Shown: in pieces, positions 1 through 64,000 of the stretch
How the letters are laid out: the number at the start of each line of letters is the position of its first letter
Numbering within the stretch: the first letter of the stretch is position 1
Assembly: GCA_016350165.1 (NCBI GenBank)
Contig: CP066225.1
Location: 186,001-250,000, forward strand
From: Planctomycetota bacterium
GTDB lineage: Bacteria; Planctomycetota; Phycisphaerae; Phycisphaerales; Phycisphaeraceae
Direction of reading: 5' to 3'
Length of the DNA: 64,000 bases
The notes under the pieces: model-generated
Databases searched by the model: none
What the model was told of the DNA's origin: nothing
Seen by the model: the letters and a program-made list of their open reading frames with translations, nothing else
Program-made: the position numbers and the translations under genes

Positions 1-1103
1 TGAGCCATTGCCCACTCAATTTCATGCCCTTCACTCACCACCACATACCCGCTCAACTTCCCATCGCCAACTATATTTTCAACCCCTGCCCCCACACACC
101 CAACGCCAGCCCAAACTTTAACCCCCTCTTGCCCATATCGACGACTCATTTGCGTCACCCCCCAAACAACCTTCCCTTCAAGAGACTGGCCATCCATCTT
201 CCCCTCGCCCGTCAAAACCAAATCCACATCCTTAACGCGTTCAGCAAACCCAACCGCATCAAGAACCAGATCAATTCCAGATTGTAGTTCTCCACCTAAC
301 ATCGCCATCGCCCCACCGCCCAATCCACCCGCCGCACCAGCCCCTGCGATCATCCTCACATCCACACCCAAATCTCGTTTCATCACCTCCCCTAAATTCC
401 CCAGCCCCGTATCAAGCTCCTTCACCGTCGCCACATCCGCCCCCTTCTGTGGCCCATACACCATCGCTGCACCATTCAATCCGCACAAAACATTCTTAAC
501 ATCACAAGCAACATCCAATCTCACACCTCCAAGTACACCTCCCTCAGGCATCACCACTCGCCTCACCTCTCCCAATTTCTCACCACACATCACCCCCTCA
601 ATCTCTTCCCCACCTTCACCCAAAAACGCCACTCCAAGTGCCTGTGCCATACCACATCCCCCATCATTCGTCGCACTCCCCCCAATTCCCATCACAATAC
701 GTTTCACCCCTTGTTTCATAGCACATTCAATCAACTCACCCACACCATACGTCGTCGTCGTCATCGGATTACGCAACTCGCTCGGCACCAACCCAAGCCC
801 CGCCGCTTCAGCCATCTCAATCACTCCCACATCACCACACAACCCCCACTTCGCCTCAACCCTCTCCCCCAATGGCCCCGACACCTCATCAATCCTCACT
901 TCCCCACCCATCGCTGTCACCAACGCATCCACTGTCCCCTCACCACCATCAGCCACTGGACACAAATCCACCACTGCCTCAACTTTCTTCCACTCACAAG
1001 CTGCCTTCACCCCCCTTTCCATAGCCGCAGCAACATCCACCGCAGCAAGCGATTCCTTAAAACTGTCAGGCGACACCAAAACTCTCAATTTCCTATTTAC
1101 CAT
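1..1103 (-). CDS. glxK: Glycerate kinase, 3' end cut by window edge
   Basis: Glycerate kinase of the GlxK/GarK family phosphorylates D-glycerate (usually to 2-phosphoglycerate) with ATP, feeding glyoxylate or serine carbon into glycolysis in the cytoplasm. Translated on the minus strand from ATG at 1101-1103, the protein begins MVNRKLRVLVSPDSFKESL, the typical start of the family, followed by PVADGGEGT near residue 50, GIGGSATNDGG near residue 140, then VACDVKN and GPQKGAD, and near the C-terminal side LTGEGKMDGQSLEGK. All are family signatures. About 367 codons are present and the frame is open to the left edge, so only the last few residues are missing. It is divergent from tadA with an 84-bp gap. 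The coding strand is strongly G-rich. Family assignment is confident; which hydroxyl is phosphorylated is not shown by the sequence. Confidence 0.92.
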   Translation of the reverse strand, partial: MVNRKLRVLVSPDSFKESLAAVDVAAAMERGVKAACEWKKVEAVVDLCPVADGGEGTVDALVTAMGGEVRIDEVSGPLGERVEAKWGLCGDVGVIEMAEAAGLGLVPSELRNPMTTTTYGVGELIECAMKQGVKRIVMGIGGSATNDGGCGMAQALGVAFLGEGGEEIEGVMCGEKLGEVRRVVMPEGGVLGGVRLDVACDVKNVLCGLNGAAMVYGPQKGADVATVKELDTGLGNLGEVMKRDLGVDVRMIAGAGAAGGLGGGAMAMLGGELQSGIDLVLDAVGFAERVKDVDLVLTGEGKMDGQSLEGKVVWGVTQMSRRYGQEGVKVWAGVGCVGAGVENIVGDGKLSGYVVVSEGHEIEWAMA

Positions 1104-1187
1104 ACACACATCATAATCTCACCCACCTCACCCCGAAATCCCTATCTCCAATTCCACACCCACCCTCAACCTCTTACAATACACCTT

Positions 1188-1754
1188 ATGAGTAACGCAG
1201 ACCCAACAACCACATCCCCCGAGCAGGCCGCCCACGACGTCGCCATGATGCGTCTCGCCCTCGATCAAGCTCAACTCGCAGCCGACCTCAGCGAAGTCCC
1301 AATCGGTGCCATTATCTACAAGCAAGACCCCACCGACCCATTCAATCCCAACAAAACCAAAATCCTCGCGCAAGCTCACAACCTGCGTGAATCCACTGCC
1401 GACCCCACTGCCCACGCCGAAATCCTTGCACTTAAGCAAGCTGCTCAAACCCTTCACACCTGGCGTCTTGATGACTGTGGCCTCGCCGTCACCTTAGAAC
1501 CTTGCCCCATGTGTGCAGGCGCCCTCATCAATGCGCGATTAGGCCACTGCATCTACTCACTCTCCGACCCCAAAATGGGCTGCGTCGACACCCTCTACTC
1601 ACTCCTCTCAGATACCCGCTTCAACCATCGCCTCCCCTCACGCAACGGCATCCTCGAAACCGACTGCCTCGCACTCCTCCAATCCTTCTTCAAAGCCCGT
1701 CGCAATAAAAACAACCGCCCACCCAAGCCCAAATACAATCCCACCAACGACTAA
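1188..1754 (+). CDS. tadA: tRNA-specific adenosine deaminase TadA
   Basis: TadA deaminates A34 to inosine in the tRNA-Arg(ACG) wobble position; the zinc enzyme is usually essential. The 188-residue protein from ATG 1188 has the cytidine-deaminase-fold zinc site: HAE at residues 76-78 (His ligand and catalytic Glu) and PCPMC at about 105-109 (two Cys ligands). The family context EVPIGAI near residue 36 and the final FF helix (LLQSFFKARR) fit TadA rather than cytosine or guanine deaminase. The open frame extends upstream to 711, but that part overlaps glxK on the other strand and has no deaminase similarity, so the start at 1188 is chosen. Length is slightly above the usual 150-170 because of an N-terminal extension and a basic C-terminal tail. 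Monocistronic. Confidence 0.93.
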   Translation: MSNADPTTTSPEQAAHDVAMMRLALDQAQLAADLSEVPIGAIIYKQDPTDPFNPNKTKILAQAHNLRESTADPTAHAEILALKQAAQTLHTWRLDDCGLAVTLEPCPMCAGALINARLGHCIYSLSDPKMGCVDTLYSLLSDTRFNHRLPSRNGILETDCLALLQSFFKARRNKNNRPPKPKYNPTND

Positions 1755-2011
1755 CACATCACCCCCTCTCAAATCATCCTTCCCTATACAACTTTTCAGA
1801 ACTTTTATAACTTATACTTGTTTTATATAGCTGATTTGCTATATTTAAATGATCAAGTGTATCTCACACGCGCTTCGCAAACAGGACGAGAGAAAGACAC
1901 ACCACCACACATCCCTCTCCCCCTCCACCACTCTCCTGCTATGCAAAGCCATTGTTTTTGTGTATTCACAATGCGCCTACCTGCCGCATAGCCCTATTCA
2001 TGGAGCGAAAC

Positions 2012-4624
2012 ATGCTTCAATTGACATCCAAATCTATTCATCAAAACCAACACAACACACACTCTTGGCGTAAAGCAACTTCCGCACTCGCCCTCAGCGT
2101 CACAGCCTTTGCCCCTGTCACACTCTCATACGCCGCTGACAAGCCTGCTCCCAACGTTGTCGTCTTTTTCGCTGACGACATGGGCATCGGCGACACCTCC
2201 GCCTACCAAGACCTCACAGGCAATGCCAACAAAGATCAAATTCATACCCCCAACATGCAGCGTCTAGCCGATCGCGGCATTCGCTTCACCGACGCCCACA
2301 CCGCCGAAGCAGTCAGCGCACCTTCACGTCTCTCCCTCCTGCAAGGCGTATACTCCTTCAGAACACCCAACCGCATCGGCGCAACATCCACACGCAAACA
2401 ATCCATGTTCTATGGCGAGCGACAAACCTTGGCCTCAATGCTCAAACGTGGCGGCTACGGAACCTACGGCGTCGGTAAATGGCACGTCGGTATGCAAATG
2501 GAAGAAGGGGGCGAAGGCAAAGTCTATGAAGGCCCTGTACAAGCAGGTTTTGATCACTTCACAGGCACACCCAACAACTTCGGCCACACAAATGACTGGG
2601 CAGGCATTCTCAAAGACAACAAAGTCATGCGCTACGACGCCAACGGCAACCTCGTCAACATGGACGACCCCAACGCCGTTGAATGGACCGACGAAGACCC
2701 ACAAAACTCAAGCGATCCGTTCAACTCCATAGCCAAAATACAACAAACAAACCTCGATGCAGCACAAGAATATCTCTCAGATCACGTCACAAACAAAGCC
2801 GACAATCCATTCTTTCTCTACTACGCATCACCCGCCAATCACCGTCCATATATCCACGGCGGCGAACTCGACGGCGTCCCCGTTGACGGCCGCAACATGA
2901 ACGGCGAACGCATCCTCGGCGAACTAGATCCAAACACCAACACACCAACAGGCATCTACGCCGACGCATACCAATCCAAACACGACAAGAAACAATGGGC
3001 AGAAGAACTCACCATCGAAAACGGGGTCGTCAAAGACACCAGCATCTCTCAACGTGCTGACATGGTCTACGAAAACGACATCATCATGGGCAAGCTCCTT
3101 GACTATCTCGAAAACACCGATGACCCTCGCAACCCCGGCCACAAACTCATCGACAACACACTCGTCGTCTTCACCTCAGATAACGGCTCCGCTGTAGACA
3201 CAGAACCTATGGTCGGCTCACTCCCCGATGCCAACGGTGAAACCTCACCGCTCTCAGGCAGAAAACACTCCGAACTCGAAGGCGGCACACGTGTTCCATT
3301 CATCGCAGCATGGGGTGACAACTTTAGCTCAGGTGAAACATCCGATGAACTCTTCGGCACAACAGATATGTACGCAACCATCGCTTCCGCTGCAGGCGTT
3401 GAACTCAACGACACCGAAGCCGTTGACTCAGAAAACGTACTCGGCTACTTCACAGGCAACGCCGAAGACGGCACACGCACAAAAGGCCTTCTATACAAGG
3501 ACGATGGCAACATCATCATCCGCCGCGGCAATCTCAAGCTCATCGCCACCGACCCTGATTACGTCAAATCAAACAAAGATAAATACAATCCTGAAATCGA
3601 CTTTGCTGACCTTGAAGTCATCGGCGTCTACGACCTCGATAACGACATCGACGAATCCAATAATCTCATGAGTACAGGCTCCGCTACGCAACAAGCCCTC
3701 TATGCCGACATGCTTCAAACACTCGAAACATACGTCGCGCAAGGCTACACACGCAACGGCGCCATCCCAATGTCCAACGGCGCAAATTTCGTCGGCGGCA
3801 ACCTCCTCGACACAAACAACTGGTTCTCACACTTCAATGAAAGTGGTGGCAACCTTCCAATCCTCACCAAAGATGCACCCAACTTCATCTTTAAAGACGG
3901 CATCGTCGACATCGATGCTATCACCATCGAAACAAGCAAGTTCGAAGACAAGGCAGTCAAGAACGCATGGTTCATCCAACGCAACGGTACAATTACCTTC
4001 GACAACGATGACAACGTCTCCGATTCATTCTTCAACGTGAAGTATCAACTCGAAGGCGGCACCATCAACCACAACGAGTCACGCCTTCTCCTCAACGACA
4101 ACTCAGAATTTATCCTCGATGGTGGCTACCTTTACATGCCCGAACAATCACTGCGTCTTCGCAGAGATTCAAACAAATTCCTCATTCTCTCAGGTGTTGC
4201 AGAAGCTTCAGACCTTTGGCTTTCTTACGGTGATAACCACGGCGGCACCGGCTCTAAAGTCGTTGAATTCGGCATCGGCGACGGCGTCCTCATCCTCACT
4301 GGCAGTGAAGATATCATCCACATCGATGCTGACCTCGACCCAACCAACGACTTCATCAACTTCGTCGCCGGTTCCAACGGCAAACTCATCTCTAAACTCA
4401 CTGCCCAAGATTTTCTCGAACTCTTCCAATCAAACCACCTGCGTTTCGATGGCATGTACGACGACCAACTCACAGGTGAATTCTCAGACTATTTCAATGT
4501 CGAATACATCGACGATGGCTTCACCGTCCTCTCAATCACCGCACTCCCAGAACCAACCACACTCGCATTCACAATCCCAACCCTCGCTATCACAACACTC
4601 AAACGCACACGAAAAAACGACTAA
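2012..4624 (+). CDS. Secreted sulfatase with PEP-CTERM-like C-terminus
   Basis: Type I sulfatase, expected to hydrolyse sulfate esters, probably of a polysaccharide, outside the cytoplasm. ATG 2012 has GGAGCG about 7 bases upstream; two upstream in-frame starts (1952, 2000) lack this. The 870-residue protein has a signal peptide (residues ~1-42, ending SYAAD), metal-binding ADD near 54-56, and the S-x-P-x-R motif SAPSR at 102-106. Serine in place of cysteine predicts maturation to formylglycine by an anaerobic sulfatase-maturating radical SAM enzyme; none is in this window. A VFTSDNG motif and a KHSELEGGTRVPF segment complete the domain. After about residue 590 comes a long repetitive, Asn/Gly/Asp-rich beta-type region, then LPEP (845-848), a hydrophobic stretch and KRTRKND: a PEP-CTERM-like sorting signal processed by an exosortase. 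Substrate unknown. Confidence 0.9.
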   Translation: MLQLTSKSIHQNQHNTHSWRKATSALALSVTAFAPVTLSYAADKPAPNVVVFFADDMGIGDTSAYQDLTGNANKDQIHTPNMQRLADRGIRFTDAHTAEAVSAPSRLSLLQGVYSFRTPNRIGATSTRKQSMFYGERQTLASMLKRGGYGTYGVGKWHVGMQMEEGGEGKVYEGPVQAGFDHFTGTPNNFGHTNDWAGILKDNKVMRYDANGNLVNMDDPNAVEWTDEDPQNSSDPFNSIAKIQQTNLDAAQEYLSDHVTNKADNPFFLYYASPANHRPYIHGGELDGVPVDGRNMNGERILGELDPNTNTPTGIYADAYQSKHDKKQWAEELTIENGVVKDTSISQRADMVYENDIIMGKLLDYLENTDDPRNPGHKLIDNTLVVFTSDNGSAVDTEPMVGSLPDANGETSPLSGRKHSELEGGTRVPFIAAWGDNFSSGETSDELFGTTDMYATIASAAGVELNDTEAVDSENVLGYFTGNAEDGTRTKGLLYKDDGNIIIRRGNLKLIATDPDYVKSNKDKYNPEIDFADLEVIGVYDLDNDIDESNNLMSTGSATQQALYADMLQTLETYVAQGYTRNGAIPMSNGANFVGGNLLDTNNWFSHFNESGGNLPILTKDAPNFIFKDGIVDIDAITIETSKFEDKAVKNAWFIQRNGTITFDNDDNVSDSFFNVKYQLEGGTINHNESRLLLNDNSEFILDGGYLYMPEQSLRLRRDSNKFLILSGVAEASDLWLSYGDNHGGTGSKVVEFGIGDGVLILTGSEDIIHIDADLDPTNDFINFVAGSNGKLISKLTAQDFLELFQSNHLRFDGMYDDQLTGEFSDYFNVEYIDDGFTVLSITALPEPTTLAFTIPTLAITTLKRTRKND

Positions 4625-4656
4625 CCATCAATTAGACAAAGCCTTTTCCATATATC

Positions 4657-4689
4657 ACGAGCGGCAGTGCGTTACTGTCGCTCGTTTTT
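4657..4689 (+). terminator. Rho-independent terminator of the sulfatase gene
   Basis: A 12-bp stem (ACGAGCGGCAGT with ACTGTCGCTCGT, one G-U pair) around a GCGTT loop is followed by TTTT, 32 bp after the sulfatase stop codon. Confidence 0.9.
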
Positions 4690-4690
4690 A

Positions 4691-5221
4691 TCAAAATTCA
4701 TTTAATAACTCGTAAAAACCTAAAGAAATATTTCCAAAACAGAACGCAAAAAGAAGAACATATCCAACTTCAATAAACCCAAATACGTCGATTCCGCACC
4801 ACACGATTCTTCTACCATAACGCTTCAATCGCCATCGCATAACGATCAAAGAAAAAATACATGCCCACATCAACATTAAAAACTCCAACATCGGCTGCAT
4901 CCATATCCCCAGCCCTTCAGGATACCAATAACCACGATGCCTCATTATATTTCGACCTATCTTTAACCCCACACCTTGCCACCAAGCCACAAAGTTATAT
5001 TGAATTTGAGTCAAGCTAAAATATATCCAATACATCAATCCCAAATACAAAACACTCAAAAACACAACGACATGCCAACTCTTTTTCTTGTATTCTCTCC
5101 GCCACGTCATCTCATCTTCAGGATCAAATTCCCGCCCACATTCCGGACACTCTCTATGCGCCAAATAGTCTAATCGATATCTACAATCCAAACAGAATTT
5201 TGCCGCCGATTCTTCACTCAT
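4691..5221 (-). CDS. Zinc-ribbon membrane protein, unknown function
   Basis: Unrecognised 176-residue protein. It begins with a two-CxxC zinc ribbon (CLDCRYRLD and CPECGREFD, residues ~10-32), then an acidic/basic linker and about three hydrophobic segments (roughly residues 49-70, 110-128, 143-165). This zinc ribbon plus transmembrane architecture recurs in planctomycete genomes, and a much larger relative in architecture lies at 26625-28538. The frame ends at the sulfatase terminator, so the two genes are convergent. Function is not inferable; the topology suggests a small membrane protein with a cytoplasmic ribbon. The overlapping plus-strand frame at 4976-5173 is considered a shadow. Confidence 0.75.
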   Translation of the reverse strand: MSEESAAKFCLDCRYRLDYLAHRECPECGREFDPEDEMTWRREYKKKSWHVVVFLSVLYLGLMYWIYFSLTQIQYNFVAWWQGVGLKIGRNIMRHRGYWYPEGLGIWMQPMLEFLMLMWACIFSLIVMRWRLKRYGRRIVWCGIDVFGFIEVGYVLLFAFCFGNISLGFYELLNEF

Positions 5222-5322
5222 ATCATCATTCTACAATCTACGTTCACACCATCCACATAAACTTCAATCTCATATTCACTGGCTATCTCAATCACCATCC
5301 AGTACATTAACATCCAACGACC

Positions 5323-5547
5323 ATGACCAAACAAACCTTCATCTTCCTTTCTCTCATCGCCATTCTCTTTTGTCTCTTTGCAACCACCCTCTTCCACACC
5401 TTTATCACTCATCACCTCAACCCACTTCATCACGACCCCATCGGCGCCCTTATCGCCAACTACACCATCACCACAATCTTCTGCCTCCTTCTGATCGCCA
5501 TAACATTCTCAACTCTCTTCAACTTCTACAAAAAGCCAAACCAGTAA
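5323..5547 (+). CDS. Small hypothetical membrane protein
   Basis: A 74-residue frame that looks like a two-helix membrane protein: hydrophobic residues ~6-26 (FIFLSLIAILFCLFATTLF) and ~46-66, short polar loop with His residues, basic end FYKKPNQ. No clear ribosome-binding site precedes ATG 5323. The competing minus-strand frame 5218-5433 has poor protein character. No homology recognised; the call rests on hydrophobic patterning only and the frame could be fortuitous. Confidence 0.4.
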   Translation: MTKQTFIFLSLIAILFCLFATTLFHTFITHHLNPLHHDPIGALIANYTITTIFCLLLIAITFSTLFNFYKKPNQ

Positions 5548-5644
5548 CCCACTCATACAGCGCCTGATTGGACACCCCATCACCACAACCAAAACTTAAA
5601 ATCCAAGATCCGCGTGCCCTCACCCCTTATTCCCTCATTCAAAC

Positions 5645-5662
5645 CTACTGTTCAAACAGTAG
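5645..5662. repeat. Perfect 18-bp inverted repeat
   Basis: CTACTGTTCAAACAGTAG is a perfect inverted repeat (8-bp arms, 2-bp centre). There is no following T-run, so it is more like a protein-binding palindrome or small cruciform than a terminator. It lies just upstream of the dispersed repeat copy at 5696. Confidence 0.5.
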
Positions 5663-5695
5663 ACACCCCTCAAAATGCATGCAAACATTTTTATC

Positions 5696-5857
5696 TGCGC
5701 GCACAAACACGCATTTCGCCCTATTTATGCAGCATAAAACCAACCAAAACACGCCTTTTCTTAACCGTTTCTGATCGTTTTTACACCAAACCGCGCCGTT
5801 TCTGGCCATTCTTGACTAAGGGTAATTCATTAAAATGAAGAAAACGTGCGCACAAAA
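5696..5857 (+). repeat. Dispersed intergenic repeat, copy A
   Basis: Copy A of a repeat also present at 54477-54638 (same strand) and 26388-26547 (reverse). It opens with TGCGCGCACAAACACGC, contains ACCAAACCGCGCCGTTTCT (5785-5803), a CCATTCTTGACTAAGGG block (5806-5822), and closes with CGTGCGCACAAAA at 5845. Opening and closing motifs start 149 bp apart, exactly as in copy B, and CCAT lies 39 bp before the closing motif in all three copies. It occupies the gap between convergent genes (5323 frame and the MMPL transporter). No protein-coding signal was accepted here. Confidence 0.8.
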
Positions 5858-5911
5858 GCGACGAATCACTGCACAAAAGTGATCTCACCATATCACTCAC
5901 ATGAAATACAT

Positions 5912-8725
5912 TTACCCTTCTGCCCGACTCGCAACCTTCTCCGCCGTCCGTTTTTCACGGTGTCGCGTTCTCAATTCCAAACACGTCGGCAAGATCATCC
6001 AACAAGCCATTAACGTCATCCCAATCCCCAACATCATCACAAAACCAAGACCCGCCATCCCCTTATGCGACGACACCATCAATGATCCAAAACCGATCAT
6101 CGTGGTATAACTCGTTAATGACACACCTTTTCCAACACCGCCGCTCAATCCCAACGGCCGCGTATACCTGTCCTGCTTATAACGATGCAAAATATGCACA
6201 CCCGCATCAACCCCAATCCCGAACATCAAAGGCAACACAATAATGTTCGCAGGATTAATCTGAATCCCAACCAAATACAAAATACCAAACGTCAGCGCAA
6301 ACCCAACACACACAGGCAGTAAGCACAACGACGTATCTTTCAATGTCCTGAAATCTATCCATAACAGCGCAAAAACCAATACCAACGCAATCGCGCCCGC
6401 ATCCAGATACGACATCCAGATCAGCGCCCCCGACTCGTAAATCTGTACGATCACACCAGTTACATTTTCATCAACCCACCGCATCTCATAAATAAACGGC
6501 TTCAAAACCGCTTCACTCAACGGACCCGTATCTTCCTTCCCCCCCATAATCCCACCGCCAGAATCCTCCTCAACCACAGGTGTTTTCGGATAAATTTCAA
6601 TCGCATAAAGCTTGCTGCCATTGATAGTTGCGACATATGGATTGATAATCTCATCCGGTAAGTCTTCTTCTGTCAGTGGCGCATCACTCAACGTTTCATC
6701 TATCAACCCCGCTGTCGTCTTTTGCCACGTTTCATAATCCCCCTGCAACACCTTAAACCGTGCGTTTCGTTCATTCTCTGGAAGTTTATTAACTGTTGCC
6801 ATGAAATGAATTAACGCATCATTTAACTTCCCTGTTGATGACCGCAGCTCTTGCGGTATCGAATAACTCGCAGTCGTCAGCAGTGTCCGTAGCCCCGTCA
6901 TCTGTTCCATCAATCCCGGTCCATTATCTCCCCCTCGCCCCTCCTTAAATACTGCAGTTAAAGCAGGTTGCAGTTCTTCCTTCACTTCCATCAATTGCTT
7001 GATCTTCTGCTCATCATCCGGCGGCATCAACAGCGATATCCCACCTAAACTCGCAACCGTCGGCAACTTACGAAATTCTTCACTCCTTGCCCGCGCCTTT
7101 TCCAAACTATCAACAATGCTCACCCCAAAGTAGATCGATTGATCACCTTCCTCAGTGATCTTCCGCTGCCACTCAACCGAAGGCACATCCTCTGGCAAAA
7201 GCTCCAGCAAGTTGTAATCGAACTTCATCTGTGCAATTGCAAACCCTGCAGCTGCAGTGATTAACGCTGCAATACTCAAAGTCACAACCGGTTGCTTCAC
7301 GAACGGCATAATCCAGTGTTCTTTAAAGAAATCAATCACTCGCGTATCAATCGGCGTAATGTGCTTGTGCCGATATTTAACCAGCCGCAGCAATGATGGA
7401 TATACCGCAAACATCGCAATCAAACACAATATAATCCCCGCCGACGCGATCTGCCCCATCTCCGCGACACCCGCATAATCGGTAAACATCGTCGTCGCCA
7501 GCGCCGCTGCCGTCGTGATCGCACCTGTAACTAACCCAGGGCCAATGGTTTCGAACGTATTGGTAATCGACTGCGCAAACCCATCGATCGTATCCGGGTA
7601 GTCATGCCGCACGAGTTCAAAACGCGTCGTGATATGTATCCCAAAATCAATACCCAAACCAAGCAAAATGACAGTGAAGATGACACTAATCAACTGCAAG
7701 TGCCCGATCGTTAACGTGAGATACCCAAACGTCCACGAGATACCGATGCCAAGCGTTAAGAGCATTAAAAGCGGGGATTTTATGCTGTGAAATGATGTGA
7801 TCAGCAAACCAGCAATGAGGATTGATGCGACGATGGACGCTTTCATTGAATCGCGATTCGCTGCATCAGTTTCATCTGTTTCAACAACATCAATGCCGGT
7901 CAAACCCATTTCAATGTCGGGATGCTGCTGGCGCGCAAGTGCGAGTTCATTGCGGATTGACTTGATTGCTGTTTCATAAGGCGTGAGCGCGCCTTTTGAT
8001 TCCACTGGTGTGATGCGGATGATCATGAGACGCTGATTGCGCGTCATGAGGTATTCCCATTTGGGTAGAGCGCTTTCAGGAGTTGCAATAGCATACAGAT
8101 CAACCTGCTCTGTGGCTGGTGTTTCCATACGGGTTTTGAATGCAGTGATGAGGCCGGCGAAGGAATCTATTTGCTCGTTGAGCTGATCGCTATCTAACTC
8201 TTGATTAGACTGAGATTGTCGGATCTGCTTGACGACGTTGTTCACGAGGACTGCGGGGGTTTGGCTGTTTAGGAGAACGCGAGATCGTTTGATTTCACCC
8301 AGCTTGTTTTCGAATTCATTGGGTGGAAGGAGGCGGATGGTGTGTGGGCTGACTTCAGTTGGATCGAAACCCCATACTGCGTTAGAGACAAATGCGAGTT
8401 TGTTTAGTTTTGGGCCAAGCGCATCGACGAGTTTTTTTGAACGTCTTAGTTTGTCACGATCGGGCAGATTGTTAGTCCACGTGTCGATGGCGATGATGAA
8501 ATCCGCGTTACCGGGAAAGTTCTTTTGCCAAAGAATGAAGTTTTGATTCCAAGAAAGCTTTTCAGAAATCAAGTCATTTCGATTGGGTTTAAAGGTGAGG
8601 GTGTTGAGCGTGTAGCCGATGCAAATGAATGCGATAATGAATGACGCGATTAGTATCCACCATGGGTGTCGACTGACCAGGCGGGACCAGTGTGTTAAGA
8701 TCCGGTGACGAAAACGTTCGAGCAT
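5912..8725 (-). CDS. MMPL/RND-family transporter (HpnN-like)
   Basis: Inner-membrane RND-superfamily exporter of the MMPL type, 937 residues, with the usual duplicated layout: TM1 (~22-41), a large periplasmic domain (~45-275), a block of five helices (~283-440), another TM (~470-490), a second periplasmic domain, and a final helix block (~770-915). The sterol-sensing-like helices carry LGLGIDFGIH in the first half and LMFGIGVDAGVH in the second, the Asp residues expected for proton relay. It most resembles hopanoid-associated HpnN-type lipid transporters, but no hopanoid gene is nearby, so the substrate is unknown. Strand composition flips inside the gene at about 7.8 kb (+ strand C-rich before, G-rich after) although the frame is intact. 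It is followed upstream by recG on the same strand with a 150-bp gap. Confidence 0.88.
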   Translation of the reverse strand: MLERFRHRILTHWSRLVSRHPWWILIASFIIAFICIGYTLNTLTFKPNRNDLISEKLSWNQNFILWQKNFPGNADFIIAIDTWTNNLPDRDKLRRSKKLVDALGPKLNKLAFVSNAVWGFDPTEVSPHTIRLLPPNEFENKLGEIKRSRVLLNSQTPAVLVNNVVKQIRQSQSNQELDSDQLNEQIDSFAGLITAFKTRMETPATEQVDLYAIATPESALPKWEYLMTRNQRLMIIRITPVESKGALTPYETAIKSIRNELALARQQHPDIEMGLTGIDVVETDETDAANRDSMKASIVASILIAGLLITSFHSIKSPLLMLLTLGIGISWTFGYLTLTIGHLQLISVIFTVILLGLGIDFGIHITTRFELVRHDYPDTIDGFAQSITNTFETIGPGLVTGAITTAAALATTMFTDYAGVAEMGQIASAGIILCLIAMFAVYPSLLRLVKYRHKHITPIDTRVIDFFKEHWIMPFVKQPVVTLSIAALITAAAGFAIAQMKFDYNLLELLPEDVPSVEWQRKITEEGDQSIYFGVSIVDSLEKARARSEEFRKLPTVASLGGISLLMPPDDEQKIKQLMEVKEELQPALTAVFKEGRGGDNGPGLMEQMTGLRTLLTTASYSIPQELRSSTGKLNDALIHFMATVNKLPENERNARFKVLQGDYETWQKTTAGLIDETLSDAPLTEEDLPDEIINPYVATINGSKLYAIEIYPKTPVVEEDSGGGIMGGKEDTGPLSEAVLKPFIYEMRWVDENVTGVIVQIYESGALIWMSYLDAGAIALVLVFALLWIDFRTLKDTSLCLLPVCVGFALTFGILYLVGIQINPANIIVLPLMFGIGVDAGVHILHRYKQDRYTRPLGLSGGVGKGVSLTSYTTMIGFGSLMVSSHKGMAGLGFVMMLGIGMTLMACWMILPTCLELRTRHREKRTAEKVASRAEG

Positions 8726-8875
8726 AATCTCAGTATCGTATGAATGAAGGCTTATTCTGGCAAAAAAGCGTAAAAAATTAAGTGTTTATGCTAGGTATGT
8801 TTGTTAATAAATTAGAGTGAGTTTGGGGAGGATCATGATGCGATTTGAAAGTCGAAATGCTCGGTTTTTATTGTT

Positions 8876-11041
8876 TTAACCAACGTCGATGAGGCCGAGG
8901 GTTGAGCCATGGGTTTTAAGAAGGACTGAGCGGAGAAGTGCGTTGTCTTCGTTTTTGAGGAGCATATCGCCTTCGATGATTGTTTCGGCGTCACGTTTTG
9001 CGAGCATAAGGAGGTCCATGTCTTGTGGAATTTGTGCGACTCGTAGTGGGGTTGCGCCGGCTTGACGGGTACCGAAGAAATCACCCATGCCGCGGATTTC
9101 GAGGTCGAGTTCAGAGATTTTAAATCCGTCGTTCGAAGAGGCGATTGCTTTCATGCGTTTGGAGCCGTCTTCGGTGGTTGGCTCGGCAATGAAAACGCAA
9201 AGTGATTTGATGCCATGTGTACCACGACCGACACGACCACGGAGCTGGTGGAGTTGCGCGAGGCCGAAACGCTCGGCGTGTTCGATGATCATGACGGTTG
9301 CGTTGGGGACGTCGACACCAACTTCGATGACGGTGGTGGCGACTAACACATGAATAGACCCGTCACGGAACTGCTTCATGACAGCTTCACGCTCTTCGGA
9401 TTTGAGGCGGCCATGTACGAGGCCTACTTTGAAGTCGGGACAATATTTGTTTTGGATGAGCTTTGCGTGATCGAGGACGTTGCGGAGTTGTTTTTTAGGA
9501 TCTTCTTCGAGGCCGTTGTTTTCGATGGCGGGGAGAACGACGTAGGCTTGTTCACCACGTGAGAGACGTTCGTTGAGGTAACGGTAGACGTCATCGGTCT
9601 TGTTCATGTCGACGACGCGGTTGATGATGGGTGAGCGTCCGGGTGGGAGGCCACGGATGGTGGAGACGTCGAGGTCGCCGAAGACGGTAAGGGAGAGGGT
9701 ACGTGGGATGGGGGTTGCGGTCATCACTAAGTGATGAGGGACGGTACCTTTGTTTTTTGCTTTGAGGAATGCGCGCTGCATGACGCCGAAGCGGTGCTGT
9801 TCGTCGATGATGACGACGGCTAGGTCTTTAAATTCAAATTCATCGGAGAGAACAGCGTGGGTGCCGATGACGATGTCGATGTCACCTGACTGGATTTCAT
9901 CGTGAATGATTTTACGTTTTTGTTTTTCCGCTTTGGTCGTGCCTGAGCCTGTAAGGAGTGCGATGGAGACGTTGGTATCCTGGAGCATATTACTAATCGA
10001 GAGATAGTGCTGCTCTGCGAGTAGTTCGGTGGGTGCGAGGAGAACGCCTTGTTTTCCTGAGGTATATGCAGCGAGGAGCGCGTAGAGCGCGACGGCGGTT
10101 TTACCTGAACCGACATCACCTTGAAGAAGGCGGTTCATGGGTGAGGGCTTGGCGAGGTCATGTGCGATTTCCTTAACCACGGTATTTTGGTCATCGGTGA
10201 GCGTGAAGGGATAGCAGTCACGGATTTGTTTGTCGGTCTCTTCGTTGATGGTGAGTTCGGGTGCTTGAAGGCGATCACGGACATACGTTTTTTTCATTGC
10301 GATGCCGAGCTGGAGGAGGAGGAGCTCGTTGTAGGCAAGACGACGACGGGCGATCATGGTCTGGTCGAGGTCGTCGGGTTGATGCACCATCTTGAGGGCT
10401 TCGACGAGTGGAGGCATCTCATGATGTTTGAGGAGATCAGCGGGAAGTGGGTCGGTGATGTGAGGGAGGACTTGGGGGAGAATGGTTTCGATGATGTGTT
10501 CGATGTGCGATGAGGCGAGTTGCTCGGTGGCGGGGTAAATGGGGCGAAGCTTGTCGTCACGAGCGGGTGCGAGGTCGGGGTCTTCGAGTTTTTCCCATTT
10601 AGGGTTGACGATTTGAGTGTAGTTGCCGAAGGATTTTGTTTTGCCTTGCACGCGAAGATAGTCGCCGATCTGGATGCGGCGTGAGAGGTATTGCGCGTTG
10701 AACCATGTGAGGAGGAGTGAGTCTGACTCGTCTTGTAATGAGACTTCGAAGCGACCTTTTTTACCGAAGCGTCCGGGAACCCAGCGGAGTTCGGCGACTT
10801 GACCACGTGCTGTGCCAATGCCGTCTTGTGGGATGTTGACGATTTGATCTTCGGCGGCTTCGTACTCGTAACGCATGGGGAGATGACGCAGCAGGTCGGA
10901 GGCGGTGTGGATGTCGAGGCGTTGAATGAAAGCATTTGCGCGTTTAGGGCCGACGCCGGGGAGTTTGGCGACGGGCGTGGACATGCGGATTGCATGTTTA
11001 GTTGATTTAGATTTTGAGGTTTTCTGGGAAAAAGCGGTCAT
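8876..11041 (-). CDS. recG: ATP-dependent DNA helicase RecG
   Basis: RecG remodels stalled replication forks and branch-migrates Holliday junctions. The 721-residue protein has an N-terminal wedge/OB domain (~70-160), SF2 helicase motif I GDVGSGKT (308-315), motif II DEQH (413-416; family form DEQHRFG), motif III TATPIPRTL, and the conserved C-terminal QLRGRVGRG plus GxFFGTRQAG block (here MGDFFGTRQAG). Length matches the family. An alternative start at residue 20 (10984) is possible, since no clear ribosome-binding site precedes ATG 11041. Although on the minus strand, the coding strand here is C-rich, following the composition of the surrounding 7.8-18 kb region. The gene is divergent from the 11198 gene. 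Confidence 0.96.
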   Translation of the reverse strand: MTAFSQKTSKSKSTKHAIRMSTPVAKLPGVGPKRANAFIQRLDIHTASDLLRHLPMRYEYEAAEDQIVNIPQDGIGTARGQVAELRWVPGRFGKKGRFEVSLQDESDSLLLTWFNAQYLSRRIQIGDYLRVQGKTKSFGNYTQIVNPKWEKLEDPDLAPARDDKLRPIYPATEQLASSHIEHIIETILPQVLPHITDPLPADLLKHHEMPPLVEALKMVHQPDDLDQTMIARRRLAYNELLLLQLGIAMKKTYVRDRLQAPELTINEETDKQIRDCYPFTLTDDQNTVVKEIAHDLAKPSPMNRLLQGDVGSGKTAVALYALLAAYTSGKQGVLLAPTELLAEQHYLSISNMLQDTNVSIALLTGSGTTKAEKQKRKIIHDEIQSGDIDIVIGTHAVLSDEFEFKDLAVVIIDEQHRFGVMQRAFLKAKNKGTVPHHLVMTATPIPRTLSLTVFGDLDVSTIRGLPPGRSPIINRVVDMNKTDDVYRYLNERLSRGEQAYVVLPAIENNGLEEDPKKQLRNVLDHAKLIQNKYCPDFKVGLVHGRLKSEEREAVMKQFRDGSIHVLVATTVIEVGVDVPNATVMIIEHAERFGLAQLHQLRGRVGRGTHGIKSLCVFIAEPTTEDGSKRMKAIASSNDGFKISELDLEIRGMGDFFGTRQAGATPLRVAQIPQDMDLLMLAKRDAETIIEGDMLLKNEDNALLRSVLLKTHGSTLGLIDVG

Positions 11042-11156
11042 GGGGATATTGTACGGGAGGGATGGGGAAGAGGGGAAGTTATGGCTAAGATAAAATCATT
11101 ATGCAATGAGATATTCATTGCATTTCGTTTTTAACGCTGAAATGTTAATTTATACC

Positions 11157-11167
11157 TTACTGTAAGT
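11157..11167. promoter_or_regulatory. Small palindrome upstream of the 11198 gene
   Basis: CTTACTGTAAG, a 5-bp inverted repeat around one base, lies about 30 bp before ATG 11198 and could be an operator. Weak, single-copy evidence. Confidence 0.2.
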
Positions 11168-11197
11168 ATCATAGACCAGAAGCAATTAGGATTAGAT

Positions 11198-11650
11198 ATG
11201 GTCAACAATGACGAAAATAAGCAAGTAAATAAATATGTGCGTTTACCTTTGGGGGATGAAAACTGGAGTAACCCTCATATCGAAAGCCTTGTACATGATT
11301 ATGAAGGCTTTCGTGTTTTGCTGAAAATGGATACCCCATATTGTGTTGTACGTATTGGCTACAACTTCGATTGGCCTGATTTGCATCGATGTAGTGAAAC
11401 AAGTCATCGAATTAAAACGATTGATAGGTGGGGCGATCGAGTAGGCTATGGTTTGTATGAGGTTCAACAATCAACATTTATAGCTTGGGCGCAAGCAGAA
11501 TCTTATGGCGTATATCAAGATCGCGAATGGAAACATTACGCACTTATTGCACAAAACAAGTGTGTTGACATCATTTTCCAAGCATCACCTGGGGATAGCA
11601 GCCATCCAAAGATAAACTTCATTGGTGAGTATAATGAAGAAAAATCATAA
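11198..11650 (+). CDS. Hypothetical protein, first of a tandem paralogous pair
   Basis: Soluble 150-residue protein of unknown function. ATG 11198 is preceded by TTAGGA. It shares with the next gene the order NKYVR(L/V)P near residue 8, NWS, DYEGFRV(L/I)L near 37, VRIG, a (L/F)YEVQQST-type segment near 92, then WKHY and an acidic VDIIF-like strand. From memory the pattern (DYxGFRVLF, AESYGIY, HYAIxxxxxCIDIL) resembles an uncharacterised family seen near polymorphic-toxin immunity genes; this is a recollection, not a search. No toxin gene adjoins. AT-richer than neighbours, with different codon use, which may indicate later acquisition. Confidence 0.75.
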   Translation: MVNNDENKQVNKYVRLPLGDENWSNPHIESLVHDYEGFRVLLKMDTPYCVVRIGYNFDWPDLHRCSETSHRIKTIDRWGDRVGYGLYEVQQSTFIAWAQAESYGVYQDREWKHYALIAQNKCVDIIFQASPGDSSHPKINFIGEYNEEKS

Positions 11651-12065
11651 TGATAAAAATCGAGTATCAAACAAGTATGTTCGAGTACCGACAGGCCGCA
11701 TAAATTGGTCTTACTTTTCTTTAGATCGTATTATCGATGATTACGAAGGTTTTCGAGTTATTTTAGATAATTATAAAACATCCAGTATAGTTCGCATTGG
11801 CTTTACAACACCGATTGTATACCGCTACAGCAATGAAAGTTATCGTCTTGTAACAAACGATGACACTAACGGCGACTCTGAGTTGGGATTATTTGAGGTT
11901 CAACAATCAACGCTAATTGATTGGCTCCGCGGAGAAAACGGCAATCACTCTAATGATAGTTGGAAACACTATGTTATTGTTTCTGATGATGAATATACAG
12001 ACGTTGTGATTGAAGAATCTTCGATGTGTGGAGATCTTCCCAAAGTTGATGTTTTAGTTGAATAA
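11634..12065 (+). CDS. Hypothetical protein, second of a tandem paralogous pair
   Basis: A 143-residue paralogue of the preceding gene, overlapping it by 17 bases in another frame. TTG 11622 and GTG 11625 are possible starts, but ATG 11634 has GGTGAG eight bases upstream and yields the N-terminus MKKNHNDKN aligned with that of the paralogue. Shared blocks: SNKYVRVP, INWS, DYEGFRVIL, VRIGF, LFEVQQSTLIDW, WKHYVIV. The overlap suggests translational coupling. Function unknown; duplicated, overlapping immunity-like genes would be one explanation. Confidence 0.72.
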   Translation: MKKNHNDKNRVSNKYVRVPTGRINWSYFSLDRIIDDYEGFRVILDNYKTSSIVRIGFTTPIVYRYSNESYRLVTNDDTNGDSELGLFEVQQSTLIDWLRGENGNHSNDSWKHYVIVSDDEYTDVVIEESSMCGDLPKVDVLVE

Positions 12066-12161
12066 TCATAAATATATGGAATTTGAGATTCGTTAAATTG
12101 CGGCTATTTGAGTTTCAGGAATTTGCCTTATGAGTGTCTAATCAAGTGTAAGAGCGCATAG

Positions 12162-12204
12162 AAAAATCGGCTCACCGAAAAGCGTTCATGGTGGTGAGCC
12201 GATT
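12162..12204 (-). terminator. Rho-independent terminator downstream of glgP
   Basis: Read on the minus strand, a perfect 12-bp stem (AATCGGCTCACC with GGTGAGCCGATT) with a 16-nt loop is followed by a run of five T. It lies about 110 bp after the glgP stop, past the structured segment at 12213-12290. Confidence 0.85.
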
Positions 12205-12212
12205 AAGGGGTT

Positions 12213-12290
12213 GCACGGTTATCTGTTGTTTAGCTCATCCCAATCTACAGATGAACTGACCCACTACTGTTCGAACTTATGAAACCGTGC
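12213..12290. other. Predicted three-way-junction structure in the glgP 3' region
   Basis: Nested inverted repeats abut without gaps: outer stem GCACGGTT (12213-12220) with AACCGTGC (12283-12290); second stem ATCTGT (12221-12226) with ACAGAT (12247-12252); third stem GAAC (12253-12256) with GTTC (12269-12272). It lies between the glgP stop codon and its terminator, so would be part of the glgP transcript or a separate small RNA. The third stem is short and could be chance. Confidence 0.4.
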
Positions 12291-12316
12291 GGGTGTTGGT
12301 GTATGCTCAAATTAGC

Positions 12317-14464
12317 CTATTTTTTAAGGGCATCGCGGTGAGCTGGGAGATAGTACTGGTTGGTGTAATCTCCGAGCATGCGGTGCGTGCTGAATTGAGC
12401 ACAGACAGTTTTCATTGATGCTTCCATCATGTCGACCCACTTGGTGGCAACGCCTTCTTTGTTGGTCTTATAGAAAGTTGGAAGCATTTGTTTTTCGAGT
12501 ATGTCGTAGAAGGAGTTGGCATCATAAGTGTCTTGTTCGGATTGTTTATCGAACTGTTTACCACCGATGGCGTAGCCGTTCTTCTTGTTGTATGACTCAG
12601 GCCACCAACCGTCGAGGATGGAGCAGTTAATGCCGCCGTGTAGTGGTGGCTTCATGCCTGAGGTACCTGATGCTTCCATTGGGCGGAGTGGGTTGTTGAG
12701 CCACACATCGACGCCGGAGGTGAGCATGCGGCCGACTTGCATGTCATAGTTTTCGATGACAGCGATACGACCACGGAAACCTGGCTGCTTGGAAAACTCA
12801 ACGATTTGCTGAAGGTACTTCTGACCATCCTTGTCAGCTGGGTGAGCTTTGCCTGCAAAGACGAACTGCACTGGGCGGTCGGTGTTTGCGATGATGGCTT
12901 TGAGACGCTTCATGTCGTGGAAGATGAGCGGAGCACGTTTGTAGGTTGCGAAGCGGCGAGCGAAGCCGATGGTGAGTGTGTTTTCGTCGAGCATGGTTTG
13001 TGCAGTGACGATGTCTTCGAGAGGCTGGCCGTGCTTGATGGCTTGCTGAACGAGACGCTCGCGGACGAAACGGATGAGACGTGTGCGGAGCATTTTACGT
13101 GTGTTCCAGAGTTCGTTTGCTGGAATTTTGTCGGTCTTCTTCCACCAGTCAGAGTCGGCGTTTGGTGACGCCCAGTTTGGCTTGAGGTACTTGGTGTAGA
13201 GCGGTTCGATTTCAGGGGCGAGCCACGTTTGTGAGTGGATGCCGTTGGTGACGTGACCGATTGGAACTTCGTCTGGGTCGGAGAGGCCGAAGTGGTCGAT
13301 CCACATGCGACGTGATGTGTCGCCGTGAAGCTCTGCGACACCGTTGGCACGTTCACAGAAGTTGAGTGCGAGAACGGTCATGCAGAAAGGTGCATTCTTG
13401 TTGTCGAGATCTTCTGAGCCGAGCTGTAGGATGTCGTTGACGGAGAGGCCGGTGTCCTCGCCTGCGTATTGGGAGAGGTACTTGCGAGCCATTTTGACGT
13501 CAAAGCGGTCGTGGCCTGCGGGGACTGGTGTGTGCGTGGTGAAACAGCCACCTGCACGGACGGTTTCCATTGCTTCTTCTGAGGAGACGCCTTCTTTGAG
13601 GAGTTCTGAGAAGCGATGGAGGCCGTTGAATGCGGCGTGGCCTTCGTTGAGATGATAGACGGTTGGTTCGATGTCGAGTGCTTGAAGAGCGAGTGTGCCG
13701 CCCACGCCGAGGATGAGTTCTTGACGGATACGTGTTTCGTTGTCGCCGCCGTAGAGGAAGTGTGTGATTTCACGGTCTTTTGGTGTGTTTTCTTCGATGT
13801 CGGTGTCGAGCAGGTATGCTTCGATGCGACCAACTTTCGCGAGCCACACCTTTGCGTGAACACGACGACGACCAACTGGGACAGGGACAATGATGCCTGT
13901 GTCTTCAATTGGGAAGTCATTGAAATCATACTCTGGGTAGACGGCTTTGGTTGAACCGTCAGCTTCGATTTCCTGGCGATAGTAGCCGTGACGGTACATG
14001 AGGCCGACAGCGGTCAGTGGGATGCCGAGGTCTGAAGCTGATTTGAGGTGGTCACCAGCGAGAACGCCGAGACCGCCGGAGTAAATGGGGAATGATTCGT
14101 GAATGGCAAACTCTGCACAGAAATATGCGATGCGAGCTTTTTTGTCTTTGCCTTTGACGGTGCGGTCGAACCAAGTCTTTGACTTCATATAGTCAGCGAA
14201 TTGTTTTTGCACAGCTTTGAGGTTGGAGAGGAATGCTTGATCGGATGCGAGTGTGAGCATGCGGTGATCAGGTGCGAGCTTGATGGTTTGGAGTGGGTTG
14301 CGTTCGGTTGCTTCCCAAAGCATTGGGTCAATTGCAGCGAATAGACGCTGTGCTGATGAATTCCATGTCCACCAAAAGTTTGAGGCGAGTTCACGGAGTT
14401 GTTCAGCGATCTGGTTAACCGTTTTAACGGCTTCTCGTTTGCTTAGATTTGCTGATTTAGTCAT
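12317..14464 (-). CDS. glgP: Glycogen/alpha-glucan phosphorylase
   Basis: GT35 alpha-glucan phosphorylase releases glucose-1-phosphate from storage glucan using phosphate and PLP. The 715-residue protein is of the shorter alpha-glucan phosphorylase subgroup: N-terminal LRELASNFWWTWN, EFAIHESFPIYSGGLGVLAGDH near residue 115-140, HLNEGHAAF, and the PLP-proximal EASGTSGMKPPLHGGINCS segment near residue 600 containing the PLP lysine. In most relatives the residues after SGMK are AAMNG; here PPLHG, a mild deviation. It is on the same strand as malQ and 190 bp downstream of it, giving a glucan-breakdown pair. No strong Shine-Dalgarno is seen before ATG 14464. Ends before a structured 3' region and a strong terminator. 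Confidence 0.94.
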   Translation of the reverse strand: MTKSANLSKREAVKTVNQIAEQLRELASNFWWTWNSSAQRLFAAIDPMLWEATERNPLQTIKLAPDHRMLTLASDQAFLSNLKAVQKQFADYMKSKTWFDRTVKGKDKKARIAYFCAEFAIHESFPIYSGGLGVLAGDHLKSASDLGIPLTAVGLMYRHGYYRQEIEADGSTKAVYPEYDFNDFPIEDTGIIVPVPVGRRRVHAKVWLAKVGRIEAYLLDTDIEENTPKDREITHFLYGGDNETRIRQELILGVGGTLALQALDIEPTVYHLNEGHAAFNGLHRFSELLKEGVSSEEAMETVRAGGCFTTHTPVPAGHDRFDVKMARKYLSQYAGEDTGLSVNDILQLGSEDLDNKNAPFCMTVLALNFCERANGVAELHGDTSRRMWIDHFGLSDPDEVPIGHVTNGIHSQTWLAPEIEPLYTKYLKPNWASPNADSDWWKKTDKIPANELWNTRKMLRTRLIRFVRERLVQQAIKHGQPLEDIVTAQTMLDENTLTIGFARRFATYKRAPLIFHDMKRLKAIIANTDRPVQFVFAGKAHPADKDGQKYLQQIVEFSKQPGFRGRIAVIENYDMQVGRMLTSGVDVWLNNPLRPMEASGTSGMKPPLHGGINCSILDGWWPESYNKKNGYAIGGKQFDKQSEQDTYDANSFYDILEKQMLPTFYKTNKEGVATKWVDMMEASMKTVCAQFSTHRMLGDYTNQYYLPAHRDALKK

Positions 14465-14654
14465 TGGGTTACACCACTGTAAATAGAGTTAACTGTTGGG
14501 GAAGGAATGTTTCGATAAGGAGCTTTTTGCTGTTTTTCGAGTCGCATAGATGATTGAACTGATGAGGTGTTATCGCGAAGGTGCGATTGCCTGATCAGGT
14601 TGCGGAGTCTGAGGTTTTGCGGGGTATGAGTATTTATGCAGTTTGCTCCGTTGA

Positions 14655-16190
14655 TTACTTTTTGCCTTGGAAACGACCGTAAATATCGGTCAAACCTGCG
14701 AGACGCTTCGCAGTTGGTTTCTTGAGTGCGCGATATTGTAAACGCCAGTTCCAATTATTATCAACAGTACCTGGCAGATTCATGCGTGATTTACCGTCAA
14801 GGCCGAGCAGGTCTTGGACGGGGAAGATTGCGAGGTTGGCAGGTGATGCCATAGCGAGGCGGATGAGATCCCAGTGAATTTCATCACAGGAAGTACCTGT
14901 ACAGATCTTTGCACGCTGGACGGCGGTGAGGCCGTTGCTCTTCCATTTGTCCTTTTTGGTTTGCTTCCACCAGCCGATGGTTGTGTCGTTGTCGTGTGTG
15001 CCTGTATAGACGACTGATTGCGGTGGGAAATTGTGCGGTGCGTGGTATGAGTCATCCTCGCCGAATGCGAATTGAAGAATACGCATGCCTGGGAAGTTGA
15101 ATTGGTCACGGAGTGCTGAGGCTTGTGGCGTAAGAATACCGAGGTCTTCAGCGATGATGGGCATATCGCCGAGGGCTCTATTCAGCGCTTTGAATACTGA
15201 TGGGCCGGGGCCTGGGCGGAACTTACCCTGACGTGCGGTTGGTGCACCGTATTTAACTGCCCAGAAACGCGCGAAGCCGAGGAAGTGGTCGATGCGTACT
15301 GAGTCGAAAATGGTGAAAGTCTGACGGAAGCGTTCGATCCACCATTTGTATTTTTGTTCTTTATGTCTATCCCATAGATAGAGTGGGTGGCCCCAGAGTT
15401 GGCCGTCGTCTGAGAATGCATCGGGCGCTGCACCCGATACTTCGCGTGGGAGGCCGTTGGCTTTGAGGTCGAAGAGTGATGCGTTTGACCAGACGTCGGA
15501 TGAGTCATGTGCGATGAATATCGGGATATCGCCGATGAGCGAAACTCCCTTTGAATTAGCGTATTTTTTAAGCTTCATCCATTGTTTATGGAAAATAAAT
15601 TGAATGAAGGTGTGGAAGGCAATGCCTTCTGCGTAGTCTTCGCGAGCTTGCTCGAGTGCTTCTGGTTTTCGGCGAGCGAGTGGCTTTGGCCATTCCCACC
15701 ATGGGAGCTGATTGTTCGCATCTTTGATTGCACAAAAGAGTGTGTAATCGGGAAGCCAGAATTTTTGTTCTTTGAGGAAGTTTTGAAATGCTTTGTTGTT
15801 TTGTTTGTGTTTTTGAGTGAAGCGTTCGAATGCGATCTGAAGTGCTTTATAGCGGAACTTCATGACACGCGGGTAGAGTACTTTATTATCTGAAAATGAT
15901 TTGAGTGGTTTAACTTCTGATTTTGTGAGCAGGCCATCATCGACCAGGCCGTCGAGTGAGATGAGCATGTATGAGCCAGCGAATGCGGAGGTTGAGTTAT
16001 AGGGGGAGCCGGAGCCATCGACAGGGCCAATGGGTAGCATTTGCCACCAAGCTTGTTTTGATTCGTGAAGGAAATCGACGAAGTCATATGCGTGCTTGCC
16101 CACATCACCGCTGCCATGCCTACCGGGAAGGGAGGTTGGGTGGAGGAGGATGCCACTGGAGCGACGGTCTAGTTGAGGCAGTTGACTCAT
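14655..16190 (-). CDS. malQ: 4-alpha-glucanotransferase (amylomaltase)
   Basis: GH77 disproportionating enzyme: transfers alpha-1,4-glucan segments between maltodextrins, supplying longer chains to the phosphorylase downstream. The 511-residue protein shows RRSSGILLHPTSLPG at residue ~9, FDSVRIDHFLGF near residue 300 (the Asp nucleophile in RIDHF), IIAEDLG (acid/base Glu) near 350, and GTHDNDTTIGWW near 400 (transition-state Asp). Length is typical for bacterial MalQ. AAAGG lies about 13 bases before the ATG. First gene of a malQ-glgP pair on the minus strand, with a 293-bp upstream region likely to hold its promoter. Confidence 0.96.
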   Translation of the reverse strand: MSQLPQLDRRSSGILLHPTSLPGRHGSGDVGKHAYDFVDFLHESKQAWWQMLPIGPVDGSGSPYNSTSAFAGSYMLISLDGLVDDGLLTKSEVKPLKSFSDNKVLYPRVMKFRYKALQIAFERFTQKHKQNNKAFQNFLKEQKFWLPDYTLFCAIKDANNQLPWWEWPKPLARRKPEALEQAREDYAEGIAFHTFIQFIFHKQWMKLKKYANSKGVSLIGDIPIFIAHDSSDVWSNASLFDLKANGLPREVSGAAPDAFSDDGQLWGHPLYLWDRHKEQKYKWWIERFRQTFTIFDSVRIDHFLGFARFWAVKYGAPTARQGKFRPGPGPSVFKALNRALGDMPIIAEDLGILTPQASALRDQFNFPGMRILQFAFGEDDSYHAPHNFPPQSVVYTGTHDNDTTIGWWKQTKKDKWKSNGLTAVQRAKICTGTSCDEIHWDLIRLAMASPANLAIFPVQDLLGLDGKSRMNLPGTVDNNWNWRLQYRALKKPTAKRLAGLTDIYGRFQGKK

Positions 16191-16483
16191 GATTCTGGGA
16201 CCTTTGGTGCGAAATCGACGTTAATGCGTACAGCTTATGCCGGGACGAGGCGACAGACATTGCCTTGTTCGGGCTAGTTAAGCAGATATTACCACAATTT
16301 AACCGTTTAACCAACTGAATACTAAACGGAAATCAAGGATTTCGCTGTTTTTTTGTGATCATGTTAAAGCGTTAAATTTTGGCGACTTACAAAGATATTT
16401 AGATCTTGCTGGTGCCAATTGCCTTAAATGTCACATCAGGTAAATCTCAAAATAAATGTTTACCTGTTAAATCGTGATATCGC

Positions 16484-17173
16484 TCAGCGAGCGGGCCAAG
16501 TTAAGTTCAAGTCTGCAGAAACTGAATTCTGATTGACCAGATTGATGTTTGGCTTATCTACATTCTTTATATGTAAGTTAGCCTGCTGCTGTGATTTTGA
16601 AGATGAACCTATTGTGTGACGCTCGTAGAGCCAATTTTCGCATTGTTTCAGTGAAGTTTTCAGGAACCATTTTTGAGTATAGAGAGCGTGAATTTCAGAC
16701 CAAGGAGGTTGGTCGAGCAGGAGGTAATTGCCTTCGGTGATGATGAACTTGATTTCGCTGGAAATCAGATGCTCGGAGCCTTTATTGAGAACTGGTTCGT
16801 GAAGACTACGGTCATATGTGGGGTAATATTCTGTGCTAGATGCATTTTTGAGGGTTTGAATGAGCGTCAAGTAGGCTTGTGTATCGAAAGTTTGTGGAGC
16901 ACCTTTTAGATGGGTAAGGTTACGAGATTGGAGTTGGGAGTTGGTGAGATGAAAGCCATCCATCGGAACTATTGCAGCTACGGTTGATTGTGCGAGAATA
17001 TTGAGGTGTTTGGTTATCATTGAGGCGAACGTGGATTTGCCTGAGCCGGGTGGACCAGCGATTGCGATAATGATCCGTGAGGAAGATGGGGCTTGATATT
17101 TAGTCAGCAGATCTTGCGCGAGGTGCTCAAGATTGGCTTGATTAATTATGATTGTTGGCGAACTTGCAGTCAT
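16484..17173 (-). CDS. P-loop small-molecule kinase (PanK/uridine kinase-like, YggC type)
   Basis: Cytoplasmic P-loop kinase of the uridine kinase/pantothenate kinase superfamily, 229 residues. Walker A is AGPPGSGKST (residues ~39-48); VPMDGFHL near 72 carries the conserved Asp; TEGNYLLL near 148 is the typical EGNYLL segment; PPWSEI follows. The C-terminal half matches the YggC/FrcK-like group, in which the end reads (N/D)xPNxxLV followed by Ala-Asp-Leu, here KPNINLVNQNSVSADLNL. Members of the group phosphorylate sugars or nucleosides; the substrate cannot be read from the sequence. Divergent from the M20 peptidase with a 40-bp gap when that gene starts at 17214. Confidence 0.8.
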   Translation of the reverse strand: MTASSPTIIINQANLEHLAQDLLTKYQAPSSSRIIIAIAGPPGSGKSTFASMITKHLNILAQSTVAAIVPMDGFHLTNSQLQSRNLTHLKGAPQTFDTQAYLTLIQTLKNASSTEYYPTYDRSLHEPVLNKGSEHLISSEIKFIITEGNYLLLDQPPWSEIHALYTQKWFLKTSLKQCENWLYERHTIGSSSKSQQQANLHIKNVDKPNINLVNQNSVSADLNLTWPAR

Positions 17174-17213
17174 TAGACTTTTGAATCCTTCGGGCAGATT
17201 GGGTTACAAGCGT

Positions 17214-18380
17214 ATGATACCTAAAAATGCAGTTGAATTATTACAGTTAATGGTTTCTTACGATACGGTCAACCGATCGGCAAGTGACGTAGATTGTCCT
17301 GAGCAAAAACTGGGTGAGAAGCTTGCTGGGATCGCGATAGCGATGGGCTTTGATGTCGAGTTTTTACCTACGAAACAAGAGTATGCAGATAATGTGCTTG
17401 TGAAATATAAAGTTGGCGAGGGTTTGCCTTGGGTGTGGTTTGATAGCCATATGGATACGGTCAGTGTAAAGGGTATGACGGTTGATCCGTTTGCTGGTGA
17501 GATAAAAGATGGGAAGATGTATGGCAGAGGCACGTGTGATACGAAGGGAACTGGTGCGTGCATGTTATGGGCAATGCATAAACTGAAGGAAAGCGGAGTA
17601 AAGAAGAATAACATTGCGTTACTTTTTTCGGTTGATGAAGAAGAAAAGATGATTGGCATCAAGAAGTTTGCAAGAGAGCAATACACTAATCAAGGGATAG
17701 AGCCTGTTGGTTTTATTGTTGGCGAGCCGACGTTGTGCAAGCCTATTGTGACGCATAATGGAATGATGCGTTTTAAGTTGATTACAAAAGGAATTGCTGC
17801 ACATTCATCTGATCCTACAAGAGGAAAGAGCGCGATCAGTGCAATGATGAAGCTGATAGGCGAAATTGAAGGAATGTATATCCCACGGTTAGATCGGAAA
17901 CATGAACTCAATGGGAATGCTCAAATGAGCATCAATACGGTACAGGGCGGACAGTCAGCGAATATCATTCCTGATTATTGCGAAGCTCAGATTGACCGCC
18001 GGGTTGTGCCGGGCGAGAAGACAGATGATATCGCTGCGGATTTTGAGAAATTTGTTGATGAAGCTGCGAAACGTTTGGGTGAGATTGAATATGAATTGGT
18101 TGTTCAATCATCATCACCGCCGATGGATGTTGCGATTAAGAAGCGACTTTTGAAGGGGATTGATTCAGCCAGAAAGATGATGGGATTTGAGGAAGAGCGG
18201 ATTGGTGCGCCATTTGCGACACATGGTGGATATCTGTCTGAAACAGGGTGTGCGGTAGTGGTGATTGGCCCGGGTAATATTGCGCAGGCTCATACGAAAG
18301 ATGAGTTTATCGATTTGGAGCAAATTGAGTGCGGAATTCGGCTTTATCGGGGGATAATGGAGGCTGATTTCGTCGAGTGA
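17214..18380 (+). CDS. M20-family metallopeptidase (ArgE/DapE-like)
   Basis: Di-zinc amidohydrolase of the ArgE/DapE/CPG2 family, 388 residues. Metal and catalytic positions are visible: FDSHMDTV (His ligand and DxH-type Asp) near residue 80, GRGTCDTKG (bridging Asp) near 112, DEEEKMIG (general base Glu and ligand Glu) near 145, FATHGGYLS (C-terminal His ligand) near 340. The dimerisation lid contains KGIAAHSSDPTRGKSAI. The open frame extends to 17148, overlapping the divergent kinase; start 17214 (MIPKNAVELLQLMV) fits the family N-terminus. Substrate unclear: it could be acetylornithine, succinyl-diaminopimelate or a peptide, as the next genes do not form an arginine or lysine operon. ilvD follows 230 bp downstream. 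Confidence 0.85.
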   Translation: MIPKNAVELLQLMVSYDTVNRSASDVDCPEQKLGEKLAGIAIAMGFDVEFLPTKQEYADNVLVKYKVGEGLPWVWFDSHMDTVSVKGMTVDPFAGEIKDGKMYGRGTCDTKGTGACMLWAMHKLKESGVKKNNIALLFSVDEEEKMIGIKKFAREQYTNQGIEPVGFIVGEPTLCKPIVTHNGMMRFKLITKGIAAHSSDPTRGKSAISAMMKLIGEIEGMYIPRLDRKHELNGNAQMSINTVQGGQSANIIPDYCEAQIDRRVVPGEKTDDIAADFEKFVDEAAKRLGEIEYELVVQSSSPPMDVAIKKRLLKGIDSARKMMGFEEERIGAPFATHGGYLSETGCAVVVIGPGNIAQAHTKDEFIDLEQIECGIRLYRGIMEADFVE

Positions 18381-18610
18381 GCTGCAAAAGAGCGGACTGG
18401 ATTGTGATCTGCTAAAATAGCGGAGCTAAAGGGGAGTGGAAATTGGTTGCAAGGTGGAAAGTAAATTGAAATGGTGGCAGCGACATGCTCTGATGGGGAT
18501 TTAATGGAGTGTGACTGCTGATCGTCTCGCAAGAAAGCTGCAAGGATTTAGCCGCGGTGCGTGATGATGCTGATGCCTGTGGTTCCAAGAATTGATTGAA
18601 GGATTGAGCT

Positions 18611-20320
18611 ATGTCAGAGAAATTAAATAAGTACTCGGCGACGATTACACAGCCGGCTTCACAAGGTGCAAGCCAGGCGATGTTATATGCAACGGGGTTG
18701 ACCGAAGAGGATATGAACAAGCCACAGGTCGGCATCGGCAGCATGTGGTATGAAGGTAATCCTTGCAATATGCATCTTCGTGATCTTTCGACTTTGGTTA
18801 GCGAGAGTGTAAAAAAAGAAGACATGGTCAGCATGCAGTTTAACACCATCGGTGTTTCAGACGGCATCTCCATGGGTACCAATGGCATGTGTTTCTCATT
18901 GCAGAGCCGTGAGCTTATTGCTGACTCTGTTGAAACGATCATGAGTGCTCAGTGGTACGATGCATTGGTAACACTGCCGGGCTGTGACAAGAACATGCCT
19001 GCATGCGTGATTGCAATGGCTCGATTAAATCGCCCTGCCCTGATGATTTATGGCGGCACGATCAAAGCTGGCAAAGCAATCATTCGTGATAAAGAAGAAA
19101 AGCTTGATATTGTCTCAGCGTTCCAAGCATATGGCCAAGCGTTGGCTGGTGTTATCACTGAAGAAGAACGCAAGACAATCATTCGTAATGCGTGTCCGGG
19201 CCCCGGTGCATGTGGTGGTATGTACACAGCAAACACGATGGCATCATTCATTGAATGTCTTGGTCTTTCACTGCCTGCATCATCATGTGTTCCAGCAGTT
19301 GATCACCAAAAGCGTGATGAATGCATGAACGTTGGCAAGACCGTTAAGCAGATGCTTAAGGCTGATCTGAAGCCTCGTGACATTGTTACGAAGCAATCAT
19401 TCCTAAATGCGATGCGTTTAGTCATCATCACCGGCGGCTCTACAAATGCAGTGCTTCACTCAATTGCAATGGCACGTGCATTTGATATTGATCTGACCAT
19501 TGAGGACTGGGCAAAGATGTCCAAAGAAACGCCAATGCTTGCTGACATGAAGCCAAGTGGTCGTTTCGTAATGGAAGAACTCAATGAGGTCGGCGGCACA
19601 CCTGGCTTGATGAAAATGCTCATCAAAAAGGGCCTGATGGATGGTGAACAGCAAACCATCACAGGTAAAACGCTTTGGGAAAATCTTAAAGACGAGCCTG
19701 ATTTCCCAGATTACGGCGAAGGCGAAGGCAAGCAGCTTGTGATCAAACCTTTCGAAGCACCTGTGAAAGAAGATGGCCACATTCAGATCATGCGTGGTAA
19801 TCTCACACCAGGCGGCTGTGTTGGCAAGATCACTGGTAAAGAAGGCACAAACTTCGTTGGCACTGCAAATGTTTTCGATTGTGAAGAAGACATGCTGCAC
19901 GCACTTGAAGATGGCAAGATCAACAAGGGTGACGTAATCATCATTCGTTACGAAGGCCCGAAGGGTGGTCCTGGCATGCCTGAAATGCTCACACCTACAA
20001 GTGCTGTTGCTGGTGCTGGTCTTATTAAAGATGTTGCATTGCTCACAGACGGTCGCTTCTCTGGCGGCTCACACGGTTTCATCGTTGGTCATATCACGCC
20101 AGAAGCAATCGAAGGCGGACCAATTGCGTTGGTTAAAACTGGCGACAAGGTCACGATCGATACCGTTGTAGGCGAAATCAACATGGACGTGAGCGATGAT
20201 GAACTCGAAGCACGCCGCAAGGCTTGGGTGAAGCCTGAATACAAAGTGAAGCGTGGCGTACTACATAAGTACATCAAGCTCGTGAAGGACGCTTCAACAG
20301 GTTGCGTGACTGACGAGTAA
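18611..20320 (+). CDS. ilvD: Dihydroxy-acid dehydratase
   Basis: IlvD dehydrates 2,3-dihydroxy acids to 2-keto acids in valine, leucine and isoleucine synthesis using an Fe-S cluster and Mg. The 569-residue protein contains NPCNMHL (Cys52), [11 protein letters not shown] (Cys125), [18 protein letters not shown] (Cys195/Cys201) and the C-terminal [11 protein letters not shown]. These cover the cluster cysteines and substrate-binding region of the family. ATG 18611 lies after GGATTGAGCT. The closest family members lack a long N-terminal extension, consistent with this start. A good terminator follows 22 bp after the stop, so the gene is its own transcription unit. Confidence 0.96.
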
Positions 20321-20341
20321 TCAACTAAAAACAGATATCAT

Positions 20342-20372
20342 AAGGCCTGACACATGCGTCAGGCCTTTTTTT
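20342..20372 (+). terminator. Rho-independent terminator of ilvD
   Basis: Perfect 10-bp stem AAGGCCTGAC with GTCAGGCCTT, 6-nt loop, then a T-run. Confidence 0.92.
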
Positions 20373-20429
20373 GTGCAGATTATTATGTATTCGACAAATT
20401 CGCTGCGATGAGTATCATATGTTCGTGTA

Positions 20430-20503
<74 letters not shown>

Positions 20504-20511
20504 TATAAAAT

Positions 20512-20543
20512 AAAACCCCGCAAGTGAAAGCTTGCGGGGTTTT
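20512..20543 (+). terminator. Rho-independent terminator of tRNA-Arg
   Basis: Stem ACCCCGCAAG with CTTGCGGGGT around TGAAAG, followed by T-run, immediately after the tRNA. The A-run on the 5' side makes it plausible as a terminator for the minus-strand URO-D gene as well. Confidence 0.9.
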
Positions 20544-20578
20544 ATCATTTCCAAAGCACTTCTATTTAAATAGGTTGT

Positions 20579-21736
20579 TTATTTATCGTAGCCGCCAAAA
20601 TCGATCGCTGCCTGATACATCGCTTCAAGATTGTCTAATAGTGGGTTAGGCGGCAAGTTATTGCCTTCCTTCAATACATATCGCCCACCACGCTTCACCC
20701 CACTCGTGATAATCGCTCTTGCACGCTCATACACCTCATCAGGCGTACCGTCCATAATCAGCGCAACCTCAGGTCCACCCAAAATCTCAACATCATCACC
20801 AATCTGTTCACGCAGTAAGCCATGATCAATCGGATAACCTGTGTCAATAATATTGAGCTTCAACTCTTTACAGATAATTGGGAACAAACGCATCGCATCG
20901 CCGCATAAATGGAACAAACGCGTACGATCATCGCCTGCTGAATCGAAAAACTTCTTATGCAAAGGCAATACACGCTCACAATACATTTCATTACTGAGCA
21001 TAACAGAGGAATCATCAGGCAGCAGATTAATCTTATCGATGCGATCACCGTAATGATCTTCAAACGCTTTACGTCTAATGATTGCAGCTTCAGTTATGAA
21101 TGCCATCAGTTTGTCTGCGTACTCAGGATCAAGCACAAGGTCTTCCATAAAAGCAGAACCACGAAGATTCATTGCAATCGTGACAGGCCCATCCATCCAA
21201 CCCCAATACCAAGGCTTTAATTTCACTGGACGACCTTCGAATATCATATCCTTGCAGATCGCTTCCATTTCTTTTTCAAATGCCAAAACCTGCTTCACAT
21301 GCGAATTCTCAAACGGCTTTGTAATATCCTGCTTGAATATCTCATGCTTATTATCTTCATTCAGAATTACTTCCGTGTCTGGCACCTGCTCAGGTAAATA
21401 AATCGACGGCGCTCCGTAATAAGCTGCGTCATATGTGTTGTACATATTCAGCATGATCTCCCAAGTATCTGGCAAACCAACCGGATCATCCGTGTACTTA
21501 TGGATAACAGTCCTTCTATATAGTTCATGCTGCAACAGCACTTTAACCTGAGTTTCAGGATCAGTCGCTGCCTGCTCGAAGGTATACCCTTCCGGGTTCC
21601 AGTCAGAATTCAGCAGCACCGTACGTGGATTCGTATACAACATCACCGGCACACGGATCGGATTACGTTTTTGATAACTCTCTAAGACGGCGGCCTTATC
21701 TTCATTTGATACCAATGCACTACTGCTCGTAGACAT
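20579..21736 (-). CDS. URO-D-family protein (uroporphyrinogen decarboxylase/methyltransferase fold)
   Basis: Member of the URO-D superfamily, 385 residues, in the lineage that includes corrinoid-dependent methyltransferases (MtaA/CmuA) rather than true HemE. Visible: RIPVM-like start (RNPIRVPVMLY), WGWMDGPVT near residue 185, HLCGDAMRLFP near 270 (family pattern H-x-C-G with a zinc-type His/Cys), DTGYPIDHGLLREQIGDDVEILGGPE near 300, and a C-terminal GGRYVLKEGNNLPPN. HxCG and the GGP segment are typical of the methyltransferase-like subgroup. The frame opens at 21772, but AAGGA is eight bases before the ATG at 21736, so that start is chosen. No corrinoid protein is nearby, so the reaction is unknown. 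Confidence 0.82.
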   Translation of the reverse strand: MSTSSSALVSNEDKAAVLESYQKRNPIRVPVMLYTNPRTVLLNSDWNPEGYTFEQAATDPETQVKVLLQHELYRRTVIHKYTDDPVGLPDTWEIMLNMYNTYDAAYYGAPSIYLPEQVPDTEVILNEDNKHEIFKQDITKPFENSHVKQVLAFEKEMEAICKDMIFEGRPVKLKPWYWGWMDGPVTIAMNLRGSAFMEDLVLDPEYADKLMAFITEAAIIRRKAFEDHYGDRIDKINLLPDDSSVMLSNEMYCERVLPLHKKFFDSAGDDRTRLFHLCGDAMRLFPIICKELKLNIIDTGYPIDHGLLREQIGDDVEILGGPEVALIMDGTPDEVYERARAIITSGVKRGGRYVLKEGNNLPPNPLLDNLEAMYQAAIDFGGYDK

Positions 21737-21772
21737 GATCATATTCCTTGGCTTTTCTGAATGAGTACTCAC

Positions 21773-22656
21773 TCAAACAAAGAAAATGTTGTGAGGGATT
21801 TAGATACTTATATATGGATATGCTCAGTCACAGTAAAAAACGATTCTGCTACTCAACTACCCATCATTATCGCCGTTAAAAATATCATGCGGTACAAATG
21901 ATTAGAACAAGATAATTCGGTATTTATGCTTTTTTTTTCACTCTGCTAAATCTCAACAAAACAGATCACAGAATTACCTAAATTCCGTTCGTTTTTACCA
22001 AAAACAACCTATCACAAGCCAAATATTTTCTCTGACTTTTTCAATGCTCCTGTTCTTCTGCAACATTCCACAGTACTTTCAACCATTACAGAGCTTCATA
22101 TTCCCTCTGTTTTTCTGTAAATCACTTCGAGTCAATATCAATTCAGCATTCAAGCTATATCCATTTGGTCTTTTTTTAGCTTTTTACCAACAACCATCGC
22201 TTCATTACTTCTTCATTTCTGAATACACTTTCCGTTTGCATATGTTTTTTCACACAATTCATCTGGTAAATATCCACTTCATACACCGAAACCTTGCCTT
22301 TATCCCCACCCAAAATCTTGTTTGATCAATTTTCTGACTGAATATCAGGCTATTTTTTTTTGATTTCTCCTCATTTTCATCTTATTCCCAACTTCGAATC
22401 TTTCGTTTCTCCCTTAATCCACAACACTTACGAGCGTTTTCAACTTTGCCTCTCTTCACTCATTTCTGACTCAAACCGAACCGCTCAACACCTGTTTCAC
22501 GTATAAGTGCTTGATTTTGGTCACTTTATTGTGTTCTATGACTTTTTTACGGTTTTTTGCAGATCGATTTCGTGTATGATTTCCCGCTACCGGCTCCAGA
22601 AATGCGAGTCAATTCTGCACCTGATTGTGCATAGGTCGCTGAACTAACCCAGCGAT
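21773..22656. other. Long non-coding region upstream of the 23S-5S operon
   Basis: About 880 bp, AT-rich and, on the plus strand, strongly pyrimidine-rich. It contains a 93-codon frame (22044-22325) that lacks protein character. It presumably holds the URO-D promoter on one side and upstream rRNA promoter elements on the other. No repeat of the dispersed family was found here. Confidence 0.5.
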
Positions 22657-22684
22657 TGGACATGGCGGAAAATGCTGTTAAAAT
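22657..22684 (+). promoter_or_regulatory. Promoter of the 23S-5S operon
   Basis: -35 TGGACA (22657-22662), 16-bp spacer, -10 TAAAAT (22679-22684). The spacer start (TGGCGGAAAA) nearly equals that of the 16S promoter (GGGCGGAAAT), which has TTGACA-16-TAAAAT, so both rRNA units appear to share one promoter design. Confidence 0.65.
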
Positions 22685-22786
22685 TCTCGTCCCGCTTCGA
22701 GTGGCAGCCACTTAAGTAACTAAGTGTCAACCACCTGCAGCGGCAGGCAGTTAAGGCAGTCGATTACGATTGACGGTTAAGACTGA

Positions 22787-22798
22787 GCTCTTTGACAA
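22787..22798 (+). promoter_or_regulatory. boxA-like antitermination element, 23S leader
   Basis: GCTCTTTGACAA resembles the rrn boxA (TGCTCTTTAACA in E. coli), the NusB/S10 binding site. It sits at the base of the leader strand that pairs with the 23S trailer. Confidence 0.55.
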
Positions 22799-22834
22799 GT
22801 GGATAGGTCAGTTACACGCATCCCAATTGTGTAA
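22799..22834 (+). other. 23S rRNA processing stem, 5' strand
   Basis: The leader segment AGTGGATAGGTCAGTTAC plus ACGCATCCC is complementary, with a few mismatches, to 25952-25976 after the 23S gene (GGGATTTGTAATTGACC plus ATCCACT). Such leader-trailer helices are RNase III processing sites in bacteria. Confidence 0.6.
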
Positions 22835-22940
22835 CTGTGCTGTACCGAGAAATAGAAATAACAATCTGTCGAAAATTCTTAGATAAATGCATCTTAATTT
22901 TTTATGACTGTTGATCGATCACATCGATCTTTGGTCGGAA

Positions 22941-25788
<2,848 letters not shown>

Positions 25789-25951
25789 TTCCGACCAACG
25801 ATCGCTAACACGATCACTGGTCAGGATGCTAAATCTAAAAACTTCAACAGGTTCACATCCCGATACAGCACAGACCCCTAACGCCTGGGTCAGGTTCCCC
25901 CAACCCACCTGATTCAGGCACCTTTGAGAGCTTGCTCTTAAAAGAGAGTTA

Positions 25952-25976
25952 GGGATTTGTAATTGACCATCCACTA
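25952..25976 (+). other. 23S rRNA processing stem, 3' strand
   Basis: Complementary to the 23S leader at 22799-22834; see that entry. Lies between 23S and 5S, so the helix would release 23S from the 5S part. Confidence 0.6.
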
Positions 25977-26015
25977 AAGCAGTGGACTGGTTCGCTTAAC
26001 AGCGAGTTAGTCCTT

Positions 26016-26123
26016 TGCCGGTGACCACAGTGGTGGGGCCACACCCGATCCCATTCCGAACTCGGAAGTTAAGCCCACTACGTCGATGATAGTGCCACTG
26101 CGCGAAAGTAGATCATTGCCGGC
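26016..26123 (+). rRNA. rrf: 5S ribosomal RNA
   Basis: GCCGGTGACCACAGTGG start, universal loop region ACCCGATCCCATTCCGAACTC, and closing ...TTGCCGGC pairing with the 5' GCCGG. About 108 nt. It follows 23S by about 227 bp in one transcript and ends 5 bp before a strong terminator. Confidence 0.95.
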
Positions 26124-26128
26124 TTTAT

Positions 26129-26165
26129 GAGCCTCTTAAGGTAAACCTTGAGAGGCTCTTTTTTT
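26129..26165 (+). terminator. Rho-independent terminator of the 23S-5S operon
   Basis: 13-bp stem GAGCCTCTTAAGG with CCTTGAGAGGCTC (one G-U) around TAAA, followed by seven T. Confidence 0.95.
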
Positions 26166-26387
26166 ATGCGCAATGAACACCGGCTAATACACGTAAATTG
26201 TATTAGCTATTTACGATTCATATTCATATCTTTGAGTTCACCACCCTGCCCTTGATTCGCTCAGATCATCTCTGGAACTCATCTGATTAGGCATGGTGCA
26301 TATTGATAGATTTATATATGGATGCTGTGTACAGGCGATAAAAGAGCTTGCAATGCTGATCGAATTTGCCTGTATGCGCAGCGCGTT

Positions 26388-26547
26388 TGCGCGCACGAAA
26401 TGTTATTTTTTATGGTTTTCCTGTAGCAAAGAATGGGAAGAAGCAGCGTATAACGGTTTAAAGAACGCGTGGAATGATCTAGAAATGAAAAGTAATGAAC
26501 GAAAAAAATAAGGACTTACAAACATCGGCGCAAAACGCGCGCACAAA
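26388..26547 (-). repeat. Dispersed intergenic repeat, copy C (reverse orientation)
   Basis: Read on the minus strand this matches copies A and B: opening GTGCGCGCG TTTTGCGCC, then TTCTTTAAACCGTT, CCATTCTTTGCTACAGG and a closing CGTGCGCGCAAA. The CCAT (26436 reading down) is 39 bp from the closing CGTGCGC (26397), as in the other copies, and the two palindromic motifs are 148 bp apart against 149 in A and B. The 72-codon plus-strand frame 26293-26511 and 62-codon minus frame 26403-26591 lie over it and are treated as non-coding. Confidence 0.65.
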
Positions 26548-26624
26548 TCCGACTTCTCAGATTCTTTACTTTTTTGGCATGCAATTTGCATACAACCACT
26601 TATCTAATATGAAAGCAAATTGAT

Positions 26625-28538
26625 CTATTGCTGTACAGCGAATGGGTTAGTTGGTGCTGGCGTATTCTTGGAAGCATCTTTGTCGATTTGCTCCAGTTTA
26701 CTTTTAGCTTCTTGCAATGATTTGAAATGTCCGGACTCAACCATCAGCTGCAAGACGGGCTCTAATAAATTGATTCTGTGTTGCCGCGTAGTTCCTTTAA
26801 TACGATAGAAATAGACATCTTCATATACGATTTCATCACCCATGATTTGCTTCATATGATTTTTGGAGTTTGCCGTTTCTGGCGCAGGTCGGAGGATTAT
26901 GTCACCTTGAATTTCAGTAACGTGCGGAGGTAAAACTAGACCACTTGTTCGCCAATTATGAAGTGTGCCCAGAGTACTACTGCCTGCATCCCATATCAGG
27001 TATTGATCTTGTGGGTATTCCGTATTTCCAACTCGCAAGATGATTTGATAACACATGGACCAATTGACGTCACCGAGATTAACAAAAGTTGTATACCAAT
27101 TTGCGGCATCATCACGTGATTGATAGCGCTCTGCTTCCTTTTGAGATGTTATCATTACCGCATTGAGAAGGTATTTATTTGCGGCTTTCACACTGCCGTC
27201 ATAACCCAAGCCAACTGTCATAATTCTCATGGGACTCTCAACTTCACCCTTATATCTCATCTTTACCCCTTCGGATGCATCTAATCTATAGTAAATATCA
27301 TCTACTCGTCCTCTATTTGGATTTAGCGGCATGCATGGGGTCAAAATTTTCCTGATGACATCCAATTGCGCTTTGTTATATTCTAATTTGGTAGATGTTG
27401 ATCCTTGCATCAATTCGAATGAAATTGTTTTCGTTTTTAGATTCTTGTAAGCCAGCGTTTTTCCCTTGGCCGGACTGAATTTCACATCTATTTCCAGATG
27501 CAATTGATGCTTACCAAAGGGCCTCTCTGCCATTGTCTTTTGCCAATCGATACTTGGTAATAAATAGTCTTCATACCATAGCTCACTACCATCTCTGTCT
27601 TTGAGAATTGCATCGCCGATGTATTGGTTATCGATGTAGACTGAGATGTTTTCGATCAGATTTGGAGGACCAGGCGGAGTACTGTAACCTCCCGCATTTT
27701 GATTATGATTACCTGTAACCTCATGAAAACTCTCAATCATTAAAATACTATTTGGCCAAGAATCTTGTGATATTTTTTGAGGAATACTTACACCTGCTGA
27801 CCTGACGAGTACTTGAACCCAACGTAGATATTGATCTTCGGTAAGTAGATCTTTTTTCTCTGCCAATTGTAATACAGGACCGAAGGAGTTCTTGGGGTAT
27901 GGTGCTGCTTCGGCTAATTGAAGCATTGATTCACTAGCATTAGCGATCCATTCCATATCCATCACATCTTTAGTGATCAACTCTCTGAAGTTTCGGCCGC
28001 AGGAATCCCAAACATCTTGATCTCCTCTAATCAGCGCATTGAAGAGTAGATCGATTTGCCATGCGATTTGCTTATTGTTGAGCTTGATGTTTGTGTTACG
28101 GAGATTAACTTCTTCATTCGCTGCAATGATGTCGATATTTGAAGGAGAATATTTCACTTCAGCTTTGAGCAAGGTATTTGGCTTCCACCAATTCCATGTG
28201 TAACTACTCCATCTTCGAGAGATATCGATACTTAAAAGAACGGTGGCAATGAAGGTAACTAAAATTGCAGTGGTACTCAGTAAAATCGTCAAGTCGTGAT
28301 GGTGCCGCACACGTTGGCCAAAACGAATGCTCTTTGGTTTTTGTAATTCGTTACCACACTCGGAGCAGACTTTATTTTCACGATTTTCTTGCTTGGTTAT
28401 ATCAACGTTCATACCAATCAAATCGTAACCGCAATTACGACAGAATGGATGGTTATTGATACGTTTGCCTCGCCATGCCGAGATGACGAAGATTGATCCT
28501 ATCACTGTAAAAAGCCCCAGAATTAATACAAGGATCAT
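26625..28538 (-). CDS. Large zinc-ribbon membrane protein, unknown function
   Basis: Unrecognised 637-residue protein. N-terminal TM (residues 1-20), then a zinc ribbon: CRNCGYDL at ~33 and CSECGNEL at ~57, a second TM (~84-105), and a large presumably exported domain of about 530 residues with no motif I recognise, ending in an Ala/Pro/Thr-rich tail. Ribbon plus TM is a planctomycete-type architecture also seen in the smaller 4691-5221 protein. GGAG lies eight bases before ATG 28538. It is convergent with the 5S terminator region and next to a beta-lactamase-fold hydrolase gene on the same strand (103-bp gap). No function assigned. Confidence 0.85.
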   Translation of the reverse strand: MILVLILGLFTVIGSIFVISAWRGKRINNHPFCRNCGYDLIGMNVDITKQENRENKVCSECGNELQKPKSIRFGQRVRHHHDLTILLSTTAILVTFIATVLLSIDISRRWSSYTWNWWKPNTLLKAEVKYSPSNIDIIAANEEVNLRNTNIKLNNKQIAWQIDLLFNALIRGDQDVWDSCGRNFRELITKDVMDMEWIANASESMLQLAEAAPYPKNSFGPVLQLAEKKDLLTEDQYLRWVQVLVRSAGVSIPQKISQDSWPNSILMIESFHEVTGNHNQNAGGYSTPPGPPNLIENISVYIDNQYIGDAILKDRDGSELWYEDYLLPSIDWQKTMAERPFGKHQLHLEIDVKFSPAKGKTLAYKNLKTKTISFELMQGSTSTKLEYNKAQLDVIRKILTPCMPLNPNRGRVDDIYYRLDASEGVKMRYKGEVESPMRIMTVGLGYDGSVKAANKYLLNAVMITSQKEAERYQSRDDAANWYTTFVNLGDVNWSMCYQIILRVGNTEYPQDQYLIWDAGSSTLGTLHNWRTSGLVLPPHVTEIQGDIILRPAPETANSKNHMKQIMGDEIVYEDVYFYRIKGTTRQHRINLLEPVLQLMVESGHFKSLQEAKSKLEQIDKDASKNTPAPTNPFAVQQ

Positions 28539-28641
28539 GTATGGTACTCCATCTAATAATGTTGCAATGCGCTTAATACAATTTAATCATGGCGATAATC
28601 AATCTTTTGGTCAATGGATAAAGTGCATCATAATCCTTTGT

Positions 28642-29655
28642 TTATTTCATTAAGATTTCAAAACCTTCTTGATCAAGTTTTTTAACACCGGCATAGTTGC
28701 AGAGTAAGACGCAGCCTTTTTTTGTAGCTGGGTTGAAGCCTATGAAAGTTCGAAAGCCTCCTGTGCCGCCAGTGTGCCAGTAGATGGTTTGGCTGTTCTT
28801 GTTTGAGATGTGCCACCCAAGGCCAATAGATCGATTTTCTTTGATTTCATGCTGCTTTTTAAGCGTTTTCTGCATCGCCTGACTTAGAGAAGTTTCTTTT
28901 GGTTTTAAATAAGCCTGTATGTATAAAGCTAAATCGTGAGCTGAGCTTTTGATTGAACCAGCTGGAGCGGAGGCAATGAAGTGCCATTTTGAGGTTGCAT
29001 TGCCTTGAGCGTCGTGAGCTTTAACGGCTGTCTTTTCATTGTCAGGTGTATAGTGAACGAAAGTGTGAAACATTTTCAGTGGTTTGAGAATCTCATCATG
29101 AATGAAGTTTGCATATTGTTTCTTTGTTGATTTTTCGAGTGCGAGGCCGAGTACTGCATAACCGAAGTTGGAGTATGCATAAGTTGGATATTGGGGTAGT
29201 GAGTTGACGAACGTTAGATCGTTGATGAGTATTTTGCGCGTGTGTGTTTTGTAGGGGTCCGACTGGTAAACGATCGCGTTGAGTTGGATGCTTAATGAAA
29301 TTCTGGTTAGGCCTGCGGTGTGAGTTGCAAGTTGAAGTGGGGTGATGCCAGCGGTTTTAGAATCAGCGGTTTCAGGTATGAGTTGTGAAAGTTTTGAATC
29401 GAGGAAGCCAGGGGTTTGATTGTCGTGTAATGCAGCTGCGAGTGATGTGAAGGTTTTGGTAATGGAGCCGATTTCGAAAAGTGAATGTTCGTTGAATTCT
29501 GGGTTGCCAAATTGAAGATATTCGATGCCCTGCTCTGTAATGATGGCTGCAGAGATGCCTGTACCGTTTGGAAGGCTAGTGTCGTTTAGATCGGCATGAA
29601 TAGGAAGAACAAGTATGAAGGCTGCGAGAAGCGTAGTGAGTTTTGCGAGCACCAT
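28642..29655 (-). CDS. Exported serine hydrolase, beta-lactamase family (class C/DD-peptidase fold)
   Basis: Penicillin-recognising serine hydrolase of the Beta-lactamase (PF00144) group, 337 residues. Signal peptide residues ~1-21 (MVLAKLTTLLAAFILVLPIHA). Catalytic SxxK is SITK (in FEIGSITKTF) near residue 65; YSN (YAYSNFGYAVLG) near 165; and HTGGTGG near 295 in place of KTG. Such proteins include AmpC, DD-carboxypeptidases and esterases, so the substrate is open; the HTG triad favours a peptidase/esterase or AmpC-like member over a KTG penicillinase. CGGAG precedes ATG 29655. The gene is downstream of the 16S terminator on the same strand but is probably a separate transcript. Confidence 0.85.
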   Translation of the reverse strand: MVLAKLTTLLAAFILVLPIHADLNDTSLPNGTGISAAIITEQGIEYLQFGNPEFNEHSLFEIGSITKTFTSLAAALHDNQTPGFLDSKLSQLIPETADSKTAGITPLQLATHTAGLTRISLSIQLNAIVYQSDPYKTHTRKILINDLTFVNSLPQYPTYAYSNFGYAVLGLALEKSTKKQYANFIHDEILKPLKMFHTFVHYTPDNEKTAVKAHDAQGNATSKWHFIASAPAGSIKSSAHDLALYIQAYLKPKETSLSQAMQKTLKKQHEIKENRSIGLGWHISNKNSQTIYWHTGGTGGFRTFIGFNPATKKGCVLLCNYAGVKKLDQEGFEILMK

Positions 29656-29740
29656 ATAAACTCCGGTTATTGCCGGTGAATGAATGACTCAATTTTGATT
29701 TGTTTGATGATGTCGTAGCTATGATAGATAAAAGAGCGCA

Positions 29741-29770
29741 TAAAAAAACCTCATACATTCGTATGAGGTT
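29741..29770 (-). terminator. Rho-independent terminator downstream of 16S
   Basis: On the minus strand, 10-bp stem AACCTCATAC with GTATGAGGTT around GAAT is followed by a T-run. It lies after the 16S trailer stem. Confidence 0.93.
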
Positions 29771-29775
29771 TTAAA

Positions 29776-29796
29776 ATCTTTGACAAGTGAACAGTT
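29776..29796 (-). other. 16S rRNA processing stem, 3' strand (trailer)
   Basis: A 21-bp segment perfectly complementary to 31742-31762 in the 16S leader, forming an RNase III-type processing helix around the 16S gene. Confidence 0.85.
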
Positions 29797-29922
29797 AAGA
29801 CCTTAACCAACCATTGCTGATTGGCTATCCCTCAGAGTTTCGCATGCTAGACTCTGTATTTAGGGGCAAGAATGTGTTGACATACATGAGATGGTTCTCA
29901 CCATACTCAAGTCTAAATTATC

Positions 29923-31437
<1,515 letters not shown>

Positions 31438-31741
31438 TATATCGTTGTCACAAGCCACAAGGACTTGTATTGACTTCGAATGAAGTTTTTGACCTGTAAC
31501 TAACAACCGAAGTTGCTAGTCGGTCTCATTAATTGATGTCAATCAATCTAATGTATCAAAGCGACTAAACTTTGAATTTTTAGGGTCTCACATTCCTGAA
31601 AATAAGTTTTATCAACTTAAATTCCATACAAGAATGCGAGATGTTGTTACTTGAGTGTGATCTCAAATAACGGGATCTGTTTACCGTCGAGTCTGGCTAT
31701 GGTGCCTCGCTCAATCGGTCACATTCTTGCGGTCTGTGTTA

Positions 31742-31762
31742 AACTGTTCACTTGTCAAAGAT
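31742..31762 (-). other. 16S processing stem, 5' strand, with boxA-like element
   Basis: Perfect 21-bp complement of the trailer at 29776-29796. It contains GATCTTTGACAA (31752-31763 on the minus strand), a boxA-like sequence, nearly matching the 23S-leader element GCTCTTTGACAA. Confidence 0.8.
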
Positions 31763-31819
31763 CTTTAATGCCAAGGACTTAGAAGTCTTGGCTGCCTGTC
31801 GTTGTCAGGCGGGAGGGGC

Positions 31820-31847
31820 ATTTTAGTTGTTATTTCCGCCCTGTCAA
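31820..31847 (-). promoter_or_regulatory. Promoter of the 16S unit
   Basis: On the minus strand: TTGACA, 16-bp spacer starting GGGCGGAAAT, then TAAAAT. The upstream hexamer is consensus and the spacer matches that of the 23S-5S promoter. Confidence 0.75.
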
Positions 31848-31919
31848 ACTGCTCGTCTAGTTGTGAACAACTTGCCTGAAAAAGCGAGCAGTTTTGTTAG
31901 TAAACCACAAGATTCTACC

Positions 31920-32427
31920 AACAAATCAGTGTAGTTGACGCGCAATGTGCTGAAAATCGGCGAAAACGCGGATTTAGCGTGTTACTTTTCCACACTTGTG
32001 ATAATCAGGCGGCTGACGCGACATGAGGATTTATTCACATCGCAACTCTAATTATGCCCTACAGACAGATGGAGTTCTCAATATTTTGGAAAAAATCGTT
32101 CATATTTTCCAGCTAACTCTGAAATAATTGATCAGCTTTGCTTCAAATTACTGGGTACGGTCAGTTTAAACATGAAAATAATTACCCAGAGTTTTTCATT
32201 TTCTTTTAAATTAAACACAGATACTGATCGGTATTGAAAAAAGTACGCACATTGGCACTCTACTAAAACCTAAATGATGTATATATTTTCAGATTTTGTA
32301 TCTCAAAGCTACCCATCCTTTAGCATCTTTAGCAAGGGTATACGTCGCGACCAAGCTCATTACAGATTATGTGGGCCCTGCTCCACTATGCTCTGAGAAA
32401 TCTATCTATAAAGTGCAGGGTGCGCGT
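31920..32427. other. Non-coding region upstream of the 16S unit
   Basis: AT-rich gap with no accepted gene; the 60-codon frame 32296-32478 has no protein character. Two sequences match the DnaA-box consensus TTWTNCACA on the plus strand: TTTTCCACA (31986-31994) and TTATTCACA (32031-32039). A weaker one is TTGTTCACA on the minus strand (31862-31870). No dnaA or dnaN gene is near. Confidence 0.4.
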
Positions 32428-32456
32428 AAAAAAACGCTCACCGGAAGGATGAGCGT
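32428..32456 (-). terminator. Terminator of the MurQ/GKRP-like gene
   Basis: On the minus strand, stem ACGCTCA with TGAGCGT and a 9-nt loop is followed by a T-run of seven, 27 bp after the stop codon. Confidence 0.85.
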
Positions 32457-32482
32457 CTTGGTCTTGTATTGTGTTTGATGCA

Positions 32483-34273
32483 TCAGACCTGGACTGCGAG
32501 GCCGTACTTGTCGATTGCGTATTCGACAGGTGAGACAACGCGGTGTTCTGTTCGATCGATCTCAGCAACGGCTTCCAGTGCTTCGAAAACACGTTCGCAA
32601 GCAGTAGGGTAGTCACACTCCGTAAGTTCAGCAATCAGTCGTGTACTACGGTCGACAAGTTTTTTGTTTGAAGCTTGAACGCATGTCATCCAGTTACTTG
32701 TTACGCGGCCTGCGAGAGCCATGGTTGCGGTGGAGACAGTGTTCATGACAATCTTGATGGTGACACGCTTCCAGAGATTGAGTGGAGAAGCTGGTGTGCC
32801 GGTCTTGATGTAGAACTGACGATTGACTGCGTCGCCAAGGTCGAGTGGGTTTTCACCAATGCTGATGATGGCTGTGTCTTTGTACATCTTTGCCATCTCT
32901 TTGAAACCATCGAGGAAACCTTCGCGCTTGACGTAGTCTTCTTCGAAGTCAGCTGTGACCATAACAAGCGCGTTTGAATCAACGTCATATCGTGATGGTG
33001 TATCTTCGATGCCAATCTGGAACTTATAAAGTTCATCAACGTCTAGTTTTGGCGGATTATCTGTGATCGCCTGTGGAGCATTGATACTTGCGTAAACACT
33101 AGAATCCCAATCGAGACAACGCGGTTGACGACCTAACAGGCGGAACCATGTGTCTTCTGTTGAGAGCATTGAGTGTTTCACAAATGCCCATGAAACGGCT
33201 GAAACATCGTCATCACACTTACGGAATGGTGGAAGACTGAAAGTCGGAGCACGTTCAGTCGTGTCGGTCAGGATGTCAATGAGGAAGCGATTGGAAGCGT
33301 AAGTTACGCGACCTGACTCTGCATAGATATCCTGTTCGAATGTGACAAAATCACAGAGGCTTTGAAGGTTTTCATCTTGGTCGAACTTTGTAAGCAGTTC
33401 GCGGAAGATGTCAGCACCTTTATCAATTTGAGGCTCAGCAATGCCGAGGTCAGCAAGCTGCCCCTTGCTGAGATACTCTGAAAGATATTCGTATAGAGCT
33501 GCTTCGAGTGCAGAACCAACGACGACGAGTTCTGAAGTCGTCGCTTGCATGCGTGTTGAACCAGCGATCGCCATAGGGCCGGTTGCAATATCGAGGCAAG
33601 TAATGTCTGAACTTTCGATTACTTCGCGTGAACGTTTCACGTGCTTGCAAAGTACATCGGAGAGGTTGTTGTAAACGAAGAAAACGTTTGCGTTGACATC
33701 GACGCCTTGCCATGCGGTGCCGATGACAAAGGAGGTTTCGCCACCTTCAGTAATTGCTACAACCACATCGTCTTCTGCGACGCCAACACCTTTGATTTGG
33801 TGACGGCCGAAATCCGGGAAGTCTTCGAAGCCTTCAACAGCTTTTATCAAAGCGTAATCACCACCAGCCATGACGCTGAAAGTGATATCTTCACGATTTG
33901 GGATATCTGGGTTTAATGCTGAAAGTCCAGCACCAAAGTCTTGCCAGAAGGTACGCCACATTGAGTCGAGTTGAATGCTGAGCCGGCCAGTTGCACCACA
34001 ACCTGTAAAGATGATCTTGTGACCAGTCTTAATGGCTTGGAGCATTGCGGCTTTAAGTTTTGCAAACTCATCACTCACCAAGATGTTGTCCAACATTGGT
34101 GGCAAATCGTCCTCGACGGAAAGTAGCTGACGCATGCCGGCCTGAATATTGGCATTGAGATTCATGCTCAGGCCGATGGTCTTGGTGTGCGGCTGCTCGG
34201 TGTGCAGGTCGCCGAGATGAAAAGCTGTCTCGTTTGCAACAAAATGAGCGGCTTGCTCTTTGGCAGAAGTCAT
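32483..34273 (-). CDS. Double-SIS MurQ/glucokinase-regulator-like protein
   Basis: 596-residue SIS-domain protein. SIS domain 1 contains FTGCGATGRLSI (residues ~89-100) and TGPMAIAGSTRMQATTSE (~231-248), the MurQ etherase signature (N-acetylmuramic acid 6-phosphate etherase, GP-x-x-x-x-GSTR). Standard MurQ is about 300 residues; this protein is twice that, and the C-terminal part (RVTIKIVMNTVSTATMALAG, ASNKKLVDRSTRLIAE) resembles the end of MurQ, so the extra ~250 residues lie between or as a second SIS-like domain. That size and layout recall eukaryotic glucokinase regulatory protein. Whether it cleaves the ether, or is a sugar-phosphate sensor, is unknown. AGAGG precedes ATG 34273; a short leader hairpin (AACCTGC/GCAGGTT) lies upstream. 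Coding strand C-rich. Confidence 0.8.
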   Translation of the reverse strand: MTSAKEQAAHFVANETAFHLGDLHTEQPHTKTIGLSMNLNANIQAGMRQLLSVEDDLPPMLDNILVSDEFAKLKAAMLQAIKTGHKIIFTGCGATGRLSIQLDSMWRTFWQDFGAGLSALNPDIPNREDITFSVMAGGDYALIKAVEGFEDFPDFGRHQIKGVGVAEDDVVVAITEGGETSFVIGTAWQGVDVNANVFFVYNNLSDVLCKHVKRSREVIESSDITCLDIATGPMAIAGSTRMQATTSELVVVGSALEAALYEYLSEYLSKGQLADLGIAEPQIDKGADIFRELLTKFDQDENLQSLCDFVTFEQDIYAESGRVTYASNRFLIDILTDTTERAPTFSLPPFRKCDDDVSAVSWAFVKHSMLSTEDTWFRLLGRQPRCLDWDSSVYASINAPQAITDNPPKLDVDELYKFQIGIEDTPSRYDVDSNALVMVTADFEEDYVKREGFLDGFKEMAKMYKDTAIISIGENPLDLGDAVNRQFYIKTGTPASPLNLWKRVTIKIVMNTVSTATMALAGRVTSNWMTCVQASNKKLVDRSTRLIAELTECDYPTACERVFEALEAVAEIDRTEHRVVSPVEYAIDKYGLAVQV

Positions 34274-34309
34274 CGATACTACCTCTCTGGTCAGTAATCC
34301 ATTTAGAAC

Positions 34310-34332
34310 CTGCGCAGTTATGGCAGGTTAGT
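34310..34332 (-). other. Leader hairpin upstream of the MurQ/GKRP-like gene
   Basis: AACCTGC and GCAGGTT arms around GCAGTTATG form a 7-bp stem about 40 bp before the start codon, within the likely 5' UTR. Function unknown. Confidence 0.35.
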
Positions 34333-34573
34333 GTCGGTATCGACGATAATTATATAACATTTCCAGTCTTTGTTCTACTTTAATCTAAAAGGGTGAATAA
34401 CCCAGTAACTCACAATCATTAAGATTTTAATTGTATATTAACACAGCACTTACATATTGTATCATTTTGATCACAATTTAAGCCGGATACGATTTCAAGC
34501 TAAAAAAACTAAACGAAAATATGACATGATTGTCTACAAATACATGTGCCTGCCAGTACGAATTACGTATGAG

Positions 34574-36124
34574 TTATATATTCTTGCGAAGCTGAATCGC
34601 TTGCTCTCTCGACCTGATTATCTTCGAATGCGGCCAACAAAGATCGGGATCATGGTATGGAACGCAAACTGAGGAATGCTGCTTTTGAGAGATATCTGTG
34701 CCCTGAATCTGATCCAAATCACCTCGTTTATGTCGTGTAACCAAAATACTGTAAATATTGCCAAGCATGGTTTGATAGACATGAAAACCGAGTTGCTGCC
34801 AAATAGCTATAACTGCTCGATCTCTTGTACACATGATCACACACCCCTCATCTTTTAATTTATCTGCAGCAAGTTTCAGGAACTCTCCAGAGTAATAGGT
34901 GCTGTCAAATGCAATTGCGTTTGTGTTCCACAATAAAAAATCGCAACTACCTTCAGATATCTCGCTAAATGAATAACGAGGATCATTTATAGATACACAA
35001 AACTCTACATCAAGGTTTGCAGCAACTATCTCATCGATAGATTGCTTATGGAAATCGAGTATTTTCCAATCTGAAACCCTTTGTTCTTGTACGATTTGGG
35101 ATTGCATCAATTTCGCATGAAATGAGCCGATCATTAAAGCACTAATATTATGTGATGATTGCGTTTTATCACTTAATTGACTAATTAGGGCTTTATTTTC
35201 AATTGCTTTAACCAAATCCCCCTGCTCTACCTGACGCTCTTGCATTTGCGTGTGCAGCCATGTCATGAATTGACCTTTTGATATTGACCAGCGTGGTGCA
35301 ATAAGCTGCTCGTCAGAAGTATCGGTCATTACTCGCATCATAGGTCGATCGGCTGGCGTTCGTCGCATGAAGTCGATGACGTGATTGCCATACTCAAATG
35401 GATGTAACACAGAGATTTTATCCTGCGCATAATCATCTGCCATGGCTGTATTTTTGAGGATATGCAGGTTGTGAATCTTCACCGCATGGATTGGCAGTTG
35501 CGCAAGTGTTTCAGCTGTTTGTTTGTAATGCTCGGGCGTTTCACCGGGGAGGCCGAGAATAACGTGGGCAGCTGTTTTAAGGCCCGCATCATTTAGGCGA
35601 AGGATTGCATCACGTGAACATGCCCAATCATGGCCACGATTAATCTTATCGAGCGTATCATCATGAATCGTTTGCAAACCTAATTCGATCCAAACATCAA
35701 TCGTTTGATTGAGTTCTGCTAAATAGTTGATGACGGTTTTGGATAAGCAATCAGGACGTGTGCCAATGGACACTGCTTTGAATGATGGATCTTTGATTAC
35801 TGACTCGTAGTACTCTCGCTGCTTGCTGAGTGGGGCGAATGTTGAGGTATAGGCTTGAAAATATGCGATGTACGATTTTGCATCGTAGCGACTCTGAGCA
35901 AAATCCTTTGCTTTGACAATTTGCTGTTCAATGGTGATCTGATTGAGTGTCTGAACTGCACGCGATCCATCTAATGAGCAAAAAGTGCATCCACCACTTC
36001 CATCTTTATTTCTGTTTGGACACCCAAAATCTAGATCTATCGGGATGCGATAAAGCGACTGGCCATAACGATCAGCAAGATAGTTTTTGAATGAGAGATA
36101 AGGTTGCGCGGTTGTTTGAGGCAT
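34574..36124 (-). CDS. YhcC/YtqA-type radical SAM protein with an extra C-terminal domain
   Basis: Radical SAM protein of the TIGR01212 (YhcC/YtqA) family. The frame opens at 36298 but the family N-terminus begins at MPQTTAQPYLSFKNYLADRYG (ATG 36124), giving 516 residues. The 4Fe-4S cysteines are C35, C46 and C49 in CPNRNKDGSGGCTFC; the expected GLQTIHDDTLDKINRGH and AHVILGLPGET segments follow at ~149 and ~187. This module fills residues 1-310, the full length of E. coli YhcC. A further 200 residues follow; 330-465 resemble the C-terminal half of a spermidine-synthase/MnmC-type methyltransferase (EFLKLAADKLKDEGCVIMCT...). In Firmicutes YtqA adjoins methyltransferase YtqB, so a fusion would be sensible. 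No complete SAM-binding motif is seen in the extension. Role in tRNA modification is inference. Confidence 0.85.
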   Translation of the reverse strand: MPQTTAQPYLSFKNYLADRYGQSLYRIPIDLDFGCPNRNKDGSGGCTFCSLDGSRAVQTLNQITIEQQIVKAKDFAQSRYDAKSYIAYFQAYTSTFAPLSKQREYYESVIKDPSFKAVSIGTRPDCLSKTVINYLAELNQTIDVWIELGLQTIHDDTLDKINRGHDWACSRDAILRLNDAGLKTAAHVILGLPGETPEHYKQTAETLAQLPIHAVKIHNLHILKNTAMADDYAQDKISVLHPFEYGNHVIDFMRRTPADRPMMRVMTDTSDEQLIAPRWSISKGQFMTWLHTQMQERQVEQGDLVKAIENKALISQLSDKTQSSHNISALMIGSFHAKLMQSQIVQEQRVSDWKILDFHKQSIDEIVAANLDVEFCVSINDPRYSFSEISEGSCDFLLWNTNAIAFDSTYYSGEFLKLAADKLKDEGCVIMCTRDRAVIAIWQQLGFHVYQTMLGNIYSILVTRHKRGDLDQIQGTDISQKQHSSVCVPYHDPDLCWPHSKIIRSREQAIQLRKNI

Positions 36125-36337
36125 TAATAGACAATCCATTGACACAAATGTCGAGTCGAAAGATCCACGATTGGGTTGAGAGTATAAGCGATAGTTTAGG
36201 CCGATAACAGCAGGCTTATATCGCAAAATGCCTGACCATAAGACTGTAAACGTTGGAGTAGCCATTATTGGACGCAAAGAGTTGCTCAGATGCGTCACGT
36301 ACCGGTCTTATACAAGTTACGGACATTAAATCCGGAG

Positions 36338-36397
36338 ATATTCGTCCGATAGTCACATGCTGAATATTCGTACTTTTCGAAATGTATGTGATATTCG
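36338..36397. promoter_or_regulatory. Three ATATTCG direct repeats upstream of the EPS operon
   Basis: ATATTCG occurs at 36338, 36364 and 36391, spaced 26 and 27 bp, followed by GGTACAAATGGTAC. The gap is between the divergent YhcC and exopolysaccharide genes. Regular 26-27 bp spacing suggests a regulator site array. Confidence 0.4.
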
Positions 36398-36490
36398 GTA
36401 CAAATGGTACAGGGTGCTTAAGTGTTATATCTAATGCGACGATAGCTGAACTGAACAGGCCCCGTGTGTGGGCAGAGGAATCAGTTCAGG

Positions 36491-37141
36491 ATGAAAGAAA
36501 ATCAGCCACAACTTCATGTAGAACATGCAACATCTATAAGTCAACTTATAGGTTGGCATATTTACGCTGCAGGCAAGCGACTGCTAGATATTGCAGGATC
36601 AACAATGATGTTGTTTATCCTGTGGCCGTTACTGCTGGGTTGCATGATTTGGATCAAGATGGTTGATGGTGGGCCAATCTTTTACAAGCAATGGCGTGTT
36701 GGTAAAAATGGTTGGCTATTCAGAATATACAAATTCCGCACTATGAGTATGAATGCGGAATCTGGCGGGGCGACACTTGCACAAGAAAACGATCCGCGCG
36801 TTCTGCGTGGTTGTCAATGGATGCGAAAGAGTCATGTCGATGAGTTGCCACAACTGTTTAATATCTTTGTTGGCAATATGAGTCTCGTCGGCCCACGGCC
36901 TGAACGACCAGAAATTTTTGAAGAACTACATTCAGATTTACCGGGGTTTCAGAGAAGGCTTCAAGCAAAGCCTGGTCTGACGGGGCTAGCACAAGTCTGT
37001 AATGGATACTCGAACGATCTTGAAGGGATGAGGAAAAAGCTTGCGTACGACTTACGTTACATCAGACAGCGCACAGTATTTGGTGATATGAAGCTGATCC
37101 TCCTAACCATCCCCAAGTTTTGGGACAGCACCGCTTGCTGA
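36491..37141 (+). CDS. Undecaprenyl-phosphate sugar-1-phosphate transferase (priming glycosyltransferase)
   Basis: WcaJ/RfbP-family polyprenyl-phosphate glycosyl-1-phosphotransferase, which starts exopolysaccharide repeat-unit assembly on the lipid carrier. The 216-residue form is short, carrying one N-terminal hydrophobic hairpin (AGKRLLDIAGSTMMLFILWP, residues ~28-47) and the catalytic domain: KFRTM near 77, a basic RKSHVDELPQL near 115-125, SLVGPRPERP near 138, and GLTGLAQV near 166. The DE of HVDELPQ and PRP are hallmark residues. Start ATG 36491 (MKENQPQ) is chosen with GAGGA upstream; GTG 36464 is the alternative. First gene of the operon, 22 bp before the export lipoprotein gene. Confidence 0.92.
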   Translation: MKENQPQLHVEHATSISQLIGWHIYAAGKRLLDIAGSTMMLFILWPLLLGCMIWIKMVDGGPIFYKQWRVGKNGWLFRIYKFRTMSMNAESGGATLAQENDPRVLRGCQWMRKSHVDELPQLFNIFVGNMSLVGPRPERPEIFEELHSDLPGFQRRLQAKPGLTGLAQVCNGYSNDLEGMRKKLAYDLRYIRQRTVFGDMKLILLTIPKFWDSTAC

Positions 37142-37163
37142 ATACGTTGAAAGAGAGAATCAC

Positions 37164-37928
37164 ATGGGATTCGATTTACACAACTCAATAGTCAAAGGTA
37201 AAGCACTATCGTTGCTTTGCATCGTGATGTTGGCAGTGGGATGTGCAGCTCCAACCTACACGGACTACAGTGCGTTTATCAATGACCCTGAGCCATTGGT
37301 ATCGTCAGAAGAGTACCGCCTTGCCCCTCCAGATGCTATCGCGATCACATCAAAACGTGTTCGTGAAGTTGCTAACCTGCGTGAGCAGATTCGTCCTGAC
37401 GGGCGTATCAATTTGCCACTGCTTGGCAGTGTATTCGTTGCAGGTAAGACATGTGAAGAGTTAAGTGTTGAGCTTTCATCACTTGCTCGCGAGTACTACG
37501 AAGATGCTGATATCACAGTACATGTCATTGGCTTTGCAAGCAAAAAAATCTTTGTTTTCGGCGAAGTCTCAGGACCTGGTTCATACTCATACAACGGTAC
37601 AAATACTGTCCTGAGTACACTCGCAATCGCACAGCCAACACGCTTGGCAGATCCAACAAGAATTCAAATTCTCAGGCCTGATGCTGATGGTCAGATGCGT
37701 AAGCGCATGACTGTCAACATGGACCGGATGGTTAAAGAAGGTGATACATCTCTAAATGCACTTCTTGAAGAGGGTGACGTGATCTACGTACCACCAAACC
37801 CACTTGCATCCGTCGGTCTAGCATTCCAGCAACTGCTGTTGCCACTTCAACCTGCAGCCTCAACGGTTAAAGGCCCAACAGATATTTATGATCACTCACA
37901 GTCACGTGTATACGGCAACAACAACTAA
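37164..37928 (+). CDS. Polysaccharide export lipoprotein (Wza/OPX family)
   Basis: Outer-membrane polysaccharide exporter, 254 residues. The lipoprotein signal has a lipobox ending AVGC (Cys28 or so: MLAVGCAAPTYTDY). The Poly_export domain contains LAPPDAIAI, REQIRPDGRINLPLLGSVFVAGKT and a SLBB-like EVSGPGSY stretch with SKKIFVFGEV near residue 130. Start ATG 37164 is preceded by GAGAGA. It works with the chain-length protein and tyrosine kinase that follow. Nine-plus bases separate it from the next gene. Confidence 0.93.
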   Translation: MGFDLHNSIVKGKALSLLCIVMLAVGCAAPTYTDYSAFINDPEPLVSSEEYRLAPPDAIAITSKRVREVANLREQIRPDGRINLPLLGSVFVAGKTCEELSVELSSLAREYYEDADITVHVIGFASKKIFVFGEVSGPGSYSYNGTNTVLSTLAIAQPTRLADPTRIQILRPDADGQMRKRMTVNMDRMVKEGDTSLNALLEEGDVIYVPPNPLASVGLAFQQLLLPLQPAASTVKGPTDIYDHSQSRVYGNNN

Positions 37929-37949
37929 CTCTAACTTTTGGTTAGTATC

Positions 37950-39644
37950 ATGAATGAACGTCAAGAACAATCAAATACAATCATGGAGATCTGGAATATC
38001 TTCCTCCAATACCGTTGGAGATTCATACTTCCAGCCTTCATCATCACAACAGGTGCACTAGCTGCCGGATTTGTCCTCCCAAGACAATACCGCGCATCAG
38101 CACAGTTTGAACGTCGTACTGACATGGTGATGACTGAAATCTCCACCAAAGGCGCCTCAAATACTTTTCAGGACCCCAAGAGCATTCTCACTGAAGAACT
38201 CAAAGGTCAGCCTGCTATTGACGCGCTCATGAAAACGCTTGAACCCAAGTTCTACGAAATGGGTGTGATTAGTAACGATGCAGATAAAACTGCACTTCGT
38301 CGCAGAATCACAAAGCGAACGATTGTTCATTGGGATATCTCCACACGCAGCGTTGACCGCATTCGTCTTGAATATGTAGACAGTAATCCAGAGTTAGCGA
38401 AACTTGTTGTAAACACCCTTATTGAAAATTACATCAAACGTTCACGCGAACTCATGAATGGTCGCCTTGAGCAAGCTGCTTCATTCTTTAAGAATGAGGT
38501 CGTCAATAACCGCAATGAAATCGAACAGTATGAAAATAATGTGCTTGAGTTCGAGATCAAGTACAGCGAACTACTGCCCGAAAACCCAAATAACATTCAA
38601 ACCAAAATCACTGTACTTCAAGAAAATTTGACCGAGTTAGTCAGTGAACGTGAAGCAGCACTTGCTAAAGTCCAGGCACTTCAACAGTCAATCTCTGGCG
38701 AACCTCAAACCATCCCATCAACAATCATGGGAAGAAATCCAGAGCTCGAAAGACTTGAAAACAAGAAAAATACACTAAGCGAACAGTTCGTTAAGTTCAC
38801 AAGTGTGTTAAAGATGAAGCGCCGTCACCCCGATATGGTTGCACTCGAAGCGGAACTTGCTGAGCTTGAAACAACAATCGAAAATACGCCAAAAGAAATT
38901 GTCATTGAGCGTCAAACAACCTCAAATCCAAAACTAGCAGAGTTAGAACTTCGTCAGACAACTGCTAAAAGTGAATATGACGCATTGATGAGACACACAT
39001 CAGCGATGGAAGAACAACTTGCTGGTATGCAGCTTGAAGCGAATAAGATTTACGAAGTTCGCAGTGCATATCGCAAGCTTCAACGTCAAGTTCAGGAATC
39101 ACAACGGCAGATCGCTTTTTGGGAAGATAATCTACGCCGCGTAGAAATGTCTCACGCTGCTGAAGCAGGCAACAAAGGTATTCAGTTAATGTTCCTGAAT
39201 CCTGCGACAACAGTTTTTAAACCTGTCTCACCAAACTGGCTTCAACTTTTGATAGCCGCTATTTGTCTCGGTATTTTCTGCGGCACTCTCAACATCTACG
39301 TTTCATACCGTACGAACGAAGCATTCAATGATGGTGAACAAGCTGCAAATTACTGCGATATCCAGCTCTTTGGTTCAGTCAGTGAGATCATCTCAACCCA
39401 GCAACGCAAAGTACGTAAGCTGCGTAACATGATTCTCTACCCAACTAATGCGATCATCATGGGCACCATTTTGCTGACCCTTTCCGCAATGCTCTACATC
39501 GACTTGGAAAAACCTGAACTCTTCCACTCAATCGTCAGCAAAGCCAACAAACTTCTAACACCTGAATCCGCAACTGCTGCTGAACTTTCAATCACAACAG
39601 AAGAATCGGATTCAAGTTTAACCGATCTCACAACGAGCGAGTAA
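37950..39644 (+). CDS. Chain-length determinant protein (Wzz/GumC-like)
   Basis: Inner-membrane polysaccharide co-polymerase, 564 residues. TM1 at ~20-42 (FILPAFIITTGALAAGFVLP), a long periplasmic coiled-coil domain (~45-410; regular Glu/Leu heptads such as LQENLTELVSEREAALAKVQ), and two C-terminal TMs (~430-450 and ~500-518). In contrast to Wzc, there is no fused kinase domain; the kinase is a separate gene (40546). TTG 37938 is possible but ATG 37950 is preferred. In the operon between the OPX lipoprotein and the ATPase, 20 bp before the latter. Confidence 0.9.
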   Translation: MNERQEQSNTIMEIWNIFLQYRWRFILPAFIITTGALAAGFVLPRQYRASAQFERRTDMVMTEISTKGASNTFQDPKSILTEELKGQPAIDALMKTLEPKFYEMGVISNDADKTALRRRITKRTIVHWDISTRSVDRIRLEYVDSNPELAKLVVNTLIENYIKRSRELMNGRLEQAASFFKNEVVNNRNEIEQYENNVLEFEIKYSELLPENPNNIQTKITVLQENLTELVSEREAALAKVQALQQSISGEPQTIPSTIMGRNPELERLENKKNTLSEQFVKFTSVLKMKRRHPDMVALEAELAELETTIENTPKEIVIERQTTSNPKLAELELRQTTAKSEYDALMRHTSAMEEQLAGMQLEANKIYEVRSAYRKLQRQVQESQRQIAFWEDNLRRVEMSHAAEAGNKGIQLMFLNPATTVFKPVSPNWLQLLIAAICLGIFCGTLNIYVSYRTNEAFNDGEQAANYCDIQLFGSVSEIISTQQRKVRKLRNMILYPTNAIIMGTILLTLSAMLYIDLEKPELFHSIVSKANKLLTPESATAAELSITTEESDSSLTDLTTSE

Positions 39645-39664
39645 GAGGTAAAAAGTTAATCGTC

Positions 39665-40546
39665 ATGTACCGTAACCGTTACCAACTTCATTCTCTGCCT
39701 TTTGAGAATATCCCAGACCCTCGCTTTTTCTACTCAAGCGAGCAACACCGGGAAGCTCTCGCGGCAATTGAATACACGATCCGTATGCGTAAGGGTATCG
39801 TGCTGGTCACGGGGGACGTCGGGACAGGCAAAACAACCGTCGGACGTGCAATGCTGCAACAGTTTTCATCAACTTGCACCATTGCTCAGATCCTGCACGG
39901 GCATCAGACCGGCTCAGAACTCATTCACCACATTGCTCGATCATTGAACATCGAATCTTCAGATGATCAGTCCGATCATGCAACTGTACTCGAATCACTT
40001 AAACATTTTCTTTCCCAACGCATTGCTTATGGCAAACCGGTCATACTTTTCATCGATGAAGCACAAACACTTTCCGATGAAGCACTCGAAGAAATCCGAT
40101 TGATCAGTAACTTTGATACAAACACTGAAAAACTACTTCAGCTTGTATTGATTGGCCAACCCGAATTACGTGATCGTATCGCACATGAAAACATGAGTGC
40201 TTTGCGACAAAGAATCGTTCTTGCAAAAGAACTTGATCCTTTGAGTTTCCGTGATCTTGTTGGATATGTCTCACATCGAATCATGGTTGCAAGCCTGATC
40301 CCTGATCAACCGGCAGTCAAATTCAAAACAGAGGCACTTCGCCATATTTACCGCTTTACAAACGGTATCCCAAGACTCATCAACGTCATTTGCGACAACG
40401 CTCTTCTTCTCGGCTTCGTAAAAGATGCTGATGAAATCTCAGCCAACATGGTACAGCAAGTTATTTGCGATATGGTGCCAACCATCGGTCAACTGAAAAC
40501 AATAAACGATCATCAACCCAAACATCTTATGGCAGGGAATGAATAA
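39665..40546 (+). CDS. ExeA/PEP-CTERM-locus-type AAA ATPase
   Basis: Cytoplasmic AAA ATPase, 293 residues, like the ATPase associated with exosortase/EPS loci (TIGR03015 type) and ExeA. Start MYRNRYQLHSLPFENIPDPRFFY matches the family. Walker A GDVGTGKTT (50-58), Walker B LFIDEAQ (about 136-142), and downstream SALRQRIV with Arg finger. It probably couples ATP hydrolysis to assembly of surface polysaccharide or exosortase-sorted protein. Its TAA stop overlaps the kinase ATG (TAATG), so the genes are translationally coupled. No exosortase is in this window. Confidence 0.9.
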   Translation: MYRNRYQLHSLPFENIPDPRFFYSSEQHREALAAIEYTIRMRKGIVLVTGDVGTGKTTVGRAMLQQFSSTCTIAQILHGHQTGSELIHHIARSLNIESSDDQSDHATVLESLKHFLSQRIAYGKPVILFIDEAQTLSDEALEEIRLISNFDTNTEKLLQLVLIGQPELRDRIAHENMSALRQRIVLAKELDPLSFRDLVGYVSHRIMVASLIPDQPAVKFKTEALRHIYRFTNGIPRLINVICDNALLLGFVKDADEISANMVQQVICDMVPTIGQLKTINDHQPKHLMAGNE

Positions 40547-41490
40547 TGGGCTATATTTTTGATGCTTTAAAACGTAACAAGCAGCCCGCGGCCGAACCAA
40601 CCGCCGAGGACGTGATACAAGAGCAACCACAATCAGAAGAGCTCTCTTCCGATTGCCCTATCGATGTTGAAACAGTTGATGCTAGTGCAGACGAACTCGA
40701 AGAAGCTGTTCTCGCAGAAGAAATCAATGAGCTCGACAGCCTCAAAATTGAAGCAACTCCAGAATGGATTCAAAGTCTTGACGATCGTCTGATTGCAATT
40801 CGCGAACCTGGCTCCGTCATGTCTGAAGAATACCGCTCTATTCGCACATCACTTCTTGCACGTTGGAATCACGAACACCATCTCGTTCACACTATCACCA
40901 GCGCAACGCCGCAAGAAGGTAAAACAATCACATCACTAAATTTAGGTCTTAGTTTCTCTGAATTGCATAATCGCAAAGTGATTGTCATTGAAGCTGACCT
41001 TCGTCTGCCGACATTCGAAAAACTACTACACCTTGGCACAGATCGTGGTTTGATTGGCTACCTACGTGGTGAATGCCAACTTGATGAAGTGATTCATGAA
41101 ATTCAGCCAAACGGTTTATTCGTGATTCCTGCTGGTGGCCGTGCTAATAACGATTCAGTTCAAATGCTCAGCAGCCAACGTATGGTTCAACTCATCGAGA
41201 AACTGCGTGCGACCTTTGATCATGTCATCATCGACACACCACCGGTCATTGAACTCGCTGACGCCGGCATTCTTGGTTCTCAAAGTGACGATGTCATCTT
41301 AATAGCTCGCATGAACCGCACGCCTAGAGGCCTCATTGAACAAGCAAAGAAAGTTCTATCAAGTTATAACGCTCCTGTTTCAGGCATGATTGCGACCGAT
41401 CAGAAACGCACACGCCACAAGCATTACTACTACCGCTACGGCTACCGTTATCGCTATAGCAATCGCTACTATACCAAACAGGCTGCTTAA
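40546..41490 (+). CDS. CpsD/CapB-family tyrosine kinase
   Basis: Bacterial tyrosine kinase of the MinD-like P-loop class that controls polysaccharide length through autophosphorylation, 314 residues. An acidic N-terminus (1-85), then EEYRSIRTSL near 95-102, Walker A ATPQEGKTI (120-128), Walker A' VIVIEADLRLP (145-155), Walker B HVIIDTPPVI near 220-230. The C-terminal tail (about 292-310: HKHYYYRYGYRYRYSNRYY) is a dense tyrosine cluster, the classical autophosphorylation site. ATG 40546 overlaps the previous stop codon. It is separate from its membrane activator (37950 gene), as in Gram-positive systems. Confidence 0.93.
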   Translation: MGYIFDALKRNKQPAAEPTAEDVIQEQPQSEELSSDCPIDVETVDASADELEEAVLAEEINELDSLKIEATPEWIQSLDDRLIAIREPGSVMSEEYRSIRTSLLARWNHEHHLVHTITSATPQEGKTITSLNLGLSFSELHNRKVIVIEADLRLPTFEKLLHLGTDRGLIGYLRGECQLDEVIHEIQPNGLFVIPAGGRANNDSVQMLSSQRMVQLIEKLRATFDHVIIDTPPVIELADAGILGSQSDDVILIARMNRTPRGLIEQAKKVLSSYNAPVSGMIATDQKRTRHKHYYYRYGYRYRYSNRYYTKQAA

Positions 41491-41539
41491 AAATACGAAT
41501 TTAATGTTGTACAGCTGTCCATGGCTTTCCTAAGAGAAG

Positions 41540-41563
41540 GAGGTTTATCAGTGATAAATCCTC
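41540..41563 (+). other. Hairpin sequestering a strong Shine-Dalgarno
   Basis: GAGGTTTATCA (41540-41550) pairs with TGATAAATCCTC (41552-41563), with one bulge; the stem includes the AGG of AGAAGGAGG (41534-41543). It is 50 bp after the kinase stop and could block initiation at GTG 41551. Confidence 0.4.
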
Positions 41564-41628
41564 AACAATCTTTGAAGTCGCACAGCGGGGCGGATGGGGA
41601 GAAAATCTGCCCGATTGATTTGGCTTAA
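41551..41628 (+). CDS. Candidate 25-residue small ORF
   Basis: AAGGAGG (41537-41543) lies 7 bases before GTG 41551, which opens 25 codons (MINPQQSLKSH...ICPIDLA) ending TAA at 41626-41628. The Shine-Dalgarno is among the best in the window, yet no longer gene begins here. The hairpin above sequesters it. It could be a leader peptide for the next gene or chance. Confidence 0.3.
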   Translation: MINPQQSLKSHSGADGEKICPIDLA

Positions 41629-41654
41629 CCTTTTAACTGAGTACTAAAAAACCT

Positions 41655-42293
41655 ATGTTAAATCAATCCAGCAACATCTTTGTTGACGCATACACCGGAG
41701 ATCGCTCAGGGATCATCATGTTGTGTGATTGTATCCCTGACGATCTTGGTGATGCTCAACAGAAACGTGCATACGCAATCCTTTCGCAAATGCACGACAT
41801 AACCGATATTCACTTGATCATGACAGCCAAATCATCGTTGAATCTTCTTCAATGGCGCTGGCTCAACGAACACACTACAAGTCTCGAATTGTTACCACGT
41901 TTTTCACTCTCAAGAAGTGCACACATTCGCAATTCATTACAAGGCATATCAACCAAGAGCAATATTATTTTCTGCCAAAATTTGCGAATGCTTCCCAAGC
42001 AATTTGCTAGCAGCGACCAAACGATCATCTATGATCACTCATTTCATACCCAGACAATAAAAAAATCACAGACATGGATACTTGATGAGTGCACACATGT
42101 TTTCACATCAAAGCACGCACAACATACCCTGCCCGCTTCATTGATCGAAAAACTGAATGTGGTACAAACCAATGATGATTGCGTTAATGCACTAACCAAT
42201 TACCTCACTCCTGTCTCAATCGTTTTCAATCGAGCCAAGCAAATCATCGAATCCGAGCAGACATCAGAACGCCTTCTCGTTCAAGCTGCCTAA
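41655..42293 (+). CDS. Hypothetical protein of the EPS locus, possibly glycosyltransferase N-terminal-like
   Basis: Unrecognised 212-residue protein. Its opening (IIMLCDCIPDD with GDAQQKRAYAILSQM, residues ~21-44) resembles the nucleotide-free N-terminal half of GT4-type transferases found in PEP-CTERM sugar-transferase loci, where a lysine-rich KGDKIRSYH segment occurs; here the similarity is faint. No UDP-sugar-binding C-terminal half is present. Follows the tyrosine kinase by 165 bp on the same strand. The proposed relation rests on gene order and weak pattern, so function remains open. Confidence 0.6.
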   Translation: MLNQSSNIFVDAYTGDRSGIIMLCDCIPDDLGDAQQKRAYAILSQMHDITDIHLIMTAKSSLNLLQWRWLNEHTTSLELLPRFSLSRSAHIRNSLQGISTKSNIIFCQNLRMLPKQFASSDQTIIYDHSFHTQTIKKSQTWILDECTHVFTSKHAQHTLPASLIEKLNVVQTNDDCVNALTNYLTPVSIVFNRAKQIIESEQTSERLLVQAA

Positions 42294-42361
42294 TACCGCC
42301 CTTTGTATCTATCATCATGCAATGATTGCCAGCGATATCATTTCGACGGTATCATATTGCC

Positions 42362-43069
42362 ATGTTCAAAGCGATCGTCCCCGAAAATCAACGCTATCGT
42401 GACCTAGCCATCTCAATCACCATGTTTGTGATCTTTTTGATCGCCATCGGTGGTGCTTATCTTATGGTGCGTAAATACGGGCATGTCGCAGAGGAAAATC
42501 GCGCCCAGCCCCAAGCCACCTCAGACGTCAATGGTATCGTCGCAATCCTCAAATCCCAAAACGACCAAATCCTCAAAATCCCCTTAACTGACAACTGGGC
42601 AAGCAGCCCCAAACTCACCCAATATTGGCAACAAAGCCTCAAGCTCAAAAATGTATGGTTTTTCATCAACACAAATGAAGAATACAACGGCCGAGAGCTT
42701 TTAGTCATAAACGTCCAGAAAAACGAATCATCAACACCAGAAATTGTGTTGGATTTCTTCTCCAAAAAGATCTTTCTCATTACATCCAACGTCCCCTTAG
42801 AAAACATGAGCAGCCAGCGTGAGCTCATCCCAAATACACAAGCAGGCTTCACAGGCCAAATCCTCCTCACCAAAAGCGACCTCAAAACCAAAGAGGGCGA
42901 ACTCACACAACTACAGTGGCTCACTTCACTCACTCAGGACGACAATTCCTTTTGGCTCATCTACCTCAATGATGTCTCACCACCACAGTATGCAGAGAAT
43001 GTCGCCCGACTCGACACGACTTTCTTGACTAACATCATCAGAACCATGCAAACTGCACCCGCAAATTAA
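42362..43069 (+). CDS. Membrane-anchored hypothetical protein
   Basis: No family recognised. From ATG 42362 (MFKAIVPENQRYRDL) the protein has 235 residues with one TM (~20-40, ISITMFVIFLIAIGGAYLMV) and a soluble, probably periplasmic domain with no visible catalytic motif. The frame extends to 42326 but the TM position and basic start support 42362. It lies 68 bp after the previous gene and 53 bp before the next, all on the same strand, suggesting a shared EPS-related transcript. Plus-strand C-rich composition begins here. Confidence 0.75.
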   Translation: MFKAIVPENQRYRDLAISITMFVIFLIAIGGAYLMVRKYGHVAEENRAQPQATSDVNGIVAILKSQNDQILKIPLTDNWASSPKLTQYWQQSLKLKNVWFFINTNEEYNGRELLVINVQKNESSTPEIVLDFFSKKIFLITSNVPLENMSSQRELIPNTQAGFTGQILLTKSDLKTKEGELTQLQWLTSLTQDDNSFWLIYLNDVSPPQYAENVARLDTTFLTNIIRTMQTAPAN

Positions 43070-43122
43070 CACAGAATGCGATTTTTCATCATCCATTCAT
43101 CCCCAATAAGCGTATAAACACT

Positions 43123-44514
43123 ATGTCACAGCACAGTAAATCCATCATTAGTTCATTGCGATTCATCACAACCACACTCGCTTTGATTACAGCATGTACG
43201 CTCATACCTTCAAACGTACATGCGATGCAATCAACATCACCTGTGTACAAAAACAACGCAGAGCGATGGCAGGAACATTCATATGGCATGTCTCTCATTC
43301 CGCCTGCAAATACCACTCAAATCAACAACACCAGTGATGGCTCTCTTGTTAAATTCAAGAAGTCTGACGCATACCTCATATCCGTCAAGATCATTCACGT
43401 AGATAAAGTCGTCGAGCTCGGCGACATCGCAAGCACCGCTGACCTCAAATTCCTCTACGCATACCCATCAGCTGTCCCAACCAAAGACGAAATTTTCAAG
43501 ATCAACAACAACATCGAAGCTCTCCAACGCTTCCTCTATGTCCCCGACAAAGAGAAGGGCGATTGGGTCTTTGGGCAAACTTTCATCAAACTCGACCCCA
43601 TCACCTTCGGCATGGTCGACTTCGAATGTAAAGCAACTGAATTCGACATCTACACACCAATTTTCAAAGAAGTTTGCAATTCAATCCGTCTTACCTCACC
43701 TGATGAACTCGACAAGCAAAGAATCGAACTCATCAAAAACGGCCAAAAGATTCGCGAATCGATCGATGTCGATGCACTCGCCAGTAAACTTCCATACATC
43801 GCTGCAGGCGACACAACCACCAAACCAAACGAACAATGGTTCAGACTCGTCAAAAACGAAAAAGAAATTGGCTATATGCGTATGCGTCTTTATAGAGAAG
43901 AGCAGCTTGGCCAAATGGGTATCCGAATCGAAATCAACGCTTCCGCAAAAGACGGTGCTGAAACAATCAGCGTTAAGCAGGATTACTTCCAAACCACCGA
44001 CCGACAATTCGAGGTTTGGTCAACACGTAAAACATCCAAAAACCCAAAACAAAGTATTCAAATTCAAACACGTAATAAAGAAAAAGAAGTACTCCCTGAA
44101 ACCACCAGCGTCGCAATCACTGGCACACGTTCAGGCAATAAATTAACTGTATCCATCGACAAAGACGCCGATGTACGCACACTCGAATGGCAAATCCCTC
44201 AGGAACAATACATTTCACAAGTCGGTCGCATCTTCCTCTTCTCGCAACTTCCGCAACGCATCCCTCACGACTTCGCATATTACGGCTTCGACTCAACCAA
44301 CGAAAAACTTAGCCTCATGATCGGCCACATCACACCAACCGATAGCAACGATGGCAGCTACTGGCTCGAATTCCTCCCCGGCCTCGACGCCAGCCCTGTC
44401 TACTCTTGCTACGACTACGATGGCACGCTCCTCCGCCAAGAGCTCCCAGACGGCCTCATCCTCATCCCATCCACCATCGAACAAATCAAAATCATCCACG
44501 AAAACAAAAAATAA
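43123..44514 (+). CDS. Secreted hypothetical protein
   Basis: 463-residue protein with a signal peptide (~1-34; cleavage after SNVHA). It may be related to the preceding single-TM protein only by operon. The mature part is beta-rich, with repeated R/K-x-E patterns and a C-terminal LSLMIGHITPTDSNDGSYW segment, without any catalytic motif I recognise. Last member of the series beginning at 36491. Function unknown. Confidence 0.8.
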   Translation: MSQHSKSIISSLRFITTTLALITACTLIPSNVHAMQSTSPVYKNNAERWQEHSYGMSLIPPANTTQINNTSDGSLVKFKKSDAYLISVKIIHVDKVVELGDIASTADLKFLYAYPSAVPTKDEIFKINNNIEALQRFLYVPDKEKGDWVFGQTFIKLDPITFGMVDFECKATEFDIYTPIFKEVCNSIRLTSPDELDKQRIELIKNGQKIRESIDVDALASKLPYIAAGDTTTKPNEQWFRLVKNEKEIGYMRMRLYREEQLGQMGIRIEINASAKDGAETISVKQDYFQTTDRQFEVWSTRKTSKNPKQSIQIQTRNKEKEVLPETTSVAITGTRSGNKLTVSIDKDADVRTLEWQIPQEQYISQVGRIFLFSQLPQRIPHDFAYYGFDSTNEKLSLMIGHITPTDSNDGSYWLEFLPGLDASPVYSCYDYDGTLLRQELPDGLILIPSTIEQIKIIHENKK

Positions 44515-44629
44515 CACCACCCACGCCCTGCCCTTACAAATTCGCTAAAATATGAGCTTGTCTGCGCACAAATCGTCGATGCACTAGACAAGTATCATCG
44601 CTGTTTCCTACTCAGCCGGAGTTGCGAAT

Positions 44630-45733
44630 TTGGAACTGAATATCACACTCGCTGACCCCACACACAACGTGGCTGTTCTGGGCGTCTCGGATCGTAATCT
44701 CAAAATCATCCGTGAAGCACTTGGCATCAATATCACTGCGCGCGACAACACCATCCGCATGTCAGGTGACAGTGAACCCGTTGGACAAGCTGCCCACGTC
44801 TTCGACAAGCTCATCGAGTCTGCAAAGAAAAATAAACCTCTCTCACGTGAAGACCTCCTCGATACAATTGCAACCGCTTCACGTCATCGCCACTCCCATG
44901 CAACACACGCTGTTGACCCCACACCTCAAAACCCCATCAAACAGCACATTAAACGCTCCCCTTCAAGCCAACTCGATGTCTACCTCCGAGGCCGCAGCAT
45001 TCGTGCTGCTACTGAAGGTCAAAAGCACTACATCGACGCCATCCTCAAGCATGACCTCACATTCTGCGTAGGCCCAGCCGGCACAGGTAAAACATACCTC
45101 GCTGTTGCCGCCGCTGTCTCAATGCTCAAACATGGCGAAGTTCGTAAGCTCGTCCTCGTTCGACCTGCCGTCGAAGCAGGTGAAAAGCTCGGCTTCCTCC
45201 CAGGCACCATGCAGGACAAAGTCAATCCATACCTCCGTCCACTTCTCGATGCACTGCATGACATGATGGAATTTGATCACATTGAGCGTTTCATGGCCTG
45301 CGACCTCATCGAAATCATCCCACTCGCCTTCATGCGTGGCCGCACACTCAACGATGCACTCATCATCCTCGATGAAGCACAGAACACCACCAAACCTCAG
45401 ATGATGATGTTCCTCACTCGTCTCGGTCACGGCTCCAAAATGATCATCACCGGTGACACCTCCCAAATCGACCTCGATAAACCAAACGACTCAGGCCTCA
45501 TCGACGCAATCCGTCGCCTTCGACGCACCAAAGGTGTCGCACAAGTCGCTTTACAACCCACTGACATCGTCCGCCACTCCCTCGTACAGCGAATCGTCGA
45601 AGCTTATGGCACCCCAAAACCCTCTAAAATTGACTTAAACTTCATCGATGACAAGGATTACGAAAATACACACAGGGACGCCTCCAAATCCTCTAATGTG
45701 ACAAACACTAGCCAAGATGAAGATTCACAGTAG
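44630..45733 (+). CDS. phoH: PhoH-family ATPase
   Basis: PhoH/YbeZ P-loop ATPase/putative RNA helicase involved in ribosome and RNA handling. The 367-residue protein has an N-terminal KH-like part (1-75), Walker A GPAGTGKTYLAV (about residue 147-158), RPAVEAGEKLGFLPG near 180, and Walker B IILDEAQNTT near 244. No ATG is in frame nearby; the start is TTG 44630, with CGGAG nine bases upstream. It is the first gene of a phoH-pgpH pair, 192 bp before pgpH; in many bacteria ybeY follows but it is not seen here. A GTGAGAT/ATCTCAC hairpin lies between the two genes. Confidence 0.93.
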   Translation: MELNITLADPTHNVAVLGVSDRNLKIIREALGINITARDNTIRMSGDSEPVGQAAHVFDKLIESAKKNKPLSREDLLDTIATASRHRHSHATHAVDPTPQNPIKQHIKRSPSSQLDVYLRGRSIRAATEGQKHYIDAILKHDLTFCVGPAGTGKTYLAVAAAVSMLKHGEVRKLVLVRPAVEAGEKLGFLPGTMQDKVNPYLRPLLDALHDMMEFDHIERFMACDLIEIIPLAFMRGRTLNDALIILDEAQNTTKPQMMMFLTRLGHGSKMIITGDTSQIDLDKPNDSGLIDAIRRLRRTKGVAQVALQPTDIVRHSLVQRIVEAYGTPKPSKIDLNFIDDKDYENTHRDASKSSNVTNTSQDEDSQ

Positions 45734-45848
45734 AATTAGACTCGGCTCAACCCATCTCGGGGCAAGCTTTACGCATTCACTCTACCACTCAGCATCACAT
45801 TCTTATTGGACCGGAAAGTGAACCCCTCATCTAACCGATGTCCAATAG

Positions 45849-45869
45849 GTGAGATCGCGCCAATCTCAC
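45849..45869 (+). other. Hairpin in the phoH-pgpH gap
   Basis: GTGAGAT (45849-45855) and ATCTCAC (45863-45869) form a 7-bp stem, followed by TCGTGTTTTGTTTC. Weak terminator or attenuator; not convincing alone. Confidence 0.35.
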
Positions 45870-45925
45870 TCGTGTTTTGTTTCGCTTATTTTTAGCCAAC
45901 ACCGGAGTAGCCCACACGGTACATA

Positions 45926-48310
45926 ATGGCCAACGGTAAACCCTCAACAGCTCGAAGACGCGAAGTTCGTCGCAACATCGGAAAGCAAAAATCTGCTTTC
46001 TCCAAATGGGTCGAGTCAATCGATCGCAAAGATTTTCTGTGGGTATGCTTCTTCGTCTTACTCATGACACTCATCGGCGGCTTCATCACCGTCAAATCAA
46101 CCGAACACCCAACCTACGAGGCAGGCCAACTCCTAACACGCCCCATCGTCACTCGTGTCACCTTCCAAGCTGAAGATAAGGAACGCACCGAAGAAGACCG
46201 CAAGCGTGCACGCAACCTCACACCAAACATCTATAAATACAACGCCAACTTTTACAACCTTCTTCGTAGCCAGTTCAACACACTCATCAGCCTCGCCAAA
46301 TACAAATCCATTGATGAAGTACCTGTCTCAGATTTGGAAATCAATGGCCAGCGTATCCCTTTCACACAAGAAACACTCGACGCGCTTCGTAATGATTACA
46401 TCAATGAAGATGGCAAACCCAACGAAGAGTGGACCAACAACGTCAACACATACCTACAGCGTCTTTTCAATCAAGTCATCATTCTCAACAGCGCACGCTT
46501 CGACGCTGAACGCAATATGGCCATGATCACTGTCGCTGGTCACCCCATGGCCGAACCCAACGCGCCTCCTGTAGAAAAAGACAGCAGAAATTGGCACAAC
46601 ATCAATGCCACCGAAGATATTCGTGATCAACTCAATAGTATCATCAGCTACTTTCCTCCTGCTCTGCAATCAACCGTCATCGAAATGACCATCGCAGACA
46701 AACTCCCAACCCACGACATCGAATATCAAGCCTCAACCATTCGCAAAAACAAAGTCGCTTCTGAAGTCCCGGTCAAGCCTGACACCTATCACGCTAACAC
46801 CGTACTCGTTGCACCCGGCAAGCCGCTCACAGACAAACAAAAATCTCTCATCGAGCAAGAACAAAAAGCGTTCCTTGGCACTTACACCAAAGACGCATTG
46901 ACAAACATGTCCGCTGAGCAACTCGAAGATTTACAACACCGCAAGACCACACTCACATTCGCACGACTCGGCATCTTCGGAATGTTCTTCCTCATCACCG
47001 TTTGTATCTGGGTATACATATACACATATAACAAACGAATCGTCACAAACCCCGTGCGTGGCATCGCGCTCTGCGCAATTCTCATCCTCTGCCAAGCCAT
47101 CGCCGTCTTCGCAACACACATTTGGCCAAACTCCCTCTACTTCACCGCAACATTCCCAGCCATCCTCGCGACCATCGTCCTCTGCATCGTATACGATCAG
47201 CGTTTCGCCCTCGCAATGGGCTCCGCACTCGTCGCAGTCATCATGATCTCGCTCAATCTCTCAATCTCCTTCGGCCTCATCGTCTTCGCCGGCATCGGCA
47301 TCTGTGCCGCAATGCTCCCACGTGTCTCAACACGTTCGACCATCGTTAAAGTCGGCGCAATCTCAGGCTTCACAATGGGTATCGCCACCATCATCGTCGG
47401 CCTCGCTACCCAGCCCCTCTACCTTGAAGGTGAATTCACCGCAATCATCTTCGCATCATGCTACGCACTCGCATCAGGCATCTTCATCGGCATGTGCGTA
47501 CAAGGCTCACTCCCATTCATCGAAACAGTCTTCCACGTCACCACCGCCATGACCCTCCGCGAACTCAACGACGCATCCAAACCTCTCCTCCAGAGACTCG
47601 CACAAGAAGCACCCGGCACATATCAACACTCTCTTCGTATCGCAGACATGGCCGAGTCCGCAGCCGAAGCCATTAAAGGCGACCCTCTCCTCTGCCGCGT
47701 CGGCGCCATGTACCACGACATTGGTAAAATCAACAAGCCAATGTACTTCATTGAAAACCAAGGTGGCGGCCCAAACAGACACGCAAAACTCTCACCCGCA
47801 ATGTCACTCCTCATCATCGTCGGCCACGTCAAGGACGGCATCGAAATGGCACGTGAATACGGCCTCCCACGACCGCTACGCCACTTCATCGAATCACACC
47901 ACGGCACCACACTCGTCGAATACTTCTACCACGCTGCCAAAAAACAAAAAGAAGCAGAAGAAGAAGCCGCACCATCTGAATTCGAGTTCCGCTATCCGGG
48001 GCCGAAACCTCAAACTAAGGAAGCCGCAATCCTCCTCCTCTGTGACGGCCTCGAAGCTGCCGCACGCACACTCCCTGAACCAACGCCAGTCCGTCTCGAA
48101 CAACTCGTCTCAACCATCGCCAACAAGCGTCTCATGGACGGCCAGTTCGCCGAGTGTAACCTCACACTCTCCGAACTAAATAAGATCGAGCAAGCAATCG
48201 TCAAGACCCTCTGCGCTATCTACCACGCTCGTATCAAATACCCAACCGACAAGCCGCAAGCATCCGACTCCACCGACGATGCACCACAAGCAAAATCAGG
48301 CACAGCCTAA
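45926..48310 (+). CDS. pgpH: 7TM-HD phosphodiesterase (PgpH, cyclic-di-AMP)
   Basis: Membrane HD-domain protein of the 7TMR-HD family; characterised PgpH members hydrolyse cyclic-di-AMP. The 794-residue protein has TM1 (~38-58), an extracytoplasmic 7TMR-HDED domain (~60-345), seven helices (~355-530), then the HD domain: GTYQHSLRIADMAESAA (~570), MYHDIGKINKP (~600, the HD motif), and SHHGTT (~655). Spacing of HD and the later His residues agrees with metal-binding. The C-terminal tail is Asp/Ala/Pro-rich. Presence of PgpH implies a c-di-AMP pathway; the DAC cyclase is outside the window. Downstream of phoH, the usual order. Confidence 0.92.
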   Translation: MANGKPSTARRREVRRNIGKQKSAFSKWVESIDRKDFLWVCFFVLLMTLIGGFITVKSTEHPTYEAGQLLTRPIVTRVTFQAEDKERTEEDRKRARNLTPNIYKYNANFYNLLRSQFNTLISLAKYKSIDEVPVSDLEINGQRIPFTQETLDALRNDYINEDGKPNEEWTNNVNTYLQRLFNQVIILNSARFDAERNMAMITVAGHPMAEPNAPPVEKDSRNWHNINATEDIRDQLNSIISYFPPALQSTVIEMTIADKLPTHDIEYQASTIRKNKVASEVPVKPDTYHANTVLVAPGKPLTDKQKSLIEQEQKAFLGTYTKDALTNMSAEQLEDLQHRKTTLTFARLGIFGMFFLITVCIWVYIYTYNKRIVTNPVRGIALCAILILCQAIAVFATHIWPNSLYFTATFPAILATIVLCIVYDQRFALAMGSALVAVIMISLNLSISFGLIVFAGIGICAAMLPRVSTRSTIVKVGAISGFTMGIATIIVGLATQPLYLEGEFTAIIFASCYALASGIFIGMCVQGSLPFIETVFHVTTAMTLRELNDASKPLLQRLAQEAPGTYQHSLRIADMAESAAEAIKGDPLLCRVGAMYHDIGKINKPMYFIENQGGGPNRHAKLSPAMSLLIIVGHVKDGIEMAREYGLPRPLRHFIESHHGTTLVEYFYHAAKKQKEAEEEAAPSEFEFRYPGPKPQTKEAAILLLCDGLEAAARTLPEPTPVRLEQLVSTIANKRLMDGQFAECNLTLSELNKIEQAIVKTLCAIYHARIKYPTDKPQASDSTDDAPQAKSGTA

Positions 48311-48491
48311 ACCTCTCTTCATCTAACTTTCGATTAGAGGCCATCCAACTCCGCGACACTTCCCTGCCGCAGCTATTCCTATACCTACACATCTTCCACT
48401 ACAAACAATAACACATCACATACACACTTCCCCGATTACGATTTCCCCTTAGTTTCTAGCCTTCACCGCACACCCTAAATACTAATCAACT

Positions 48492-49070
48492 ATGAAACTA
48501 AGCAAACAGACCAAAGTGACTGAAATCGTCGTAGAAAACTCACACATTTGGCTAAACCTCGCACAGGCATACGAAGCTGAAATATCCCCATACACCCACA
48601 AAAAACCGGACTCCAACGGCCAATACCCCCTCGACTCCGACGTGACTCTCTCAAACCGTGGCTACCTCATCTACCACAACAGTACCCCAGCAGGTTTCAG
48701 CATCATCCAAACCACCAACAAAAACACGCACGATATCTGCGAGTTCTATATATGCCCGCATGTCCGTAATCACAAACTCGGCAAGTGGTTCGCACACCAC
48801 CTCTTCGATCTCCACAAAGGCCATTGGCACGTCAAGCAACTCATCAACATCAATTACGCAACCCAATTCTGGCGTGCTGTCATACGCGACTACACCGGCA
48901 ACAATTTCACGCAACACCAATACAATCACAACTACTGGGGCAAAGTCATCGAACAACGCTTCAGCAATTACACCGACACCCCACTCACTCACCCAAGCGA
49001 ATCTCGCCTCAAAAAATCCCGCCGCCTTTCCATCCCACGTTGGCAACCAAGAAAACAGGCGCAATCTTAA
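48492..49070 (+). CDS. GNAT-family acetyltransferase
   Basis: Probable acyl-CoA-dependent N-acetyltransferase, 192 residues. The typical core is seen: AGFSIIQTTN followed by ICEFYICPHVRNHKLGKWFAHHLFD (residues ~73-110), matching the EFFV-RxxxxG acetyl-CoA-binding pattern, and the motif B-like INYATQFWRAVIRDYTGNNF (~118-137). Substrate unknown. Same strand as pgpH, 181 bp after it. It stands where ybeY would be in other bacteria, but it lacks the YbeY HxxxHxxxxxH motif. Start ATG 48492 has no strong ribosome-binding site. Confidence 0.78.
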   Translation: MKLSKQTKVTEIVVENSHIWLNLAQAYEAEISPYTHKKPDSNGQYPLDSDVTLSNRGYLIYHNSTPAGFSIIQTTNKNTHDICEFYICPHVRNHKLGKWFAHHLFDLHKGHWHVKQLININYATQFWRAVIRDYTGNNFTQHQYNHNYWGKVIEQRFSNYTDTPLTHPSESRLKKSRRLSIPRWQPRKQAQS

Positions 49071-49126
49071 TCTAAAGACTGCGCCTTCTATTCATCAATT
49101 AGACTGCATTTAATAACACTTCATTG

Positions 49127-50443
49127 TTAGCTGAAATGATCCCACACCTGACCCGCTTGCACAACAAACCGTTCCTTAATATCCGTCAATCCAAATGAAT
49201 CGATACCCTTAAAGTAACTTTGGATCGTATCGCCAAACGGCTCCGTCCAGTGGCTCTGTACACCCTTCGCCCCAACAACTGCACCAACTAAACTCCCCGC
49301 CGTCGCAGCCGTACAATCATTGTCCATCCCCATCGCCACCGTATTCCCAATCACCTTCGTCACATCCAACCCACCCAACACCAAGCCAAACACCACCAGA
49401 CAAGCATTATTAATCGCATGCACCACATTCATCCCCTTAAACTTCTCATCAACCATATCCCTCGCATCCTGATAATCCGTCACCTCATCTGCCACACTCA
49501 GCGCCCATCTCATTGCCTCAGCTAATCGACAGTTAGATGGTATTTCTTGCAACCCAAGCTCAATCGCCTTAAGCGGACAATCAACCGTAAACGCCGCAGC
49601 AATCGCAGCAGAAAACAGCATCTCACCATAAACACCATTCCTTCGATGGCTCAGCACTGCATCACGATAAGCCAGCTCCGCAGCAACCTCAGGCCATCCC
49701 GCCGCCATATACCCCCAACCATCCGCTCTGATCCACGCACCAATCCATTCACTAAACGGATTATTCTTCTCCGCCGCCTCCTCAGCCTTAATCCCCTCCC
49801 TGAAATTCGCCAATGAGCGTTCCTCAGCCGTATACGCAATTGGAATATACTCATCCCACATCTTCGCAACATCACCCGTCCCAAACCCCGGCCCAAACCT
49901 CTCCACTACCATCAATCCCATCAACGTATACGCAACATCATCATCCACAGGCACACCCTCAATACGCGCCTTCGTATACTCAATAAACCGGTTCTTCATA
50001 TACCGCACCACATCCCCATTTGTCACATAGCTCCAGTAATCCACCGGCGGCCAAGCATCCCCTCCAACCTCCGCCAACCCCTTCATCCGCTCTATTTCCA
50101 ACAACTCCACCGCTGCCCCCAGCGTGCAACCAGCAAATCGAGCATACATCGCCCCCAACAACCGCTCTTCAAATCCCTCAATTTCACTCAAACTCCCCAC
50201 CAACTTCCGCCTTCCCTCAGGCCTCAACCCTCTAATCCCCTCCAGGTCATTCGGCTCCCTCTTCACCATCTCCGCATCAACACTCAAACCCTCAATCTTA
50301 TTACGTGCAGCATCCACCACATCCGCCAATTGCTTCAAAACCTCATCCACAGCCTCACCAGCCCCTTGTTCATGACGCAATGCCCCCCAATTCAACACCT
50401 CATCAATCTTTGAATGCAATTTGCCGCTCTCTGGGTAGCTCAT
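49127..50443 (-). CDS. ADP-ribosylglycohydrolase-family protein
   Basis: DraG/ARH-fold hydrolase, 438 residues. The Asp-rich metal sites are visible: DDDVAYTL near residue 165 and GMDNDCTAATAGSLVGA near 370, with AGCTLGAAVEL near 105 as the N-terminal G-x-x-x-GxxxG. The family removes ADP-ribose from proteins or hydrolyses related N-glycosidic bonds, with magnesium. Most DraG proteins are about 300 residues; this has a ~95-residue N-terminal extension. The start ATG 50443 has AAGG eight bases before it. On the minus strand, the plus strand is C-rich, as for its plus-strand neighbours. Isolated gene. Confidence 0.88.
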   Translation of the reverse strand: MSYPESGKLHSKIDEVLNWGALRHEQGAGEAVDEVLKQLADVVDAARNKIEGLSVDAEMVKREPNDLEGIRGLRPEGRRKLVGSLSEIEGFEERLLGAMYARFAGCTLGAAVELLEIERMKGLAEVGGDAWPPVDYWSYVTNGDVVRYMKNRFIEYTKARIEGVPVDDDVAYTLMGLMVVERFGPGFGTGDVAKMWDEYIPIAYTAEERSLANFREGIKAEEAAEKNNPFSEWIGAWIRADGWGYMAAGWPEVAAELAYRDAVLSHRRNGVYGEMLFSAAIAAAFTVDCPLKAIELGLQEIPSNCRLAEAMRWALSVADEVTDYQDARDMVDEKFKGMNVVHAINNACLVVFGLVLGGLDVTKVIGNTVAMGMDNDCTAATAGSLVGAVVGAKGVQSHWTEPFGDTIQSYFKGIDSFGLTDIKERFVVQAGQVWDHFS

Positions 50444-50849
50444 CTCGATATACCTTTACTGAAATATCCCTCTTGTTCATCTCATCCACCCCACCTACAA
50501 GCACAGTAGAACACCAACCTTAACTCTTATGAAACAATATACTACTTGTTTCACCCAATAAAGTGAATTTTACTAAAAAACCCCCACATTCACGCATATC
50601 CCACTTTCCGCCTTATAGAAATTCCATACACAAATTTGCTTTTTCACTGTTTCAACAACCTCTTCTACTCATGAATTAATTCTCACTAAGTTTTTATACT
50701 TTCGTATACCTATATTATTACTGTATTTATAATTTACTAACCAACCGTCTAACGATCTTTTCTCAGGAATGTAATTTATGCTATTGCATTGTTCCATACT
50801 TATTATAAAATTACATTCAGTTTTATAGAGTTTTCTTCCATAAATTTGG
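50444..50849. other. Non-coding gap between divergent genes
   Basis: About 400 bp, AT-rich in its second half, between the ADP-ribosylglycohydrolase and the secreted 50850 gene. It must hold two promoters. I see no palindrome, repeat or frame of note. Confidence 0.4.
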
Positions 50850-52070
50850 ATGCATGTAGTGAAGACGCTTTATCACAAACTAGCCATATTCTCATGTCTC
50901 GCAGCTACCCTGCTGACAGGCAATCTATATGCACAATCCACCAGCATCAGCCCCCAGCTAAACGCTGAACTTAAAAAATCCAAGCCGGGCCAGATCATCA
51001 ACGTCGAAGAGCTCAATCTCAGCACGACCACAACACCCACCATCGACGTAAACCGCGAGGACGTCCCTGGCACACAATTTCTTCTCTCCGACATGCCTGA
51101 ATATTTCCACACGGGCAACGGCATCGCCATGCAGGAACGTGTCTGGGCAGGCACCGTCCGTCTTTACACTTACCACGTTCCCACACCAACTGACCCAAAA
51201 AAGAAAATCACAGCTGTCATCGAAAACCTAAGCAACGCGCCGATGACTTTTCGCTTCACACGTTACGCCTTCCCAACCCCCGGCAACTACTACCAAAAAG
51301 TCGCCAAAGAAGGCATGACTCAATTTCTCTCAAAGAAAAACCCATACAAAAAACCTCGTCGTCTCAACCCAGGCGAACGCATGGTCATCGACCCACAAAT
51401 GGACAAATACGTCACTAAGAAAGACGATCTCGTCCACGCATTCCACGAATTCGAAATTTCAGAAGGCGGCCGCGTCACAGTCTTCCAATGTGATATCGAC
51501 GACGACCCACTAACAGTCATCGACACACTCCCAAAACTTCCACGCAAATTCAAAGATCATCCGCGATCAGGTGCAGGACGCGGTCTATTCAAAATCGCTG
51601 ACTACAACATCACCCCTTCTGGTGAAGACTATGTCTACGACACCGCCGAAGGCATCAAACAAATTGTTCTCGCTGACGGCAAACGCGATAATTGGATGAC
51701 CGGATACGACCACATCACAGACCTACCTATCGCAAACAAAGGCAACTACGGCGCCTTATACAACATTAAAATCAACTGGAAATCATCAGACAACAAGAAT
51801 CTCGCACTCATCGCCTATACACCACTCGATACTGGCAAATGGTGCAGACATAGAGCAATGGTTCTCAACGTCAACCACGGCAACCATCGTGGCGGAACCA
51901 TTCAAATCCCATCAAAAAATGTAACCTGGGATCAGCTACCTCAAGCAGTTTTGATCCAGTCATACAAAATAAATAACAACAGCAATGTGCAGACAATCGA
52001 ACTCCAATACACTCCACCCGGAGCCAGCTGCCTGCCCATTCCTTTTGTTCTAGTTCCCTACGAGAAGTAA
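50850..52070 (+). CDS. Secreted hypothetical protein
   Basis: 406 residues with a signal peptide (~1-28; MHVVKTLYHKLAIFSCLAATLLTGNLYA). The mature protein is beta-rich, with NTNNNS-like polar patches near the C-terminus and no metal, protease or hydrolase motif I recognise. A segment TFRFTRYAFPTPGNYYQK near 135 and LNVNHGNHRGGTIQIPS near 345 might help recognition. Not adjacent to a transport system, so its role is open. The next gene, 115 bp downstream, is a pseudopilin. Confidence 0.8.
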   Translation: MHVVKTLYHKLAIFSCLAATLLTGNLYAQSTSISPQLNAELKKSKPGQIINVEELNLSTTTTPTIDVNREDVPGTQFLLSDMPEYFHTGNGIAMQERVWAGTVRLYTYHVPTPTDPKKKITAVIENLSNAPMTFRFTRYAFPTPGNYYQKVAKEGMTQFLSKKNPYKKPRRLNPGERMVIDPQMDKYVTKKDDLVHAFHEFEISEGGRVTVFQCDIDDDPLTVIDTLPKLPRKFKDHPRSGAGRGLFKIADYNITPSGEDYVYDTAEGIKQIVLADGKRDNWMTGYDHITDLPIANKGNYGALYNIKINWKSSDNKNLALIAYTPLDTGKWCRHRAMVLNVNHGNHRGGTIQIPSKNVTWDQLPQAVLIQSYKINNNSNVQTIELQYTPPGASCLPIPFVLVPYEK

Positions 52071-52184
52071 ATCTGTATCGTTTTGATTCAATTTACATCT
52101 AAAAAACGGGCTTTCGCCCCCTGGCAATACATGCAATTTGCATACTTAATGCATAGAAGATTCTAAGAAAAGGAAGGTTTTGCG

Positions 52185-53030
52185 ATGCATGCAACAAAAA
52201 CTCTAAGTCTGACAAAACGCTTGAGTTCTGCATTCACACTTATCGAGCTCCTCGTCGTCATCTCGATCATTGCGCTGCTTATCGGTATCTTGCTCCCAGC
52301 CCTCGGTGCTGCAAGAAAAACAGCAATGAACATCCAGTGTAAAAGTGGTATGCGTCAGTTTACCATTGCGATGCTTGCTTACTCAGTAGACAACAACAGC
52401 CGCTTCCCAACTGAGCTTGGCGTCGACCCAAACTCTCAGGAAACCGGTAAATTCCGTGAACGTTACTGGTACAGCGAACCAGTCATCGGCAGCTACGTCC
52501 CTGGTGATGTTCAGCCTATCGACGGTAACTCATACGGCGGCGGCATCTTCCGTTGCCCAAGCGACGTTGATGATGCTAGACGATCCTACAGCATCAACAT
52601 CTTCTCAACTTCTGCACCCGACCTATTCGGTTATCCAAACCTGAATAATGATAATGCATTTACTGCAGACGCTAGAAACGCTTCTGAAGTTATCCTCTTC
52701 GCTGACGTTTACAGCCCATGGTGGAATGACGCTGATGGTGGCGGCTGGTACTCAAGCCCATTCTTCGGCCACGTCTCACCTAACGACCGCTACGTAGGCA
52801 TTGGCTACAACGGTGGGCGTCTTGCAAACTCAGGTGTTGAATCCATCGCTGACTATGATCGCCACTCCGGCATCGATCAGTTCGAATGGGAAGGCGGCAC
52901 ATGTAACTGGTCATTCGTCGACGGCCACGTAGCAAACCATGGCCCATCCGACCTCATCGACACATCAACAAGACAAAGCCTCTACGATATCTACTGGTAT
53001 CCAAACGAGAGAAGTGTCGAAGGCCCATAA
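52185..53030 (+). CDS. Pseudopilin-like protein with N-terminal methylation motif
   Basis: 281 residues. The type IV pilin/pseudopilin N-terminus is [20 protein letters not shown] followed by [11 protein letters not shown], residues ~16-46, with Glu at +5 and a short basic leader (KRLSSA), for prepilin peptidase cleavage. Then comes the planctomycete-type domain ending CNWSFVDGHVANHG. The family (DUF1559-like, with an H-x9-DG type C-terminal motif) is expanded in planctomycetes. AAGGAAGG lies seven bases before ATG 52185. Convergent with a second pseudopilin gene; probably located in the cell envelope, but assembly partner unknown. Confidence 0.9.
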   Translation: MHATKTLSLTKRLSSAFTLIELLVVISIIALLIGILLPALGAARKTAMNIQCKSGMRQFTIAMLAYSVDNNSRFPTELGVDPNSQETGKFRERYWYSEPVIGSYVPGDVQPIDGNSYGGGIFRCPSDVDDARRSYSINIFSTSAPDLFGYPNLNNDNAFTADARNASEVILFADVYSPWWNDADGGGWYSSPFFGHVSPNDRYVGIGYNGGRLANSGVESIADYDRHSGIDQFEWEGGTCNWSFVDGHVANHGPSDLIDTSTRQSLYDIYWYPNERSVEGP

Positions 53031-53064
53031 GACTATCAAACCTTTCGCATAGCATATTAATTAC

Positions 53065-53091
53065 AGCCCATCATTTGATGGGCTTTTTTTA
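53065..53091 (+). terminator. Terminator of the 52185 pseudopilin
   Basis: 8-bp stem AGCCCATC with GATGGGCT around ATTT, followed by seven T. Confidence 0.9.
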
Positions 53092-53196
53092 TGCCATAAA
53101 ACACAGCACTTTGATCCTTCCCATTCCCATATCAACTCATAACAAAACACGAAGCCTCATCATCACAACCACCAACAAAACACATAAGTGCACATT

Positions 53197-53231
53197 AAAA
53201 ATATCACACGGATCGTTAAACCCGTGTGATA
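53197..53231 (-). terminator. Terminator of the 53287 pseudopilin
   Basis: On the minus strand, a perfect 10-bp stem TATCACACGG with CCGTGTGATA and 10-nt loop, followed by TTTTT. Confidence 0.8.
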
Positions 53232-53286
53232 CACATGTACTGCATTCATTTCCTCGTGCTGAGTCACACAGTAACCAACGCTACAA

Positions 53287-54114
53287 CTACTCAATATCCC
53301 AGTAGTTGTCTATTCCCTTACGCCCTTCCCCAAGAACATCCCATGCATAAGGCGAATGATCCTGATCCGAAGGAATAGCCCCGTCTTTCTGAGTACCATT
53401 CGAGGTACCATGCCCATCCGCCCACGCTACATTACAAGAATTATTATGACGTGCATCCGCCATTCCACGTGACGATGGATACTTATAATAATCATCCACG
53501 AAACATAACCCGACATCCTTACCTTCGTCATACCAATACGGACTGAACGTATCGACCATCGTGATCGTTTCAGTCGGATTACGTACATCATCTATTCGCG
53601 GCGTAACCGGCTGACTCACCGTCGTGCCAGGACTTCCACCCGGCCTAAAATCTGGCACACTAACCAACCACACTTCACCATACCAGTAATAACGATTAAT
53701 ATTCGTACCAATATTCCACCAGTTAATACCATACTCCGAACGAATCCAAGTACTGTCATATAGATCTGTCACATCTGCTGTGTTCAAATCAAATCCAAAA
53801 TTATCAAAACCCGGACAATCAAAATGCTCGGGCGCCGACACATAACCATCGACCACCAACTGTGCAGGCCAGTAAATCACCGGCTCCTGCCAAGGCGTCT
53901 TATAAGGCACATAATGCCCCTTGTGATTATCAGCATACATATACATCGCCAAACCAATCTGCCTCACATTACTCAAGCAGGATATCCCTCGCGCAGTCTC
54001 ACGAGCAGCCCCCAATGCAGGTAACAATATCCCAATAAGCAAAGCAATAATCGATATGACTACTAACAACTCAATCAACGTAAAAGCATTTCTAGCGTAG
54101 CGTATAACAACCAT
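53287..54114 (-). CDS. Pseudopilin-like protein with N-terminal methylation motif
   Basis: 275 residues from ATG 54114 ([15 protein letters not shown]), preceded by GGAGAGG; the open frame reaches 54168 but that extension is unlikely. The prepilin motif [20 protein letters not shown] follows the short basic leader, with [12 protein letters not shown]-terminus has [13 protein letters not shown], equivalent to SFVDGH of the 52185 protein. The two therefore belong to one family but are diverged overall. Convergent with the 52185 gene and next to repeat copy B. Confidence 0.9.
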
Positions 54115-54168
54115 AATACCTCTCCAGAATGTTAAAGTCCCAGAATAGAACGCGCAGAACAGCGACAT

Positions 54169-54476
54169 CTAAATCAGATTTAAAAGAACGAAAACCAAGG
54201 CGTAAATACGTACTAAACTAAACTTTGAGCAGTAATAAGAAATGATTGCTCAATTAATCAAATATTCAAATATACTCAGGCATCTTTATCTATATAATCT
54301 CATAACTATTCGCGAGTCAATGATTATTTAAGACTTACCCATATTTTTATGAAATAATTTCATATCCCAACACCTGCGCAACCTGCAACTCAAATTAACA
54401 AACCCAACACGCTAATCTCAAGCACACTTAACAGCAAACCACATACCAACAAACCGTTATCGAAAAACTTTTTTCT
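54169..54476. other. Promoter-side gap of the 53287 pseudopilin
   Basis: AT-rich non-coding stretch, upstream of the minus-strand pseudopilin. No repeat or frame of note apart from the repeat copy that begins at 54477. Confidence 0.35.
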
Positions 54477-54638
54477 TGTGCGCACAAACACGCATTTCCT
54501 CTCTAATAGCGTGTAATTCTTCAACTATTTCAGACCATTTCTATACCAAACCGCGCCATTTCTAATACGTTTCTGTCTATTTCTGCCCATCTTTGACTCA
54601 GGGTAAATCATCAAATCAAACAAAACGTGCGCACAAAA
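54477..54638 (+). repeat. Dispersed intergenic repeat, copy B
   Basis: Opens TGTGCGCACAAACACGCATT, contains ATACCAAACCGCGCCATTTC (54543), CCATCTTTGACTCAGGG (54587) and closes CGTGCGCACAAAA (54626). Opening-to-closing distance is 149, as in copy A; CCAT-to-closing is 39, as in A and C. Internally, A and B differ by a 21-bp shift that cancels out, so the unit length is held constant. Confidence 0.85.
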
Positions 54639-54799
54639 TCGCTTCACCAAGCCACAGAACCTAACCAATCTTTCGCTTTTCGTAAATTAACAAAACCAAA
54701 CCGACGTATTCCGTCCGTTTCATATAAACCACCTCAAATAAAACGCCTCTTTTTAAGACCATCTCAAACACGCAAATTGAAATTTCCGTGCGCGCAAAA
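54639..54799 (+). repeat. Possible tandem, diverged unit following copy B
   Basis: A third palindromic motif CGTGCGCGCAAAA starts at 54787, 161 bp after the closing motif of copy B. The interval contains AAAACCAAACCGACGTATTC and AAAACGCCTCTTTTTAAGACC, which resemble internal blocks of copy A (ACCAAACCGCGCC; AAAACACGCCTTTTCTTAACC). So it may be a partly degenerate repeat unit. Confidence 0.5.
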
Positions 54800-54833
54800 C
54801 CAACAACCATCCATCTCACATGCACATACAAAC

Positions 54834-54862
54834 AAAAAAAGACCGCACCCGGTAGTGCAGCC
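54834..54862 (-). terminator. Terminator of the GntR/LacI-hybrid regulator
   Basis: On the minus strand, an 8-bp stem GGCTGCAC with GTGCGGTC (two G-U pairs) and TACCGG loop is followed by seven T. Confidence 0.8.
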
Positions 54863-54885
54863 TTTCGTAACATGAAAACTATCTT

Positions 54886-55974
54886 CTATTCTTGGTTCGG
54901 CGGTGCCGATGATTGACGAATCACCAAATCCGCACGCAACACCTGGCTTTGCCTCATCGCCAAATTATTCCTAAGAATCTCAATTAGCGACGACAGTGCA
55001 GCATGCCCCACCTCAACCAACGGCTGCCTCAACGTCGTCAGCGTAGGCGACAAATACATCGCACTCGGCGGATCATCCACACCCACAACTGACAAATCCT
55101 TCGGGATTTCAAGCCCCAACGTGATCGCAGTCTCATACACATCCAGTGCAAAATAATAACCAGCTGCAAACACCGCCGTCGGGCGATTCGCTGACGCAAA
55201 CACCGTACTTAGGCCAATCTTTTCCTGTCGATCCAACCTCGCCCCAGCAGCTTCATGCAGGAACCGATCATTCATTTCGATCCCAAATTTCTTGCACGCA
55301 TCAACAAAACCGCTGTAACGATCATTGTTATTACTCAAACGATGCGTACCACCAACATACGCAATACTGCGATGCCCCATCTGATAAAGATGCTCAACCG
55401 CCTGATGCGCCATGTCCGCATTATCAACATCGATTGAAGGAATCTTCAGTGAATCCGCTTTCGCAGCCACCACAATCCCCGGCGTATTCTTATCAATCCG
55501 TGAGCAAAAATAACTCAACTCACTCACCGTTGGATTCACAAAAACAAACGCGTCATTGCTACCCATCATCTCACTGTCAAAATGCAGCATCGTCAGCTCA
55601 GCATTCAACAAATTCGCTGCCTGCCTCAGCCCATCCATAATCTGACTGTGAAAATAATCGCCGATCATTGATTCACGATGAAAAACCAAACCGATTTTGC
55701 TCAATCGATTCTTCTTCTTTTCACGATCACGCTGATCGACAACAAACGTACCCAATCCCTGCTTACGGTCCAGCACACCATGTGTCACCAGTTCCTGCAT
55801 CGCACGGTGTGCCGTCACAACCGACACAGACAACTGACGACTCAGTTCCTTCGTGCTGCAAATCCGCTCGCCGGGCTTGAACAGCCCTTCTTTAATCGCT
55901 TCAACCACTGCTTCCTTCACACATTCATGCAAAGGCTGGTTCTTACTTTGAGTTGGTAATTTAAGTTGATGCAT
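54886..55974 (-). CDS. GntR-DNA-binding/LacI-sensor hybrid regulator (AraR type)
   Basis: Transcription regulator of 362 residues: an N-terminal GntR winged helix (~14-80, VKEAVVEAIKEGLFKPGERI, TKELSRQLSVSVVTAHRAMQELVTHGVL, GLGTFVV), linker, then a LacI/PBP1-type sugar-binding domain (~95-355, including GHRSIAYVGG, RYSGFVDACKKFGI, PTAVFAAG, LSVVGVDDPPSAMYLSPTLTTLRQP). This is the AraR layout, where sugar binding releases the operator. The GH20 hexosaminidase gene is divergent, beyond a 1.1-kb gap, and a natural target; sulfatase or other glycosidase genes are also candidates. Confidence 0.9.
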   Translation of the reverse strand: MHQLKLPTQSKNQPLHECVKEAVVEAIKEGLFKPGERICSTKELSRQLSVSVVTAHRAMQELVTHGVLDRKQGLGTFVVDQRDREKKKNRLSKIGLVFHRESMIGDYFHSQIMDGLRQAANLLNAELTMLHFDSEMMGSNDAFVFVNPTVSELSYFCSRIDKNTPGIVVAAKADSLKIPSIDVDNADMAHQAVEHLYQMGHRSIAYVGGTHRLSNNNDRYSGFVDACKKFGIEMNDRFLHEAAGARLDRQEKIGLSTVFASANRPTAVFAAGYYFALDVYETAITLGLEIPKDLSVVGVDDPPSAMYLSPTLTTLRQPLVEVGHAALSSLIEILRNNLAMRQSQVLRADLVIRQSSAPPNQE

Positions 55975-57097
55975 AATGAGCCCCTCAGCGGGTCCCTCGA
56001 CTCTCTATCCGATCTGTTTCATGCGATAGAACAAACAATCGCGTCCAGCTGCCCCCTGCTTTTACCCTTGTTTATCCTGCCAATTCCTTGGCTACAAAAT
56101 CCCTCACGCCCTCCATCTTTTTCCCATCCACCCTCACTTAACTTCCCCCTCCGTTTCAATCCTGTTACCACCCCGTACTCACCCACCCCCGCTTTTGCCT
56201 CAACCTCATATCACCCCCCTCTTTCCACGCATCCCGCCGCAATATCCCCTCATAGACTCACCCACCCGTCTTCCCACCGTTGTCCATTGACCACGCTGCA
56301 CTTGGCTCGCCCAGTTCTGTTCTAAGCGACGCCAATGCAGCCGAGGTTTCCATGCTCGGTCACACGCCCTGCCCAATCACATACATGTAAAATCTGTACG
56401 TAATCGATACAATTACACCCTACATACGTGATCACTCACATATGCCCACACAACCTGTTACTCACCACAATCTCTCCCCGCCTAGTCATGCATCGCTTGC
56501 TGACTCCACCCTCACCAATTCATTATTCAAATATCAATCTTAATAACGCGCACACATCACTCAGACATGCTTCAGTAATTTGCCGATCAGCCTCACACTG
56601 AACAAAGAGCAAGCATTCATTCGCGTGCACATAACTTTTCACCGGTAGAGTATAACACCTCCATGAGTCTTATACTAGAACTTTGACATCAATTTTCCTA
56701 CTTTTTCCTCACCCTTTCTATTATTTTGCGTTTTTCACAACCACATTACAAATCCATTCCATTCCTTTTCAATACGGTTTTTGATCAGCCTATCTGCCCT
56801 CTAAGCCTGGAATTGAGCGTTTTTACTTGTTCCATCCGATTTCACATACCACAACCGCTGGAGCAACCACATTCAAACGAATCAATCGTTGAAACTGTGG
56901 CCCCTTACTGTTACATTGTTATATATCTCGTCACGCTTATTGAAGCACACAATTTGTGCAACCACACCCAAAAGGAAGTGATTGCCCAGTGATACAAAGA
57001 ACTCTTTCAGCGCGGCGAATATGCGATACATGATTATTCGATACAGGTTTTTTCCGGACAAGTACGGGGCCAAGCAGACCCCTTAGGAGATTTTTTT
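55975..57097. other. 1.1-kb non-coding region between regulator and GH20 gene
   Basis: C-rich on the plus strand next to the regulator, AT-richer further on. The 88-codon frame 56726-56992 has no ribosome-binding site and poor protein character. Possible operator-like elements: ATCTGTACGTAATCGATACA (56392-56411) and repeated CGATACA at 56405 and 57035, with GCGATACATG at 57021. Nothing certain. Confidence 0.35.
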
Positions 57098-59923
57098 ATG
57101 CTTTCCAAACGCTTCATGACACTACTCATGATGCTTACCGTTCTGCTCAGTGGGTTAGTTGCAGACCGAGTCAGCGCGAATGAAGAAAAGACGCCGTGGG
57201 ACTTTACGCTCAACGCAAAAGGACTCGCCATCCGATACGATGGCATCCCCATCTCCTGGAAGTCGACACTTTACGTCGTCAAACCAGGTTGGACCGGCAT
57301 CATCTACAATCAAGGTTCAAGACCTTTCAAAGTTGAAGAGTCCATCAACGACAAAGGCCAGGAAGTCTACACAGCTTCAGACGAAACTCACACCTTCCGT
57401 TCAACTTACGAAGTCACCAAAGTCGATAGTGAAACACTTCGTGTTGAATACAACGGCCAACCACTGACTGAAGATCCCGGTGAGATTGAATGCAACCTGG
57501 GTTACTTCAACGCAAACCTCTTTGCGAACCGTCCATACAAAGCCTACACAACCAAAGGCTACAAGACCGGCACAGTTCCGATCTTCCCTGAGACAAACAA
57601 CCAAGTTGCCAACGATGTCGCTGAGCATTTTAAAACGCTTACATTCGACACACGCATCGGTAAACTGACACTTGATATCCAAACAGATCGTCAGGTACGT
57701 TTCTTTGATGCACGTCTTGATCCTCAAGAATGGGCGAAGCCTGTCCCACTGTTCTGGTGCGGCGTTGGCGTTCCTGCTCGTCCTATCAGCAAAGACAACC
57801 CACTTAAAGTTGTCATGACAATCAAGATCAAGGCCAACAAGAAAAACGTCGAACCAAGTGAAGCATTAACACTCATACCTGCCTTGACGAAAATTAAGAA
57901 CGCACGCACTTTCCCTGAAAAACAGCTACTTATCGTGCCTCAACCAAAGAGCATCGAAGTTTCAGGCGGCAAGCTTGCCCTTAATGACACACTCAACATC
58001 ACCATCATGCAGCCAAACGGTGAAACACGTCTCGAAGCCGCTGCAAAACGTATCCTAAAAACATACAACACTATCGAACTTAACCCAGCAACAATCACTA
58101 ACAATGATGACAACACAACGATCATCCGCATCAGCAATGACGCTCTAAGCGCTGATTATACTGCTGATTTTGATCGTAAGGCAGCTTGGTTTAAGAATAA
58201 AGAAGGCCAAAAGATCACCATCGATAACGATGGAATCACAATCGTTTCCCCATCTGCACGTGGCGCTTTCTACGGCTTGCATTCACTTCGCCAAATCCTT
58301 GGCCGTGACGCAGACGGTAATGCATATGCAGAAAAACTCGTTGTTGAAGATTACCCAACATTGAAGAAACGTGGCGCTCACTGGTTCCCTTCACTGCATG
58401 GTGTTCCATTCCATAAGAAACTGATCGAACGCGTCATGGCTGGCAACAAGATGAACTACACAGTCATCCAAGTTGACCATGCTTCATGGAATTCGTTCCC
58501 TGATTTAGCTGATAAAAAGCACGCTGTTTTGAATGATGATTTAAAAGAGCTTGTGAAGCTTTGTCGCGAGAATTTTCTAGAGCCGATCCCACTACTCAAT
58601 GTACCGGGGCACGGCCAATGGATGTTCCAAAACGGTCAAAATAAAGACATCGTTGAAGACCCACAAACGCCATACGCATATTGCACTAAGAATCCTAAGT
58701 CATACGAATTCATTCAGACTTTGATGGAAGAAGTGATTGAAGTTTTTGATGCGAAGACATTCCACCTTGGTCATGATGAAGTGACAATGCGTGGCCGCTT
58801 CCCGAACCCAGAGTGTAAATACTGTGGTAACGAAACTGATGATGAAGCTGCTTCACGTTTGGTTGCAAACCACTTGAAAAAACTTACAAACTGGCTCGCT
58901 GATCGTGGCATCGAAACCATGATCTGGGGCGACATGATGCTTCACAAGGGCACTGACGATAACTTCGAAGCATTGGCTAAGACTGCTGAAGCTGCGAAGT
59001 ACATGCGTGATCACTTGCCGAAGGAAGTCATCGTTGCTGACTGGCATTACAACGATAAAGGCCAGTACCCGTCACTCAAGAAATTCCGTGACATGGGCAA
59101 TCGAGTTCTAGCTTGCACATGGTTCAAGCCAATGAACGTGTACCTGTTCACCAATGCTGCAAAAGAGGCTGGCATCGACGGTATCATGCAGACCACTTGG
59201 TGCGGCTACTACCCAACTGAATACACGATGGAACGTGACTTCTATCAGTTCACCGCGTTCATCCTCGCAGCTGAGTACAGTTGGTCAGACCGCATGGAAA
59301 AACCAGCAGACCTCCCATACGTTGCTGCAGATATTTACAACACTGTCTACTCACCACGTGACCTTCGCCCACAAGATGGCTACACCGTTGACCTACGTAA
59401 AGCGCAAACTGTTAATAAGACAAAGTGGACAGGCTTTGCACCGGGCTGGAACGTTTCATCACTGCCTGGTGGCGAAAATGTATTCGAAGGCATCACCTTC
59501 AACACATCAGGCTCTAAAGCTGCGGTCATTGGTAGCTCACTGATGTCGCCAAAGGAATCACTGACCGAACTCACACTCAAGCTCGATAATATCAAAGCGA
59601 AACAACTCGCTGTCCTCAACGGCTCACTCTGGGCACTCGCTCGTGATACAACCATCACCAAGATTGTATTCACATATGCGGACGGCTCTGCAAATTCACA
59701 GTCACTGATTACTGAAGTTAATTCAGGCGGCTTAATGCAAAATCTTGAGATGCGTAAAGCTGTGAAAGTCTGGACACACAACACCCCACAGAACCGTGAG
59801 ATGCACCTCTGGTTAACTGAAGTAACCAACCCTGAGCCTGAGAAAGAAATCAGCTCAATTACCTTCGTACCAGGCTCACGCATGTCAGGCTGGTACCTCG
59901 CAGCACTCACAATCCTGCAGTAA
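57098..59923 (+). CDS. Secreted GH20 beta-N-acetylhexosaminidase
   Basis: Glycoside hydrolase family 20, expected to remove terminal GlcNAc or GalNAc from chitin-like or glycan substrates by substrate-assisted catalysis. 941 residues: signal peptide (~1-27, ending DRVSA), an N-terminal domain of ~260 residues I do not recognise, a GH20b-like domain (~280-415, ending GAFYGLHSLRQIL), the TIM barrel (~430-800) with FHLGHDEVTM, catalytic Asp560-Glu561 (usual form GGDEV), ETMIWGDMMLHK near 605 and a C-terminal beta-type domain (~800-941). AGGAG lies seven bases before ATG 57098. Target of the neighbouring regulator by position. Confidence 0.9.
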   Translation: MLSKRFMTLLMMLTVLLSGLVADRVSANEEKTPWDFTLNAKGLAIRYDGIPISWKSTLYVVKPGWTGIIYNQGSRPFKVEESINDKGQEVYTASDETHTFRSTYEVTKVDSETLRVEYNGQPLTEDPGEIECNLGYFNANLFANRPYKAYTTKGYKTGTVPIFPETNNQVANDVAEHFKTLTFDTRIGKLTLDIQTDRQVRFFDARLDPQEWAKPVPLFWCGVGVPARPISKDNPLKVVMTIKIKANKKNVEPSEALTLIPALTKIKNARTFPEKQLLIVPQPKSIEVSGGKLALNDTLNITIMQPNGETRLEAAAKRILKTYNTIELNPATITNNDDNTTIIRISNDALSADYTADFDRKAAWFKNKEGQKITIDNDGITIVSPSARGAFYGLHSLRQILGRDADGNAYAEKLVVEDYPTLKKRGAHWFPSLHGVPFHKKLIERVMAGNKMNYTVIQVDHASWNSFPDLADKKHAVLNDDLKELVKLCRENFLEPIPLLNVPGHGQWMFQNGQNKDIVEDPQTPYAYCTKNPKSYEFIQTLMEEVIEVFDAKTFHLGHDEVTMRGRFPNPECKYCGNETDDEAASRLVANHLKKLTNWLADRGIETMIWGDMMLHKGTDDNFEALAKTAEAAKYMRDHLPKEVIVADWHYNDKGQYPSLKKFRDMGNRVLACTWFKPMNVYLFTNAAKEAGIDGIMQTTWCGYYPTEYTMERDFYQFTAFILAAEYSWSDRMEKPADLPYVAADIYNTVYSPRDLRPQDGYTVDLRKAQTVNKTKWTGFAPGWNVSSLPGGENVFEGITFNTSGSKAAVIGSSLMSPKESLTELTLKLDNIKAKQLAVLNGSLWALARDTTITKIVFTYADGSANSQSLITEVNSGGLMQNLEMRKAVKVWTHNTPQNREMHLWLTEVTNPEPEKEISSITFVPGSRMSGWYLAALTILQ

Positions 59924-59957
59924 TCTCACAACGACAACTTACGAAAACCTCCATTAG

Positions 59958-59993
59958 AACAAGACCACCCGTTTGGGCGGTCTTGTTTTTTTT
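59958..59993 (+). terminator. Terminator of the GH20 gene
   Basis: Stem AACAAGACCACCC with GGGCGGTCTTGTT (one mismatch or G-U) around GTTT, followed by a T-run. Confidence 0.93.
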
Positions 59994-60027
59994 GCTGATT
60001 TTATAGAGTCAATTACTTCGATAAAAA

Positions 60028-61020
60028 CTACGAAGCATCCTGTTCCGATGCCACGTATTGTTTTACGACACCCTCAGCCAACTCCTTCACACGCTCAGCC
60101 AACTCAACAGGTTCAACAACTTTGCAATATGGCCCCATCCCCAACACCCACCATTGAATCTCGTCCAACCCATCTACTTCACAACGAAATTCCAAGCTAC
60201 CATCATCCAAATACGCGAGTTCCTGCGTTTTATGCCAACGCGTGTCCGCAATCGTATCCGCAAAGCTCTCATCAAAATACAAAACAATTTGATATCGTTC
60301 CGTTCCACGAATCATTCGCCACGCAAGTCCTATGTATTTTTCAACATCAAACCCTTCTGGAATTTCATACGTTTGTTTGAGTTCCTGAATCGTCACAAAA
60401 CGCTGCAATTTCAAACAACGTACTTCACCTCGCCCGCTATGCATGCCATACACATACCACGCGCGTTTACCAAAAAACAACGCATAAGGCTCAAACTCAA
60501 AAGCAGCACCTTCACCATTACCCACTGATTCATACGTACACATAAGTGTTTGCCGCCTCGAGATCGCATCTCTAACTCTCTCATAGACGTCACGCACTTC
60601 CTCCCCTTCAGAACTCGCAGCAAGCTGAATATTGATGTGACGATCCAACTCACTCAGTTCCTCACGCAACTCATCACTCATCTGACTCTTAATCTTCATC
60701 ACCGCACGTACCGCTGGCTCAATAAACGGTATCTGTCCACTCTCTGCAATATGACTCAGAAGCGTACACACCGCTAGCCCTTCTTCAAACGTTAGCTCAA
60801 CAGGCTGCATAAAAAACTCATCACCGACTTTGTAACCACCGGTCTTGTGATCAAAATTAATCGGCACCCCAGTTTGCTGAAGCGTTTCGATATCACGAAA
60901 AATCGTGCGTTCAGTCACACCATAATGCTCCGCCAACACCTCGGCGTTCACACCTTCCTCAGCACGCATCATCATCACTTCATTCAATAGCCGATGAATC
61001 TTCTTGTACTCTTTGCCCAT
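60028..61020 (-). CDS. HTH-WYL transcriptional regulator
   Basis: 330-residue regulator: N-terminal HTH_11 winged helix (~5-60, AEHYGVTERTIFRDIETLQQTGVPI), WYL ligand-binding domain (~125-245, RRQTLMCTYESVG, EFEPYALFFGKRAWYVYG), and C-terminal WCX extension (~250-320, ETERYQIVLYFDES... GLDEIQWWVLGMG). ATG 61020 is chosen because AAGGAGG lies nine bases before it; the frame opens at 61053. WYL proteins commonly sense nucleotides or DNA damage, and repress defence or stress genes. No defence gene is adjacent; the neighbour 61225 gene is on the same strand upstream. Confidence 0.9.
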   Translation of the reverse strand: MGKEYKKIHRLLNEVMMMRAEEGVNAEVLAEHYGVTERTIFRDIETLQQTGVPINFDHKTGGYKVGDEFFMQPVELTFEEGLAVCTLLSHIAESGQIPFIEPAVRAVMKIKSQMSDELREELSELDRHINIQLAASSEGEEVRDVYERVRDAISRRQTLMCTYESVGNGEGAAFEFEPYALFFGKRAWYVYGMHSGRGEVRCLKLQRFVTIQELKQTYEIPEGFDVEKYIGLAWRMIRGTERYQIVLYFDESFADTIADTRWHKTQELAYLDDGSLEFRCEVDGLDEIQWWVLGMGPYCKVVEPVELAERVKELAEGVVKQYVASEQDAS

Positions 61021-61224
61021 AGCCAAAAACCTCCTTTTTAGCTGTGCCCACACATCATACCAACCACACGCTACTTTCTCTCGCTTTCGCCCTCACAAAA
61101 CAAGAGCCCTGCCTTTCAGCAGAGCTCTCATTCCCACACGCACCAATGTTTTCAACCATATTGGCCTTGTTTGACCACTCAACACATTGGCCGTCAGCAT
61201 ATTACTTCGCGCCCCATCAAGTCA

Positions 61225-61542
61225 TTACGCTCGACCACCTTCATTCGCAAACACGACTTCAAGCACGTCCCTGCCATAATCCTCCGACACAGACATACGT
61301 CGATGTCTAAGGCCAGCATTCGGCAGCAACTCGCTTAACTTTGCAATCACCTCATCGCTATTCCCTGCTTCAAATACAATCTCACCATCATGCAAAACCT
61401 GCAAGGTAGCAAACTCATTCAACACCGCCACTTGCCGATTCATCTGACTTGTCACCAACTCAATTCCATAATCACGTAACGCTTCGTTCGCGACTTTAAC
61501 ACCGCCTCGACTCGATACTGTCTGACTGTTGATCGTAACCAT
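61225..61542 (-). CDS. Hypothetical protein
   Basis: A 105-residue soluble frame from ATG 61542 (MVTINSQTVSSRGG). The ORF opens at 61575 but the extra 11 residues add nothing. Pattern of alternating strands and helices (VLNEFATLQVLHDGEIVFEAG, DEVIAKLSELL) looks protein-like, but no family is recognised and no strong Shine-Dalgarno precedes it. It lies 205 bp upstream of the WYL regulator on the same strand. Confidence 0.6.
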   Translation of the reverse strand: MVTINSQTVSSRGGVKVANEALRDYGIELVTSQMNRQVAVLNEFATLQVLHDGEIVFEAGNSDEVIAKLSELLPNAGLRHRRMSVSEDYGRDVLEVVFANEGGRA

Positions 61543-61575
61543 TGCTTCATTTCCCACACTACACATTAACACCAT

Positions 61576-62259
61576 ATATCAGCCTCACTGATGAACCATA
61601 AAATCTTAAATACACGCAACACAAACATCTCCCCCCTCTCCACACCTAGCTATCACAACTCATCCTCCCACACGCACAACGATACCACTCGCTTTCCAAC
61701 GGCCGCTATATTACTTCGGCTTCATAGCAATCGACACATAAACAGCTTCAATCGCCTGCGATCGTTGTTACTAATCCATATTGTTATTTCAGCTTAGCGA
61801 TCTCAACCAAACACAACGAGCATCCATCCCAGAGCTCTTATACCACCAGTTTCCCTATTCTTCTCCACCCCTGCGCCGCTAAGCTGCATTATTACAAGAA
61901 TATGACTTCACCTAATACCACCCCATCATACATTTTCTCGTTCTTGTTGGCACAGTATAGCATATTTTTTCATCTTTGTAACCTCCCTTTACCATAAACA
62001 ACATCACCTATTTTGCTTACCCCTCACAATACCACTATTTTTATAGTATTTTTCGTCATTGTTATAGAACCTACCGACAATCCTCTCGCAACTGCCCCGT
62101 CTAATCATCTAATAGGCCTATGATCACCCATCATTTATGCAACCGCGTGAATAAAATTTTCCTGTTACATTTGCCATACTTTTTCTAAAATCCAGTCAGC
62201 AGTCTGATTCAAATATGGAATGCTTTCGATTCAGTTCCGATTTTTCCGAGGACCGTATT
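61576..62259. other. Non-coding region
   Basis: About 680 bp, C-rich on the plus strand, later AT-rich. The frame 61591-61797 lacks protein character. No repeats or clear terminators found; it must hold the promoter of the 62260 gene. Confidence 0.35.
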
Positions 62260-63018
62260 ATGACCGACTACTGGGAAATTTTCCCCCGATTCTTCGATAC
62301 CCATCAAGCCTTCATCTTCGCTGACATCGGCATCTCCGAAGTCATCGACACCCACCTCTCACAAACACTCGCCACCATCAACGTCACATTCAAATACCCC
62401 TCCCCCACAGGCATGCCTCACCCCGACGAATACGACACCATCCGCATGATCGAAGAACAGATCGAAGCTTTCTCTGAAAACAACAACGATCACTACGTCG
62501 GCCGCATCACAAACGACGGCCAACGAGACCTCTACATCTACACCAACAACCCCCAGCAGCATTGGCAAGACTTTGTCGCAAAGCTCCCCGAAGCTAGCTC
62601 ATACACCATCACCGCCAAAGTCACAGACGACTCTCAACATGCCACTTACTGGGACAAACTTTACCCCACCTCCGAAGATTTCCGCGCCATCGCTGACCTC
62701 CATCTTATCCGTCTAACCCAAGAAGAAAACGACGACAACTCTCAACCACGCAACATCGATCACTTCATTTACTTCAACAAGCAACTTGAAGCTCAACCCT
62801 TCATCGACTGGGCCACACGCAACAACTTCACACACCTACATTCCGAATCCCACATCACCGACGAGAATCAGTACTGCGTTCGTCTTGCTCATCGAGGCAC
62901 GCTCGAACTTTCAGACATCATCCCTCATACCATCACGCTCTCCAACCAAGCCGAAATCCATGGCGGCATCTACGACGGATGGGAAACCGAACTCGTCAAC
63001 ACCCCATCAATCACGTAA
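62260..63018 (+). CDS. DUF695-like/RraB-like fusion protein
   Basis: 252 residues. Start ATG 62260 (MTDYWEIFPRFF) has GAGGA nine bases upstream; the frame opens at 62215. The N-terminal ~135 residues resemble DUF695 (W-E-x-FPR start, DTHLSQTLATINVTFKYP). The C-terminal ~85 (NIDHFIYFNKQLEAQPFIDWATRNNFTHLH ... IHGGIYDGWETELV) look like the RraB ribonuclease E inhibitor domain, which occurs with DUF695 in other bacteria. Assignment from memory, moderate. Its role could be RNA-degradosome control, but this is inference. Followed by a terminator. Confidence 0.68.
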   Translation: MTDYWEIFPRFFDTHQAFIFADIGISEVIDTHLSQTLATINVTFKYPSPTGMPHPDEYDTIRMIEEQIEAFSENNNDHYVGRITNDGQRDLYIYTNNPQQHWQDFVAKLPEASSYTITAKVTDDSQHATYWDKLYPTSEDFRAIADLHLIRLTQEENDDNSQPRNIDHFIYFNKQLEAQPFIDWATRNNFTHLHSESHITDENQYCVRLAHRGTLELSDIIPHTITLSNQAEIHGGIYDGWETELVNTPSIT

Positions 63019-63049
63019 CGCAAACATCATCACAACCACAAACAACAAA

Positions 63050-63079
63050 AACTCGCATTCAACTGCGAGTTTCTTTTTT
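63050..63079 (+). terminator. Terminator of the 62260 gene
   Basis: 8-bp stem AACTCGCA with TGCGAGTT around TTCAAC, followed by TCTTTTTT. Confidence 0.85.
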
Positions 63080-63426
63080 ATACTTTTTTCACTAAAACGT
63101 GAAACTGACTTCCATCATCTGCGTCTATATTGTGAAGTGCAAGCAGTATCAGTCGTTTTCTTCCGATCACGACTTTATCCCTATAAAAATAGTACTAATG
63201 CGTCACAGCAAAGTGCCTGCGTTATACAGTGCCTACAATAACTCCATCTGAGGGGGACGTTCGTGCATCTATAGAGCAAATAACACAAAACACACTCTGG
63301 CTTGTTTGAAGAACGCAGTTGCTAACTCGGCGATTGCTTTTTCTGATTTGCATAGATACCTATGCAACGAGCCAATCATTTCGTTAAATGCTCTAATAAA
63401 CTAAACCAAAACAGCACAGCTCCCCC
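63080..63426. other. Non-coding region between convergent genes
   Basis: About 345 bp. Nothing recognised: no further terminator, repeat or frame. Confidence 0.35.
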
Positions 63427-63999
63427 TTAGTCTTTTTTCAAAACCACTTCATCATCTGCTTCAACGCGCCTTACAAGCTCATCCACCTCAGCATTTCTCA
63501 CATACCGTGGCAAGTTGCGCCACATCGAATGAAAACCATAATCCCCCTCCGTCATTTCTGCCAAAGCTTCTTCTTCACTCCAGCCCTGCTCAACAATCCG
63601 GTACATTGCGCACATCGTACCTGTACGATCAGCCCCGTGTTGACAGTGCACAACCACAGGCCAATTATCTTCATTCCGCACAATCTTCAGAAATGCAACA
63701 ACATGATCATCTTCCATATCCCACGTATTAATCCGGATCCGCTCCGCCCTCAGACCAAGCCCCGCCATCTCATCTTCATCATCATGATTATGCCGAAGAT
63801 TCACCACCGTCTTGATCCCCATTTCCTGCAGGGCTTTCATCCCTTTTTCGTCAGGCTGCGCACAGCGATAAAGCACATCAGATACCCGATAAAAATTCTC
63901 TAAATCTTCATGTTCAATCTTCTTCGCCCACTCACGCTTAACTGTCACATCCGCAACATGATCAGCCTTCTTCTCGCAGCCGCCAATTAAAGCAAACAT
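63427..63999 (-). CDS. Dual-specificity/tyrosine phosphatase, possibly a lipoprotein, 5' end at window edge
   Basis: Cysteine-based protein phosphatase of the PTP/DSP fold, 190 residues visible. The active-site loop HCQHGADRTGTM (about 118-129) is HCxxGxxRT, with nucleophilic Cys and Arg, and a WDMEDDH segment near 94 may supply the general acid Asp. N-terminus MFALIGGCEKK resembles the end of a lipoprotein signal (lipobox GGC), but only five residues before it are hydrophobic. Since ATG 63999 is at the edge, the true start probably lies upstream, outside the window. Role: likely a cell-envelope or signalling phosphatase; substrate unknown. No link to the EPS tyrosine kinase is shown beyond both acting on tyrosine chemistry. 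Confidence 0.85.
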   Translation of the reverse strand: MFALIGGCEKKADHVADVTVKREWAKKIEHEDLENFYRVSDVLYRCAQPDEKGMKALQEMGIKTVVNLRHNHDDEDEMAGLGLRAERIRINTWDMEDDHVVAFLKIVRNEDNWPVVVHCQHGADRTGTMCAMYRIVEQGWSEEEALAEMTEGDYGFHSMWRNLPRYVRNAEVDELVRRVEADDEVVLKKD

Positions 64000-64000
64000 C

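Follow-up and report, generated by a model that had tools for sequence, protein, structure and literature searches.

What kind of element recurs at three places within 64 kb of a planctomycete chromosome, each time between genes and each time with palindromic ends at nearly the same distance? The stretch analysed here (the window, 64,000 nucleotides in length) comprises bases 186001-250000 of the single 5,234,020-bp contig of Poriferisphaera heterotrophicis ZRK32 (Phycisphaerales; genome G000). An initial annotation had proposed a repeat family, read either as a protein-binding array or structured element, or as a mobile element. On balance, we favour a geometry-constrained intergenic DNA-shape element, in which two or three palindromic sites, presumably for a protein, lie on DNA predicted to curve, which would loop or wrap and probably have a role in DNA topology.

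Three copies in the window

Site 1 lies on the plus strand and consists of an opening palindrome (P1, 5697..5704; GCGCGCAC, then AAA), a 149-bp unit of the type that we call A, whose body (5705..5845) carries phased A/T tracts at about 5726-5800, and a closing palindrome (P2, 5846..5853; GTGCGCAC, then AAAA). Site 2, also on the plus strand, has an opening palindrome (P1, 54478..54485; GTGCGCAC), an A-unit body (54486..54626) with phased tracts at about 54507-54581, and a second palindrome (P2, 54627..54634; GTGCGCAC); beyond the coordinates originally given for it, a third palindrome follows 161 bp further on (P3, 54788..54795; GTGCGCGC). The interval between P2 and P3 (54635..54787) is a C unit, one of nine, with an R2 match at 54667-54801 (E=1.2e-6). 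Site 3 lies on the minus strand, with an opening palindrome at 26537..26544 (GTGCGCGC on the element strand), a divergent A-like body at 26397..26536 that holds the CCATTC...GGAAAACCAT block, and a closing palindrome at 26389..26396 (GTGCGCGC, then AAA).

The spacings first reported for these sites are correct: 149 bp (5697->5846), 149 bp (54478->54627) and 148 bp (26544->26396, minus strand). The CCAT block does keep the same distance to the closing palindrome in all three, starting 40 bp before it (39 by the earlier count). The description of a palindrome followed by AAA at both ends fits sites 1 and 2 and fails at site 3, where the opening palindrome has the reverse orientation to that in the other copies; it reads TTTGTGCGCGC on the element strand, and the AAA, on the opposite strand, therefore falls outside the unit. 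In the window as a whole, GTGCGCACAAA with up to one mismatch occurs nine times, against a mean of 1.69 in shuffled sequence, and no shuffle reached nine. A profile of the A unit (R1), built from 38 copies that include sites 1 and 2 and leave out site 3, matches all three, with E-values of 3.2e-30 for site 1, 4.8e-33 for site 2 and 1.9e-14 for the divergent site 3 (26383-26514, minus strand).

A family of discretely spaced units

The elements are dispersed well beyond the window. A paired pattern, GYGCGCRCAAA-N127-157-GYGCGCRCAAA, has 72 matches in ZRK32 and none when reversed as a control, and BLAST with a single copy as query returned 70 places at E<=10, of which about 30 reach about E<=1e-4. 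The suggestion of a repeat family of this lineage is thus borne out, with far more than three copies and many significant matches in the genome; the two outcomes named in advance as counting against it, a lack of further significant copies and a likeness no better than in shuffled intergenic DNA, are both contradicted. The distances between palindromes are mostly discrete, at 149 (33 cases), 150 (20), 161 (9), 158-159 (6) and 226 bp (3). By spacing and block content we sort the units into types A (46), B (16) and C (9), although model match and tree position place three of the 46 A entries (2887530, 4629753 and 4795448) with the B units, so that the averages given below for A units are slightly diluted. 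Arrays run A-B or A-C, with three palindromes each. Profile models gave at least 24 A-model and at least 28 B-model matches in ZRK32, and at least 25 and at least 9, respectively, in its genus neighbour P. corsica (strain KS4, 4,291,168 bp; G001), all of these being lower bounds because only the best candidates per genome were scored.

Some elements depart from these types. In three of them, which we call D-type (L123, L125 and L164, at positions 1171614, 1321473 and 3904045 of G000), the palindromes are 226 bp apart. B units (for example L149:4188-4355, minus strand) carry on their opposite strand a conserved AAGGAG/AAGGAC-TT-ATG block, which resembles a ribosome site and start codon, but is too tightly spaced for one.

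Dispersed copies are also what the main rival to a DNA-shape element would produce, namely a selfish, non-autonomous mobile element (MITE- or REP-like) spreading through intergenic DNA, with the palindromes as transposase sites and the curvature aiding synapsis of the ends. We consider this reading unlikely overall, if the most serious of the alternatives. Terminal inverted repeats were not recognised in the copies read, the ends being the same palindrome in direct order, and a search for Y1 transposases found one frameshifted, IS200-like copy only. That gene (L202, G000:C1:680223-680581; IS200-like by reading) is the only PF01797 match in the genome, with a D-like palindrome element some 0.6 kb downstream of it.

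Phased A/T tracts and predicted curvature

Eight A/T tracts with a period of 10.4 bp run through the basic 149-bp unit, and their phase is constant relative to the palindrome. In a set of 29 A units, all 149 bp long, maxima of A/T occupancy recur every ~10.4 bp between +28 and +102, the individual peaks falling at +28, 39, 50, 60, 71, 81, 92 and 102 in ZRK32 and at similar positions in P. corsica. At periods of 10-11.2 bp, A bodies have a spectral power of 4.75, compared with 1.73 for shuffled sequence, 2.04 for intergenic DNA elsewhere and 1.51 for coding sequence. The tracts interchange A and T, pairwise identity being 0.66 in the W/S alphabet vs 0.45 in letters; TpA steps are depleted (3.6 vs 7.8) and A-tracts more frequent (6.3 vs 2.6).

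Phasing of this kind predicts curvature. In a simple AA-wedge model, which places a wedge on AA/TT steps only and uses assumed parameters, A units are predicted to bend by 82 degrees over 120 bp, C units by 68 and B units by 38; the corresponding values are 30 for shuffled A units, 33 for intergenic DNA elsewhere and 26 for coding sequence. Sites 1 and 2 are predicted to bend by 114 and 100 degrees, values that none of 1000 shuffles reached in either case; neither site 3 (32 degrees) nor the C unit at site 2 stands out from its shuffles, site 3 having no predicted curvature, and none is predicted for the B unit. The proposal of a protein-binding array or structured element fits best when structure is taken as DNA shape, in the phased tracts, predicted curvature and fixed spacing; the protein-binding half of it is a plausible reading of the palindromes.

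A unit of 148-149 bp with a 10.4-bp A/T periodicity also resembles nucleosome-positioning DNA, which raises the question of a wrapping site for a histone-like protein. Six-frame searches with PF00808 found nothing in ZRK32, P. corsica or two further carriers (G039 and G053, see below) and did recover the archaeal controls; across these four carrier and four other genomes there were no histone-fold proteins. We consider a histone-like nucleosome very improbable.

Conservation of length and position in P. corsica

In P. corsica there are at least 25 such units, 148 bp being the commonest length. For 21 of 32 P. corsica elements, the orthologue of a flanking gene has a ZRK32 element no more than 4 kb away; since the ZRK32 DNA searched is 14% of the genome, chance would account for at most 4-5 of the 32. 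This positional conservation counts against a mobile element. Other observations in the same comparison favour mobility: at one locus an element is present in P. corsica and absent from the matching ZRK32 gap, which contains other repeats, and a tree of copies clusters by species, with 11 label changes vs 20.7 when labels are shuffled. No clean empty site, from which target-site duplications might be read, turned up in the comparison.

Most readable orthologous pairs agree in length to within 1-2 bp (148 vs 149), as determined with a one-mismatch palindrome finder that gave no reading at six P. corsica loci. The measured pairs that differ by more than 2 bp do so by about one helical turn (148 vs 158, 159 and 159). 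One D-type pair measures 225 bp in P. corsica and 226 bp in ZRK32, and a 148-bp pair is present at the P. corsica locus too. Within ZRK32, a subtype of the A unit lacks an 11-bp module in mid-unit and has about 10 bp extra beside the second palindrome, which offsets the loss and keeps the unit at 149-150 bp. The compensating shift that had been described between blocks of the window copies is therefore right in kind, the offset being that of this 11-bp module.

The letters themselves are less well kept. Four orthologous A units were compared; three resembled their counterparts no more than they did paralogues, and the fourth was the best ZRK32 match. Copies at orthologous positions that mostly resemble each other no more than paralogues do would suit neutral debris, that is, old duplicated intergenic DNA drifting without function, as would the existence of copies such as window site 3 for which no curvature is predicted. 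We think this improbable, given that spacing and tract register survive the change of letters, even in another family (see below). The same retention of spacing and register among diverged copies also speaks against a mobile element.

The same geometry in another family

Three phased CAAAAC tracts were sought in 251 genomes of the order and found in ZRK32, P. corsica, G039 (same family) and G053, a metagenome-assembled genome of 120 contigs from another family of the order; a further match, in G025, was rejected as a simple repeat. The pattern was picked after the elements had been seen, so that it maps such tracts and not the frequency of the wider architecture with tracts of other letters. 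The matches read in G053 and G039 lie inside palindrome-flanked phased-tract elements. In G053 the palindromes are exactly 148 bp apart in nine of nine canonical copies, and the tract peaks, at +29, 40, 51, 61, 71, 82, 92 and 102, are within 1 bp of those in ZRK32. The tract profiles of the two genomes correlate at 0.52-0.61 in register and at about -0.4 when offset by half a turn, although the letters of the bodies are only 35-39% identical in register (22-28% out of phase). The predicted bend of the G053 and G039 elements is 120 degrees vs 26-30 for shuffles. Four further G053 copies and those of G039 have other spacings or flanks, the nearest-palindrome spacings in G039 being 135 and 155. 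The combination in G053 of the same geometry with almost unrelated letters suggests that it is shape, and not sequence, that is kept.

The distribution is patchy, with phased tracts in only two genomes outside the genus among the 251 of the order, which counts against an essential function and is in keeping with a mobile element spreading across families. Searches of phage and plasmid records found no match to the element, a result that weighs on the other side. No match was found in the other planctomycetes sampled. A pattern scan of genome contigs returned four scattered records that look like chance, the near relatives perhaps lying outside the set, and a scan of the phylum for phased CAAAAC triplets returned six genomes outside the order, mostly simple tandem repeats by their matched letters. 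Pattern matches in G071 were treated as chance, the matched letters being unphased; G075 has a weak profile-model match.

Position relative to genes

Of 81 motif clusters, 78 lie outside called genes, while ~74% of the DNA in the stretches examined was called coding by a simple codon-score gene caller of our own. The three window sites are indeed all intergenic, as first noted, but of the two said to lie between convergent genes only site 3 clearly does so: it is flanked by the 5S rRNA terminator (26129-26158) and a minus-strand gene at 26625. Site 2 sits between two minus-strand genes, and site 1 is in a convergent gap only if a 74-aa ORF at 5323-5547 is real. Overall, a convergent arrangement is modestly over-represented among gaps with an element (18 of 51, while long gaps give 50 of 229; Fisher p=0.012). 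Transcription of the gene beside the closing end runs toward the element in 29 of 51 cases in ZRK32, 23 of 31 in P. corsica and 6 of 9 in G053, and in 15 of 19 ZRK32 elements with a B unit by hand count.

Site 3 had suggested a link to rRNA operons, which we rejected because the second ZRK32 operon and the operons of P. corsica and G039 are without an element. The 16S/23S rRNA genes of the window (22942-25789, 29929-31437) are unlinked and on opposite strands, and the A-unit model has weak matches (E 0.05-0.9) at window 22186-22504, upstream of the 23S rRNA gene.

The proximity of gene 3' ends would also be expected of an element acting at the RNA level, such as a terminator region, a Rho utilisation site or a small RNA read from one strand. 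One strand of the element is C-rich and G-poor, with CC every ~10-11 nt, and close to some copies the palindrome recurs in inverted orientation, both of which would suit such a role. The gene that ends beside the closing palindrome, however, reads the G-rich strand, and the interchange of A and T in the tracts preserves DNA shape and no RNA motif. An Rfam search of the window gave only rRNA and tRNA at the gathering threshold, with no family at the sites, and a permissive search of a 1.3-kb element piece gave only archaeal C/D-box snoRNA families, below threshold. An RNA-level element thus seems to us a poor prospect.

Relationship to known repeats

We found no published description of the element in a limited open-access search, which is weak evidence of novelty. 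In kind, the present elements resemble the REP and BIME-2 sequences of E. coli, to which they are unrelated: both are mosaics with palindromes, scattered between genes and often close to gene ends. REP palindromes are stem-loops of 20-40 bp, many with a GTAG or CGTC tag (PMC3733652), whereas the palindrome here is 8 bp long and untagged, in a unit of 148-150 bp whose spacing and phased tracts are conserved. No RAYT (Y1) transposase was found in ZRK32 apart from the frameshifted Y1 gene mentioned above. The dRS3/RS units of Neisseria are arrays in which short inverted repeats punctuate longer repeat units. By description they can be set beside our element, with its short palindromes between longer units; the palindrome is a different one, and we know of no phased-tract geometry in RS units. 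A further comparison is with the BOX elements of pneumococci (PMC3049150). BOX elements are modular interspersed repeats assembled from distinct sub-units. Our element is likewise modular and interspersed, but in another host, and it is the palindrome spacing and predicted curvature that set its modules apart. The strong gyrase site (SGS) of phage Mu is gyrase-binding DNA with bendable arms, a likeness that extends to our element only insofar as its putative gyrase binding is real; the SGS is one site, cleaved at its centre, whereas here the tracts cross the centre, palindromes bracket the unit and there are tens of copies.

Other repeats occur near the elements. A second repeat, ACGAYACGYTNNAGTGNAACA, has 191 matches in ZRK32 at up to one mismatch vs none for the control, in steps of about 46-55 bp; it lies upstream of elements such as L172 (G000:4348000-4356000), occurs in P. 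corsica as well, and was not found within the window. Downstream of 30 of 175 ACGAYACGYTNNAGTGNAACA copies examined are REP-like hairpins, which lie upstream of some elements. Their stems are interchangeable (CGCCGATC, GGCGAGC, CCGCGG and others, with CCCCGCACC in P. corsica), appear by eye to covary, and are often preceded by ATAG or GTAG.

A model for the element

Copy number, spacing, tract register, positional conservation and a geometry kept with little sequence, together with the predicted curvature, are the features that any explanation has to accommodate. In the DNA-shape explanation that we prefer, each GTGCGCAC-type palindrome would presumably be the site of one homodimeric protein, and curved DNA would hold the palindromes 148-150 bp apart, or sometimes about one helical turn more. 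The curvature may bring the palindromes together, or let the DNA wrap round the protein, and the result would be a compact nucleoprotein loop between genes, whose closing end would more often than not face the 3' end of a neighbouring gene. Its likeliest role would be in local topology or nucleoid organisation, comparable to that of the BIME-2 elements of E. coli, which are bound and cleaved by gyrase (PMC6379681).

DNA gyrase itself is one candidate among several for the putative binder. It is attractive because the E. coli gyrase motif has a phased ~10-bp variation in G/C content over ~130 bp and gyrase cleavage sites are enriched in BIME-2 (PMC6379681). The element differs from a site of this BIME-2 type in that its 10.4-bp phased W tracts, from +28 to +102, run continuously through mid-unit, without the break that the E. 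coli motif has at the cleavage site.

More tentatively, these repeats may represent a geometry-defined class of chromosomal element, whose register is kept across families while its letters turn over, and which would dock a putative architectural protein or topoisomerase. If so, what selection preserves across family-level distances would be the shape of an intergenic element, even as its letters change; and since ordinary homology searches largely miss elements kept by shape, more of them may exist. It would also open the question of whether phased curved DNA recruits a topoisomerase or a nucleoid protein, for which two cultured and completely sequenced species, P. heterotrophicis and P. corsica, would provide a natural system in which to study curved DNA at gene ends.
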